Assembly (NCBI GenBank): GCA_903813345.2
Contig: CAIIXF020000001.1
Location: forward strand, 17,567,915 to 17,631,914
Origin: Owenia fusiformis
Lineage: Eukaryota > Annelida > Polychaeta > Sabellida > Oweniidae
DNA: 64,000 nucleotides
Direction of reading: 5' to 3'
Part shown: piece after piece, positions 1 to 64,000 of the stretch
How positions within the stretch are numbered: the first letter of the stretch is position 1
Layout of the letters: each line of letters starts with the position of its first letter
Made by a program: the position numbers and the translations under genes
Notes under the pieces: generated by a model
What the model was told of the DNA's origin: nothing
The model's database searches: none
Seen by the model: the letters and a program-made list of their open reading frames with translations, nothing else

Positions 1-3000
1 ACTTTTCCAAATAACTTCCCTTCTCAACGACACTGCTTCCCTTTCAACTGAATATTCGTGTAACAACAACTTATGATTTCGTTTGATATACCACTCCCCC
101 CAGTTTTCTGCAAGTTAAAATGCTCAATTCTGCAAGTGAAATTAGTGAATTCTGCAAGAAGAAAGGGCTAATTCTGCAGAAATTCCGCGGATATTAATGG
201 TTTTCGAACCAGTAAACGGGAAAATATCGTGATAGTCAGGTAGTCAGTCACTACATACATGCTGCCATCTAACGGCAGAAATCAAACGATGGCGTTTTAG
301 AATTTTCACTTCGCATAATTTGGGTTATTTCTGCAAGGGATTTGACTGAAAACGTGTCAAATTGTTACAGGTAAGACTGACTTTTTAAACTTTTGGAAAA
401 TATATGGATTCTGCGGAAAATTCCGCGGAAATTGACCAAAATAGTTGATTCTGCAATTCCGCGGGCAGAGGCAAATTCCGTCCGCGCTCTGCAGACACGG
501 AATCCTGGGGGCAGTGATATACATGTAGTTTTACATCTAGACTATCAGATTAACCCGGAAGTGACCTTGCTAGGCAAAATGAGAAAATTTTAAAATTTAA
601 CAGCGTGCTTATATTTCTTCAATTACCAAGCGTTTTACGTGCCTAAGGTAAGATTAAATACTTTATAGTTGAAGCAAAGAAATTAATTTATCATTTGTGT
701 GAATTTGGTTGGGTAGACATGCCAGGAAAGCAATTCGCGCAATATAGAAGCGCTAGTGTTTATGACCCTCGTATGCAAGAAAATAAGAAAAATAAATATC
801 CAAATCAGAAAAAATAACAACAAATAACATCATACGAGGGTCAGATTTATATGACTAAATTGAGGGATGCAGAAAATTTCCCATCATGCACCCTGACCTT
901 AATTGTATTTCATGCCAGACAGGCTCAGTACGCAATGAACAAAACTGCTAAATTGTATTTATAGTCTGCTTATTGATCTATTGATTCATAAAGACCTGAA
1001 ATGATGCATTCAAATAAGACCGCCTCCAAAATGAAAATACTACACATAAAATGGTGAAAAACAACGAACTAAAGTTGAAAGATTGCGACGTTCGCTACTT
1101 TGTTCAATTCCGGAAATCTCCAAGGGGCTGCAAATGGGAATTTTTTTAGATTTAGATTTCATAACCTCAGAATACTGCCATCAGTGTCGTGTTTGGTTGA
1201 GTTCCACAATGTAACCTAACAGGATGGATGGCATAGAATAAACTGGTAAGTAGACACATGGTAACATTTCTTTATTTCGTTATTTTAACCTTATGAACTG
1301 GTCACCAGAATAAGCGTTTCGATTCTATAAATCTAATTTTTTTTATAACCGAGACCGGTTCAAATTTCAAAACTAATAAGTGAATATCTGTAACAGCTAA
1401 ACTTTAAAACTCATAAAACTTTTGTCAACATAGAAAAATATACCAGTGCATTGTGTTGTAGTATTTGTAATATTACTGTAAGATGCATAATCGAGAAATC
1501 TTACCTTTTCCAAATAATATTGTAAAAAATAATACCACCTGGAAAAAATGGCGACCAAAAGGACAGATGATACACGATCTTTGATTGGTTCATATTTCCA
1601 CTGGACGACAAAGCTAAGGTTTCGACAATAATGCTTTTTTGCTTTTTGATCATTTTATCGGTGATTCTTGTGGTATTCCCTATACCGGTGAAAGAAATTA
1701 TAGGATTTAAATCAATATATATGCATCATATACATTAAATCTTGATATTATCAGGGCAAGTCTTGTTTTCCCGGGACAGAGTTCGTCGACGTGGACAAAA
1801 AGTGTAAAAAGATATTTGATTGGTCTTAATTTCTTATTTCGTTTAGTGTACAGCATTAAAGTCCCGGGTACGTTCTTCAACACAGTTCATTTTACTATAC
1901 ACTATATTTATATCTACATTTAACATCACCATGGATGCTGACAATTACAATAAGCAAAAAAATATGCCAACTCTATCGAACTATTATATACAAATTATAG
2001 ATTTGAAAGATAATTCACACAATAGGCAGGGTATATCAGATTCCAGTCAATCCGAATAAATGTGGGGTCGAATTGCCGAACCCCCCCCATATGGCTATGG
2101 GCCTGTTCCTTTGGTGATTTTGTATCTTTAAGATAATTTTGTTGGTAATATTTGACACTGTGAGTAAAGAGTTTAGCCATTGTTCCTTTCAGGCATTGTT
2201 TCCTAAAATTAACACTCGACACTCTGCATCTCATAGCAGCACTTTCAAGTCCACATTGTATCACCACATATTTACCCATCTACTTACCAAAGAAGAAGTC
2301 CCAAATCCCCCTCTTTCAGTGTTAATTTTGCGATTGTGCCGGCCGATCTAATTATTTTCGAAGAAATTGATTCAATCTGAAGTTTGAATATACCAGGAGA
2401 GTCCTCCTGTTATCTGATTGGTCGTTGAATTTGTTTATCATGAACCTGATTGGCTGCCTGGTTCAAGGCGCTGGTGTGACTCAATGGGGATTCCCCTCGC
2501 TAGCCGAGGGTTAGATTGTGTTTAATTCTGGAGTTTGGTTGTTCTGATGATTATTTCCGATATTTCGGCAATAATATACCCAAAAGTTATTCTAAAGATA
2601 TATCCATGGTATGTGAGATATTATATGAGAAATAACAATAGGACATCATTGATTGTCTGGGGGAGAAACCTATGGTATAATGCATCTTTAAAATATTATC
2701 AGAAAAAGTTGTCTTTTTTATGAAAATTAGGCAGATACCTTTCTGGTTCGTGTCTAGTTAAAGGTGTATGCAAATGACAACTACTGACATGGAAACTATT
2801 CGCTGATATATGAATACTGGAGAGGAAATATGATTTGCCCATTTATTTCTCATAGGACAAATCTCATACATGCGGTATTTATGTATAAAAAAAGTAAACA
2901 CAACAAAAATATAATCTTTAGTTCTATTTCAACACATATTATTTCATATAAAATGTATTCCACGCTGTTTGGCATTTCTTTGAAGGAAGGTACATCAACA

Positions 3001-3438
3001 AGAAAATCCTTTTTAAAGGCTGATGGTTTATTCAAATTATTCTGAAAGTTGTGGTTAATGAGGCATTTGAGAAAACAATTCTCATGTATGATGCAATTAT
3101 TTTTTGAAATCATGTTCCACCTGTTTCAAACACTTCAGTACTTTTCTACTTGAGTATGCCAACATCATTCCTGTCAGTAAACCTCAACCATAGTTACATT
3201 ATCTCAGATGTTAACAGCATTACTGCACTGTCATAAGGTCAATAATTGGCATTGGAATAAATGCCCACATTGGTCAAGGCAATTCCTTTTAAGTTACTTT
3301 CAAAGAGATATCCATATAAAGTATATTGAGGAACTCTGGTAAAAGCATGTATCCACAATTGATTTTGGTAGATCCATAATTCTGTAGATAAACAAATATC
3401 CACTATTGTTATTGTCCATGTATCTTATGTTGTACTAG
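1..3438. other. Intergenic, no gene recognised
   Basis: I find no convincing exon here. Positions 110-480 carry repeated short words of the type TTCTGCAA and ATTCCGCGG in both orientations. A 12-bp inverted pair (GACCCTCGTATG at 764-775 and its complement at 831-842) encloses an AT-rich loop of about 55 bases. A C-tract lies at 2083-2090. The low-complexity AT sequence from about 2820 to 3120 reads open on both strands by chance. The 3' UTR of the minus-strand COPS5 gene must occupy the right end of this interval. Confidence 0.5.
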
Positions 3439-9747
<6,309 letters not shown>

Positions 9748-9872
9748 TTTCTAATTATGTATATACTCAGTACAGTAAAATAATAAATTTTAACTTGTTT
9801 CTGGGAGTAAGAATAGGTTAAAATAACAAAATAAAATAAAATTTGTCATTTGCTTTTCCTTTTTTTGGGTAT

Positions 9873-9880
9873 ACTTCCGG
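9873..9880 (-). promoter_or_regulatory. ETS-type site in presumed COPS5 promoter
   Basis: ACTTCCGG lies about 125 bases upstream of the COPS5 start codon. ETS/GABP sites of this form are common in TATA-less promoters of housekeeping genes, which suits a signalosome subunit. No TATA box is obvious. The transcription start itself cannot be placed from sequence. Confidence 0.4.
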
Positions 9881-10318
9881 TTTGCACTGAACGAAAACCA
9901 ACTACAGACTGAGATTTACCCCGGTAACTTGATCAGAGAGTGACCGGAACGAATGGCGTGGCGTAATGGCTCCATCCGCATCGTGAGATATCACAGACTC
10001 CTATCAGTTTCATTCTTTGCATGGCAGAGATGGTCTGAGTATCAGATTGTGATGGCCTAACGCAATGTCATAATCTTACTTGCACAAAGCTATCTCCTCA
10101 GTGCCGAGAGATAGCCATCTATCTAAAGATTGCTGTGTGCAAATATAGTAATCATAATCGTCTCCGAGTAGGCTTAGTAATTTCCCGCAGTAATTTTTAA
10201 GCAACCCCGTCCGAGGAAGGGGGGGGGGGGTCAACGCTTTGCAAGGGTAACTAAGACGCTGGGGCAATCCATCTGTACGCCGCCCCCCTCCCCCTCCTGG
10301 CCAGAAATTCTCTCAAAA
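9881..10318. other. Intergenic, nothing recognised
   Basis: Upstream flank of COPS5. A G-tract at 10220-10229 and C-rich stretches near 10280 are the only notable composition. No exon is supported. Confidence 0.4.
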
Positions 10319-10952
10319 TTGTTACGCAGTATATGGCATACATTCATGGTTGCGCGGTATTCGTGATACGGGTGAATATGCCATACTCACCTGCGGTATA
10401 TGGCATATTCCGCAGGTGAGTATGCGATATTCCGCAGTGAATATGCGATACATTGATTTCAGTGAATACCCGATACTCACCTGCAGAATATGTCATACTC
10501 ACTTGCGGAATATGCCATATACTGCAGGTGAATATGACATATACCACAGGTGAAAACGTAATACAGAAAGCCTTGATTTGATTGGCTGCGAAAATCGACT
10601 CTAAATGTAAAACTACGCTGGATTACCAATATAGTCAGTGCGTCGAGAACTAATATATGAATCCTGGTTTGATTGAGAAAGTTTATTACGCGAGATTGGT
10701 GACTGATACTTCTGCTAAGTTAATATATTCGATACACAGTACTGTTGATTCAGTAATCATTATAATAATTTACAACGTTTTACTTGTTCGTTCAATCGAT
10801 GTAATTGACAATTGCGTACTTCCGTATCGCGTTCTCATTGGTTAGTATGTATGCCATATACCGCAGGTGAATCTGTCATACACCGCAAGTGAATATGCCA
10901 TATTCGTTGCGGAATATGACATATTTTTGTATCGTGTTTACCGCGTAACAAA
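10319..10952. mobile_element. Non-autonomous TIR element, copy 1 of a twin pair
   Basis: The ends are inverted: TTGTTACGCAGTA on the left and TACCGCGTAACAA on the right. The interior contains about ten alternating-orientation copies of a 20-22-bp unit built on CATATACCGCAGGTGAATAT. A central part around 10570-10840 is shared with copy 2. Flanks suggest a 3-bp AAA target duplication. No transposase remnant is present, so mobilisation must have been in trans. Confidence 0.75.
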
Positions 10953-11072
10953 AATCATGCAGTTTTTCACAATTCTGAGCACTTTTTAATTTTTGCCAAA
11001 ACTGTCAAAAAGCTCCCTCCCCTCGGTAAAACGGCTCCCCTCGGTAAATCCTGGCTATTGGCCTGGTGAATA

Positions 11073-11698
11073 TTGTTACGCGGTATATGGCATACATTCA
11101 TGGTTGCGCGGTATTTGTGATACGGGTGAATACTCACCTGCGGTATATGGCATATTCCGCAGGTGAGTATGCGATATTCCGCAGTGAATATGCGATACAT
11201 TGATTTCAGTGAATACCCGATACTCACCTGCGGAATATGTCATACTCACTTGCGGAATATGCCATATACCGCAGGTGAATATGACATATACCGCAGGTGA
11301 AAACGTGATACAGAAAGCCTTGATTTGATTGGTTTCGAGAATCGTCTCTAAATGCAAAACTACGCTGGATTACCAATATAGTTAGTGCGTCGAGTACTAA
11401 TATATGAATCCTGGATTGATTGAGTAAGTTTATTACGCGAGATTGGTGACTGCTACTTCTGCTAAGTTAATATATTCGATACACAGTACTGTTGATTCAG
11501 TAATCATTATAATAATTTATAACGTTTTATTTGTTCGTTTAATCGATGCAATTGACAATTGCGTACTTCCGTATCACGTTCTCATTGGTTAGTGTGTATG
11601 CCATATACCGCAGGTGAATCTGTCATACACCGCAAGTGAATATGCCATATTCGTTGCGGAATATGACATATTTTTGTATCGTGTTTACCGCGTAACAA
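11073..11698. mobile_element. Non-autonomous TIR element, copy 2 of a twin pair
   Basis: Same family as 10319-10952 and colinear with it apart from small changes. The ends are TTGTTACGCGGTA and its complement TACCGCGTAACAA. It sits in the same orientation about 120 bases beyond copy 1, with a possible ATA target duplication on each side. Apparent reading frames through this element are by-products of its short palindromic repeats. Confidence 0.78.
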
Positions 11699-12569
11699 AT
11701 ATAACCTGTTGACACCGAAGGTAAAATTGCAAATCTCCAATTCTAAACACGAAACTAAAGCTGATAGGGTATCTGAAGTAGACTAAGTAGCGCTTGTTTT
11801 GTATGCGCGCACACATTACTGTTTTCAGCATATTTCAAATGAAATGACATCTGGATGTATTAGGTCTTTTTTATATTTAGAATTTTGTCCGCTGCTGACG
11901 AAGCAGTTTCAAATGTGAAACATATTTATTACATTTCATCTCTCAGAATACTTGTCATAATTTTAGAAGGAGCTTTGACACTCAAACGTTCGCTCCTCTA
12001 AAGTGTTTTTGCAAGTTATATATATATATTATAAATTTTAAATTCTTAATGTATTCACACAGCGGACAGCAATTTAAACATCATTTTTATAAAAAAAAAT
12101 TAAAAAAGAAAAGCAATAGATCTTATTAATACCTCCAGGGTTATGCTGAAAGCATATGTAAATATTTTTGTATCATTACACGCGCATAGTGCCATTAAAA
12201 AGTTAAACGAGAATTGATAATTTTTAGAGTATGATTATACCCTTAATACGCCTAGCGTTATAGGACTTCAAGCAGAAGTAAAGGTTACAAGCAGATATAT
12301 CCATTACATGAAGTAGGAAATTTTCGTATACCGAAACCAACGTGTGAGTTCAAAAATAAATTGTAATTTTATTAATAACTTTTTTATGGAGAATAGCATG
12401 CAAGCGGACAAATCTTTCAAACAGTGAAGCAGATTTTTGCCGGATTTTTGGCAAGATATAAAGATGGCAGCAGGATAATCCTAGTGATCCAATTATGAAT
12501 AAACACAGTTCGATTACCATGCCATCTTTATCACTGTGTTTATTTAAAAATAATTTTAACATGTTTTAA
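11699..12569. other. Intergenic, nothing recognised
   Basis: AT-rich sequence with homopolymers and a short TA run near 12020. No exon, RNA gene or repeat family is evident. Confidence 0.4.
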
Positions 12570-12978
12570 CACGCGGTCCTAACTTCGACCGTTAATTTGA
12601 ATTTTTGACCTACCAGGTGCTTGAAAATCAAGGATTGCGAGTCTCATACTGCACCGTTCTTCTTCAAACTTATACCATTAAAAGCAGAACAAAATTGCCT
12701 TTCTGTAGGTGCATTACTTTATTGTAAAAAGTCCCTCGTTCTAGCAGCGTTTTGGTCCCCAGCTGTTAGAAGGCCTTCTTACAGCTGGGGACCAAAATGC
12801 CGCTGGAAGTAGGGACTCTGTTGAAGAGAATTATGTACCATCAGAAAGGAATTTGTGTTATGCTTTGAATGGAACAAGTTTGAAGAAAAACGGTGCAGTA
12901 TGAGACTCGTAATTCTTGATTTTCAAACATCCGGTAGGTCAAAAAATACAAATTAACGGTCGAAGTTAGGACCGCGTG
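12570..12978. mobile_element. Foldback MITE with TTTAA target duplication
   Basis: Inverted arms of about 90-110 bases begin CACGCGGTCCTAACTTCGAC on the left and appear complemented at the right end (12972-12978 inward). TTTAA directly abuts both ends (12565-12569 and 12979-12983), fitting a 5-bp target duplication, or TTAA with one extra T. The centre (about 12745-12805) holds a second hairpin around CAGCTGGGGACCAAAA. No coding capacity. Confidence 0.8.
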
Positions 12979-12983
12979 TTTAA

Positions 12984-14448
12984 CAGATTAGGATTACCTA
13001 GGAAGTTTGGTTAAATCCCGGGGATCTAAGTAGGATATCCCAAAACCCTTTTTCAATACTAGTAGGAAGTCCTATTTAATTTAACCAATTCAAATCAGAA
13101 AAGCAACAGCTATTCCATGTGTTTATGAGGCACTTGTAAAAGAAACTGAACTTCCACTCCAGGTTACAAGCACTTACCCAAATGTTTGTCATTATAAAAA
13201 TAAACTAAATTAAACGGTTTCATGATGAATTGGCCATATTTCACAAATGTGTAACCAATTTGTTGTGGACGCCGAACGAGGGCTCCGGCGCCGATTAGCG
13301 ATGAAATAACAAAATGCAGTGGTTTATGTATCACTTTATTTCGAACACTACAAGTCACACTGCCGATATACTTAAGGTACAATTCAGTAAAGTAAAACAA
13401 AACAGTATTATGAAACAAGTGGATTTATTCAGAATCGATCCTTCTGGATGTACCAATATGCATCTTTTCTTTCGCTATGATCACAGGCCCAGGAAGAAGA
13501 TTTAACCTCCCCCCCCAGTCACTGTACAATGTAAAAAAAATACAGGCCTGTCTTTTTTTAAGTAATATATAGTGAGTGGAAGGGGGTTGGACTCTTGTCC
13601 CCGTGCCTGTGGCTATGATAATTTAAAAATGATCATGGAAACAGAGTGGGTGAAGTATGATACATAGTACTCGATCTTATACATCTGAGTATCATTCCCG
13701 GGGTATCATTGGGGTGTTAAAACATACTAGGTGATTGCTGCATGCGCCCTGCATTTTCTTGCTTTGACTACATTTGTAACATGGCTGTCAGGAGATTTAT
13801 TCCTTCATACACCAACCTTACAAGTAGTCAGGTTTTGAATACAGTCACTAAATTGGCTAAATTATAACCTGATAACAAGTTAAGAAAATAAAGTTTTTCT
13901 TTAAAAGTTCAAAAATTCAGTAAAAATTAAATTTTATCTCTTTAAATCTAAAACAAGGATGGCATGTCTTTGATTTGCTCAATTCAATAGATATTACTAT
14001 CTTATTGAAAATATCAGTCTGAGGGAAATAGCTCTATGGCAAATAATAGTCTATAACAGTACTTTTTCAGATGTCAGGAAACATATAAGTATCACTTTCA
14101 CAGCTAGAATTTCCACCAGTTTAGTTACAGCTTTACATAAGAACATACGTCCGGGATTGATATTTACAATAAGTCCATAGTCCATATTATCAAGTGAGTG
14201 CTCTACCAAGTGCGGTAGTATTTCAGCAGTACCACAGTTGGTACCATAAAAGTCCAACATACACCAATGGGACATCGAGAGGTAACGCATCACATGAGGA
14301 ATGGGGTTCTAATGAGTTCAGTCTAGGTAAACACAGGGCCTTTCGCCTCTGAGGCCACGCACATTGTTCAATATTGGTTTACATGGGATTTCTAAATTTG
14401 GCATTTGGCCTGCTATGTTCAGTTTAAGATTGAAAATAGATATTTCAA
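12984..14448. other. Intergenic, 3' flank of the glutamate-receptor-like gene
   Basis: No exon recognised. The interval 14051-14293 reads open on the minus strand but shows no family features and lies downstream of the stop codon at 14449. It may be 3' UTR. A C-tract lies at 13510-13517. Confidence 0.4.
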
Positions 14449-17400
14449 TTAAATAAAGTTGGCAGTGATAAGTATCAATGAAACTAGCAATGAGACTGAT
14501 GTAGATATTGAAGCTGCGCCATCTGTAGATTCTTGAGTAGTGTTTTCAGCACTACCACTTGCATGATCGTGATCATGATCGTGGTCGTGAGAATTTCCTT
14601 CGTGATGATCGTGAGAATGGCTGTCGCATGTCTTATGAAACCAAGTGTGGTGCAAGTGTTGCAAATGACCATTGTCCTTTAGGGATTGTATGGCTTCATT
14701 GAAATGTAACACGTGTCGAGAGTTTTTGGGAAAGGCAAGAGCATATCGTCCGAAATTTCCACCTGGGAACTCTATCTCTGTCAGATCGCAAGGTTCCTGA
14801 TGGGCGTAGTATTCAGCGGAAGGAGATTCTACAATAAATGCATAATTGCCTTGTCTGACTTTACGCAGACCGTCAGCAGTAGAACTGACGTAAGCATCAT
14901 CGGAATTCAAACGCATCCATCTGGCTGCTTCCTGCACAGTTCTATCATCACTCGATTCTATGTATTTGTCGACACTGCCACCTCGGATAGAACCGTACTT
15001 AATACCGTCTTCTGCTTGGTTGACGAGGTCTGCAAATGTCTTGATATCTATTTCACCGTTGGATGGTTTCTTTATGAGAATTGCAAGGCCGAATTCCATG
15101 AATGGATCAGAAAAAACAACAGCATTTCCACGCATTGGTGTTACTGTCAGATCTGCAATAGCGATATCAGCATCCTGAAACAATCACATTTAATTATATT
15201 TAGTTAGTAGATCACTGGTTTATTTTATCTAGCTAGCTTGTATTTGCCAATGCAACTATCGGCTGCCGGCTACCAGGTTAACCCACCATTAGCCGGCACC
15301 CGAAAGTTGCAATCGCGAATACAAGCCCCGGGATACTAGCTAAATAATCAAATCAAAATTGGTCGTGTTGAGCTTTCACTTCGGAACTTGCCGATATTCT
15401 TTAAAGGCCCACTTTGCGTATTTTCAATGTTTTTGGGCAAAATAAAGACTTACATTTGAATTTCATAGTATATCCAATGTATTGATAAGAACCTGATCTT
15501 TCATTTGACACCAACAGCAGCTCAAACAAACCACATCAAAGCTTACAATAAATTATCAAAATATATTTTCTATCTGTCAATATTTAGTTAGTAGATCACT
15601 GGTTTATTTTATCTAGTAAGCTTGTATTTGCGAATGCAACTATCGGCAGTCGGCTACCAGGTTAACCTACTATTAGCCGGCATCCGAAAGCTGCATTCGC
15701 GAATACAAAACCTGGGGATACTAGCAAAGTAATCAAATTAAAATTGGTCGTGTGGAGCTTTCACTTCGGAACTTGCCGATTGTCTTTAAAGGCCCACTTT
15801 GCGTATTTTCAATGTTTTTTGGCAAAATAAAGACTTACATTTGAATTTCATAGTATATCCAATGTATTGATAAGAACCTGATCTTTCATTTGACACCAAC
15901 AACAGCTCAAACGAACCACATCAAAGCTTACAATAAAAATTATCAAAATATATTTTCGATCTGTCAAGCTTTATGTATCAAGTTTTTATCAATGTCATTG
16001 AAAGATGGCGAAGTTTTTTGTTAACATGATTTTTATAGAAGTGTCGCCATCTTTTAAATCAACAGCAATATAAAACAAGCACTTTACTTAACATGTGCAT
16101 GCACTTCTAATGATGAAATTCTTTATGCTATGTGAGTTATTTTTTAGAAAATAAAACTCTGTGTCATATTTGAGCGAGTGTGTGTGTAAAATGTTTCAAG
16201 GGTTATTTTTTTCCTTTATTCTTCTAAATTAAGTATAGATGGCCTTTAAGTTAATAATATCACAAAACAAGAAGATGTCAGCCTCCTAATCTTTTATTAT
16301 TGTTATAAAGGTAAACTAAATATATTAAACAGCACAGACATCGTCAGGAATGTTCCTTTAACAAAAATGCCCATATTGTAGTCAAACAGACTGTCAAACG
16401 GGTGTTTAAATTCCGATGTGTGCTGCAAAATCTTATCTTTTTTTATGATCATAGAGCCTTACCTCATTGACGAGCTGCCCTATCAAACCATTCCAGCGGT
16501 CATTCTCTAGGTATCCATACTTGCCATCAGGAGACTCAGTGATGCTGTACCTAAATTCACCCATGACGTGTTGCAGCTCTTTGATTAAGTCAATGACGTA
16601 TCCGGACTCCTTATTAGACACAACTGAGTAAAAGGGTTGACTCTATAAAAAATTTAATATAAACTACATGTGTATCAATTCGATTTCAATATTTAAGGAT
16701 TTAAATGAAAAAGATACGAAATCACTAAAACAGCATATCTTCAGTGGAACTTGCAAGGGTAAAATTGGCAAAGCATCAATTTCAACATCAAGAATCAAGT
16801 TGTCACCTTGACAACCATTCAACGAATGACCTTGGGTGAGTTATTGGTTGTATAATACATTGCAAATTATATTAAATACTGTGTTCGGATTCGTGGCTAG
16901 AACTCTGGTTAAACTGCAGGTTAAACTGAGCCCAACAAGCCCTTGAAGTCTAACATGTAAGAAAAGAGGCTGAACAAGTGCATTGGGCTAAATACGGCAA
17001 ACATTTTAGAAGAAGAAGCTGAATTTCACTCAGAAACCTATAGAAATGTATCTATTATCATTTGAATCATGATAGTTTGAATTCAAATTAAATTGTTAAT
17101 CGAGGAGGAAACTGAATTCTTGAATCACACCTGCATGATTCACTCACATCTATTGTAGTTATCCTGAAGTTTTCATCCGAATGGTCGTGACCCTCGTGAC
17201 CTTCATCATGATCTCCGTGATCATGCGCATGATCGTGATCGCCATGGTCACCGTGGTCTTGGGCTGAAATGCACATATGACGCTTTAATGGAATATTATT
17301 TAACCAAAGTTCAATACTCAAATAATCTATTTCAGACATGATCAAAATAAAGTGAATTCAAAATCAAGGAAAAAGTAGACACAAATGTAATGCCCGAACA

Positions 17401-20400
17401 CGAAAAGGCACACTAATTGAAGCCCTACAAAATTTTTGTGACAAAATTTTACTTGGCACATCTGAGGATTCCCCCAAGATTCGCCAGTTTTAGGTATGTT
17501 AGTCTGAGGTTCCGTACATACTACTCAGACTTGGAAAACAATAGTAAATGTTCTGTTCACATTATTCGTAATGGGAAACCAGAAACAGACAAGTCGTAAT
17601 TACTACCAGAAACTTAAAATCGAAACATGTTTTCAAACGGTGCCACGACCAGTGCACCTAGCCACCCACAATTTTTTTTTGTATTTGTATAAGGCGTACA
17701 AGACCTTCTGTTTAAATTAACCATGGAATAGCACCTGTGGAATAATAATATGGCGTTTCGCCAAATGTGGTCGCAAGTGTTGATTTTCAGATTAATTTTC
17801 AGATTAATTTCCCGCCCGAAAATTACAATATGAAAGTAAGGAATTTTAGAAATGTCATTTTTATTGGAAACACGTTTAGTACGTTTTTATTCCAATTGGC
17901 AATAAAATATTTTTGAGACACATGCCACTCAGTTAGTATGCCATGTCTCAACTTTGTTTTGGTAAATGTCTCATGTTTCTTATTCCAGATCTTCTCGTAG
18001 TTTGATTCTGTATTCTATGTATATAAAGGCATAAATCATTTGACAGTCCAACGTACATCGACCAGAAAGAAAGATGAGCAACTCCCCGGGCACTTACAAT
18101 ATGTTTCTTTAACATGTAACACTCGTATTTGGTCTTATTTCATGTATTTAAGTATGAGATAGCAGTGAACACAATATGCCATCTTTTTATCCGTTGCTTC
18201 TAACATTCCATGATGAACCCTGAATTTAAACTGTCGAGTTATTTGGATATATTTGAACCACCCTCTTTTAGTCGAGAATGTATGAAATGCCTGGTGGATC
18301 AAGATAAACAAACCAGCAAGTTTCAGAAAATGAACTTCAGGATTTTGAGGTATTTCTTCATCAGGTTAAAATTAGGTAATTTGAGATACTCAGGAGTGGT
18401 ATTCAGTCCTTCTATAAATCTTATGTGTCAATTTTTAACGCAATATTATGTGTGTTTATTTGGAGAATTCCAAATTGGGATTCTATGAGAAATAGCATGT
18501 GTTGCCCTACTTATTACATGAGCATGCGTCTTTAAGTCACCACCACAAGTGGTGTTAACATAAACATTGATTGCTTCAATGGAAAAAATAGATTATTCTG
18601 ACACGAATTACAAACAAATATTGAGATCAAGGTATTGTTTAACAACTGCGCATTCTCAAAACAGAAGTGGTGACATATTGTTAGTCTCTTTTTATGTGAA
18701 TGGTGTTTGTCGGTCCGACGGTTCGTGTTCGGTCGTCGGCATCTGTACAAATTCTTACAACTTCCAATAAATTAACAGGTCTATGTAATGTTGATAATGC
18801 CCTTCCATGGGGAATCACAAGACCCATGGTCCTCAAATGTTCACGTTATTGAGTCGTTGAGAGGTCTGGTTACGTTCTTGCTGAGTATGCCGTGGTTTCA
18901 TGTTAATTTGTTCCGTCCCCCCATACACGCCGAGAAAACCCTTTAGCTGTGTCAGGCTTTTGTTTCTGTATTTAGTTCATATACAGATTTGTATGCTGCT
19001 TCTGATGATTACAAGAACTTTATTTGTTTGCTGACTGACTGTTATGCATTATGATATGAATTGTGTACTTGCTCCTAGACACAACATATCGGTTTGGCCT
19101 TGTAGAAGGATTCGCTAGGAACATCTGAACTGACAGAGATCTAGTGAGACCGTGAAGGAGCATATAAAAAACAAACATCTTGATGAACCATGTCATCTCA
19201 GTTCTTCCCAGGCTTGAGATGCCATGACATACATGAAATGAGCTACAGTTGGCGATCTTAGAGCATCATTGGCTAAAGATTACATCCATGAGCTGCTATG
19301 AAAGCAGTGAAGGACCAACCTTAATTGAAGGATGATCTGAGAACCCTGATTTTAAGATTTTTTGGATCTCCCATCTCAGTTTATACTACATTGGATTAGG
19401 GTCATAAAACTTTTGAGATTGTATCAGCTGGGTTTATATCTAATGATAGTGACAACATAATACAATACATTCTAATGTAGAGACATTACTAGCCATGAAT
19501 ATATGATATTCACACATAGCTAGTCAAGGGCATGTGTGTCCAATTCCAGCCAATCAGAACAAGCTATTTCTCGTAACTGCATTCCTAGAAATTCAGAAAA
19601 AATCCAGGGGGTTTCACTTTGACAAATTAAACTTGTTCCAAAATCACTGAAAAATGCTAAAAATTGTGGAAACTACATGATTTTGAAAGAATTTTTGGCT
19701 AGAGGGAGAGGCACCCGAACCTTTCTCACTTATCGACAGGTGACTTTTCCCGTCAGATTCACTAGGATCAAACATCTTATTTCAATCAGAGCATTCTGAG
19801 TGAAACAAAATTATGTGTTGAGTTTCAGAATGAGAAACAGTGAAAATGTCCGACAAGACACTGACTAGACTTTCAGTGTGCATTCGTTATTCAAACTGAC
19901 GGTCCCGTCAGATGAAATAATGATTACCCAATTAGTATTTGAATAGCTTTTATTGCCCTCTGCTGAGAAGTCTGATAGCCACAATCTACAGAGTGAGGGT
20001 CGACTTTTGACTCAACTATCAATCTTATATGTTTACCTAATCTTCAAATGACCATCATTCATAATATCAATAGGCTATTCTGGACCTTATTGCTTTAATA
20101 GCTTTATTGCATGATAACCATCTCAAACTAACACCAAATGACAGCATGTGCGCTGGAAACCTCATAAAACAGATTGTATGACATTAAATCACCGATAGGT
20201 GGAATATTTTCAAGCGAATACACACTCAGTTGACCCCTAAAAGCTGGTACATTGAGGAAATCAACCAAATGACCCTTATGAACTCCGTTAATGGGCAAAT
20301 TAGCACTTTAGCAGATTCACATTTGTTACGCTAACGGAGAGACGTGTAATTTAGATCCTCATTATGGTTCGGAATGTCACATTTATCAATTTTTGATGAC

Positions 20401-22065
20401 AGTGATAGCGATAATTTAGACTTTTGACTCTTTTACGATATTTACAAAACATGGTCAATCTCTGCTGCGTCCTCTGGAATAAATGAAAAAATGTAAAAGA
20501 CACCCTGCACCAAGCTCCATATTAATTAAAATAAACTGGAACTTGCTTGCCTCCATGAAAAGAATAGTTGTAGATTATTCTGACGCGACTTACAAACAAT
20601 TGGTAGCGAAATAGGAACAACTGCGCATTCTCAAAACATATTCAACAAACATATTTGAAAAAAGCTTGCCATGTGTTAACGTACATGGAACGATTAGTTC
20701 CAATGATAAATGATAACTCAACATACATTTCCCCAAAACTGTTGTGTTTATTCAATGGCCTAGAAACTTGTTTACACTGTACGTACGTTACGGCTTTGGA
20801 ACGTCTATTAACCAATCCCTCTCTTGTTGTTTATCATGTATAGTCTAGTATTAGTCCTAGAAAGAGACCCAGAAAGACATTAAATTTTCTGATTTCTTCT
20901 CTGGCTAAAATTAATGAGGTTGTCACCTAATCTTAAACAATTGATGTTTAATTGCTTTGATTTTGAAATTCAAGCCTACTGAGAAGTGAGAAGTGTGTGT
21001 AGAAGCTTTCAATCTCTAAGCATGATTCTCAACCCCAGGTTCTCAACTCTAAATTTCCATTCTAACCATCTTATAAGAAGTTGAGGATTTTTAATCTGAG
21101 ATTTGATGACATAGTGCTTAGAATCATTGGGTATTATTATCATTATCTGAAATGAGTTCAAATAAAGAAAATCTGGGAGCTTGTTCTAATAGGGATGGGG
21201 GGGGGGGGGGGGGTTCTTGCAAGATACTTCAAACGCGCCGATTATACAGTTTGGGCCAAAACATATTTATATTGAGGCTATCAGCATTGTGTCGCTTATC
21301 TTCAGCATCTGGTTAATTTATTGATGTTACGTGTTTTATAACATTTTGTCATTACATTCTCACCATTATACCACAAAGTCCCCTAAGCTTTTGTTAATTC
21401 AAGATATGTTTTCAATATTTCGGAAATGTTGATATGAAATAAGATGACTGCTTTCAAAACTGAGTGACATTACAAGTCGCAACACAACCCCTTTGTTCAC
21501 TAGCAAAATGCATCCCTATTGTGCATTGTTATCACTGGTCAGTATCACTGAAAAGTGAAGACGGTCGTTGCCTGGAATTTGAGAATCAACATCAACCAAT
21601 GCATGTGCATCATACGTTTCGTTTTTTGAACGTTGAATTATATATCCAGTGGTATATATCAATACAAGAATGTAGGCCTATCATATAGATTGGTTTAAGG
21701 GAGTCGTTCTCAAGTCGAATTTTTGTTTTGAATTTGAAGACCTAATTTTGCCAAAAATAAAACATGTTTCCTGGTTATGCTGACCCATTCTTCTCGACTC
21801 ACTCACTCATCTTCCCATTAAAATGCCACTCGTCGGCTTCGTCTGGATTAATAAATAAAGAAATGTTTTTGTAAACTTTCGATCTAGTTTTATCCGGGCA
21901 TCATAGTTATTCCACTGTCTGGTTCCCCCCACGTCCGACACAAATCTCCGTCGAGTTATCTGAGCTATCTTGACAGAATAATTCAATGTTTAATTAATTT
22001 AAAAAATCTAATTACTTACCGCATACAAGGCCGATCAAAAGGAGAAGGAGGGCGCAGATATTCAT
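14449..22065 (-). CDS. Pore-less ionotropic-glutamate-receptor-like ligand-binding protein, His-rich, secreted/GPI-type
   Basis: Exons in coding order: 22020-22065, 17148-17263, 16463-16642, 14449-15174. Phases agree and give 355 aa. Residues 1-16 are a signal peptide (ATG chosen because MNICALLLLLIGLVC follows). Residues 17-46 are a His/Asp/Gly tract with ten His. Residues 48-297 match an iGluR ligand-binding domain: S1 from FRITTID through GYVIDLIKEL and ADLTVTPMR, S2 from IKYGSIRGGS to the closing Cys. The ligand residues equivalent to GluA2 Thr480, Arg485, Ser654 and Glu705 are Thr124, Arg129, Ser181 and Glu230. The GluA2 Cys718-Cys773 pair is Cys243-Cys297. Residues 300-318 are a second His/Asp tract, and 341-355 a hydrophobic end without a cytoplasmic tail, which suggests a GPI anchor. 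S1 joins S2 inside the last exon with no M1-M3 pore helices. Expected role is extracellular amino-acid (perhaps also metal) binding; this is inference. Confidence 0.85.
15197..15968. repeat. Tandem direct duplication, two units of about 385 bp
   Basis: Unit 1 (about 15197-15579) and unit 2 (about 15581-15968) are nearly identical, both starting TTTAGTTAGTAGATCACTGG and both containing AATCAAAATTGG- or AATTAAAATTGG-type words and TTTGACACCAACA. The duplication lies in the last intron of the ligand-binding-protein gene, just upstream of the acceptor at 15175. Immediately after it, 15998-16058 forms a small hairpin around GATGGCGA. Confidence 0.8.
17264..22019. other. Large first intron of the ligand-binding-protein gene
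   Basis: 4.7-kb intron between the signal-peptide exon and the His-rich exon. No further exon could be read in it. Two related segments (about 18583-18665 and 20570-20640, sharing TAGATTATTCTGAC and CAACTGCGCATTCTCAAAACA) are an unclassified repeat. A G-tract of about 19 bases lies near 21197-21213. Nothing else was recognised. Confidence 0.45.
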
Positions 22066-22608
22066 CTCTTAGTTCTTCCAATACGTTCCACGTGCCCTTT
22101 TAAAGTACCTTATCCAAACAGCGTGCAAAGAGTAAGCGTGTACAACTGGAGTTGAAAAATCTGCATCCAATTTCTTCAAGCCCTTCAACAGAGGTAATGA
22201 AACACTAACCAAGAGCCTCTTCGGCGAGGAATCAGATTTGAATTCGTCATGCGTTTGGTACATCAGCGGGTCACGTGGTTGCTTAGTTTGGATTGTTTAC
22301 TATGGAGCACCACATTTGTTTCATATCATATTACAGTACGAATCCCAACCGTCATTTTTCGAACTACTGGCAGACCCCCGATATACAGTCCTACACTATA
22401 TGCCCTATATGCGAATGCACAGGCTAACATGGGAGAAGGTGGGATGTCCCCTCCTTTTTTGGTTGTTTTTGTGAATGATTCTAATGTTGGACTTTTATAT
22501 GGGGCTAATCTTCGGCCGCTCTCTGAAAAACATTGATAATGTATAGATTAAAAAATAAAAATTGGAAATAGGAGCTTCTAAGAAGAAGCTTCAATAAAAA
22601 CATAATTA
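22066..22608. other. Upstream region of the ligand-binding-protein gene
   Basis: Contains an E-box CACGTG at 22089-22094 and, on the minus strand, a TATA-like TTTAAAAG close to 22100. These sit very near the start codon, so a promoter here would leave a very short 5' UTR. An upstream non-coding exon is also possible. No coding exon was seen. Confidence 0.25.
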
Positions 22609-22930
22609 CAGGGTGGTCAAAAAACGGCAACTCCAGTATTCCTAATATCTTTGTCATTCTAAGAAATAACTCCCTGATATTTTACACATTTGTACATCAT
22701 TCAATTTCCTACCAACCTACCATATTTCATATGACCAACGGACTGGTTGTCACAATATTACTGCATTTTAAGCAACACGCCCCAGATGGCCACTTTCGGG
22801 CTGTCTGAGATGGTTGTAATGCAAATGAACTCCATTTCTAACTTGATGCACTGGTAAACTCTAACAATTATGTATTCTTGGGGAGCCAAGCACTTTATGA
22901 AGTAGTGGAGAGGCACCTTCACATAGACAG

Positions 22931-23700
22931 ATGCACAGATTAGTGTGTTCTCAGAAGATAGGGTCCTTTACCTTTGATGATGCCAACGGATATGCAATAA
23001 CTGTCAACATCAAACTCTATTTTGTGATTCCCATTGAGTTCTTGGGGACTCACGGTGAGTCCAGGGGGGTTGAAAGGCAGCAGCAATGGTTCCAACAAGA
23101 CAGAACCATACCCCATACACCCAATGATGCACAATAATGGCTTTGGGACCACTTCGATGACCACATTATCAGCAGTACAACAGACAATGAATGGGCATCC
23201 CATAGCCCAGATATTAATGCATTTAATCTTTACCAGTGGGGAAACCTCAAAGATCACTCTTATAAATTATTACTTGGATTTCCTTATATTGAGAAATTGT
23301 ACTACTCATTTTAAGTCAAAAATTACTTAAATAATCTTGAACTACTGAATAATTTTTAAGTAATTTTTAAGTAATTCATTTATGGTGAATTTACTAATGC
23401 AAGGAGAGAAATTGAAATACTTACTGTAGTAATTGTAATACTCAAAATATAACAATATGACAATATAAGTTAAACCTAAGTAAAATGAAGTAAAACTAAG
23501 TATTTAACTTTAAGTAATTTTTATACTTGGGAAATACTTGGGAAATACTCAAGTAATTCATTTTTAAGAGTGATAGAGTGTAGGGTAATAACACTAGAAA
23601 AACATTTGACCTCAAAATAAAGATCACATGTGTTGTTCAGGCCATACTTGCTGAGGAATGCAGTTATGTCATTGACAGGTTTGGAAAACATGTGCAGGTT
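22931..23700 (+). pseudogene. Broken mariner-type (DDE) transposase
   Basis: Frames on the plus strand read FQQDRTIPHTPNDAQ, then WLWDHFDDHIISSTTDNEW and SHSPDINAFNLYQWGNLKD. This corresponds to the family's WFQQDGATPH and SPDLNP(L/F) region, which holds catalytic acidic residues. An in-frame stop interrupts it after the first of these blocks. A nested element splits the reading after LKD. The C-terminal part resumes near 23573 with KIKITCVVQAILAEECSYV. Not functional. Confidence 0.75.
23254..23573. mobile_element. Nested MITE inside the mariner-like transposase
   Basis: Inverted ends TCACTCTTATAAATTATTACTTG (left, first bases given) and CAAGTAATT..TTAAGAGTGA (right) enclose AT-rich sequence with repeated AAGTAATTTTTAAGTAAT words. 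The host transposase reading continues on both sides, so this copy inserted after the host element. The exact target duplication is unclear. Confidence 0.65.
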
Positions 23701-24329
23701 TGCCTATAGCACGAAATTGGAAAACTGGGGCACCTTGTTTAAAGTGCTGTAACATTGCAACTATCAGTCCAATGTTCATGAAATAAAACAGTCTAGTATG
23801 AAATTGAATGATGTACATGTGTGCCAAATTTCTAGAAATGACAAAGATATGAGGAAAAATTAGGGTTGCCGTTTTTTTACCACCCTGTACATAAGGAAGA
23901 CACAAAAATCAACATTACAAAATGGACGACGTTGAACTGAAACTTTGAAAACCTAATGACCAAAAACTAATTCATGCGATCACAAATCAAAATATCTTAA
24001 TAGCCGATTCTGATTTGTTCATTAAAAGTCAACATTTGACCGCTGTTGTACGGTTGACCGCTATTAACGTCAATAGGCATTGCTTTGGGATCCCCTTAAA
24101 GGCTCTTAAATTTTGCCTCAACTAGTGGGCCTTTTTGGGCATTATTTTAATTTTTGACTAAATGTGCCTTAAATTAAAAAATTTGGGCCCAATTTTTGGT
24201 TTCAGGAAGGAATAAGGAATGATTCTTTACAGATACGAAATTTGCCACCCACTCCCCTTAGCTTCCAGATCCTAACATATCAGCTGATCTAGAAATTCGG
24301 GCTCAGGATCAACAGTCTCAGCATACACT

Positions 24330-24893
24330 TTTAACCAAAGCTACCATACTGATGATAAATAAAGCTACCATTCTGATGATAACTAAAGCTATCATACTGA
24401 TGATGACCAAAGCTACTGATGATTACCAAAACGACTATTCTGATGATAACCAAAGCTACTATACTGATGATATTCAAAACTATATAATGATGATAACCAA
24501 AGGTACCATACTGATGATGACCAAAGCTACTGATGATTACCAAAACGACTATTCTGATGATAACCAAAGCTACTATACTGATGATATTCAAAACTATATA
24601 TTGATGATAACCAAAGCTACCATACTGATGATAACCAAAGCTACTATACTGATGATATTCAAAACTATATACTGATGATAACCAAAGCTACCATACTGAT
24701 GATAACCAAAGCTACCATTCTGATGATAACCAAAGCTACCATTCTGATGATAACCAAAGCTACTATACTGATGATATTCAAAACTATATACTGATGATAA
24801 CTGATGATAACCAAAGCTACAATTCTGATGATAACCAAAGCTATCATACCAATGATAACCAAAGCTACCATTCTAAGACTACTATAATACTGA
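24330..24893. repeat. Minisatellite based on GATGATAACCAAAGCTAC
   Basis: About 25 imperfect units of 18-24 bp built on CTGATGATAACCAAAGCTAC, with a variant containing GATATTCAAAACTATATA. A higher-order unit of about 120 bp (24404-24525 repeated at 24526-24645) is visible. Unit length is often a multiple of three, so several frames stay open. These are not genes. Confidence 0.92.
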
Positions 24894-24914
24894 TTACCAA
24901 ATCCAACACATAGT

Positions 24915-25420
24915 CACTGTTCCACAGCTGGATGACTATAACTGCAGTTACAGCCTCATTCAAAATGGTTGCCGAAATTTTTTCGGTTTCGATCCTCCGA
25001 TTTCAGCTAAACTTGTTGCCAAAGTTGAATCTGGATTCCAAATGTTTACCCTAAAGCTGCGATGGTAAATAACCACACATAGATGCTCAAACAACCGAGA
25101 TATAGGAGTATTTTAAAGAAAATTGCTTCACTTAAAACTCTAACTGACGTTATTGATGACGTAATGATGACGTAGATCATCAACTTCTATTAGAGTCATT
25201 CTAAGTGAAGCTATTTTCTTTAAATTCTCTAATATTGCGGGTGTTTGGGCATTCATTTTTTGGTTGAATACAATCGTAGTTTCACTAATTTGCATGGTGA
25301 AAGTTTTGAAATCAAGATTCAACTTAGTTTAGCTGAAATCGGAGGTTTATCGAAAACGAAAGAATTTCAGCAACCATCTTGAATGAAGCTAACTGCAGTT
25401 TGAGGGCCAGCTGTGGAGTG
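24915..25420. mobile_element. MITE with CACTGTTCCACA ends, copy 1
   Basis: Left end CACTGTTCCACAGCTGG and right end CCAGCTGTGGAGTG are inverted. Inversion continues through segments around TTTCAGCTAAAC and TTTCTTTCG-type words (24950-25060 versus 25300-25400). The terminal sequence matches the element at 46072-46589, so both belong to one family. It directly abuts the minisatellite. Confidence 0.75.
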
Positions 25421-26201
25421 ATAGTAAAGTAACCAAAGCTACCATATTTCTGTCATACTGCGATCACGGAAAATATTTATATAAGAGCAAAACCACCATT
25501 CTGTTGACAAAGCGACTGATTTCACTGATTATGACTTCGATCTGAAGATGTATCAAGAAGGCTATCAAAGATTTCACAGCAGTGAACACAACAATCATTA
25601 TGCGACAGATTTATAGAAAGAGAGAGAAAGAACAGAGTTACAGTAACTCCACTAGTGTGTTGACATTTTCTTTTTAAGCGCTCTGCAAATACTCTTTTAA
25701 TTGTCAAAAAGCGTGTTTGGTAAACAATAATGAAGAAATCGACAATAGTGTATGATTGTGCTAGATTTTTCTTCTATCAACAATAATAGCGATATTGGAT
25801 GCCAAATTCAATATAAGGTATTGAATCAGTTTTAGGACTGCAAAATTAAGCAACAGTACCATTTAGAATAGTAAAGTGTACATAGGAACAAAGCTAAATA
25901 TTTGTTAAGACTATGGGAATGCTACAAGACATAGGGACGAACATGGCTTAACCAAATATGTACCTGGGCAAGGTATTCAGATTTGTAAATAGAGATGGAT
26001 TCAAATTCAGCCATTGATCTAATCTAATTTTTGTAGAAGGTGCTGTGAACAAGAACCACCCAGGTCATCATGAACAAACAGACAATGAGTTGGCACAAAC
26101 AGTAAATTGGCTGAAGTTTGTCCAGCAAAGGCGAGTGATCAGACATAACATGAAAAAACATGGATACATAATTAAATAGTACGGTTGTCATCGTGTCATA
26201 A
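25421..26201. other. Upstream region of the DEG/ENaC gene
   Basis: AT-rich 5' flank. Part of the minisatellite motif (AACCAAAGCTACCATA) recurs near 25431. No upstream coding exon is recognised. A non-coding first exon or promoter is likely here but is not identifiable. Confidence 0.35.
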
Positions 26202-29200
26202 ATGATGCATACAGCACGCGCAGATACAGAAGAAGATATCCCAAAAGGGAAAAAGACTCCAATGAGTTACTACTATTTGTTAGGAAATGATTATCAAAAT
26301 TGTAGTGATCACGAAGTTCGTCCCATGGGTCTTATGAGGGGACTCGCAGAGAATACGTCTGCCCATGGAATTACAGAGATCTATTACTCCAAAGGTATGT
26401 ATTCAAAAAAACGATTATCCATACCTATTGGATTTTGTCATCATTTATTTATTGAATGGCAGCAGATCACAACCTCCGGGATCAACCCAAATATTGTGTA
26501 CATCTCAAATTCATTCTAGTGATGATTGTTCAACCCTCCGCCCCTAGTCCATTTCCATCAAACTCGAATACAATTTTCTGAGTAATGTATCTCACATTTT
26601 AGGATTTTTCAAGATAACGTGTTGGGTGTTATTGACACTAGCAGCAATAGCAGTGATGATTCTTCACATGACAACCCTGTTCATAGACTTCTATAGCTAT
26701 GAGACAACCATGAGCATCTCTGTTCAGAACAAGCGTAGTCTCCCTTTTCCCGCCGTCACCATTTGTAATGTTAACCCCATCAGGGCCTCAAGACTCAGCC
26801 AGAGCACTATACTTCAGAGTACTATTGATGGGAGGGACAACATAACAGGAGCTACACGTAAGATATTCTCCTTCGTCTTAATTTCCTGGTGCATTCCGAT
26901 CTATTTTCATATTCTTATTCTAAGTTTTATTGGTTAACCATGATTGAACGCAGGAATATTGTTTGTTTTTTTTCTCTCATGGTCCTACATTGGCTGAAAT
27001 TATGTTAAAATTGTTGTTGAGCATGGGTGTCTATATAATCGTCAATAAACGTCCATATTGCAGGCGATGACAAACAGACTGGGCTGGGAGCCATGTCCAA
27101 TGAATTCTTAATTGAAGAACTAATAGAAGAAACAATCGCAGATATTGACACCGACACCAAAATTGCAATGGGCCACCAGTATAGTGACTTTATTCTTGAC
27201 TGCCAATATGATGGATACTATTGTGACGAAGGGTATGTGACATCATACGAAATAAGACTCGAACAGGAAAAAATCATGTTTGTCGGCCGTCTCTGGATAA
27301 TTGTGGCCTCAGCATTGCTGCCAAGCATTTGAGCCAGGCCACAGGAAAAGGGGTCTTATCAAAGATTTTTCAATATTTTGTTTATCTTAAAAAGCACAAA
27401 AAGACCTTTCAAATGAGCCATGACTTATGTCTTAACGATTTTTCCTTGCATATACATGTATATATATCTACCAAAAAGTCTTATTTTAATTTAGCACATT
27501 TTCCTCTTAATCTTGGGCACATTTTTGGCTCTGTAGCACAATTTTAATTTTTGTGATAAGACCGGTTTTCCTATGGCCAGGCTCACTTTTTTAGTCCACT
27601 TCTACTTTCTATCGTCCACTCTTTGAAAGGTAAATCCTAATAAAATGGTCATTCCGACGAGAGTGATATTATTGGTTCATTAGTTCACATCAAGAGAAAT
27701 CATGGCATTCTAATAGCTTCTCTCTAGAAGATATTATAATTTCTTATTTCAAGTCGAAGGCAGAACGATGTGATGAGTATTAGACCGATTGGTTCATAGT
27801 CTTGGGTAAATTTACTATTGATCAACATTATTCGAGGTTTAGACTAGACTTTGTTAAAGCCCTCTCCCGATGAAGGTTCACGCCATGCATAGCCATAAGC
27901 TGAGGCCCGGGTGTACTGTCATTTATAAAAATATCGGTCTTATTTTTATTCATTAAGCTTATAAAACATCAGTCTTATTCTTATACATGTAAGCAATCTA
28001 AGTAAAAGTATAATATACGTACATGTATACACCACGCATTAACAACTCAGTACACTAGCGGACTTTTTAAACATTTTTAACGTATTCCTGGGCCTCAGGC
28101 CATACGCATGATATATTTGTTCGATTCAAATTGTTGGCCCTAACACCCCAGTCACATTTCCTACGACGACCGTGCGGTCTATCATTTCTGCGGTCAGTAG
28201 CATTTCGTACGCTCGCCGTAGAATTTCTGCGGTCAGATACTTTTGCAGTCACATTTCCTACGGCAGCCACACGGCGAGTTTTTGAATTTCTGTTGATTGA
28301 CGTTAATTCTTCTTTTTATTTTACCTACATCAGTACAATTTATAAATATTGCTTGTAGTGTTAGGATATAGTATCGAATAAAAGTGCAAGTGAAATATAA
28401 GTTGCTGTGGTATCAGTGACTTTACATCAAACAGTATACGTATTGTGTTGTGTTAACAGCAAATATATGACCGAAACTGATATAAAAACTGTTTCCTGAA
28501 AGGTACATTGCCCATCAAACCCTACAGTCGACGAAAGTCAACGGCAAAACCGACGTGCGGCCATCGTTGGACCTTTCTGCGGTCTGACAACGGCCTTTTG
28601 ATTTCTACGGGGACCGCAAAAATGAACAAATATCATAATTCCGAGTTATAATTTCTACGGCTACATTGCGGCCTGTAAAATCTGGATACGCCGTACGGAG
28701 CCCGCAAGGCGAGCGTAGTTTCTCTACGCTCGCCGCAGAAATTCACTGATTTAATTGATCTGCGGTCGACGCACGGCCTCCGTACGACAAATGTGACTGG
28801 GGTGTTACTGTTCAGTGGTGCGATTTTCAGAGAGAATGGGTTCAGTCGGGTTTGTGGCCATTACTTACGTGAAATTGAATTTTTGATTTTCTTTTCAGAG
28901 AATTTCTTGCGTTTTATAATTACAAGTATGGAAACTGCTTCACATTCAACTCTGGTTCTAACAGCGACGTATTTCTATCTGGACGCGCAGGCCCATTGCA
29001 TGGTAAGTGGCTAACGTTCAATATGTACGTTATTTTCCATCAATTGGTTTGTTATTCAACAGTCCCTGCTTTTTTCAACTTAGGGTACATCTGAATTCTT
29101 GAGACCATTTGTTTAATAGGTAAACACAACTACATATTCATAACGTGTCTCTTTGAGTGCTACATGTGTATCTAATCTCCTTGAGTATAGACTGAGCCAA

Positions 29201-32200
29201 TATTGATGTAACTTTTCCCAGAACGAATAAAGTTTTCCCGAAGACCACGGTCAACAAGTGGAATAAATACCATTAATTGGATTTTGATTTTTGTAGACAG
29301 TATCAGTTTCTTATAATCGAGGACGCAAAGAAGGCTATATCTCCCCTAGTACATTTAATTAGTTAAACAACTTTTGACAAGGCGTGGAGAAACGAGATCT
29401 TTGATTTTTTTTATAAAACTGCAAAATTCCCTGCAAAAATCTTGGGATTACAGTATCCATTTACTTTTAGGGTTGAAACTTGTACTAGATATAGAAGCTG
29501 CTGAATATATCGGAGATATGAGTCCAGCGTATGGTGTCCGGGTACTTGTACACAGTCAAGGGGACATGCCCTTCCCAGAGGACCAAGGTATCACTATTGG
29601 TCCTGGTCAAGCAACGGTTATAGGAACTAATATGGTACGAACTACTTCCTTTTAGAGTTTACAATAACAAACAGAATTTACCAAATAGGCGGATTACACC
29701 AAACCACACCATATCCACTTTCATAATGTTGAGATCCGTTTCATTAATCCGTTTAGTTTTTTGCTCAATTAGTACTTAGTGGCAGTAGTGGCCACTAGCT
29801 GATGTGTACTCTACGGAGATAAAATAAATTGAGTTTTAAATTGTATATATTTTTGGTGTGTTTAGTTAAACATCCAGCTGGCTGGTGATAAGTACAGCGA
29901 CTGTACAAACTCCAGTTTCTCTAACGTGAATATAAATGTATATGAAGAGCATTACCCAGGAACAAGCTATACTCAAACCGTAAGTAATGAGTAAAATGAC
30001 AACAAAACGGACCATTTGAATCTGCGGTACTATATTGTACCATATTTCACGGTACTGTACCATATGGGGTCACCATTTGGCTTGTTTTTGGTACAGTGAA
30101 CACTGTTAGACTTCTTGTGTACTATTGATGTATTAATCCTTTTTGAACAACCCCAATAATACATTTTTACTTCCGATGGGGCGAGTGGTTAAAATACGTT
30201 TACGTTAAATTTAGGTTAACAATGATTTAAAAGCAGATCTACGGGGAATGGTAAAATTGCAAGCAATCTGTACAGTTGACCTACCAATATATTTCTACAA
30301 TCTCAAATATGATATCTCCTCAAAGATTCACGATATGTTATAAATTGGTGATTCAAAATGCCAAAATGGGAAAAATGTGTAAATTCTCCCTAATGATACA
30401 GGGTGAGCCAAAAAAGGTAACCCAAACAAATGTTAATAACTTAGTCTTTCAGCATGGGTTTAAAATCATAGTTTGCACCATTAAATCTTCTTCAATGGTC
30501 TTAAGAGTACCAAGTTTCATTGGTCTATTCAAAATTGTCACGATTCTATGGCCATTACAAAACAAGTTCAAAATGCCGGTCTCGCCTCTGGAGGCAAACT
30601 TGAAGGCATCGGGTGAAGTCTTTTGATTACCCGCTCACAGATATCTTGTGTAATGGCTCTTGTTTTCCCTTCTTATCTCTTAATTTAACTCTATGAGTGA
30701 TGCTTCAAGGGTAGTTAATACAGAGATTATCTTTGACATTGCCCAAACGATGAAATTCTTTAGGTTCATATCGGCTGATTTTGTAATGTTTCGGCATTGG
30801 GAAACTCAGCAGAATGAAGGAAGATTGAACAAGGGTCAATTGTGCCAAATATTATTTCAAACTCATGCTGGATGACTAAGTTATTAACCTGTGAACATAT
30901 GTTTTGGTTACCTTTTTGGATATCACGCTGTAAAAAATGGTAACCATATTTATAGAAAAACTTAGCATTATCGTAAAAATCGTTAGTTTTCCTTTTTATC
31001 CCTTACGTTCGTTTATTTACGTTGTAGGCATGCATGAAGACTTGTTATCAGTCACACTTACTATCGGGGTGTCAATGTGGCGACCCAAGCGTTCCCCTGG
31101 ATGGGAAAGCTTTCCCGTCAGCATTCCACACCGAACCTGCAACCTCGTGCAACTCGGATAACCAGGCACAAGGTAAGTGGGTAATTAGCATTAATCACAA
31201 CGAAGTTTCTTTCATACAAAGGGCCATTGTATCTGATTCTACTGTTTTCATACATATGTATCTAGACAAGATGTGTCAACTCCTTGAAAAATATTCTTTG
31301 AAGTAATTTCGCATCGAATAAAAATGTATGAAATGAATTTGAATTTGACTTGAATGCATTGTGGTTGATTCATTCCGCCCAGGCGTTGCTTTCTAAATTC
31401 TTGCTGCACAGCCATGCAAATATATTTGAAAACAATACCTTAGTTAAATGTTTCAACAACACTGCGTTGAGTCAAGGGCTTTAATCCTTATAAACATTTT
31501 ATTATGATGTATCAATGATTCTTAAGAGTGACAAAGATAAATACCTTCTTAGTGTTCCATGTAGCCGTCAGAGGCCTAGTATAATGAGAAAATGATATCC
31601 TCTGTTTTCCCAGCTATATGTATGATGCGACATCTATTCAAACATTAATTGACAAATCTGGGGATATCATCGTTTCCCCAAATTGAAAAATGAGTGACTT
31701 TTGATGAAAAAAGTAATTTGTAATGATCTAAGTGTTACCTCAAATTTGGGAGCAATAAGGCATATACATTATTCTTTATTTGTTTATTTAGTTACATGTG
31801 AAGAGAATACATATGCATCGTACGTCAATGGATCGTTAAGCTGTACGTGTTATCCCGAATGCAATCAGACCACCTTCGAAGCTCACGTGTCGTCGACGTT
31901 ATGGCCAACCGACCAATATATCTCTCGACTCATACAGGACCTCAGTCCTAAGTTAAACCAATACACAAACGATAGCGCTGGATTGAGGAAGAATGTTGCA
32001 CATTTGCAAGTTTATTATGAGGAACTAAACTTGCAAATGATCCAAGAGCAACCTTCATATTCGGTAAATTGTCACATCAATTAGTATTTTAAAGAATCAA
32101 TTGGCTGTTTTCATGGAAGGGATAGTTTTGTTTAAATAACGTTTTCATTGCATGGAACTAGCAAACTATGTCACAATTTTGTTGCAATTCAATTATACTA

Positions 32201-32671
32201 TTACTGACTTGGAGTTAAAGCACCAGTTAAAATGAGTTTTTAGTAAAAACCTCACACAAGCTCAAAAAGCTGTAATAAGACAGTGGTTCATTTACAACTT
32301 CGACTAATAGAAATTAAGCTTGATCCAAAATACTTTTTATATTACAAAACACTTTAACGATTCCTTTGTTGCATATGAGCTGAAAAGTCATTCTTCGGAA
32401 GTTTATGATCGTTGGATGTCATCAAGTGATAGTATTAGAGAGATTGTTTGTACTGAACATTAAATTCCTGTTCCCTTTTCAGACGGTTCAGTTTGCGTCA
32501 GACGTAGGGGGAACAGTAGGACTTTATGTAGGAGCATCATTACTGACTGCATTTGAATTCGGAGAATTCTTTTTAGACTTATTAGTTTATTTCATAAGGA
32601 AACCATTCCATAAAAACAAAGTGAGCGAAGTTAAAATGGAGCAGACGAAATCGAACGTCCAGTTTAGCTGA
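26202..32671 (+). CDS. DEG/ENaC superfamily sodium channel, ASIC-like, complete, 9 exons
   Basis: Trimeric amiloride-family cation channel subunit of the plasma membrane. Exons: 26202-26394, 26603-26857, 27064-27232, 28899-29002, 29471-29634, 29866-29979, 31028-31172, 31792-32063, 32483-32671. Phases agree over 1605 nt, giving 534 aa, a usual length for ASIC-type subunits. The N-terminal gating motif His55-Gly56 follows ENTSA. TM1 is about residues 70-92, followed by LPFPAVTICNVNP. The extracellular domain keeps YKYGNCFTFNSG, GLKLVLDIE, the IHSQ-type segment VLVHSQGDMPFPEDQG, ACMKTCYQ, CQCGDP and CTCYPECNQTTFE. TM2 has the selectivity filter Gly489-Ala490-Ser491, then a short basic tail. First ATG of a tandem pair (MM) chosen as start. 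What gates it (protons, peptides or other) cannot be read from sequence. Introns hold two MITEs. Confidence 0.94.
28144..28804. mobile_element. GC-rich MITE in DEG/ENaC intron 3
   Basis: Ends CACCCCAGTCACATTT and AAATGTGACTGGGGTG are perfect inverted repeats. The interior holds repeated GC-rich words such as TCTGCGGTC, CGTACGCTCGCCGTAG and TTTCTACGG in both orientations. It ends about 95 bases before the exon 4 acceptor. No coding capacity and no clear target duplication. Confidence 0.85.
30399..30930. mobile_element. Non-autonomous Tc1/mariner-like element in DEG/ENaC intron 6
   Basis: Left end CAGGGTGAGCCAAAAAAGG and right end complementary to CAGCGTGATATCCAAAAAGG, flanked by TA on both sides. 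Inversion extends inward (TTAATAACTTAGTC on both arms). No transposase remnant was recognised inside. Confidence 0.82.
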
Positions 32672-32824
32672 GATGCAGCGTGATATGTGTGGATCACATT
32701 GGAGGCGCAGGTGCGTTTGAAGAAGGGCAAAACGTGCGAGAATAGATTAAACGTTGTGCATTGCCAGAAGCAGTTTTACGCTGGAGAGGAGTATTTTTGG
32801 CCAGTTTACTGTTTACGAAAAAAC

Positions 32825-32830
32825 AATAAA
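32825..32830 (+). terminator. AATAAA polyadenylation signal of the DEG/ENaC gene
   Basis: AATAAA lies about 155 bases after the TGA stop at 32669-32671 on the same strand, the first such hexamer downstream. Confidence 0.5.
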
Positions 32831-33149
32831 CACCATATTATAGTGCATATTGATTAAAAAAACACCCGAATAAGATCGCTAAATACTTTTATGAAAGGTA
32901 TTCAATACATAAACATTTATGTGGACCCCAAAGTTCTCTGGCATATCCAAGTATTTCGACTCTTGACTAGAGTATTCCAATATTTTACTTAATATACTCG
33001 ATAGATGTCTACTTTGTAAATACTCCTCTCCATTGTTGCCGTATTAAATTGGCAGCACAATCCCTATCCGTTGCATTCGTTCGACTTCAAAGACAGCTTC
33101 CTCGCAGATGACGACTTATATCATAGTCAATAGCCTAGTCTCTTATTTT

Positions 33150-35410
33150 CACTATAAAAATACATATCGTCGCATGAGAATAACTTTGTACTATCTCACA
33201 TTTTTACGCAACTGAGAAATCAAGGTTTGAAAGTTTAGAGGTCTGTATCTTACTTAGTATTGCTATGTGAAACTTGATTTTTTGTATGTCACCTGGTCTC
33301 ACCCTAGAGATATCTTATATGAAATGTCATACCTTGAAACAATTTACAAGATCCTTTTTTAAAACTATGGAAATGGAGTTGATACAATTTCCCACTGGAA
33401 TAACAGCTTATTTCTAATTTCAAATTGTCATATCTGATATCAACTGTTTCAACCAATCAGCTCTCTAAGAATTGGTCATGTGACTTGCAAAACTTGGAGT
33501 TGTAACAATCTTATATTAAAACGAAGTATGCCAATATGCATGTTATTGTATCTAGTATGAAAAATAATGTTTTGCTTTGTAAAAAAATCTTCAAAAAAAC
33601 AAAGAATATTATTTAATAAAATAAAGAAAATTCAATTTATAAAACTTTAAAATCAATTTCTCAAATAAGTACAATTATTTCTTAATTTTGGAATCTCAGG
33701 ACACCCTTCAAAAAGAATTTATTGCCTTTGAAACTAAGGCAAAAGTACAATGCCTTGAAACCAATGATGCCAATACGGTCCCCCACATATTTCCCTCGGT
33801 ATAAACCCTGTAGCCTAAACCTCCCACCACATTACAATGTAGGCCCTAAGGGCCGGTCCGCTGGTCATTATCAGGTTATTTTTGATACAGACCAGTTGAA
33901 TCTTTCACTGGGTATAGGAGAATAACATTGCAACTGGTCCGTAATTCCATTTTGACCAGCATAGGTTTCAGATCCTTAGGGCCTAAGACATAACCAATTT
34001 TTATTACATGCACATGGAAGAAATTTGAAAATAGAAAAATAATTTCTAATTAATGTTAGATTAATGAAAGTGATGAAACCTCGATTTAGGTAATAATATT
34101 TTGTTCATTGGGATGCAGCTATCATTATCCATTCATTTTCTGTTGTTTGCTACTCTGTGGAGTACAATTGGGAATTCTCTCAGCAATTGTAGAAGTGGAG
34201 ACTAAGAGTGGCTCTTTGTAAAGAAATTGAACCAATTTGTTACTTTTCCAAAGTAAAATGTAGATGATCTAAAAACAATGATCCCAAAAAATGCAAAAGA
34301 AAGGACAAATCTGAAAAACATACTAGTAAATAACTAAAAAGATCCCAGATGTTCAGTGAAAATTCCAAAGTAAATCATAGATGAAGAGAAAATAAAATAA
34401 GTGTTTTAAGGGACTATACTAACATAAAGATAACTCCTTATTGATATAGTGTATGGTCAGTAAAAGTTAAAGCTAGTTTAAATAGATTTAGCTTTTTTTC
34501 CACAAACTATAAAACATCATTTTGAAAGAGATTTCAATAGTATACAGACAGTGATTGCCTTTGAGCGATGTAGTGCAAAATATGACAGTTACTATTTGTT
34601 TTGATTACTATATCTAGTATATAACCTATTATAGTTCTATTTGAAGAAACAAATAAGTAGTCTTTCATTTTCAACATTTAATGATGACTGCTTCGTATAT
34701 ATGCATTTCTATTGCATTTGGCCATTCAAACCCCTATAAGACCTGGTAGCAAGGAAGATAAAGGGTACTTTTGACTGCTCACATGATCTAATTAACTGGT
34801 CATTTGTACTTTTCATCTTCCCTGGTAGCAAGGATTTAGGTTTTCGAGGAAATTAGTAATTCTATTTCATATCATGTGGCCATGAATATCAATAATCCAA
34901 TGAGCATCCATAATACAAAGAGTAATTGAGGGCATATAATTTGAATATGCATGGGATTACACATACTGTATCATTTTATTTTTTGATCTACTTGTAATAG
35001 TTCTAAAACTAAAACATGAAAGGCCAGGCATGCAAACTGTCTTGGTTTTGTGTTACAAAACATTATTTCATTCTAGATACAATAACATGCATATTGGCAT
35101 ACTTCGTTTTAATATAAGATTGTTATAACTCCAAGTTTTGCAAGTCACATGACCAATTCTTAGAGAGTTGATTGGTTGAAACAGTTGATATCAGATATGA
35201 CAATTTGAAATTAGAAATAAGCTGTTTGTCTGGAGATGGTACAATTTCACACTGAATTCTAGCTTAATGAGGGGGAATTGAGATGGGGCATGTATCTGAG
35301 ATGAAAGCCTGTGTTTCAAATAGTAAAATTCCATGTCTATCTCAATTTTTTGGAAAATGGCAGTTAGTACAAAGTTATTCTCACGCGACGATATTTACAT
35401 GCATATGTAT
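33150..35410. repeat. Large inverted repeat pair enclosing 1.4 kb
   Basis: The left arm (about 33150-33580) and right arm (about 35040-35410) are inverted. The block from TTGCAAAACTTGGAGTTGTAAC through AATGTTTTG is well conserved (about 200 bases), and an outer block (GTACAAAGTTATTCTCA) is also shared. The enclosed sequence is AT-rich without recognised coding content. This could be a foldback element or two opposed copies of one repeat. Confidence 0.7.
33838..33986. repeat. Short inverted element with AGGCCCTAAGG ends
   Basis: TAGGCCCTAAGG at the left and CCTTAGGGCCTA at the right enclose about 120 bases that include inverted CTGGTC words. Sized like a small MITE. A flanking segment just upstream (33783-33835, ACATATTTCCCT and AAACCCTGTA words) recurs at about 45613-45665. 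Confidence 0.55.
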
Positions 35411-35918
35411 AGTACCAGCTAATAAGACGAAAATATATACATTATATTTGGCCCCTAGTGTTCTTGGCTACCATTGAAATATTCTAACTTGGCCAAAATA
35501 TTTAATTTATTTAATTGAGTGCCCTTAATAGATGTCTACTTTAATTCGAAAGACGACCCTTGTCCTCTTGTTTACTTTACTAACTTATTTATGATCAGAA
35601 ACAAAGGAGAAGTGTAAATAATACCATTTTAAGATCAACCTGATTTTCCATTTTCTATTTCATTAATTTACATGATATGGTATTTCATTTGCCTTACCAT
35701 GTTTTGTGCCCATGAGTAAAATGCTGCTTCGGTTATGATTACTTCTAATATTTTTGGACTTGTTCATGGTAATCGTCATTTACATTTACAGGGTTACACA
35801 AAAATGTTACCTGATACCTGAATTTACGTGACCTAATATACTAATATACCTTTAGGGATTAGTTCTCCTCTTAAAAATATTTACTTGTCCCATAGTGTAT
35901 AGGTATAAATATGATATA

Positions 35919-36692
35919 TTGGGTGTCCCAATAAAAACGTCACACTTTTTGACAAGAATTTTCTCAGCAATTACTACCTCAAATTTATTGAAAATTTCGA
36001 TAAAGTAGCCCTAGCAAGTTGTACAAATATGATAGAAATCGGTCACACATTATGTAGGATTGACTAATTCAAAAATACATATCAAAAAATCCAATATTAG
36101 AGCTTGCACAATGACACTTTCATAGCATTTGTGCTTTCCAGTATCAGGTGATAAAATGGTCATTCTGTTGTAGTCTTAAAACATCTTGTCTGTGGGTCGT
36201 TTATTATTTGTTTCATTGTTCTCTGTTTTTTGAAATACATTCTGTCCAAAATTTCAGTATTGAGGGATAAACAATGCCTCTAAGTGATAGGCGATAAGGC
36301 TATACCATTGAAAACTGTGTTTTAAGGTGAAAGGTTTGTGTGGAAGATCAATCGTAAAAGAATTAAGGGCTGGAGTTAGAGTCATGTTACTGTAAACTTA
36401 TGAGCATTCGACATTCATAAAAAGACAGTATAATTATGGAATGGGAGGCGATATCAATGGAAAAATACACAAAAGCTGTTTTTAAAAAACAGCTTTTTTC
36501 AGACTGAAACAAGTGGCAATTCCATTGATTTTTTACATGCATTTTTGAATTTGTTAATTCTCACATGATATGTAAAATATTTCTATTATACTTCTACACC
36601 TTGCTTATAATATCCTAAGGCTACTTTATAGAGCCAGTAATTGCTGAGAAAATTCTTGTCAAAAAGTGAGACGTTTTTATTGGGACACCCGA
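35919..36692. mobile_element. Tc1/mariner-like element with GGGTGTCCCAATAAAAACG ends
   Basis: The termini GGGTGTCCCAATAAAAACGT and its complement are near-identical over about 55 bases, including TTTTTGACAAGAATTTTCTC. TA flanks both ends. The interior shows only faint remnants that could derive from a helix-turn-helix transposase start near 36273, with many stops. I treat it as non-autonomous or dead. Confidence 0.82.
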
Positions 36693-36864
36693 TATATAAA
36701 TTACCTCTTGTAGTCCATATCTTTAAAATAGTAATAGATTGATCATCTAGCACTCTTGAAAACGAAGTTAATCTGATTTAATTAAAGGTTGGTCGATATT
36801 TTTCTGAACCCACTTAGAGCACTCTGTATGAGGAAATAAACAGTTAATTAAACAGAAGAATTAA

Positions 36865-36870
36865 TTTATT
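36865..36870 (-). terminator. Polyadenylation signal of the ACE gene
   Basis: TTTATT on the plus strand reads AATAAA on the minus strand, about 220 bases after the ACE stop codon at 37090. Confidence 0.4.
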
Positions 36871-37089
36871 AGTATAAATTTCATATTTTACATCGTATTT
36901 TGCATAATTACATTTGTATAAATAACTAAAAGTTAACACTTCAATTAAGTTGTTGTTATAAAATGTGAGGTATTCAAAGCAGGCTTCTCATTTCAGATCA
37001 GGACCCGTATCAAAACACTGCGTGTCATTTACCTTATTTGGACTTAACAGTTTTTGTAATAATATACATATATATCATTTATATACATT

Positions 37090-40000
37090 TCATTCTTTTA
37101 AAAGAGCAAACAAACATGAGCATAACACGATTAACAGTGAAATGTTTGGAAAAACTACATTTCCGGTTCCTGTAGGGTCAGTTGTTTCTGGTTCAGGGCT
37201 TTGAGTAGGTAGAGTGTATACGGGCAGATCTGTAGGACAAGCCTCGTCCCACTGAATGTCCATTCCCTCATTCTGTTTCTCAAGCCACGTTATCAGTGGC
37301 TGGAAATATTCGATTATAGCTCCAGCGTCCATTGTTGTGTTCCCAGTTACTTTCTCCATGGCAACTGCCCATGGCTTAGACGAGCCTAAACTCAACATAT
37401 CACTGAAACATGAAGAAATGATTTGAATTATAAATGCCAATCATACCAACATTCACAAATAGTCATATAAGTACTTTATGTGACAAGTTGGCCTCTGTAA
37501 CATCAACGATGGCATGGTTCTGTTTTAATCAGTTTGTTATAGTTTAACATCAAGTCTTCATGATGGAACAGTAACCCCATATTTTTCTCGTCAAATGTAG
37601 TCGTCGGGACAATGGACTTGATTCTTAAGTTTAATTACATTGTTAATTTCTGATTTTAATGAATATGTTCGAGAAATTAATTAACAAATATTTCTACTTA
37701 TATATTTCTGTTAGTATTGTTAGAAATAGTGAGTAACTTCTATATCTAGTACAAAAATATTAATAAACATCTAGGACTGTTTAAGGCCCATCATGTTGCA
37801 CTCTAAAAATAATATAAAACTCTGGAAATAATATAAGACAAAGGAAAGAATTCTAAAGACAATACACAGAATTTCTGCTAGTATAAGATTACACACAGCA
37901 CCAAAAGTTGACATGATGCAGGAAACCCAAAGGCATTTTGCTTGTAGACTAGTAACTGCAAGATAAGCAATTGCTTCTGGTGTAACCCCTAAATCAACAG
38001 TCGCATGTGCATTGTTAGCATCAGTGCATTCACATCCACATTGCAAACCATTTACATCCAGTTACATTACATTCAGTAAGAAAGGGGATACCAGACATGT
38101 GCCACTCATTAAACAAAATAATGGAAAGTACAACAAATATGACAACGCTGGCATACACAATCCTAATATACACGAAACATGCATGACATCAACGCACCCT
38201 AATTTTGCACCCGCTAGTTTAGATTTGTATATATCACACTTGTACAATGGACCCATATGGCCTGCATCCTTGCATAGAGCTTGGTGAAATTGAAACTGGA
38301 TAATAAAGCTTACAAAATACCTGGAATAAAAAGGAGTGAGAGAATAAGTGAGAAAGAAAGTAAGGTGAAGCAATAAATACTGAAATAGGCATGTTGTTGT
38401 TAGTATTTGTCGTGTCGACCAAGGACTTGATGGTAGGTATAGCATGTTCTCATATGGCTGATGATACAAATATGATTTGTGAAGATCCTAGGTTTTTCCA
38501 TTGAGGTATATTTGAGGTAGTTCCAAAACATGCAAGGACCTCTATGATAGAGTACCATGATACATGCTAGACATTCCAACATTCCTATTGTCGAAGGTAA
38601 GCAGTTTTTGATCTTGTGTTACTTTGGTTTGTTATCCATAGAAAGAAGAAAGGTATCCCAGACCATCCCTAACATCTGTGCAGCTAACAGACTAAGTAAG
38701 TACGGTCAACGAGAACGCTGAAAAGCAGGTTATACCGCAGCTTATTTAGCTAGATCGACTGATTTGTCAAGGATACAGTTGAATAGAAAACAAACTGCAA
38801 AAATCCAGTTATCACCGCCACTTGAGCCTACATGAGAAGGAGAATAGACTTCATTACATCATCTAAATTATTTTGTTAAAAGTGAAGACTTGGGACAGTA
38901 CAACATATATGTTGGAATCAGGTGCACCGTTTGGAAGATGGAAAGGCCAAAGCAAATGCTTGGAACAGGTTCCCAAGACTCTCTAATTGTCTTACCCCAG
39001 CTTAGTTCCGGCGTCATTTGAATTATAAATGTCACATTTGTAGAGTGGTCCAGTTTGATTGGCTGCCTCACATAAAGCTTGGTGGAATTGAAACTGGGTG
39101 ACTTCGCTTATAAAGTACCTAAGACAGCAGTGGTAAATTAATTATAAAATGCAAAATATAACTAAATGGCTGTTGGTCTATTGAGGAATCCGTGTCACCC
39201 GGGAGAAACTTCAGCCTTGGGATCAGCATTTATTAACCGCCGGGTAGGCAGGAACAGGAACACTGAAAGAAATTCAAGCAAAGCACACAATGCAGTATGT
39301 GCATATTCCCATTTCATATGTAATATTTACCTCAGCTTGTTGCCGGCCACGTGTGAATTATAAATGTCACATTTGTAGAGTGGTCCAGTTTGATTAGCTG
39401 CCTCACACAAAGCTTGGTGGAATTGGAACTGTATGACATAGCTTACAAAGTACCTAAGATAACGTGTTATTCATCAAATATGCGTCAGATACAATATTTC
39501 AACTAATTACTAAATTCTAGTTCTAACATAAAAAGTAAATCTATACATAATAAATACCATATATGATATGATATCACAACTTCGATCACAATTCAGGCCG
39601 ATGAAGTTAGATCTACTCATTAGCTTCTAGTTTTCATTTCAATTGTATGTCTCACCAGTCACCATACTTGATGCTCATGAATTAATATATAATCATTAGT
39701 GTCTAATGTTAACTTCAATTGTAGATTCACACATGACTTTGGCCTTATATGATGTGTATATATAGTTTGATCTACTAATTATTAGCTCCTACTTCAAGCT
39801 ACAGAAGCACAAGTTAATATAGAAAGAACATGGGTCAGCATCAAATGATGTATAATGATCCTGATTACATCCAAATCTACGAACATTATTATGATTTTTT
39901 TTCTCAGTTTATTTATTTCAATTTCCTTGATATTGATATACAAAAGTATGCCTTTGTTAACTTAATAACATTATCGGCATAGTAAATATTAAAAATATAA

Positions 40001-43000
40001 TACAGGAAATACAAAATACAAAAACCACGTAGTATGTTCAGTCTATATGTATGCTTGCTCCCCATCCCACCCATAAGGTTCCCAAAGGAATTTAGAATGT
40101 TTCACTGGCTCTTTAAAACTGTGATTGCTGTTGAGACATAGTGAGCCACGATTTCAATAATTTTGCTATTCATCACATCACTAAGGTTGGTATCCCCATA
40201 CAAAAGTGTATCTGATTTCTTAGAGATTGTTAAATTTCTGAAATCTGGCAGACATTCCAGTTCGTCGAGTCCTGCAAGAAGCAATTCCCTTTCATTTATG
40301 AGCAGTGGACATTTGATTAGAAAATGAGAAGTGGTTTGATGAGCTGCACCACATGGACATTTGGGATCATTAATTGTGGTAAAATTGTGGGCATGTAAAT
40401 GGCTATTAAGCAAGAGTCCAGCTCTAAGTCTGTTGAAAGTAATTTCAGTTTGTCTTGGCATAGTGTACTCCATTTTGGATGTGGGTAAGGATACATGGCT
40501 CCTTTGCTTCCTGACTGATCTTTTAAATCTTGAGATTGGCTGCCCAACTCGGATAGTTGGTGGAAGCCCATTCCAAGCTGAGATGGCACTAAAGATTGTA
40601 GATTTTTTGGTTGAGACACTAGTATGTAATGGAATCTGATAATCTGGCTGATCTCTCAGCCTTCTAGTGTGAACAATTTCATAAGTTCTCACCACATCAC
40701 AGATGAAGGGAGGTAAAGCATTAAAGCGTGCCTTAAAAATAAAATTTTTTAAGTGCTCATCTCTTCTCGATGCCAGCTTTTTCCAATTTAGAGAAGAAAG
40801 TACCTTATCAGTATTTGACCCATGAATAGCACCTGAAACTAGGCAGGCTGCTCTATAGTGCAGACTTTCGAGAGCTTGGAGCTTAAGAGCTGATGCTTTA
40901 TTGTAAATTATGTCACAGTAATCTAAGTGGGGTATGAAGTAAGCATTGTAAATTGTTTCAAGATGTTTGCTTGATAACTTTTTACTAAGAGCCTTCAATG
41001 GCCTCATTAAAATTGTCAATTTGTTAATCAGTTGGTCAATGTGGGCATTAAAGTTTAAGTGTTTATCTAACACTATTCCTAAGTGCTTATGGGTATCTGT
41101 CATTGGTATTTGCTAATTTCCTAAAGTTAATGATGGTTGAGCTGCTAATTGGGTTCTTTGGCCATAAAAGGTTAGATCAGCACTTTTTTGGGCTTTAAAT
41201 TGCATGCGCCAAGTGGTTGCCCATTGGTTAAGATTGTTCAGATCTTGTTGAAGGGGTTGATTTAAATTCAATAGCATGTCAGAGTTTCTGTCATAGGCAT
41301 CATAAAGTGACGTATCATCAGCAAAAAATAAAAGCTTTGGAGTTTAAGTTGTCAGGTAAATCGTTAATATATATTAAAAAAAGTAGGGGACCCAAAACAG
41401 AACCTTGGGGAACACCGGCATTTATAATGTATTGGGGTTTATTGGGATTATTGACCGGATTGTTGTTGTTACCAATTAATTCAGGATCAGAGGACCAATC
41501 GGAAAGGCAGTTATTAATACGCACTTTAACCCTTCTGTCTTTAAGATAGGAGGTCATTAATAGAATAATTTCATTGCTACATCCGTATGCTTTAAGTTTT
41601 TTTATTAAGAGTTTGTGGGGTACCAAATCAAATGCAGACGTCAGGTCTAAAAATATTGAACGGACATTTTTCTGTTGATCAACATTAGTTTGTATATCAT
41701 GAACAATGTTGATCAGTTGATTCACCGTATTGTGTTGTGGTAAAAAACCACTTTGAAATTTATACAAGAGATTATTATCCAGTAAATGAAGAAGGAGTCT
41801 GTTGTGGATTATTTTTTCTAATACTTTGGATAGTGAGCATAGTAATGTAACTGGTCTATATGATCATGTCTGATACTCATAAAGTTAAACTTAAAATCTT
41901 AATCATAATAGGTGTAACCTAGATGAATATGATCTACAGTGTATACAGAGAGTGCTATCCCTTTTTATAACATCACTAATTTTATCATAACTATCATAAC
42001 GGTTATTTGATTACCTGATGTAAGGCGTGTTTCCAGGTATATGGTATTTGGCACCTGGATCAAAATCGTCTTCTGTTCTTTGTACAGGTGGAGAAACTCC
42101 TTGGTACTTGCATCTAGAAAAGATGAACAAGTTGATCGTGTTTGAAAATACATCACATAGAACAGCCTTCATTCTCTTCGTAAATTATTACAGCAAGTTT
42201 AATGTATATTGTCATATTTTGATTTAAGTACCTTAGATCCCACCATTTTTTATTATAATCCTCGGGTGAAGTCTCTCCATTGAACACACTCCATCTCCAC
42301 TGGTCAATGAGGTATCCGAAAGGCAGGAATGCTATTTTCTTCAGAGCCTGGCTCAAAAGGAAGTTGATGTCACTTTCTAAATGGAAAAATAATTGTGTTG
42401 AATTTAATCAGCATTATGTATATTATACTGATTATGAATGTGCATGGTTATCCTTATGAATCTGAAAATACTCAGTGAACACATGGATTGTTAAAACATT
42501 TAATTATTTAGTTTGTGTTTTAGAGATCTTTGAATTGATTCAATAACATTTAATCGTTGTTGCGCTACTGTGCATACAGGTAAGTTTGATTCAAACGATG
42601 TTAAGTAAAGCATCGCCTTTTGGACCTTGTTGATTAATGTCGACAGTGCGTTTACCTTCGTCATCTACGACTTCCTCAAGAAGGCCAATTTCTTTCAGAT
42701 GTTTTGGGGTTGACACAGACAAAGACATGACATCCCCCACGGCCTCATGGAAACCTATAGAAAAGTTATGAACTATATTTGACTGTTTAAAATTACATAA
42801 TATCCTACTTCTTATGAATAATGGACGAGTAAGTAAATGTACTGGGTGATGTCACCCACAGTCTCGTGGAAACCCAAGCACAGAAAAGTTATGAAGTAAT
42901 TGACTGTTTAAAATTACATAACATTCTACTTTTAATGAGTGAGTAAAGTATATTATTAATCAAGATGAAGTTCAGTACTTAACTTCAAGTCTGAAGTAAT

Positions 43001-46000
43001 TGACTGTTTAAAATGACATAACATTCTACTTTTGATGAACGAGTTATAAGTATGAATAAGGATGGAGTTCAGTGCTTGAGTTCAATTGAAACAGACATTT
43101 AGTTGCATGTCATGTTATTTGATAATATAAAGATGTAGGTCATATCTGCTTGCAATTGTACACACGTTTATATAGGTCATATCTGAATTTATAGGTCAAA
43201 TCTAAATATATATATTATATCTCATTGTAGATCATATCTGAATGAACATCTCAACAGACATGATATAATTTCGGCCATTTTACCAGGATTTGCTCCTCTC
43301 CTAAAGACGACAGGTAGGTTTTTATACTGCAGGTAATATTGGATGTGGCCCATCTCGTGGTGTGTTGTAATAAGGTCAGACATGGTGATGTCTGTGCACT
43401 GTTTAATCCTGAAACACATAATATTCATTAACATGTGTATTATGACCTAGTACTTTCTTTAGTGAATCATAGTTTTGGATATTGGGGGTTGGTTTTTCTT
43501 ATTGATAGCTCTCTTCTATTATGTTTATGTTGTTTGGCATAATATTTGGTCTTTACTCTTTTTGCACCGTCCTGTGTTTGGACGATTGGTATTGTTGGCA
43601 TATCGTTTTAATTATCTATTTTAATATTCCAAAATAAGCATATCCAGTGAAATGTACAAAAACAAATACACAAACACAACAGTGGTTAAACAGAAACCTA
43701 CCCAAGAAATGAAAACATCAAAACAATATGTAATAAGACAACATCCAAATACTGAATGAGCAACCCTTTTCCAATTGAATCAATCTTCTAATCACTACCC
43801 CAAGCCCAGGCCGCGGAGTTCAGTTCCAATAGGTAAGACCAGTTACAGTTTAGCAATTCCGCTCCCCTGTCGGTGCCCGTCACATTCCTTGTCATATTCC
43901 AATACAAAGAAGCAGCGAGCAGAAAGAAACTTGTTTCAGTAATGCTTGGTCAATTTTGGGTCAAGGTTGATGGCAGAAGAAATTATCATATGCTTTGCTT
44001 AGCTCGGCTAGTTCAAAAGTTTAAGACCTATATCAAACAAATGCAGATGGTATATCTAATAGTAAATATTCTACTTCTATATTAGCTCTCACCTGAAATC
44101 TTTTTGGTTAAGGAAATCCCAAGCAGATGCGTGGCAGACGACATCTCGCCCATCATCAGGCTTTACTATCATGGAATGGTTCCAGAACTCCTCTGGCATT
44201 GGAATAAGGCCTAGTGACGTAAAAAACTCTTCCGATACTTCAAACATCTTCTGTGCTGTGTAATTCTGTAATAATACAATCACTTCAAGTTCACCGTTTC
44301 AATGGCTATAGTTATAAAGGAAAATGATTTGCTTGATCACTGAGGCAATCAAGTTATCAATTACAAGGGCGTCATTAGGACAACAGATTAAATGGGACAA
44401 ACGCAAATTGTCGGTAAAAGACTAATTAAAGGGACTCCATTTCCACAATTTAGTTTCTAGGAATGAATATATTTCTTCAAAAACGTTAGCGAAGCAGTTG
44501 CTTCACCAGCCTCATGCATGGCCTAATCTCACCTGCCTCATGCCTGGCCTCACCTGCCTCATGCGTGGCTATGTCCTTAATCATGTGATTTGTCATAGAA
44601 GCATGTATAAACATAGGATCGACCAACCTGTTCTTTCAAAGCCTCTGTAACATCAACACTTGGTTTATTCTTGAATGGCTGCAGCAAGTCTGAGTAGAGA
44701 TTTCCCCAACTCTGGGCCCACATGTTCCCTATAAGGGCATAACACTCTTGTTTTACAACTCAGTATAGATGATGATACAACTGAAGTCATGTATTGAAGT
44801 GAATCAGCCCTATTGTGGAAATACAATAACATACAATACAATATGTACAATACAATACAAGAGAGGAGTAGGACAAGGCTGCCCATTATCCTATTAGTTT
44901 TTCATCATTGGGGCAGAATTACCAAGCGCAGCGACTAGAAGAGACTGGTACCAAACTGAATGATCACCTGAAAACAGCAATAAGGACAGCACAATTTGCT
45001 TCTGACACTACACTACTGCTCCAAGATGAAACATCAATAGCCCCAGCAGTAAAACTACTCGAAATGTTCAGAGAAACAACTGGTATGTGCATTATCAAGG
45101 AGAAAACAGAGAAGGTAACAATTGGTAAAAACCCAAAATGAAGTACAAACCCTGTGCAAATTAAGAACTTGTTTGATTAGACAATTGGAAAACATAGGAA
45201 AAAAATAGAAGACATAGATTATCAAGAAGCTTTGGAAAACATCGAAGCCCAAATTAAAATTAAAGTGGAAGACAAGGAGTTAAAAAACAAATATAACTTA
45301 TCCTAACAAACACTCGTGGAGTTAAACCGTAACGAAATTATTCTGTGTATACCCTCATCAACCCGGGGTTATCATATAGACAAAAGCTGATTGAAAGGGG
45401 AAAACTTCACTTCAAAAAGTCACCCAGAGAACTATTGCCAAAGCTCAAGTAAAACACTGTCTTATAGTATCTAAAAAATCTAAAAATGCAACCAATAAAA
45501 GCACAAGATAGGTGGCTAAATATGAATGAAGATATAACTTCAGGGAATTGGATCAAATATACACCACTACTTAAGAATAGTAATGCGAAACTAAGCTTGT
45601 TCCTCGGGAGATGCACATATTTCCCTTTGGATAAACCCTGTATCCAAAACCTCCCAGTACATAACCCTTGTATATATCATGGCTTTTATTTAACTCACCT
45701 AAGAGATGAGCTGGGATTTGTCCAGTGGAAGGAAATTTATCTTCTCCATATTTATCAATGAGCTTCCTTTTTACATAGGCATGCAAATTCAGATAGAGCG
45801 GTTTGAGCTGTTCGTATAATTTTTGGCATTCTTCACGTAGATTGTCCATGTCATACCAAGAACGCCAATATTCGCCCGTATCGGCATATCCTATAAAAAC
45901 ACAGGGTACTCAGGAAGTAAAGTTAGGAATGGTTTTATTTACACTGAAATTGCTAAACAACCTATATTCCTCAAATCTAATACTCTTAATTTAGCTGTTG

Positions 46001-49000
46001 AAAATATTTGGTAGGTCTACCCCTTTTCATTGAATTTTTAAGGGACATATTATTCTATCTAATAACAAAGTCACTGTTCCACAACTAGTTACTTTGACGG
46101 AACGTCAATGTAACAAAATGGATGGATTTCCTCTTTAAGAGTTTTCTGATTTCTCGATTTAAACTTGCTTATAAGTCAAGCTGTAGATTACAATTTGGCA
46201 CAAAGCAAGAAAATATAGTCCAGTTTCAATAACTTTCTTCAATTTGGAATTTGTTTGTAAATGAAGTTGCAATTCATATATTTAGCCCCTCGCTTTTGTT
46301 ACATTGACGAAAGTCCGTTATATTACCAATATGTTACTTTGACGACTAACGCCAATGCAACAAAAGCGATGGTCTAAATGCATGAATTCTAGCTTTTTTA
46401 AAAGATCAAATTCCAAACCGAGGGCATTTCTAAAAGCTAGACTATATCGTCTAACTTTGTGCCAAATGATAATCCGCAACATTACTTATACGTAAGTTTA
46501 AATCGAGAAAACAAAAAACTCGTATCCAGGAAGTTCATCCATTTTGTTACATTGACGTTCCGTCAAAGTAACTAGTTGTGGAACAGTGATAGTTCAACGT
46601 ACCGTTGGCGCGTGCGGCCTCATTACTGATATTTACGAACTCCTTGTACAAATTGCGCATCTTTCTCCCGGACACATTTCTCCATCCAAACCACGCCCAC
46701 AATAGTTTATCATAGTCACGTGACTCTGCTAGTATCCTAGTTAGACCTAAAAAGGCACATGTGTTTGTATTTCCTAACATTTCTAAATGCTTTCATCTTA
46801 TTTATGAATATAAATTAAACTCTACTAATTTATTGTTAATATAAAAAAATGCAATAACGATACGGGGTTTTAGTTTAGTTTTACGATTATACTGTAACAG
46901 CGAAGTTTCAGGAACACCCACAAGGCTACAAGTAGTCATGCATTTAGCATATTAACGAAAATGATTGGTGCAAAGAAATGTGTCATTCTTTGATAATAAA
47001 AGCATGGCGGTTAGAGAGAAACAAAAGCAGAATAACGGCGACATTTTATTTCATTAAGGGTATGGACTACTCCCAACGCTCGTACCTGGATCAAGATTGT
47101 TGCACGTTGAATCATCATCACAAAGTTGTGCAGAGCTGTATAGACGTTCTAACTCAGATTCTATTACCTTTAACTAAACAGCAAAATGCAGGATATGAAA
47201 TACTGTAATATGCAAAACTGACATATCATGCAGGCTAAAGTGACTCTATGCGTAGGGGGTTTGTACCATTTTTAGTGTTAATGTCAATAGAAGCGAAGGC
47301 GAAGGTATTCATATCACGAGATTCATTCATTTTGGGTCTTTTTTGTCTATCGCATATGCCATCTATTCATTCAAAGTTACGAAAAAACACCTTCCTGAAA
47401 AGTGTGCACGGTCTGCTAACCTGAACTTCTGAACTTCTACTGCTATTTATCACGAAAGCTAATTTTTATTACTTCAACGAATAGCTGCACAAAAGGAGCT
47501 TTGTATAGTATTCAATAAGATTTTTGTTCTACGTTTCTTCTCAGTTAATACGCATAGTGCCTCTTTAAGATTCAAAACTAAATACATGCATGTATTGTTG
47601 GACATGTGATAATTAAGTGCTATATAAAGAAACTCTGAATCACGCCTAACCATCGCGTAAGCAGGCGTCACCGTACAGCGTCAAAAAATACCGTAGTACA
47701 GTTTTCTGTACGGTGACGAAAATTAACTGAGTTGAAGCAAAAACTTTAATGAGGGTTTTAAAAAGATTAATTAGATGAAAATAAATACGATTTCGGGTGT
47801 AATGAAAACAGCATTCTCTTAGGAATGGTTTTAACTTTCTAATTATGATAAAAGTTTTTCGAGCACTGCTCGGATTTTTTCTGACTGGATCGGCCCACAT
47901 AATCGACTCGAGAGAAAAAGGGTGTTTTTTCACTTTTCGTTTGGTTATTATTTTCCCTGTCGTCTGAGAGTATGGATTATTTTTATGAGAATATGTATTT
48001 GTTATCTACACATTTTTAGAACAGATGAATATTCGGCAAATAATCATTCAGTGTATTTATTTTAAAAAGATCAGAACTGTACGGTGACGCATCAGCTGAA
48101 CGGTGACGCTTCCTTAGATTTTAGGAAGTGCTCTAAGCTTACTGTTCGAACAAGAGGTAATGAAACGTCAGATCTACATGTACATTATCACTGGTTAGTA
48201 TCAAGCGAAGGTTACAGCCGTCACCTTCGCATTTAAGATGGCGGACAGGAAGTATTAATTTCGATATTTTTACTTTTCATGGAATTAACTATTTGAAAGT
48301 TGACGTAATGCTTTGGTATCATTTGAACTAAACCAGGCTTTTCTCATATGACTAACAAAGATAGCCTACACAGCCATCTTTACCCCATGCAAGATATTGC
48401 ATCTTTCATCCTAAAAAGTCACACGTGCAAGATGAGATTTACTTGTGACATCCCTTGTTTTAAAATACAATAACATAGCAACAAGAGAGTTTTTGGTTTC
48501 ATGATCTTTACCGTATCATACATTTCCAGTAACCTTCCATTAAGCTGTGGAAGATATCGTTGAACTGTAGCGCCCATGCACTATATATGAACAAATGATC
48601 ATACTCCGGAGTTTCCATTTCATACAATCTTAGTCTCATTTAGTTCATCATAGCATAGCGTCACCGTACAGCTGGTGCGTCACCGTACAAATTTGATCTT
48701 TTTTAAATATACATAATGAATGGTTGTTTGCTGAATCTTCGCCCGTTCTAAAATGTGTAAGTAACAAATACATATTCTCATAAAAATAATCCATACTCTC
48801 AGACGGTAGGGAAAATAATAACCAAACAAAATGTGAAAAAACAACCTTTTTTCACTCTGGTCGATTATGTGGGCCGATTCACTCAGAAAAAATCCGAACA
48901 GTGCTCGTAAAACGTTTATCATAATCAGAAAACTGTACTCCGCTATTTTTTGACGCTGTACGGTGACGCCTGCTTACGCGATGGTAAGGCGTGTGAATCC

Positions 49001-52000
49001 CATATTGTCTTTGAGATGTCCATCCACATTGATTACTTAAAAAATTCACATCTTAAATTTAACAAAGCTAGTGTGAAATTGTAAGTTTCTGGCAAAGATA
49101 GTTTAGAATTAGCGACAATGCAGGTGGACTGCCTTTGCTTATACGAGTCATATCACCAAACATAATTAGAAAAGGCCAAGATTAAAACTATAATAGGATA
49201 CTTGTATTTTATTCAAAGTGTGGATTATGCGCTCATATTTTTGAGCTGAGTTTACTCATCCACTATCAATACACATAAAACTATTTTTCAAATCAAAAAC
49301 ACTTGTTACATTTTCACTTACTACTTACATGCAAAGACTTTAGTTTAAATAAAAACAGTTGTTGTACCAGAATGAAGTGCTGTGAAGTTTGGAGGTTTTT
49401 AACCTATTCATTGTAAAACCATTACTACCAAGTAGTAAATCCCCGGAGTAAATCTAATATCTGTGACAAAACAAAATCCTTATCCTCGTTCCGTTATTGT
49501 GATTTAGTCTATTCAATCGCTATCAGCGTGGCCTTATGATTAAACTGGAACGTGAATTTTTAACATGGATGCAACAAAAATCTTATGATTTTGTGTCTCG
49601 TTGTAAAGTAATTTACCGCATAAGGCATACTTCTAAAATGCAAAACCTCCATTCTTACGCACTCCATCTTGTTACAGAATTGTAGTCGAGAGCAAAAAGG
49701 GTCACATATCAACAACATTATAGTTAGAAGTGCATTTCCTTAAACATTGAAGGCAGTATCAGATCAGTATAGGGATGAAAAATTGCAAGCAAGAATGTTG
49801 AAATTCTCTCAAATAATATAAATGGTAACCGTTAGAGAAAAATAATACATTATTGTAAAAACTTTAGTTTTACTGAAATGAAATATGCACTTTGGGGATT
49901 TTTAGAAAATAAACATGACAAGGAATGATATGAGCCAAACACATTTTAAAATTGAAATAAATTGTCGCTTGATCTGATTCACCCTTTAATTGTACCAGAT
50001 ATGCAATACTAATTACTACAATTTAAAAAACACAGCATAACAAGGTTGTGTTAGTTGATAAACAATTAATAGGAAGCTTTTGCATAACGGAACGTGTAGC
50101 CTTAGTCACACCGAACATCTACCTGGTTCCAAGTGAAGGCACTCATCTGGGGTACGGCAAAGCGCTGCCGTTGCATAAATTTTCCTCATGTTCGCACCCA
50201 GCTGGTTTATCTTTAAGGAATGGAGAAATTGTTTGTTAGCAAATTGATTCTAGAAAGCTTATCTGAAACAAATATGTTTGACGTATATGAGTGTGAGTGT
50301 AAGCCTCTAGTTTTATTGTATTTTATTGCGATATGATATGCAAGTCATGTCAAGCCCAAGTCAAGTAGGATGTCAAAATGAAGACGGCGTGGTACAGGGG
50401 GCTAATAAAAGAGTAAGTGTAGATTGTATAATTGCTTACAAACTTCTCAAAAGGTCGATGGTTTTATCTTCGTGTAGATGATGCATATTATTAGAAGAAG
50501 GGGTAGGAGGTATAAAATGTTGGAAGTAGTATTTCAAGAAACATGCCAGAGTTTCCCTTGTAATCCTCCATTTTATGAAAATATATCTGAGCAAATGAAG
50601 ACATTTTTAGGACTAAGTTTCCATCCCTTCTACTCTCTTTAAATCTAATCTTATGAAGTGGTTGTCATCTCACAAATATTCTTACATATTTACATAGGCT
50701 TAGGTTTACACGATCACTAGAATTAAAGCGTTTGTGATTTGAATATCTAAGTATAACATAACTATATCGAATGACACTTATAAATAATTGAAGAGACGCG
50801 AGGCTAAATATACAGCGACATACCACTCATCAAATTAATGTTGTTTTTTGTTGAATATTTGTTTAGAATTAGAATGGTACATAAAATGCAAGTACTTCTT
50901 GAATAAACATACAAAATTCATTTATCAACGCGAATCAATGCTACTGTCATTTACAATTCACTAGTGGATAACAAGAGTTATCTAAAGACTTGCGCGTGTA
51001 CACCCCCTACACCCAGTTCTACATCCCAGTAAAGGAAGGTCACCTTTTATGTTTGGCGATTTTAACAAAATATTTTATCATCAATCTCCAGTCTATATTG
51101 TAATTGGGGAGCAAAATAAGATTCTCACTTGTATCTAATGAGAAGCGTATGGATGGGGTTGGGGTGTTAAATTCAGGAGCACGATGTTTAAAGTGTCCGT
51201 TTACCCTAGAAACGAATTTGCATTGGATCTAAAACAGCCCTTATGTGTTTTTTATTCTATTTGAAAATTTTAAATCTTACGTGAAACAATTTAAGGCAAC
51301 AGATAATGACAACTTTTATTGATTACTTATTTTGGGTTTCGTTATTTGATCTAAAGATTTCTGAATGTCGGAATGTCTAGTGATGTATGTCTGTTGAAAG
51401 AAGATGCACCAAAATAGTACTTATGTTTGCTAAACTATAGATCATATGACCCACCTACCCGTTTCTGTTTACGTTTATCTGTCAATGCGGCTGTGCCTAT
51501 ATCTACCAGTTTCTTAAATATTCGCTTCAGTGTAGAATTTTGGAAATTTTTCCAGTCGAAAGATGATGACCGTCTAAAATTCCCTAAATTAAAAGCTGAT
51601 CTGGATAAGATGGCTTCTTGCTGAGAAAACAATAAGAAAAGGCAATTAGTAACTCATTTTATATATTGTATCAGTGTAGTATTTAGACACTGCAGGGTTC
51701 TGTTTCGAGTTCACCATCTCTTCATGTGGAATTTGTGATTCCTTCAGCAGAGTTCAGTAGTTCGCGTTTCAAAATACAAGTATCTCAAGGCAGCGCCCTA
51801 CGACGAGAAAAATGATTAGTTAGTGGTAATGGTGTGTCAAATCTGGATCAGTTACTCACCTTTGTCAACCTGTCTTCGGGCAGAGAGGCCGATCCTATGT
51901 CAGAGGCCTTTTTGAAAATTCTCTTCAGAGTTTCATTTTGAAATGCAGTCCAGTTGAACCTCGATGCATTTGCAGCTACCTCCTTTTCAAATGCTGCCTC

Positions 52001-53796
52001 CACCAGTTTAGCTTCTACCTGTTCGATTTTACATAAAATACAATTCATGAAATACATTGTTATGAGTTGTTATGAGGAAGCAAGTTGAGTATGGAGAGGG
52101 CCATGGGGCAGCAAATACCATACCAAACACCAAGGGTATTCTAGGACTGTTGCACAGTCAGCAATATCTATCTCCTATATACCTTTAATTTGTTAGACAC
52201 ATTTTCACGATTAGTTTCGGTTACAGATGTCCACAAAGCACAAAATCGTAATAAAAGGTTAAACTATACTTCAAGTGACTTGAATATTGTAGAAAACAGT
52301 TAATATAAAGTTTGCATTCTTCAACCCAATTCGCTGTGCTTAGCAACATCTCGTGAAATCTCGCATTTGCTGTCAAGTAATTGACAAAATGAAGTAATCC
52401 ATTACTGTTGCAAATTCACGAACGACTCAGAAAATAACGTATAATCAGATGTCACGTTTTGATCGTATGGAGAACTAAAGAACTTATCAAAATTGGTTGG
52501 TAGACTTTCGTCTAGAAACAACATTACCAAAAAAGGTTGATCTGATATGAATACAACCTACCACTCTACACTAAACCTTTGCAAAGAAAAGACCTGCCGA
52601 AATTAAAACTCGTTATTTCTAAATGAGTTATCTGTTCAAATAGAAAAGTTAATGGAGTTATGTCGGCACAGAACGCACAGAACGCCAGTGCGTTAACTAT
52701 TGTTAAGAATTCAAATAAATAATTTCTCAAAAAATTTGTTTTCTTATGGCAACATACAATTATGTGTGAGGTCAATTCCAATAAATCGAAAAAAGATTAT
52801 GTGGCTACTAGGTCTATACTTTGAACATATAATAGTTTCTATTTAGATGCATTCATAATCTACGGGTGGTTTTCAATTCACTTACTGGTGCCAACTTTAT
52901 GACGAGTACTTAGTTCCTATTACTGTTATGTTATGATAACTACACATTGCTAAGATGCTATGGATGCCAGTTGGTTTATGTTGAAGGTGATTAATATGTG
53001 TTAGGCTGTCAACACCATGCCACCAGGCTCCGTTTTGAAAGCAATGCTGTCTTAGTATGTATATATAACACAAACACTACACAAGAAATGTACACAATTT
53101 TTTTTTATTATTTCAAGTCCAACAGATGATGAAAGTTCAAATAAAAAAATCTCATGTTGTTTCTCAGGTCTCGATAGTGTGGTGACCATGTCCATAGAAG
53201 ATCTGTAACACAAATGAATGATTTAACTTCAAACAAGATATTGGTTGTTGGAATTACATCTTCAATTTTGTTATTTTCATAGCATTCCCCTCAGAGCAGT
53301 TAGTGTGGGAATATAAAGATCTGACATCAAGACATTTTGCGCACAACACAAAGAAATGCTTCGATTGGATAGCGAGGATAGTGGACATATCAAAATTGTA
53401 TCTGTGCATTAAGCTGTAGAGGTGTATTTGTTTTTCTAAGTTTCCGGTATTATTTATTTGACCATCTCATCAATGAGGACAATTCCTAGAGGACCATATG
53501 TAGATTGACAATTACTAGGCCCCCATATAGCTATGGAGTCTGCTAATAATTTATAGGGTAACCCCACCATGGTCACTGCAGAGCATGCAGAAGCGATTAC
53601 TTACCGACAGTTGTGAGTTATGATCCGTTAGGTTTGTGTTGTAATTCCAAGACGCCTGAATCGATTTAAAATAGACTTCCTGAGACTCATCATTCACTCT
53701 ATTCACGAAAGCCCATGCTTCATTTTCATCAGTTATTAACTGACAATCTGTGCTTGCAAAAGCGACAACAACCATCAGCAACCCTATGGAAGACAT
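37090..53796 (-). CDS. ACE: Angiotensin-converting-enzyme-like peptidyl-dipeptidase (M2 family), complete, with tandem alternative exons
   Basis: Zinc ectopeptidase that releases C-terminal dipeptides. Exons in coding order: 53605-53796, 51860-52018 (or 51459-51620), 47086-47173, 46603-46746, 45699-45890, 44628-44728, 44093-44265, 43284-43408, 42656-42754, 42232-42376, 42015-42113, one of 39331-39453, 38996-39118 or 38198-38320, and 37090-37402. All phases agree. With one version of each alternative the protein is 650 aa, a single-domain ACE. It has a signal peptide (residues 1 to about 18), HEMGH at 367-371 with catalytic Glu368, third zinc ligand Glu395 in HEAVGD, and Lys495, His497, Tyr504 and Arg506 matching testis-ACE Lys511, His513, Tyr520 and Arg522. 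The last about 20 residues are hydrophobic with only KE after them, so a GPI or tail anchor is likely. Introns carry LINE fragments, a foldback element and a MITE. Confidence 0.95.
38198..38320 (-). CDS. ACE alternative exon 12, version C (distal)
   Basis: 123 nt in phase 2/2, encoding 40 whole residues beginning [16 protein letters not shown] and including [12 protein letters not shown]. It supplies the equivalent of testis-ACE Tyr523 and the Cys538-Cys550 pair, and has Phe at the position of Phe527. It is the version closest to the vertebrate sequence. Its donor is GTGCGT, weaker than those of the other two versions. About 29 of 40 residues match version A. Confidence 0.9.
38996..39118 (-). 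CDS. ACE alternative exon 12, version B (middle)
   Basis: 123 nt, same phase and length as its neighbours, beginning [16 protein letters not shown] and including [13 protein letters not shown]. Acceptor TCTTAG and donor GTAAGA are both good. The residue at the Phe527 position is Glu. About 34 of 40 residues match version A, so A and B arose from the more recent duplication. Confidence 0.9.
39331..39453 (-). CDS. ACE alternative exon 12, version A (proximal)
   Basis: 123 nt in phase 2/2, beginning [16 protein letters not shown] and including [13 protein letters not shown]. Acceptor ATCTTAG and donor GTAAAT are acceptable. The residue at the Phe527 position is Tyr. It is the first version after the constitutive exon ending in TPYIR at 42015, which lies 2.5 kb away across a LINE insertion. 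Confidence 0.9.
39900..41868 (-). mobile_element. 5'-truncated non-LTR retrotransposon (LINE) in an ACE intron
   Basis: Starts abruptly inside the reverse transcriptase at [17 protein letters not shown] (41868 inward) and continues with [29 protein letters not shown] and [12 protein letters not shown], then a long C-terminal region ending at the stop at 40102, with a Cys/His cluster ([10 protein letters not shown]). The 3' tail runs to about 39900. Jockey/CR1-like by its motifs. The exact 3' end and target duplication were not found. Orientation is the same as the host gene. Confidence 0.85.
40102..41868 (-). pseudogene. LINE reverse transcriptase, truncated and frameshifted
   Basis: Two breaks are visible. 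A frameshift in the T-run just before the FADD catalytic motif (about 41320) separates the finger/palm part (to 41868) from the thumb part. An in-frame stop lies at about 41113 between LTLG and QIPMTD. From 41103 to 40102 the frame is intact for 333 codons. The N-terminal endonuclease is absent by truncation. Confidence 0.85.
44846..45260 (+). pseudogene. Decayed LINE reverse-transcriptase fragment
   Basis: On the plus strand the frames read [16 protein letters not shown], then [16 protein letters not shown] and [13 protein letters not shown], matching the RxGVRQGCPLSP and (Y/F)ADDTTL regions of non-LTR reverse transcriptases. The catalytic motif is ASDT instead of ADDT, and there are stops and gaps. 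It is antisense within the ACE intron between exons at 44628 and 45699. Diverged coding-like sequence may continue to about 45570. Confidence 0.7.
46072..46589. mobile_element. MITE with CACTGTTCCACA ends, copy 2
   Basis: Near-perfect inverted arms of about 60 bases (CACTGTTCCACAACTAGTTA and complement), extending with lower similarity across almost the whole 518 bp. Same terminal sequence as the element at 24915-25420. Its right end lies 13-14 bases from the splice donor of the ACE exon at 46603-46746. Confidence 0.85.
47641..48993. mobile_element. Long foldback element with repeated CGTCACCGTACAG
   Basis: Left end CGCCTAACCATCGCGTAAGC and right end are inverted, followed by CGTCACCGTACAG. 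Most of the outer 350-450 bases on each side are inverted to each other (47641-48115 versus 48655-48993). CGTCACCGTACA or its complement occurs about eight times, near the ends and at inner arm borders. No open frame resembling a transposase was seen. It lies in ACE intron 2, between exon 2' and exon 3. Confidence 0.8.
51459..51620 (-). CDS. ACE alternative/duplicate exon 2'
   Basis: 162 nt in phase 0/0 with acceptor TTCTCAG and donor GTAGGT. Encodes 54 residues including [19 protein letters not shown] and [15 protein letters not shown], clearly homologous to the exon at 51860-52018 (about half the residues identical, best in the second half). It lies directly downstream of that exon. The first half and the basic end diverge from the family, so it is either an alternative exon or a copy starting to decay. 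Confidence 0.75.
51860..52018 (-). CDS. ACE exon 2 (canonical copy)
   Basis: 159 nt in phase 0/0 with acceptor GAACAG and donor GTGAGT. Encodes [33 protein letters not shown] and [14 protein letters not shown], the expected N-terminal lid helices of an ACE domain. It joins cleanly to the signal-peptide exon (DHNSQLS) and to the exon starting [12 protein letters not shown] at 47173. Confidence 0.92.
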
Positions 53797-56263
53797 GTTT
53801 AAAGATGCCTCTCTCTTGGTTACTTCTCAAACCTTCCAATCATCCGATGCATGTGCTCGTCTGTCCTTTAAGATTTTGTCAATACCGATTAATCCGTTAA
53901 CTGGCAAACAAACACGTCCCTGGTCCTCACGTTGACAACTGTTAAATCAAAGTTTAAAGAGGTTTGTCGCCTCCTCCTTGAATTTACATTGGATTGGGGT
54001 TGTAAAATTTATAAATAAATTTGAACAATCACAATGACCAAGTGGCTTAAGGAAATATAGAGGTAATTCACGCCGTTTATATTTGGCTCCAATGCCGTCA
54101 CATTCTCCAAATTTCAAGTTGGAATTCAATAATGTTATCGGGGATATGTTAGTCCTCGCATGCAGCATTTATCTATTCGCGTACCTTGTTGTAGAATAGT
54201 TCAGATGTTTCGATGCAGATCTAGAGTTTATCGGTCGTAATCCGATCGTGCCTCAAAAACGTTAAAAGGCGCATAACTTACTGATAGCGCTGATAGTTAC
54301 GAAGTAACTTATATACCAAAAATATGCTTGGATTGTGTGCTCCCTTTCTCAAGCATTATACATGTCTGCATGTGAATAATGCGCAACCCGATCATCTACA
54401 GATTCAGATACGCAGTCAAATAGACCGGTACTATACTAGTTACAGTCTCCTTATACAACTAGTACACTCTACTCGTCGAATGATAAGATGATCTGATTTT
54501 TAATCATATTCAAAATGTTACTAAAGATGTTTAATGGCTTCTCGTCATTCTTAGTTATCAAATGTGTCTTTCAAATAATTAATGATTAATGATTTTCTTT
54601 TTTTTGGCTGTTATAAAACATAAATCCTCATCAATCGCAACAGAACAGACACACTTTTTGGATACTACTCGTTACGTTTGAGTAGAAACAGATGATTTTG
54701 TTTGGATACTGCATACTTATTTGTTGATTGATCTATGCGTGATGGAATCCACATGTTAAATATCATGCTGTTTATGTAGCTGGATTACTCCCCGTCAGGT
54801 CTAGGTAGTAGTGGTAAGTCTTGGCTTCCAACGACTTCTTCTTGTACCTATATTTCAAATGCGTAAAAATGACTTGCCATTTTTACGATTATCGACTTTT
54901 AAAATCTTTAAAGTCATAAAATTAATGTCCGACCTACCGCTGGAACAATTAAATTTCGTTAACGGGGGGGGGGGGGGCAATTTAGCTCATATATGGAGGC
55001 GAACACCACTGTTGAAGTTTAATTTCATCAGCAACTGATAAACAACATGTTTTGATCGAAAGCGTGGATTTTCCTTTTCATATCTTACCACCAAGTAACG
55101 ATTCTTATGAACAAAGTGCTAAATGCGTCCGATGCGTTCGTCCCATCGTTTGAGGGACAGACATAGAGTCTAGGGAGGTAGAATAAGTCGATTTTTCACC
55201 TTAGTTACTTCAATTATTCTAAGATGGTTGAAATGTTATTTTGTTCACTTCAGTTCATTTAACCTTAGCTTGTCAGACATTATTAATTTGAAATACGGTT
55301 ATTTATGGATAATTGAAAAAAGAGTTGGCGCTTCATAATTTAATTCAGATGTGTTACGCCATCTTTTTGTGGAAAAGTCGATATAACCTACGTAAACATA
55401 GGCGATTTGTTACGCCATCTTTTATGGCATAGTTGATCCAACTGATCCAAAGCAAGTACAGCAAACTTTCACTACGTATATTCCGATTTTGGACTACCAA
55501 ATATGTCTTATAGTGTATTCGAACATGACTGTATTCACGCCTTCTATAAACTATGAACAAAGTCAATGCTTTAGCTGGGTTATATTCGAGATCAATGCCC
55601 AAGCTCTGTACTAGTGTTTCGTTCAGTGCACTCAATGGTCAGTTCAGGCTGTTTCGTTCTTTTCGCAAAATTTAATTTTTATATGGATATCCGCTTTGTT
55701 TCTGAGCAATATAGAATTAATTTCAAAAATTATCAATATAGTATATATTAGCACAAATGCCAAAAGGGAAGGGTGACTAAAAACTTTAAGGAAACCCAAC
55801 AATGAAGAAAAGCAAACTGTAAATGTAAATCTGTCATAAGAAAAGTAGACCCTATTATCCCAAAACCATGATCTAACGTGAAAAGAAACAATGTCTAACA
55901 TCCCCCTCCACCTCCAATCGAGAACCAATATCACAATCCAGGACCAAAACACCAAGGGACATTTCATTCATACTGAAGTCATTACAATACATGTTGAAGA
56001 AAAATTGACAAATCGATAGCCAATACTCATAACATCAAAAATAGTTGTAGATACTAGTACTCATAAAAGATAGAGTATTCAGTCTCAAATAATGTGGGGT
56101 AGATAAAATCCAGTCTCTAAGTCCATAGGCAATTCAAAGGGTCAACATCCGTTCGCAAAGTCATCATCATAATCCATAAAACACAACAATTCACAATGGT
56201 CATCAGGAGAAAAATATGGCTGGTAGATATGCGTGAAACCAATAAAACAGGCCGAAATGTCAA
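53797..56263. other. Intergenic, upstream of ACE
   Basis: No exon recognised. A 12-base G-tract lies at about 54965-54977. GTTACGCCATCTTTT occurs twice (about 55353 and 55408). The ACE promoter must lie near 53800-54300, but no clear TATA or initiator was seen. Confidence 0.4.
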
Positions 56264-57681
56264 TGACGTGTCGCAAAAAGGTCGCGCACGCATTGTTACA
56301 CATTTCGCTTTTTAACACCACAGAATGTGACGTTTTTTGAGAAAAATGTACACATATAGAAATCCTTTCGTCCTCCACATTTGTCTCTATATCTCAAAAT
56401 ATTTAAGGCGAATAACTCTGATATTGTATATTATCCAATGGTTACAAGGATATATATCGAATATCAAGTGAAGATATATTTGATATGTGGATCAAGATAT
56501 CATATTTTAGCAAAAAATCCCCAAACCATCGAATATCACTTCTCAAACCATCGAATATCACTTCTCAAAAGTGATATTCGATGGTTTCAAAAGTGATATT
56601 CGATGGTTTAGATTTTTTCAATAATTTTTTGTCAAATTTGTTAAAAATTTTTTTAGATTTTTTCCTTCAAAATTTTTGAAACCTTCAAAATCTTTTTTCA
56701 AAAATGTTTTCCTTCAAATTTTTTTTTCAAAAACTTTTTTCGAAATCTTTTTAAAAAAAAGTTTACCATTTTTTGGCTGGGTTAAGATTTCCCATGGGAT
56801 AAACGGACAATCCTATGGTTTTTCAGAAATATCAATTATATCCACTCATGGATATCAATATCTTCACTCATTCGCTGCGCTCACTCGTAAAGATATCAAT
56901 ATCCACTCATGGATATAAATGATATTTTTTCAAAACCATAGGATATTCCTATAATATGTATTAACAATGGGATAGGAGCATCATGAAACACGAATCAATT
57001 GATATTTTAGGTGAAATAAATGTACGTGTTGCTGTGCTTGAAAATAGGCGAATGGCGTAAATTAGCCCTATTTTAATGAATTTTGAAAACCTTTCGTCCT
57101 CCACTTTTCCACATACAACAGAAAACACATAAGCCTACGTTTGCGAACAAAATGAACTATTTATTAATAAACTAGAGTTTAAGAGCAAAATAATCATGTA
57201 TGATTTATTAAAAATTGATCTCGTATTTTTTGTTTAATGTACACCTGAAAAGTTGAAGGTAACAAAAAATGAGCAAAAAAGGTCGCTGTCAACAGATTCT
57301 ATTTTTCAAACTCTATGACGTCACAATATGGGACGCTTACTAAAATTCATCCTTTGAAATAAAACTTCCATCTACCTTTATCAAGACGAAAAATAAGTAT
57401 AATGGTCATATATTGTTTGAGTTATGAGCGTTTAAAGACGAAAAATAATTCAAAATGTAACGTGTCAACAGGGGATATTTGCCAGATGTTTTCGTAAAAT
57501 CTTTTAAAAAAGAACGCGCAAGAATCGTGAACAGAGTGTAGTTGATCTAAAAACTTCATCGAAACAGCTTTAAAATGATATATAACTTTAATTAGAATAG
57601 TATCTTATAATCCGGGGAATCAAAGTTACATTCACGCGATAACCTTAAAAATCAAATGCGCCACCTTTTTGCGACACGTCA
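56264..57681. mobile_element. Foldback/TIR element with TGACGTGTCGCAAAAAGG ends and inner hairpins
   Basis: TGACGTGTCGCAAAAAGGTCGC at 56264 is complemented at the right end (GCCACCTTTTTGCGACACGTCA, ending 57681), over 1.4 kb. CGTCCTCCAC occurs at 56369 and again near 57097. Inside are a near-perfect hairpin at 56525-56610 (CATCGAATATCACTT) and a second palindromic block at 56810-56945 (CCTATGGTTTT, ATATCCACTCATGGATAT, TTCGCTGCGCTCACTC). Target duplication unclear. Confidence 0.65.
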
Positions 57682-58199
57682 ATAAAAAAGTCGAGGTTAG
57701 GAGGTAAGTCAACAAATTGGAACAGCCAAACGCTCAACCGGAAGTAGAAATGAAAAAGTGGAAATGAACATCGAAATTGACGATTTTGCAATAGTTCTGG
57801 CGAGTTTTCATGTTCGAATCGTAATATTAGACCTCAGTTTTCTGTACCCCGAACGAACGAAGGTCTATATTTCTTAATAGTCAATGATGTAATTATAACT
57901 AATATAGACTAATGCTAACCGTTAGACTGGAGCAATAAATTTTTTTTAAATGAACAGTGTTTGATAAGTTATACAACCCACTGTGAATGTGAGGTCCACT
58001 TTGATCTTATTTTTCAGTTGAAACTGTATAAAATATTCTCGATGTCAAAGAGTTGATGATATTTTCACTTATTTACTATCTATTAGAAAGAAATCTTCAA
58101 ATACAAAAAATATTTAAAAAATGACCCCTGCGTAATCTACCCTGCGTGCAGAGTCTAGTTAAACTACACTCTGCCTAGTAGAGACCATATTACAGTTTA
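57682..58199. other. Intergenic, nothing recognised
   Basis: AT-rich flank between the foldback element and the promoter-like region. No exon supported. Confidence 0.4.
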
Positions 58200-58203
58200 G
58201 TAG

Positions 58204-58440
58204 CCCCGCCCCCACGACGGGTACCGGTGACAGTTTGGGTAATAAATCACTTCTGACCTACGCGCTGACCTTTCTTCCACCAATCAGCGAGCTTGAAGAA
58301 ACATACGCTAAATGCGTTCTAATTAAATATGCGCATGTCATTGGTCAATTCCGGGCTCAACGATGACGTCAGAAGGAATGACCATATATAGAACGTCGGT
58401 CAAATTTGGCCGACGAACACTGATTGGCGCGGTGAGTTCA
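58204..58440 (+). promoter_or_regulatory. Promoter-like region with GC box, CCAAT, CRE and TATA
   Basis: Within 240 bases: GC box CCCCGCCCCC at 58204-58213, CCAAT at 58280-58284, an inverted CCAAT (ATTGG) at 58340-58344, a full palindromic CRE TGACGTCA at 58364-58371, and a TATA-type CATATATAG at 58383-58391. Spacing suits initiation near 58415 on the plus strand. A GTGAGT donor at 58432 could end a tiny non-coding first exon that splices to the acceptor at about 59801 ahead of the Ser-rich exon. GC content is above that of its surroundings. Confidence 0.6.
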
Positions 58441-58669
58441 CAGGTTTATTTTAGTTTGAAAGAGTGAAGACGAAGCTCTCTTTTAAGAAGTGAAGTCAAA
58501 CGAATGCAAAGGGTATGCGTAATCCCAAATAAATGAGAAACCGTAATGTTGTGTGATGCTCAACAAGCAATACTATGTTCAGTGATATTAAATCTACCAA
58601 TACAATATATTTAAAACAGTGCTGCTTTAACAGGAGGAAGTTATTAAACTTTTGTCAATTCCTTTAGTA

Positions 58670-58889
58670 CAGGGTGTTTCATAATGTTCATCTACAAAGT
58701 CAATTTGAGATAAGATAGACTTATAATGTATTAATCAAATAAGAATTCCTATTTCATTTTAGACCAAGAGATCTCACACGTATGATAATAAATACAGTTT
58801 AAAAGTTACAAATGGTTTGCATTTGAACGTTATTTGACATCCGACATCTGGAGATTTTTGACGAATAGCCTTTGTTATGTAACACCCTG
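58670..58889. mobile_element. Short MITE with CAGGGTGTT ends
   Basis: CAGGGTGTTTCATAA at the left and TTATGTAACACCCTG at the right, 220 bp. The CAGGGTG tip is shared with the mariner-like elements at 22609 and 30399. TA precedes the left end but does not follow the right end, so the classification is tentative. It lies in the presumed first intron of the Ser-rich gene. Confidence 0.6.
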
Positions 58890-59801
58890 TTTTTATACAG
58901 ATGTACACGTTTACGTACAAGTTGACCAAATTACTTAATATATCGAAAGCTCTTTATTTCCAAACGAATGTTCGACTTATATACTTTTGATGTATGATGT
59001 GTATATATATTTCTATTTTGAATTTGGTTATTCACTTTCATCTGCTTATTTGCTCTCCCCAAAGCGAGGAATTTAGGATTTATGACTTACAATTCTTATT
59101 TTTAGAAAGGTTTGACATCCATCTTTACTCAAAAGCGTACGCTATCTGGCGAACAAAGTACACTGGTTAATTGCGGATACAGGGAATATCTAGACCTAAT
59201 TCAATCACAGCAGCTCTAGATATAACGTATAGTTTCTCAACTTAAATTTCCACATCTCGAACTTTTTGAGACATCAAATTAATATACAATTATTCTAGCC
59301 ATGGAGTTACGAATCCTTTCTTTGGTGAAACAATGGCCGAATCATTTTCTAATTATTTAGATCAAATATATGCTTGGTAATTGAAAGAACCCATTATGCA
59401 TACATCAAATAAAAACACATGTGGAGAGTTTGAATTTCTTTCAATTAATTAACGATGACCTTTAATCAAACAACTGGGACTACTAAGGGTCTTGGATCTA
59501 AATGTTGAAAGATCTCATACTTTTATCCATAGCAAGACTTGAAATCATGTACACTTACTTCCCCCTCGAGTAGCCCCTGTTTACCGGTTGGAGGCGAGGG
59601 CTCGACGAAAGGTTAAATATGACGGTCTAGTGCTAAGGACAGAATGAGAATATATATATTTAAACAAACGGACTAGCAGTACTGGTCAAACACACTTGAA
59701 TATTGTGCGATATTGAAGGGGTCATCTAGAGACAAATACGGATGATTGAAATCAAATCATCTGTCGTACAAACATCAAACGGTCTAACTTAATTTCTATA
59801 G

Positions 59802-60445
59802 TTAGGATATGAGTCTAAAAACTAAGAAAGAAAGGAAGAAACAATTGCAAACAGAGCAATCTCAATCAGCGTTACCATTGATACTGGTACAGAACGTGAA
59901 TAAGATGAGTATACCAAATTCCCAGGCTTTGGACACGCCAGTGACTGAGGCGCCGTATATGAGCCTCTTCCGCTCTAGCTCGAGTTATTCCACCTCAACA
60001 TCTACTAAAAATAAAGTTACGAAATCATTCTCGTCCAACCCAACCAAAGTGTCTGTAAAACATAGCGTTAAGGCCGTCAAATCGACCCCGGGTTGTTTCG
60101 ACACAACATACTTGAGTCGGTCTACAAACAACAAACCACTATCAAACAGCAAGGACCCGTCATTCGAAAGTCAGTTAGTATCACGAACTGATGCGTTTTA
60201 TTTGGATTCTGATACATCCCAAACTTCCATTGAAATAGGGATAGAAGTGTCGCAAAGCACCTTGGAGACTTCTCTTTCAGATACCACAGACTGGGACGAT
60301 GATTGGTCACACACAGTGGTTAGTAGCACTAAATCTTCCGACATAAGACGAGGCTCTGAGAACAGTGTATTGAAAAAAGCGAAGAAAAGAGAGCGAGTTT
60401 CATCTCTAGGGACATCTTCTTTAACATCGACTAATAATGCAAAAG
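59802..60445 (+). CDS. First coding exon of an unrecognised Ser/Thr-rich protein
   Basis: The frame opens with ATG at 59809 (MSLKTKKERKKQLQTEQSQS) and runs 212 codons to a GTAATT donor at 60446. Without splicing it would stop three codons later (60451-60453). An acceptor (TTTCTATAG) directly precedes it at 59801. The sequence is low-complexity and probably disordered: basic N-terminus, Ser/Thr-rich middle (SSSSYSTSTSTKNK), acidic TTDWDDDWSHTVV patch, then a basic KKAKKRER segment that could act as a nuclear localisation signal. No domain or family was recognised. Later exons must lie beyond or within unrecognised downstream sequence. Coding bias and length argue for a real exon. Confidence 0.55.
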
Positions 60446-61132
60446 GTAATTGACTCCATGACACAGTAAAAATATGAATTGAAATGTATTTCAGTGAAAA
60501 ATTTGAAGTGTCAGAAATGGCTCATAATATATTCAACGTTTTTTTAATTTAATATATTCTAGATACTCAAAATAATGTTTAAAACATCAAACAAACAAAA
60601 ATGTATCAATGAAAAAAATCAAAGCAAATGTTGAGAACTTTTTCATCTTGAGTTTTGGTGTTTGGTGTTTAGTTTTTGCTTCTTGAAATTGATTGAAACA
60701 TTGATGAGACGTGTAATTGCTCAATTCTGAAGACTGATTCTTAGAAAATTACTTAAATTACTAAAATTGACATTAAAGTGCATTACAAAAAGTGCAATAC
60801 AAAAAGTGCAATATTTAACAAGAAATATGAATCATCAAACAAAGAATCGACATTGAATTGAAAAGTGAAAATCCAAACGAGAAAAATTAAACGTCAATCA
60901 AAAATTTGAAAATTATCGAAAAAGACGCTAAAAATATATTTCCTCTAATTGAAAATTAAATTTAATTTATGGTGTCAAAATTTAATTGGACAAGTAATTG
61001 ACAAGCTTTTATTGATATGTCACTGTAAATCAGCAAAACTGTTATTCAGCAAAACACTATTCTACATCGATGACGTCATAAATGTGACCATACATGTGAC
61101 TATCAACGTGACCATCAACACTGGCAACTAGC
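60446..61132. other. Intron or intergenic, nothing recognised
   Basis: AT-rich sequence with short repeats (CATTACAAAAAGTGCAATACAAAAAGTGCAAT at about 60780, broken in two units; ATGTGACCATACATGTGACTATCAACGTGACC words near 61082). No exon supported. Confidence 0.35.
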
Positions 61133-61542
61133 CAGTTTTTGCTTAACTATTTCAGCAAATTGTGCATAGTAAATTGTTATCTGAGGCATTTATGACCGCC
61201 AAGTTGTTTCTGGATCTCCAGTTACATAGGGCAACTCTAAATGCTGCATAGGATGACAATACATGCTTTGTGTAATATAATTTGTGATTGTACATTTGAA
61301 ACACTTGCACCCTCATATTATTAACCAGCTCCAAATTTTATGATAATGAAAAATGTATTTTAACTCTACAGATAAAGTGAATTTTAATGTGCTCTGACCA
61401 GCTTTAATTTAAGTTAAGGGGCATGAAGTTTTATTTCTACCATTAATGATTAGTATTTAGCAAATTGTGCACAGTGAATTTTTATCTGAGGCATTTATGA
61501 CCGCCAAGTTGTTTCTGGATCTCCAGTTACATAGGGCAACCC

Positions 61543-62140
61543 TTACTTCCTGCGAAAGCTATTTGGATTTTGATATAATAGCTTTCCCACGGAGCATTTG
61601 GACAGCTCAGTGATCGTGACCTTTGAAATCGAATTAAGTAGATCCGCGGCTTACTTTTGGTCTCTAACTGTGTCTTACATCAGTATCATCAATCCGTGTA
61701 AGTATTGGAGCGCTGGAGTACTTCTTTTTCGATCAAGACTTGTAATTGTTAGGTCGAGTGAATCGTTTTACTGCCAAATTCCAATATGGCGGTTTCTGCT
61801 CGGACATTTTCGTAAATCTCCGGAGGTTGTCCGAACCTAACTAATTCTCAAAATTCATTTCGTTCGTTGCGTATCTCGCACCTAGCAAACCGCCATATTG
61901 GAAATAGGTCTGTAAAACTTTAACTCGATGAACAATTTACAAGTCTTGATCGAAAAAGAAGTACTCCAGCGCTCCAATACTTACACGGATTGATGATACT
62001 GATGTAAGACACAGTTAGAGACCAAAAGTAAGCCGCGGATCGACTTAATTCAGTTTCAAAGGTCACTATTGATCAGCTGTTCACTTCTCCGTTTGAGAGC
62101 CATAAGTTTCAAAATCTAACATGGCTCTCGAAGTGAGTAA
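61543..62140. mobile_element. Foldback transposon with 8-bp target duplication GGCAACCC
   Basis: GGCAACCC flanks both ends (61535-61542 and 62141-62148). Ends are TTACTTCC and complement of TTACTCAC. Arms of about 270 bases are inverted (GATCCGCGGCTTACTTTTGG, GAAGTACTCCAGCGCTCCAA and others). The upstream unit of the retroposon shows the uninterrupted site (GGGCAACTCTAAATGCTGCA at about 61228). The 8-bp duplication suggests a hAT-type transposase acting in trans. Confidence 0.88.
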
Positions 62141-62219
62141 GGCAACCCTAAATGCAGCATAGGATAACAATGATACTTTATATAATTTGTGATTATTTTG
62201 AGATACTTACACCCTTATA

Positions 62220-62755
62220 CACTGGTGATCCACTCGATTACGCTGGTTACCAAAACGGTTCGTTTTGGTAACAAAATGTCGGAACATCCGGAAGGTACGA
62301 TTTTCTCGTTTCTTTATTTACAACGTTGTAGGCAGAATTCCCACGACATTTTTTAACACAAACGTGTATCAGTATCATATGTTTAAGAAAGTGTACATAT
62401 TTGCGAACAAAAAGTTCAGAAGACAACAGAATCGTCGATTTACTTCCTCACTTAAGTTACATAAACGGTTTGGGTTAAAAGTGCAGATCTTAACTGTTTT
62501 TCGAAAAACCGTTTATGTAACTTAAGTGAGGAAGTAAATCGACGATTCTGTTGTCCTCTGGGCTATTTTTTCGCAAACATGTACATTTTCTAAAACATAT
62601 GATACTGATGCACGTTGTGAGAAAAAACGTCGTGGGGGTTCTGCCTACAACGCGTGAAATAAGGAAAAAAGAAAAATCGTGCCTTCGACGTTCAGACATT
62701 TTGTTACCAAAACGGTTCGTTTTGGTAACCAGCGTAATCGAGTGGATCACCAGTG
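62220..62755. mobile_element. Near-perfect palindromic transposon with 5-bp target duplication TTATA
   Basis: TTATA flanks both ends (62215-62219 and 62756-62760). The ends CACTGGTGATCCACTCG and complement continue inverted through most of the element, including TGGTTACCAAAACGGTTCG and TTACTTCCTCACTTAAG, up to a short centre near 62490. The matching uninterrupted site lies near 61311-61325 in the upstream unit. Confidence 0.88.
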
Positions 62756-62874
62756 TTATAGTATTAACCATTTTCAAATCCCTGATTATGAATATGTATT
62801 TATACTGTAACTGTAAAAATATAGTGAAATAAAGGGGAAAAATTAAATATTAAAAAAAAACACTGGCAACTAGC

Positions 62875-63399
62875 AGCATAACATTAATGTATTTATTTTT
62901 ATAAAACATCCTTATGTCAAAATTATTGATAATTGTTAGATTCTTGCCTTCACTTTTCAGCAGACAAAACGCTCTTTCAATTTTTAACGCCCCCCTCCCA
63001 GTGGCTCGCTACGCCCGTCATTTATTAACAAGATTACAGTAGCACTTTAGGCTAAATATATGATAGAGGAATAGGAATACATCTGCATGGCCTCCTGCAA
63101 TCTAGAAATAAAGACAAGGAGCTAGCCTATTAGGTGGTATGTATCTGCAGATGACTTCCAAGCGTGTCAAGTAGCTGATATCTGCAATTAGATCATCTAA
63201 TAAATAGGCTCAATCAGTTCCCTCTGAGATGATTGATCTTTCCCATTTCCTCGCAGATAATTACATTATACAGGTATACCTTTAGGCTGATTATGCTATA
63301 GCAATCGCAAATAATCTGGGATTATACTACAGGTATACAGGTTGTCTGTTACAATAATATGTAGAATCGATTTTGATTCGAGGCACATCGGAATTAGTG
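62875..63399. other. Intergenic, nothing recognised
   Basis: No exon or repeat family recognised apart from short words. May hold the promoter of the possible exon at 63400. Confidence 0.3.
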
Positions 63400-63500
63400 A
63401 TGGCGGCAGCGGCTATGACAGGTAAAGTTGAACAATTTATAAATGAACATCAGAAAATATTATTGAGAGCTGAGAGTACAACCCCGATGGCTGTCGACCA
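63400..63500 (+). CDS. Possible first coding exon of an unknown gene
   Basis: ATGGCGGCAGCGGCTATG opens a frame (MAAAAMTGKVEQFINEHQKI, then about 13 residues) that runs to a GTAGGT donor at 63501. An earlier donor (GGTAAAG at about 63420) is an alternative. GC-rich Ala codons just after an ATG are typical of animal first exons, and the rest looks helical. No family recognised. The remainder would lie beyond the window. Confidence 0.35.
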
Positions 63501-64000
63501 GTAGGTGTTGATTTTTCATTTATTAAGATATTCTATAGAGAAACGAACGAGACACAGGTCAGAAGTTCCCAGTCTAAACAAAAGAGTACCTAAGCATACT
63601 TTAGCGGAACACCTCTAGAGGTGGAACAAATCTGTTGATGCTCAGAGTTCCATGGCCGACTGACTTAATGTTGAATGACCGTCCATGAGCGGGATACCTC
63701 TTAAGTGGAACATTTTTAGAGGTACCAGAGGTGTTCCACTTAGACAGGTTTACTGTTATTAAAGTGTTACTTTGATACTCATTCTTTTGAATGTTGGAAT
63801 CGTTTCAGAATGGAAAAATGTTTCCAAATATGTACCAGTATAACTAAAAACAATATAATGGATCAAAGGAATTTTAGCTAATTCTCACCGTGGCATCGTA
63901 TAAAATATATACCTTGTAGAGTCAGTAGTTAGTTAGTAAAATATTTATTTAAGTCTCACACTGTTTGCATTTTAGAAGAGGCAATAGAAACATCCGTTTT
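63501..64000. other. Repeat-like flank
   Basis: The stretch 63610-63760 contains inverted GGAACACCTCTAGAGG / GAGGTGTTCCACTT words and ends ACAGGTTTACTGTT, resembling Tigger-type repeat ends. Nothing else recognised to the window end. Confidence 0.35.

Follow-up and report, generated by a model that had tools for sequence, protein, structure and literature searches.

A channel-less ionotropic glutamate receptor ligand-binding domain encoded in the genome of the annelid Owenia fusiformis

Gene structure and domain content

The window, i.e., the whole 64-kb stretch of O. fusiformis DNA analyzed here, carries on its minus strand a four-exon gene whose product is referred to as P0001 (Table 1). 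Its reading frame of 355 codons is open throughout, its three introns all have GT-AG borders (exon 1 has a GT donor in phase 1), and its product agrees at 355/355 amino acids with an O. fusiformis protein already deposited, so that the source is an annelid rather than a mollusc. The available part of the published Owenia annotation gives RNA-seq support for 99.29% of transcripts, a figure that applies to the annotation as a whole and is not specific to this gene, on an assembly of 505.8 Mb versus the 498 Mb used here (PMC9977687). An Rfam scan of the window gave 0 matches.

Table 1. Coordinates of the gene and its encoded features within the window
Feature	Position	Strand	Remarks
Exon 1	22020..22065	-	start codon, larger part of the leader; aa 1-15 plus first base of codon 16
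Exon 2	17148..17263	-	N-terminal His-rich stretch; the clamshell's first beta strand
N-terminal His-rich stretch, aa 17-46	17261-17172	-	10 His
Exon 3	16463..16642	-	first part of S1, aa 55-114
Intron 3	15175..16462	-	phase 0
Exon 4	14449..15174	-	remaining S1, linker, S2, C-terminal His-rich stretch, hydrophobic tail, stop
S1 end, aa 115-151	15064..15174	-	contains Arg129 (15132-15130)
Linker, 7 residues, aa 152-158	15043..15063	-	occupies the position of the M1-pore-M3 cassette
S2, aa 159-298	14623..15042	-	Val182 (14973-14971), Glu230 (14829-14827)
S2 disulfide pair	Cys243 14790-14788; Cys297 14628-14626	-	
C-terminal His-rich stretch, about aa 299-318	14563..14622	-	conserved in P0002
GPI-signal-like tail, aa 332-355	14452..14523	-	home-made rule with controls

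The product contains the bilobed S1-S2 ligand-binding domain, or clamshell, of ionotropic glutamate receptors (iGluRs). Two Pfam families above cut-off, PF10613 (1.3e-29) and PF00497 (1.6e-15), cover residues 47-294, and a PDB search gave a best E of 2.1e-37, far above chance. PF00060 is absent from the protein, and none of its 31 exon matches in the genome falls inside the window, over which a home-made channel profile reached a best E of only 0.34. These results uphold the reading of the earlier note, an iGluR clamshell without a channel. All other Pfam families fell below cut-off against the protein, so no ligand-binding domain of the Cys-loop receptor type was found. The AlphaFold model of the clamshell is good and, because AlphaFold knows iGluR clamshells well, largely repeats the sequence match.

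The place where the channel should be lies within a single exon. The earlier note had proposed that S1 runs directly into S2 without an intervening intron, and indeed the end of S1 and S2 are both in exon 4, where the channel-bearing relative P0004 matches 15171-15064 and 15039-14611, leaving a gap of 24 nt; the M1-pore-M3 cassette measures 110-120 aa in the three channel-bearing Owenia loci measured. The linker aligns without gaps to the join of GluA2 chain 1ftk. Chains 1ftk and 1gr2, which we take to be engineered GluA2 S1S2 constructs, have a short S1-S2 linker like that of P0001 and are its top PDB match. In contrast to these constructs, the window gene is natural and encodes 355 aa that include a leader, His-rich flanks, and a tail. 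Together, this supports P0001 as a channel-less iGluR ligand-binding domain and a natural counterpart of the S1S2 constructs.

The other membrane and extracellular parts of an iGluR are missing as well. There is no M4 helix or cytoplasmic tail, the sole hydrophobic stretch after S2 being aa 337-355 at the end of the protein. An amino-terminal domain is also absent: about 46 residues precede the clamshell, and PF01094 is missing from the matches up to E 1. Some iGluR relatives lack this domain. P0001 thus shares with AMPA, kainate, and delta iGluRs (fly KaiR1D, rat GluA2, human GluD1) the clamshell sequence and fold, the residues contacting the ligand backbone, the S2 cysteine pair, and intron sites, but it differs from them in lacking the amino-terminal domain, M1-pore-M3, and M4, in its His-rich flanks, and in having a hydrophobic C-terminal tail in place of the cytoplasmic one.

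Ligand pocket

A published survey of iGluRs defines two positions, an Arg at 485 and an acidic one at 705 (GluA2 numbering; PMC6307864). In P0001 they are R129 and E230, the former at the position that contacts the ligand alpha-carboxyl in iGluRs. Arg129, Glu230, Cys243, and Cys297 all lie where the earlier note had placed them, and the alignment supports conservation of the alpha-carboxyl and alpha-amino contacts and of the disulfide pair.

The side-chain contacts (Gly653, Val655, and Tyr732 in GluA2 numbering) make a mixed pocket, in which Tyr732 suits glutamate and Val655 suits glycine. In the accessible portion of that eLife 2018 survey, the Gly653/Val655 pairing marks candidate glycine binders (PMC6307864). 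Under these published rules, the pairing makes a glycine-type ligand (glycine, D- or L-serine, alanine) likelier than glutamate, which is not predicted as the ligand even though the domain had been described as that of a glutamate receptor.

Termini and His-rich flanks

Both ends of the protein are hydrophobic, where the earlier note had placed a signal peptide and a GPI-like signal. The leader resembles a signal peptide (hydropathy 1.71 over aa 1-19), and the C terminus reaches 2.01 over aa 337-355. P0001 is probably extracellular. Judged as a GPI signal (small omega site, spacer, and a hydrophobic end free of charge), the tail passes a home-made rule that is also passed by 98/5000 shuffled tails and 5/201 window open reading frames; among the proteins compared, only two of 138 pass (P0001 and P0009). 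GPI anchoring of P0001 is therefore plausible, but it is not general, since the Owenia paralogue P0002 ends in its His-rich stretch without a hydrophobic tail.

We also observed His-rich flanks, which the earlier note did not mention. Residues 298-320 hold nine His, and such stretches stand on either side of the clamshell in both P0001 and P0002. They could be the working part of the protein, serving to capture or transport zinc or copper or acting in the chemistry of minerals or of the tube, with the clamshell as a carrier or as a sensor of metal-amino-acid complexes. The accessible part of the literature on acetylcholine-binding protein (AChBP) offers a precedent in its mineral-binding relative ACCBP (PMC3423370). 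However, no His-rich stretch follows the clamshell in the third or fourth Owenia copy, and the ligand contacts are conserved, which would be unnecessary for a mere carrier. We regard this explanation as unlikely.

Owenia paralogues and intron sites

Three further channel-less loci are present in the O. fusiformis genome, which removes the earlier concern about a local assembly artefact. P0002 lies on a different chromosome with the identical four-exon plan and S1-S2 join. Introns 2 and 3 occupy identical sites in the two genes, and intron 1 has equal phase and is two codons apart in the alignment. Between the two genes, synonymous sites are saturated while the protein is conserved. A pseudogene, a fragment of a normal receptor, or an artefact would be suggested solely by the unexpectedness of a channel-less receptor; the second copy, its conservation, the zero channel exons across 64 kb, and the deposited gene model leave such explanations with a negligible probability.

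The copies are not uniform. P0002 has Tyr at position 480, which could obstruct the ligand, so certain members might bind none. Inspection by eye of the third copy, L046, gives Thr655 and Asp705, and its last exon is devoid of His-rich sequence; metal binding and glycine preference would thus not be general.

Introns 2 and 3, which flank exon 3, are in phase 0 at sites common to channel-bearing Owenia iGluR loci, and the site and phase of intron 3 are matched in 9/10 of those examined.

Relatives and phylogeny

The earlier note had suggested looking for similar proteins in other invertebrates, and they exist in mites. P0006 (D. pteronyssinus), P0007 (D. farinae), and P0008 (Sarcoptes), annotated "putative glutamate receptor" or "glutamate receptor kainate-like," resemble P0001 in having PF10613 and PF00497, no PF00060, and S1 joined to S2. 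Their C-terminal part is rich in His and Asn, and P0006 and P0008 have a hydrophobic C-terminal stretch. They differ in their long low-complexity tail, Thr655, and Phe732, are 32-36% identical to P0001, and all three fail the GPI rule (among five mite or mite-like proteins, P0009 alone passes). Protein searches for relatives were no census: in one, bacterial solute-binding proteins made up 120/165 matches listed, and another was probably swamped by His-rich words, given that P0002 was absent among the matches listed. Our non-exhaustive literature search on channel-less or soluble iGluR-type proteins, Owenia glutamate receptors, and mite iGluRs returned no description of such proteins in the text available, and the available portions of the mite-receptor and oyster-iGluR literature make no mention of channel-less forms.

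Channel-less clamshells are common in bacteria, and the PF00497 matches might suggest that the gene was acquired from them. Bacterial family-3 solute-binding proteins (PF00497) do have a related channel-less domain, but they stand apart from P0001 in trees: the bacterial rows split from animal iGluRs, with P0001 not among them, at 100/99 (4 rows) and 100/100 (2 rows, in a second tree that omits P0008, P0016, P0042, and P0125, present in the first). Moreover, the gene has three spliceosomal introns, two at animal-iGluR sites, and the best 60 of 383 PDB matches are all AMPA, kainate, delta, or fly KaiR1D chains. Transfer from bacteria is accordingly extremely improbable.

Whether the channel-less proteins arose once is a separate matter. 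The channel-less label needs four changes on each tree, of which starred branches force just one. Tests of a single clade gave p-AU values of 0.118 (10 channel-less rows) and 0.185 (8 rows), or 0.243 (four rows) and 0.247 (three rows) for Owenia only. These sequence comparisons neither establish nor reject one common origin for all the channel-less proteins.

Proposed origin and function

Sequence, intron sites, tree, and fold support descent from a channel-bearing animal iGluR of the AMPA/kainate/delta type that lost its amino-terminal domain, M1-pore-M3 cassette, and M4 and retained the ligand-binding clamshell. The cassette may have been lost through one in-frame deletion; this is possible because two channel-bearing Owenia loci have a single exon that spans the end of S1, M1-M3, and the greater part of S2. 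The product would be exported as a single clamshell with the iGluR disulfide, then either tethered at the cell surface through a GPI-type anchor or set free. Keeping its backbone contacts, it would close on a small extracellular amino acid, more likely one of glycine type than glutamate, and the His-rich flanks, probable binders of Zn2+ or Cu2+, may make capture or clustering depend on metal. We favor this account as a whole, from channel-bearing ancestor to exported amino acid binder, by a modest degree of confidence.

How might such a protein work? AChBP, found in gastropods and the annelid Capitella, is likewise an extracellular, channel-less ligand-binding domain of a neurotransmitter-gated channel, according to the part of the source at hand (PMC3423370). 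The likeness is in the way of working only, as AChBP is pentameric and belongs to a different family, the Cys-loop superfamily; its role is debated, yet studied. By analogy, P0001 may buffer, scavenge, or present a transmitter-like amino acid.

Two other roles deserve consideration. Ligand-binding domains pair back-to-back inside iGluRs, and an anchored clamshell could pair in this way with those of full-length Owenia iGluRs, tuning or blocking gating whether ligand-bound or not. The close match to AMPA/kainate/delta domains and the many channel-bearing receptors in the genome fit this idea, but the sequence points to no particular receptor partner and P0002 has no anchor, so we consider it improbable. 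Alternatively, the protein might bind nutrients or odors at the body surface or gut, outside nervous signalling, in the manner of bacterial periplasmic binding proteins or insect odorant-binding proteins. It has the fold and size of a solute-binding protein, and Schistosoma SmGBP, a truncated metabotropic glutamate receptor with demonstrated glutamate binding, was observed at the body surface but not in nerves (PMC3206071). Like P0001, SmGBP is a receptor ligand-binding domain without membrane machinery; unlike P0001, it is a class C GPCR Venus flytrap of about 55 kDa with no channel ancestry. A transporter partner is not known, and we think this role quite unlikely.

Returning to the exported amino acid binder, a bolder possibility, which we advance tentatively and consider doubtful, is an overlooked ancient protostome family (annelids, mites) of secreted or GPI-anchored iGluR clamshells, a counterpart of AChBP whose members would be metal-linked glycine-type binders shaping non-synaptic amino acid signalling outside cells. 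The survey, in the part available, discarded iGluR sequences with fewer than four SYTANLAAF residues, a filter that would have hidden a channel-less class (PMC6307864). iGluRs are commonly regarded as channels. If our account is true, a channel-free clamshell under selection, multiplied in one genome, would mean that animals have put the binding module to use by itself, in parallel to AChBP in the Cys-loop family. AChBP is a tool in drug and structure work, and natural S1S2 proteins may become comparable tools.

The S1-S2 join

The window maps to C1:17567915-17631914 in the Owenia fusiformis genome. The window gene (355 codons) has a frame open across four exons, and its protein is identical over the full length to a deposited O. 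fusiformis protein. In Pfam the protein matched PF10613 and PF00497, with no match to the channel family PF00060. The earlier note had claimed that S1 and S2 of a glutamate-receptor (iGluR) clamshell are joined directly within one exon, and this is borne out: in exon 4, seven residues separate the end of S1 (to Pro151) from S2, with no M1-pore-M3 cassette between them. This stretch aligns gap-free with the S1-S2 join of GluA2 chain 1ftk, and the DNA flanking it on each side is matched by channel-bearing relatives. A channel profile from seven sequences gave no convincing match in the window (best E, 0.34), and all 31 PF00060 places in the Owenia genome lie outside it.

Features of the window gene, its protein, and related or neighboring loci (C1 is the contig of the window)
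Feature	Position	Strand	Remarks
Exon 1	22065-22020	minus	GT-AG introns
Exon 2	17263-17148	minus	GT-AG introns
Exon 3	16642-16463	minus	GT-AG introns
Exon 4	15174-14449	minus	GT-AG introns
Hydrophobic leader	about aa 1-16		window protein
N-terminal His-rich stretch	aa 17-46		10 His
iGluR ligand-binding domain	aa 47-298		window protein
C-terminal His-rich stretch	aa 298-320		9 His
Ser/Thr-rich spacer			between C-terminal His-rich stretch and hydrophobic end
Hydrophobic end	aa 337-355		window protein
P0002 gene, His-rich paralogue	C3:17.10 Mb		S1 into S2 without channel
L046, third copy	C1:14.94 Mb		S1 into S2 without channel
L047, fourth copy	C1:1.37 Mb		S1 into S2 without channel; divergent
Intron 3 repeat	window 15196-15967		two tandem copies of 385-bp unit, 93% matches
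Tandem array	window 24332-24874		24-base unit; longer periods 57, 71, 114
DEG/ENaC-type sodium channel exons	window 26548-32081	plus	PF00858
Angiotensin-converting-enzyme-like peptidase exons	window 37096-45909	minus	PF01401; last exon with hydrophobic end
Reverse-transcriptase-like element	window 41324-41863		PF00078; between the peptidase exons
L006-L008	C11:32.6673-32.6685 Mb	minus	four tandem M3-to-S2-start exons, ~310-350 bp apart
L016	C7:21.516 Mb		channel-bearing; strongly altered SYTANLAAF-like motif
L048	C11:24.678 Mb		as L016
L017, L049	C6:13.09, 13.10 Mb		as L016

The residues at the 653-655 specificity site differ from exon to exon in the L006-L008 array, which resembles a cluster of alternative iGluR exons; one match has two internal TAA stops. 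Altered motifs among L016, L017, L048 and L049 include SYASSLVTI and TYTGSLVNC.

A channel-less family

Genome searches with the window protein (24 matches) and L046 (23 matches) located at least three further loci with S1 running channel-free into S2, a lower bound with the surroundings of the window-protein matches at C7:27.45, C2:34.97 and C11:33.17 Mb left out. Most remaining window-protein matches are channel-bearing or at loci seen to be so. The hydrophobic tail of L046 passes our home-made GPI rule (as do 98 of 5000 shuffled tails), L047 has a hydrophobic end that fails it, and P0002 has no hydrophobic tail. The window protein and P0002 share 129 of 258 amino acids; their genes agree at 57.8, 69.8 and 35.7% of codon positions 1, 2 and 3 and at 9 of 38 fourfold sites. 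This is thus an old duplication whose protein has been maintained by selection. The two genes are alike in having four exons and intron phases of 1, 0 and 0; introns 2 and 3 occupy identical sites, and the two positions of intron 1 are separated by two codons in the leader alignment (that of P0002 placed by eye).

S1 is joined to S2 in 10 of 18 profile-search proteins (P0001, P0003, P0005-P0010, P0012 and P0013; P0019 and P0020 uninspected). P0011 is a fragment, P0014-P0016 contain PF00060, and P0017 and P0018 end at M3 or shortly beyond. Three of the ten are mite proteins, from Dermatophagoides pteronyssinus (P0006), D. farinae (P0007) and Sarcoptes (P0008). P0009 and P0012 group with the mite rows at 100/99. 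Separately, P0022 (383 aa, metagenomic) is a minimal eukaryote-type receptor (leader, S1, M1-M3, S2) without an amino-terminal domain or clear M4.

Among the papers listed, our literature search found no description of channel-less or soluble iGluR-type proteins, though one could still exist. One large survey excluded iGluR sequences with fewer than four SYTANLAAF residues (PMC6307864), which may be why such proteins were overlooked.

Descent

In both trees, the channel-less proteins fall within animal iGluRs, separate from bacteria. The first left the channel-less groups unresolved. The second unites the two His-rich Owenia proteins, the mite proteins and P0003/P0005 at 90/83, whereas the partners of L046 and L047 are channel-bearing receptors of Owenia (90/85 and 92/58), which hints that the channel was lost several times; tree tests did not reject one loss.

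Of the channel-bearing Owenia loci checked, 9 of 10 share the site of intron 3 (phase 0) and 7 of 8 that of intron 2; the exception in each case, L011, resembles an NMDA-type receptor. These comparisons cover loci with the motif found (not so for L019 at intron 2) and leave out L006-L008, L014, L016-L018 and L020 at both sites. In P0012, 21 additional residues lie precisely at the site of intron 3, and P0009 starts at that point with intron-like translation (both by eye), so this is probably an intron in mites as well. In L009 and L010, a single stop-free exon runs from the end of S1 through the entire cassette and most of S2, so the window join would follow from one in-frame deletion within an exon of this type. 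S2 of L001-L003 is cut by additional introns; an ancestor of that kind would therefore require intron loss too.

Ligand pocket and proposed role

The amino-acid-binding Arg and acidic residue noted earlier are indeed retained, as R485 and E705 (GluA2 numbering), alongside Y450, D478, T480, G653, S654, V655 and Y732. Fly KaiR1D likewise has Asp at 478. An eLife 2018 survey makes Gly653 with non-polar 655 a candidate glycine binder (PMC6307864). In a 2025 paper the pairing of T655 and Y732 goes with glutamate, and a hydrophobic 655 together with S653 and F732 goes with glycine or D-serine (PMC12226733). Against these rules, the window pocket is mixed, leaning to glycine-type ligands. P0002 has P478, Y480, L655 and F732. 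L046, read by eye, has T480, G653, T655, D705 and Y732, which comes closer to a glutamate set.

The clamshell, backbone contacts, missing channel, selection and descent of the window protein are supported. iGluR ligand-binding domains form back-to-back dimers within receptors, and S1S2 constructs are in standard use as tools. We infer that the window protein would be exported and anchored, with a glycine-type ligand and metal binding, and would act as an extracellular binder. The nearest known parallels to such a role are AChBP, described as a water-soluble nicotinic-type receptor ligand-binding domain of gastropods and an annelid (PMC3423370), and SmGBP, described likewise as glutamate-binding on the surface of male schistosomes (PMC3206071).

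What the first reader, a model, noticed from the sequence alone, without database searches (positions are those of the whole stretch)
38198..39453. Triplicated ACE exon that swaps a residue of the substrate pocket
Three tandem 123-nt exons share phase 2/2 and all encode the segment starting at testis-ACE Tyr523 and containing the Cys538-Cys550 disulfide. They differ sharply at the position of Phe527, which lines the S2' pocket: Tyr (A), Glu (B) and Phe (C). Mutually exclusive splicing would give three enzymes from one gene with different dipeptide preference. A Glu there would be a drastic change.
Basis: partly seen in the sequence, partly recalled or inferred. Interest (0 to 1): 0.88.

Follow-up and report, generated by a model that had tools for sequence, protein, structure and literature searches.

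The report
ACE gene with swappable pocket exons
In an unnamed animal, one gene for a blood-pressure-type peptide-cutting enzyme carries two or three interchangeable copies of three of its exons, and two of those sets change a residue in the pocket that chooses which peptides are cut, so splicing could make up to twelve differently tuned enzymes.

Summary
Three 123-nt exons (39331-39453, 38996-39118, 38198-38320, minus strand) share phase, GT-AG sites and the Cys538-Cys550 pair. They encode Tyr, Glu and Phe at the tACE Phe527 position, a published S2' pocket residue. All show coding constraint. Exon 2 has two copies (about 50% identical). Exon 3 has two 88-nt copies that swap Glu for Asp at tACE position 162, a published selectivity residue. 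A paralogue has a tandem exon 6 that swaps Val for Lys at position 282 (S2'), with only 39 nt between copies. All 12 single-choice combinations are open, full-length proteins. Skipping or double use of exon 3 breaks the frame. Residue 527 varies naturally (F, Y, H, E or T in this genome; R, T or Q in the bacterial relatives found), so Glu is unusual but not absurd. Mutually exclusive use is the best explanation but is not shown: no RNA data, no related animal genome, and for exon 12 no frame, distance or RNA-pairing barrier was found. A new variant of a known kind, and clearly testable.

The parts
53605..53796 (-). exon 1: start codon, signal-peptide-like start, first part of the M2 domain
   Evidence: start codon and signal peptide judged by eye
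51860..52018 (-). exon 2 copy D1 (159 nt, phase 0/0)
   Evidence: profile E 1.2e-17
51459..51620 (-). exon 2 copy D2 (162 nt, phase 0/0), about 50% identical to D1 in protein
   Evidence: profile E 2.3e-17
50123..50210 (-). exon 3 copy a (88 nt), Glu at tACE position 162
   Evidence: profile E 2.5e-6
47086..47173 (-). exon 3 copy b (88 nt), Asp at tACE position 162; both Cys kept
   Evidence: profile E 4.6e-5
46603..46746 (-). exon 4
45699..45890 (-). exon 5
44628..44728 (-). exon 6 (single copy here; Gln281, Ser282); duplicated in paralogue G2
44093..44265 (-). exon 7
43284..43408 (-). exon 8 with the zinc motif HEMGH
42656..42754 (-). exon 9 with Glu411
42232..42376 (-). exon 10 (Lys453, Phe457)
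42015..42113 (-). exon 11 (Lys511, His513, Tyr520; Arg522 codon split at its donor)
39331..39453 (-). exon 12 copy A, Tyr at 527
38996..39118 (-). exon 12 copy B, Glu at 527
38198..38320 (-). exon 12 copy C, Phe at 527 (as in human ACE)
37090..37402 (-). exon 13: end of the M2 domain, stem and hydrophobic C-terminal tail (membrane or GPI anchoring, by eye), stop

Best explanation
This is a complete single-domain ACE (peptidase family M2) gene in which exons 2, 3 and 12 have been tandemly duplicated and are spliced alternatively, one copy of each per mRNA, giving up to 2 x 2 x 3 = 12 enzymes from one gene with one catalytic core. Exon 12 resets the S2' pocket at residue 527 (Tyr, Glu or Phe). 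Exon 3 resets position 162 (Glu or Asp; subsite S1' by recall). Exon 2 changes an N-terminal segment and its glycosylation sequons. Shown: the copies, open frames, splice sites, phase match, coding constraint and intact catalytic residues. Inferred: that each copy is expressed, that choice is exclusive, and that specificity changes. Predicted effect: Phe gives ordinary hydrophobic P2' binding. Tyr narrows the pocket and adds a hydroxyl. Glu sits in a pocket whose residue 453 is Lys (Asp in human cACE), so it should either pair with Lys453 and shrink the pocket or favour P2' Arg/Lys.
For: Three exon-12 copies with equal length, phase and splice sites. Profiles built without window sequences find all seven copies of exons 2, 3 and 12. 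All 12 single-choice combinations give one open protein of 650-651 aa. H383, E384, H387, E411, K511, H513, Y520, R522, Y523 and Cys538/550 are present in the 3 of 12 that I aligned, which between them contain every copy. The exon-B assembly scores 912 bits against Pfam Peptidase_M2. Fewer amino-acid changes and no stops compared with random placement of changes: A-C, B-C, D1-D2 and G2 6a-6b 0 of 5000, A-B p 0.003, exon 3a-3b p 0.004. Skipping or double use of exon 3 shifts the frame; of exons 2 and 12 it deletes or repeats 41 or more residues of the fold. Paralogue G2 repeats the design at exon 6, with a 39-nt gap; in the list of 49 intervals of the four genes the next is 110 nt, apart from one zero where G1 has no intron. 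Published roles: 527, 162, 282.
Against: No transcript evidence and no relative's genome. Double inclusion of exon 12 or exon 2 keeps the frame. The A-B and B-C introns (212 and 675 nt) are of ordinary size. None of ten intron pairs around exon 12 beats shuffles clearly (best z -1.6). The acceptor of D1 is weak (2nd percentile of 44 reference acceptors) and those of A, B, D2, 3a, 3b lie at the 14th-34th. Exon 3 copies share only 7 of 29 residues, and their p value reflects mainly the absence of stops (22 amino-acid changes against a mean of 25.7), so that set is the least secure. C groups with the two intron-poor genes rather than with A and B in the exon-12 trees (82% in the nucleotide tree, low in the protein tree). 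The match of duplicated exons with pocket residues is post hoc: chance about 0.04, or 0.01 if 527 must differ in all three.
Confidence: 0.72

Rival explanations
1. One copy of each set is the working exon (for exon 12 most likely C, with the human-like Phe and the best acceptor); the others are minor, noisy or decaying duplicates.
For: The C acceptor scores above all 44 reference acceptors while A and B are at the 32nd percentile. The C5 paralogues G1-G3 have a single exon 12 each.
Against: A and B are open, have both splice sites, keep Tyr523, both Cys and the QFQFH core, and show fewer amino-acid changes than random placement gives. No copy of exons 2, 3 or 12 has a stop, frame shift or lost splice site.
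Confidence: 0.17
2. Two or three copies are included together, giving an enlarged, probably inactive protein.
For: 123 nt is a multiple of three; A+B, B+C, A+C and A+B+C all stay open, as does D1+D2.
Against: It would repeat 41 or 82 residues that hold the Tyr523 segment and a disulphide; for exon 3 double inclusion shifts the frame.
Confidence: 0.05
3. The exons are alternative, but the changes tune stability, glycosylation or partner binding rather than substrate choice (overlaps with the best explanation, which it only trims).
For: Of 13 variable exon-12 positions, 12 are not named pocket residues, and three of the four three-way positions (556, 557, 560) lie elsewhere; A and B have a glycosylation sequon that C lacks, and D1 carries two more than D2.
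Against: 527, 162 and 282 are published selectivity or pocket residues and all three change.
Confidence: 0.25

Closest known systems
ACE / peptidase family M2 (human cACE and nACE, Drosophila AnCE, Anopheles AnoACE2)
   Same: Full domain, zinc motif, carboxylate-binding and chloride-site residues; single domain with a C-terminal hydrophobic tail.
   Different: The ACE diversity described in the passages read comes from gene or domain duplication and from alternative promoters or first exons (PMC1325048, 12 of 19 places shown); here coding exons inside the catalytic domain are duplicated in tandem.
coq-2 of helminths, whose alternative exons switch the substrate of a polyprenyltransferase (PMC7434440; abstract and outline read; keywords also list annelid and mollusc)
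   Same: Alternative exons of an enzyme that change substrate choice.
   Different: coq-2 has experimental support in that abstract; here three sets in one gene and no RNA evidence.
NALCN channel alternative selectivity-filter exons (PMC3557258, abstract and outline read)
   Same: Alternative exons that swap residues of a selectivity-determining site, including E against K (that these exons are tandem duplicates is recalled).
   Different: An ion channel, not a protease.
ACSL6 fatty-acid gate-domain switch (PMC1543647, title and start of abstract in a search listing only)
   Same: Isoforms of one enzyme that differ in a substrate-gate segment.
   Different: Different enzyme family; details not read.

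Membership tests
M2 peptidase (ACE) | HEXXH zinc motif plus downstream Glu411 | tested here: met
M2 peptidase (ACE) | C-terminal carboxylate site Gln281, Lys511, Tyr520 and His353, His513, Tyr523 | tested here: met
   on 3 of 12 assembled isoforms
M2 peptidase (ACE) | chloride-site residues Arg186, Tyr224, Trp485, Arg489, Arg522 (list recalled) | tested here: met
   all identical to tACE
M2 peptidase (ACE) | dipeptidyl carboxypeptidase activity | not testable with these tools
   needs expressed protein
mutually exclusive tandem exons | adjacent homologous exons of equal phase with valid splice sites | tested here: met
   exons 2, 3 and 12 of the window gene and exon 6 of G2
mutually exclusive tandem exons | copies under coding constraint | tested here: met
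   weakest for A-B (p 0.003) and exon 3 (p 0.004, mainly absence of stops)
mutually exclusive tandem exons | exactly one copy per mRNA | not testable with these tools
   no RNA data
mutually exclusive tandem exons | a barrier to double inclusion: frame shift | tested here: inconclusive
   present for exon 3 and, by its 101-nt length, for G2 exon 6; absent for exons 2 and 12
mutually exclusive tandem exons | a barrier to double inclusion: intron too short | tested here: inconclusive
   G2 exon 6: 39 nt; window exon 12: 212 and 675 nt; exon 2: 239 nt
mutually exclusive tandem exons | a barrier to double inclusion: competing RNA pairing | tested here: inconclusive
   no signal for exon 12; not tried for exons 2 and 3; no relatives for covariation

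The most novel reading that the evidence does not exclude
A combinatorial protease gene: splicing at three exon sets chooses position 162 and residue 527 independently, giving up to 12 ACE enzymes with programmed P1'/P2' preference. Glu527 works with the gene's own Lys453 as an electrostatic switch that lets the Glu isoform take peptides ending in Arg or Lys, or closes the pocket. A paralogue reached the same end by another exon (Val/Lys282).
Probability: 0.35. Interest if true: 0.87.

Novelty: new variant of a known kind. Interest (0 to 1): 0.74.

Why it matters
If true, one peptidase gene tunes which peptides it trims by splicing. Nature would have run a controlled mutagenesis of residues that structural papers on ACE use to explain inhibitor and peptide selectivity: 162, 282 and 527. 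That makes S2' rules directly testable with natural variants on one scaffold, and it is a case of exon duplication and gene duplication diversifying the same pocket. Four searches of a 5.39-million-paper library listed no report of mutually exclusive exons in an ACE gene; they showed 7 of 10, 15 of 94, 12 of 88 and 12 of 20 papers, so this is not proof of absence.

Tried and rejected
RNA pairing between the introns around exon 12: ten intron pairs against 30 shuffles each, best z -1.6; no support. Frame or distance as the exclusion device for exon 12: rejected. Assembly duplication: rejected, because copies differ by 13-34%, introns hardly align, and two whole-genome searches with exon-12 proteins list 8 places each, the three here and five in paralogues. 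Gene conversion between A and B: the middle 78 nt have 3 differences and the 42 end nt 12 (p 0.002 by base, 0.013 by codon); suggestive, but selection could do the same, so left open. Exon-12 trees: A and B group together (82% protein, 90% nucleotide) but C groups with the two intron-poor genes (82% in the nucleotide tree), so whether all three copies arose inside this gene is unresolved. YN00 failed for most pairs and NG86 dS is saturated for most, so constraint rests on the random-placement test. Site percentiles are rough: several paralogue donors were set off by a few bases and one reference acceptor (G1 exon 9) is not a real one, so I lean only on acceptors and on the large gap in intron sizes.

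Full report
What was checked. The finding's three exons are exactly where stated: A 39331-39453, B 38996-39118, C 38198-38320, minus strand, each 123 nt, AG and GT flanked, phase 2/2. The upstream donor follows 42015 and the last exon starts at 37402. Numbering on a human tACE chain (HEMGH = 383-387) puts Tyr523 at the start of each exon, Cys538 and Cys550 inside, and Tyr, Glu, Phe at 527. The Arg522 codon (a chloride-site residue, recalled) is split across the junction, and all three copies complete it as Arg.

The whole gene. I built the gene from 53796 to 37090: 13 exon positions, 17 exon copies. Every internal boundary is AG and GT. All 12 single-choice assemblies are open to one stop (650-651 aa without the stop). 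On the 3 of 12 that I aligned, which between them contain every copy, all catalytic, carboxylate-binding and chloride-site residues examined are present. The exon-B assembly matches Pfam Peptidase_M2 over positions 2-576 of 581 at 912 bits.

More duplicated exons. Exon-wise tblastn of 16 exon queries over the gene and its paralogues showed that exon 2 and exon 3 are also doubled: D1 52018-51860 and D2 51620-51459 (about 50% identical protein), and 3a 50210-50123 and 3b 47173-47086 (both 88 nt, 7 of 29 residues identical, both Cys kept). Profiles made from tACE and paralogues only, with no window sequence, find both exon 2 copies (E 1.2e-17, 2.3e-17), both exon 3 copies (2.5e-6, 4.6e-5) and all three exon 12 copies (7.3e-26 to 4.2e-24); the best other place in the window has E 0.17. 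Exon 3 swaps Glu for Asp at tACE position 162. In human ACE the same pair separates the domains: cACE Glu162 makes an electrostatic contact with an inhibitor lysine that the shorter nACE Asp140 cannot (PMC9796954, passages read).

Paralogues. PF01401 in the same genome hits this gene, a three-gene cluster on C5 (G1, G2, G3), a gene on C1 at 39.66 Mb, and two genes with no or few introns on C5 and C7. G1-G3 share the exon plan, except that G1 lacks the intron between exons 8 and 9. They have one exon 12 each, with His, Tyr and His at 527; the intron-poor genes have His and Phe, and the divergent C1 gene Thr. G2 has its own tandem pair, of exon 6: C5:16783114-16783016 and 16782974-16782876 (whole codons). 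They differ at 5 of 33 residues, one being the neighbour of Gln281: Val against Lys at tACE 282. Position 282 is a listed S2' subsite residue (Gln266 AnCE, Thr282 cACE, Ser260 nACE; PMC12025037 Table 3, passage read). The two copies are separated by 39 nt; in the list of 49 intervals for the four genes the next shortest is 110 nt, apart from the one zero where G1 has no intron (paralogue values good to about 3 nt). Their dN is 0.10 against dS 1.27.

Constraint. Placing the observed base changes at random in the first copy gives more amino-acid changes, and often stops: A-C 11 against a mean of 23.8, B-C 13 against 24.1, A-B 6 against 10.4 (p 0.003), D1-D2 24 against 37.3, 3a-3b 22 against 25.7 (p 0.004, mainly because 86% of random placements bring a stop), G2 6a-6b 5 against 13.1; the others 0 of 5000 (p counts placements with as few changes and no stop). 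A-B: dN 0.083, dS 0.404. A-B differences are uneven: 3 in the middle 78 nt, 12 in the 42 end nt, and flanking introns align only for about 35 nt. In exon-12 trees A and B pair (82% protein, 90% nucleotide), but C falls with the two intron-poor genes (82% in the nucleotide tree), so the origin of C relative to A and B is open.

What residue 527 does. In human ACE the P2' group of enalaprilat lies in a pocket formed by Tyr523, His383, Phe457 and Phe527 (PMC12820606, passages). In mosquito AnoACE2 the residue is Tyr, and this is given as the apparent cause of a shifted fosinoprilat (PMC9796954). In AnCE a P2' Arg touches Phe511 (the counterpart of 527 by the same offset as Tyr507 and Tyr523) and bridges to Asp437, the counterpart of Asp453 (PMC12025037). 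In the window gene position 453 is Lys, so Glu527 would face a positive pocket wall: a salt bridge, or a site for basic P2' residues. This is inference. Across relatives the catalytic residues stay fixed while 527 moves: of 11 bacterial loci found with two short peptide patterns, 10 reach the position and carry Arg (2), Thr (4) or Gln (4), all 10 keeping Lys511, His513, Tyr520 and Tyr523; the eleventh is cut off. None has Glu or Phe. So Glu is unique to exon B in this sample, but polar and charged residues occur.

How it would work. The productive reading is one copy of each set per mRNA. For exon 3, and for G2 exon 6 by its 101-nt length, double use shifts the frame; for G2 the 39-nt gap should also prevent splicing the copies together (the spacing rule is general knowledge, not tested here). 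For exons 2 and 12 neither applies and no RNA pairing was found around exon 12, so a regulated choice must be assumed. C has the strongest acceptor, A and B middling ones, as for a default exon with regulated alternatives.

Limits. No RNA evidence, no related animal genome, no structure run. The coincidence of duplicated exons with pocket residues has a chance of about 0.04 (0.01 requiring three-way difference at 527) and was noticed after the fact. Most variable positions in the exons are not pocket residues. Two of three exon sets in the window gene touch a named selectivity residue; for exon 2 I found none named in the passages read.

Literature. Searches listed no paper describing mutually exclusive exons in an ACE gene (7 of 10, 15 of 94, 12 of 88 and 12 of 20 papers shown). 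In the passages shown, the Anopheles ACE family paper reports alternative first exons only, and the words 'splic' and 'mutually exclusive' do not occur in it (PMC1325048); the word 'exon' does not occur in the oyster ACE paper (PMC3235092). Precedents for the principle: coq-2 (PMC7434440, abstract and outline) and NALCN (PMC3557258, abstract and outline).

Noticed in passing
window 39900-41863 (limits by eye), minus strand: A LINE-like retrotransposon remnant lies in the 2,561-nt intron before exon 12A and fills most of it; of two frames scanned, one matches Pfam RVT_1 at E 3.8e-25 and one matches nothing.
   Followed up: partly
L004:1061-3337 (C5:1.387 Mb): An intronless ACE-like gene with HEMGQ instead of HEMGH, so one zinc ligand is lost: a likely pseudo-enzyme, still open over 758 aa.
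   Followed up: partly
L002:876-1116 (C5:16782876-16783116): Tandem exon 6 pair in paralogue G2 with only 39 nt between the copies and Val or Lys at tACE position 282.
   Followed up: yes
window 39331-39453 and 38996-39118; 51860-52018: A and B carry an Asn-Gln-Thr glycosylation sequon that C lacks; D1 carries two sequons more than D2.
   Followed up: no
window 39587-39723: A diverged 61-nt direct repeat (72%) in the intron just before exon 12A.
   Followed up: no
window 14452-15183, minus strand: A 244-aa open frame with matches to ligand-binding families of glutamate-receptor type (PF00497, PF10613).
   Followed up: no
L003 (C1:39655501-39665500): A divergent ACE-like gene with Thr at 527, His at 282 and Arg at 453, so yet another pocket.
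   Followed up: no
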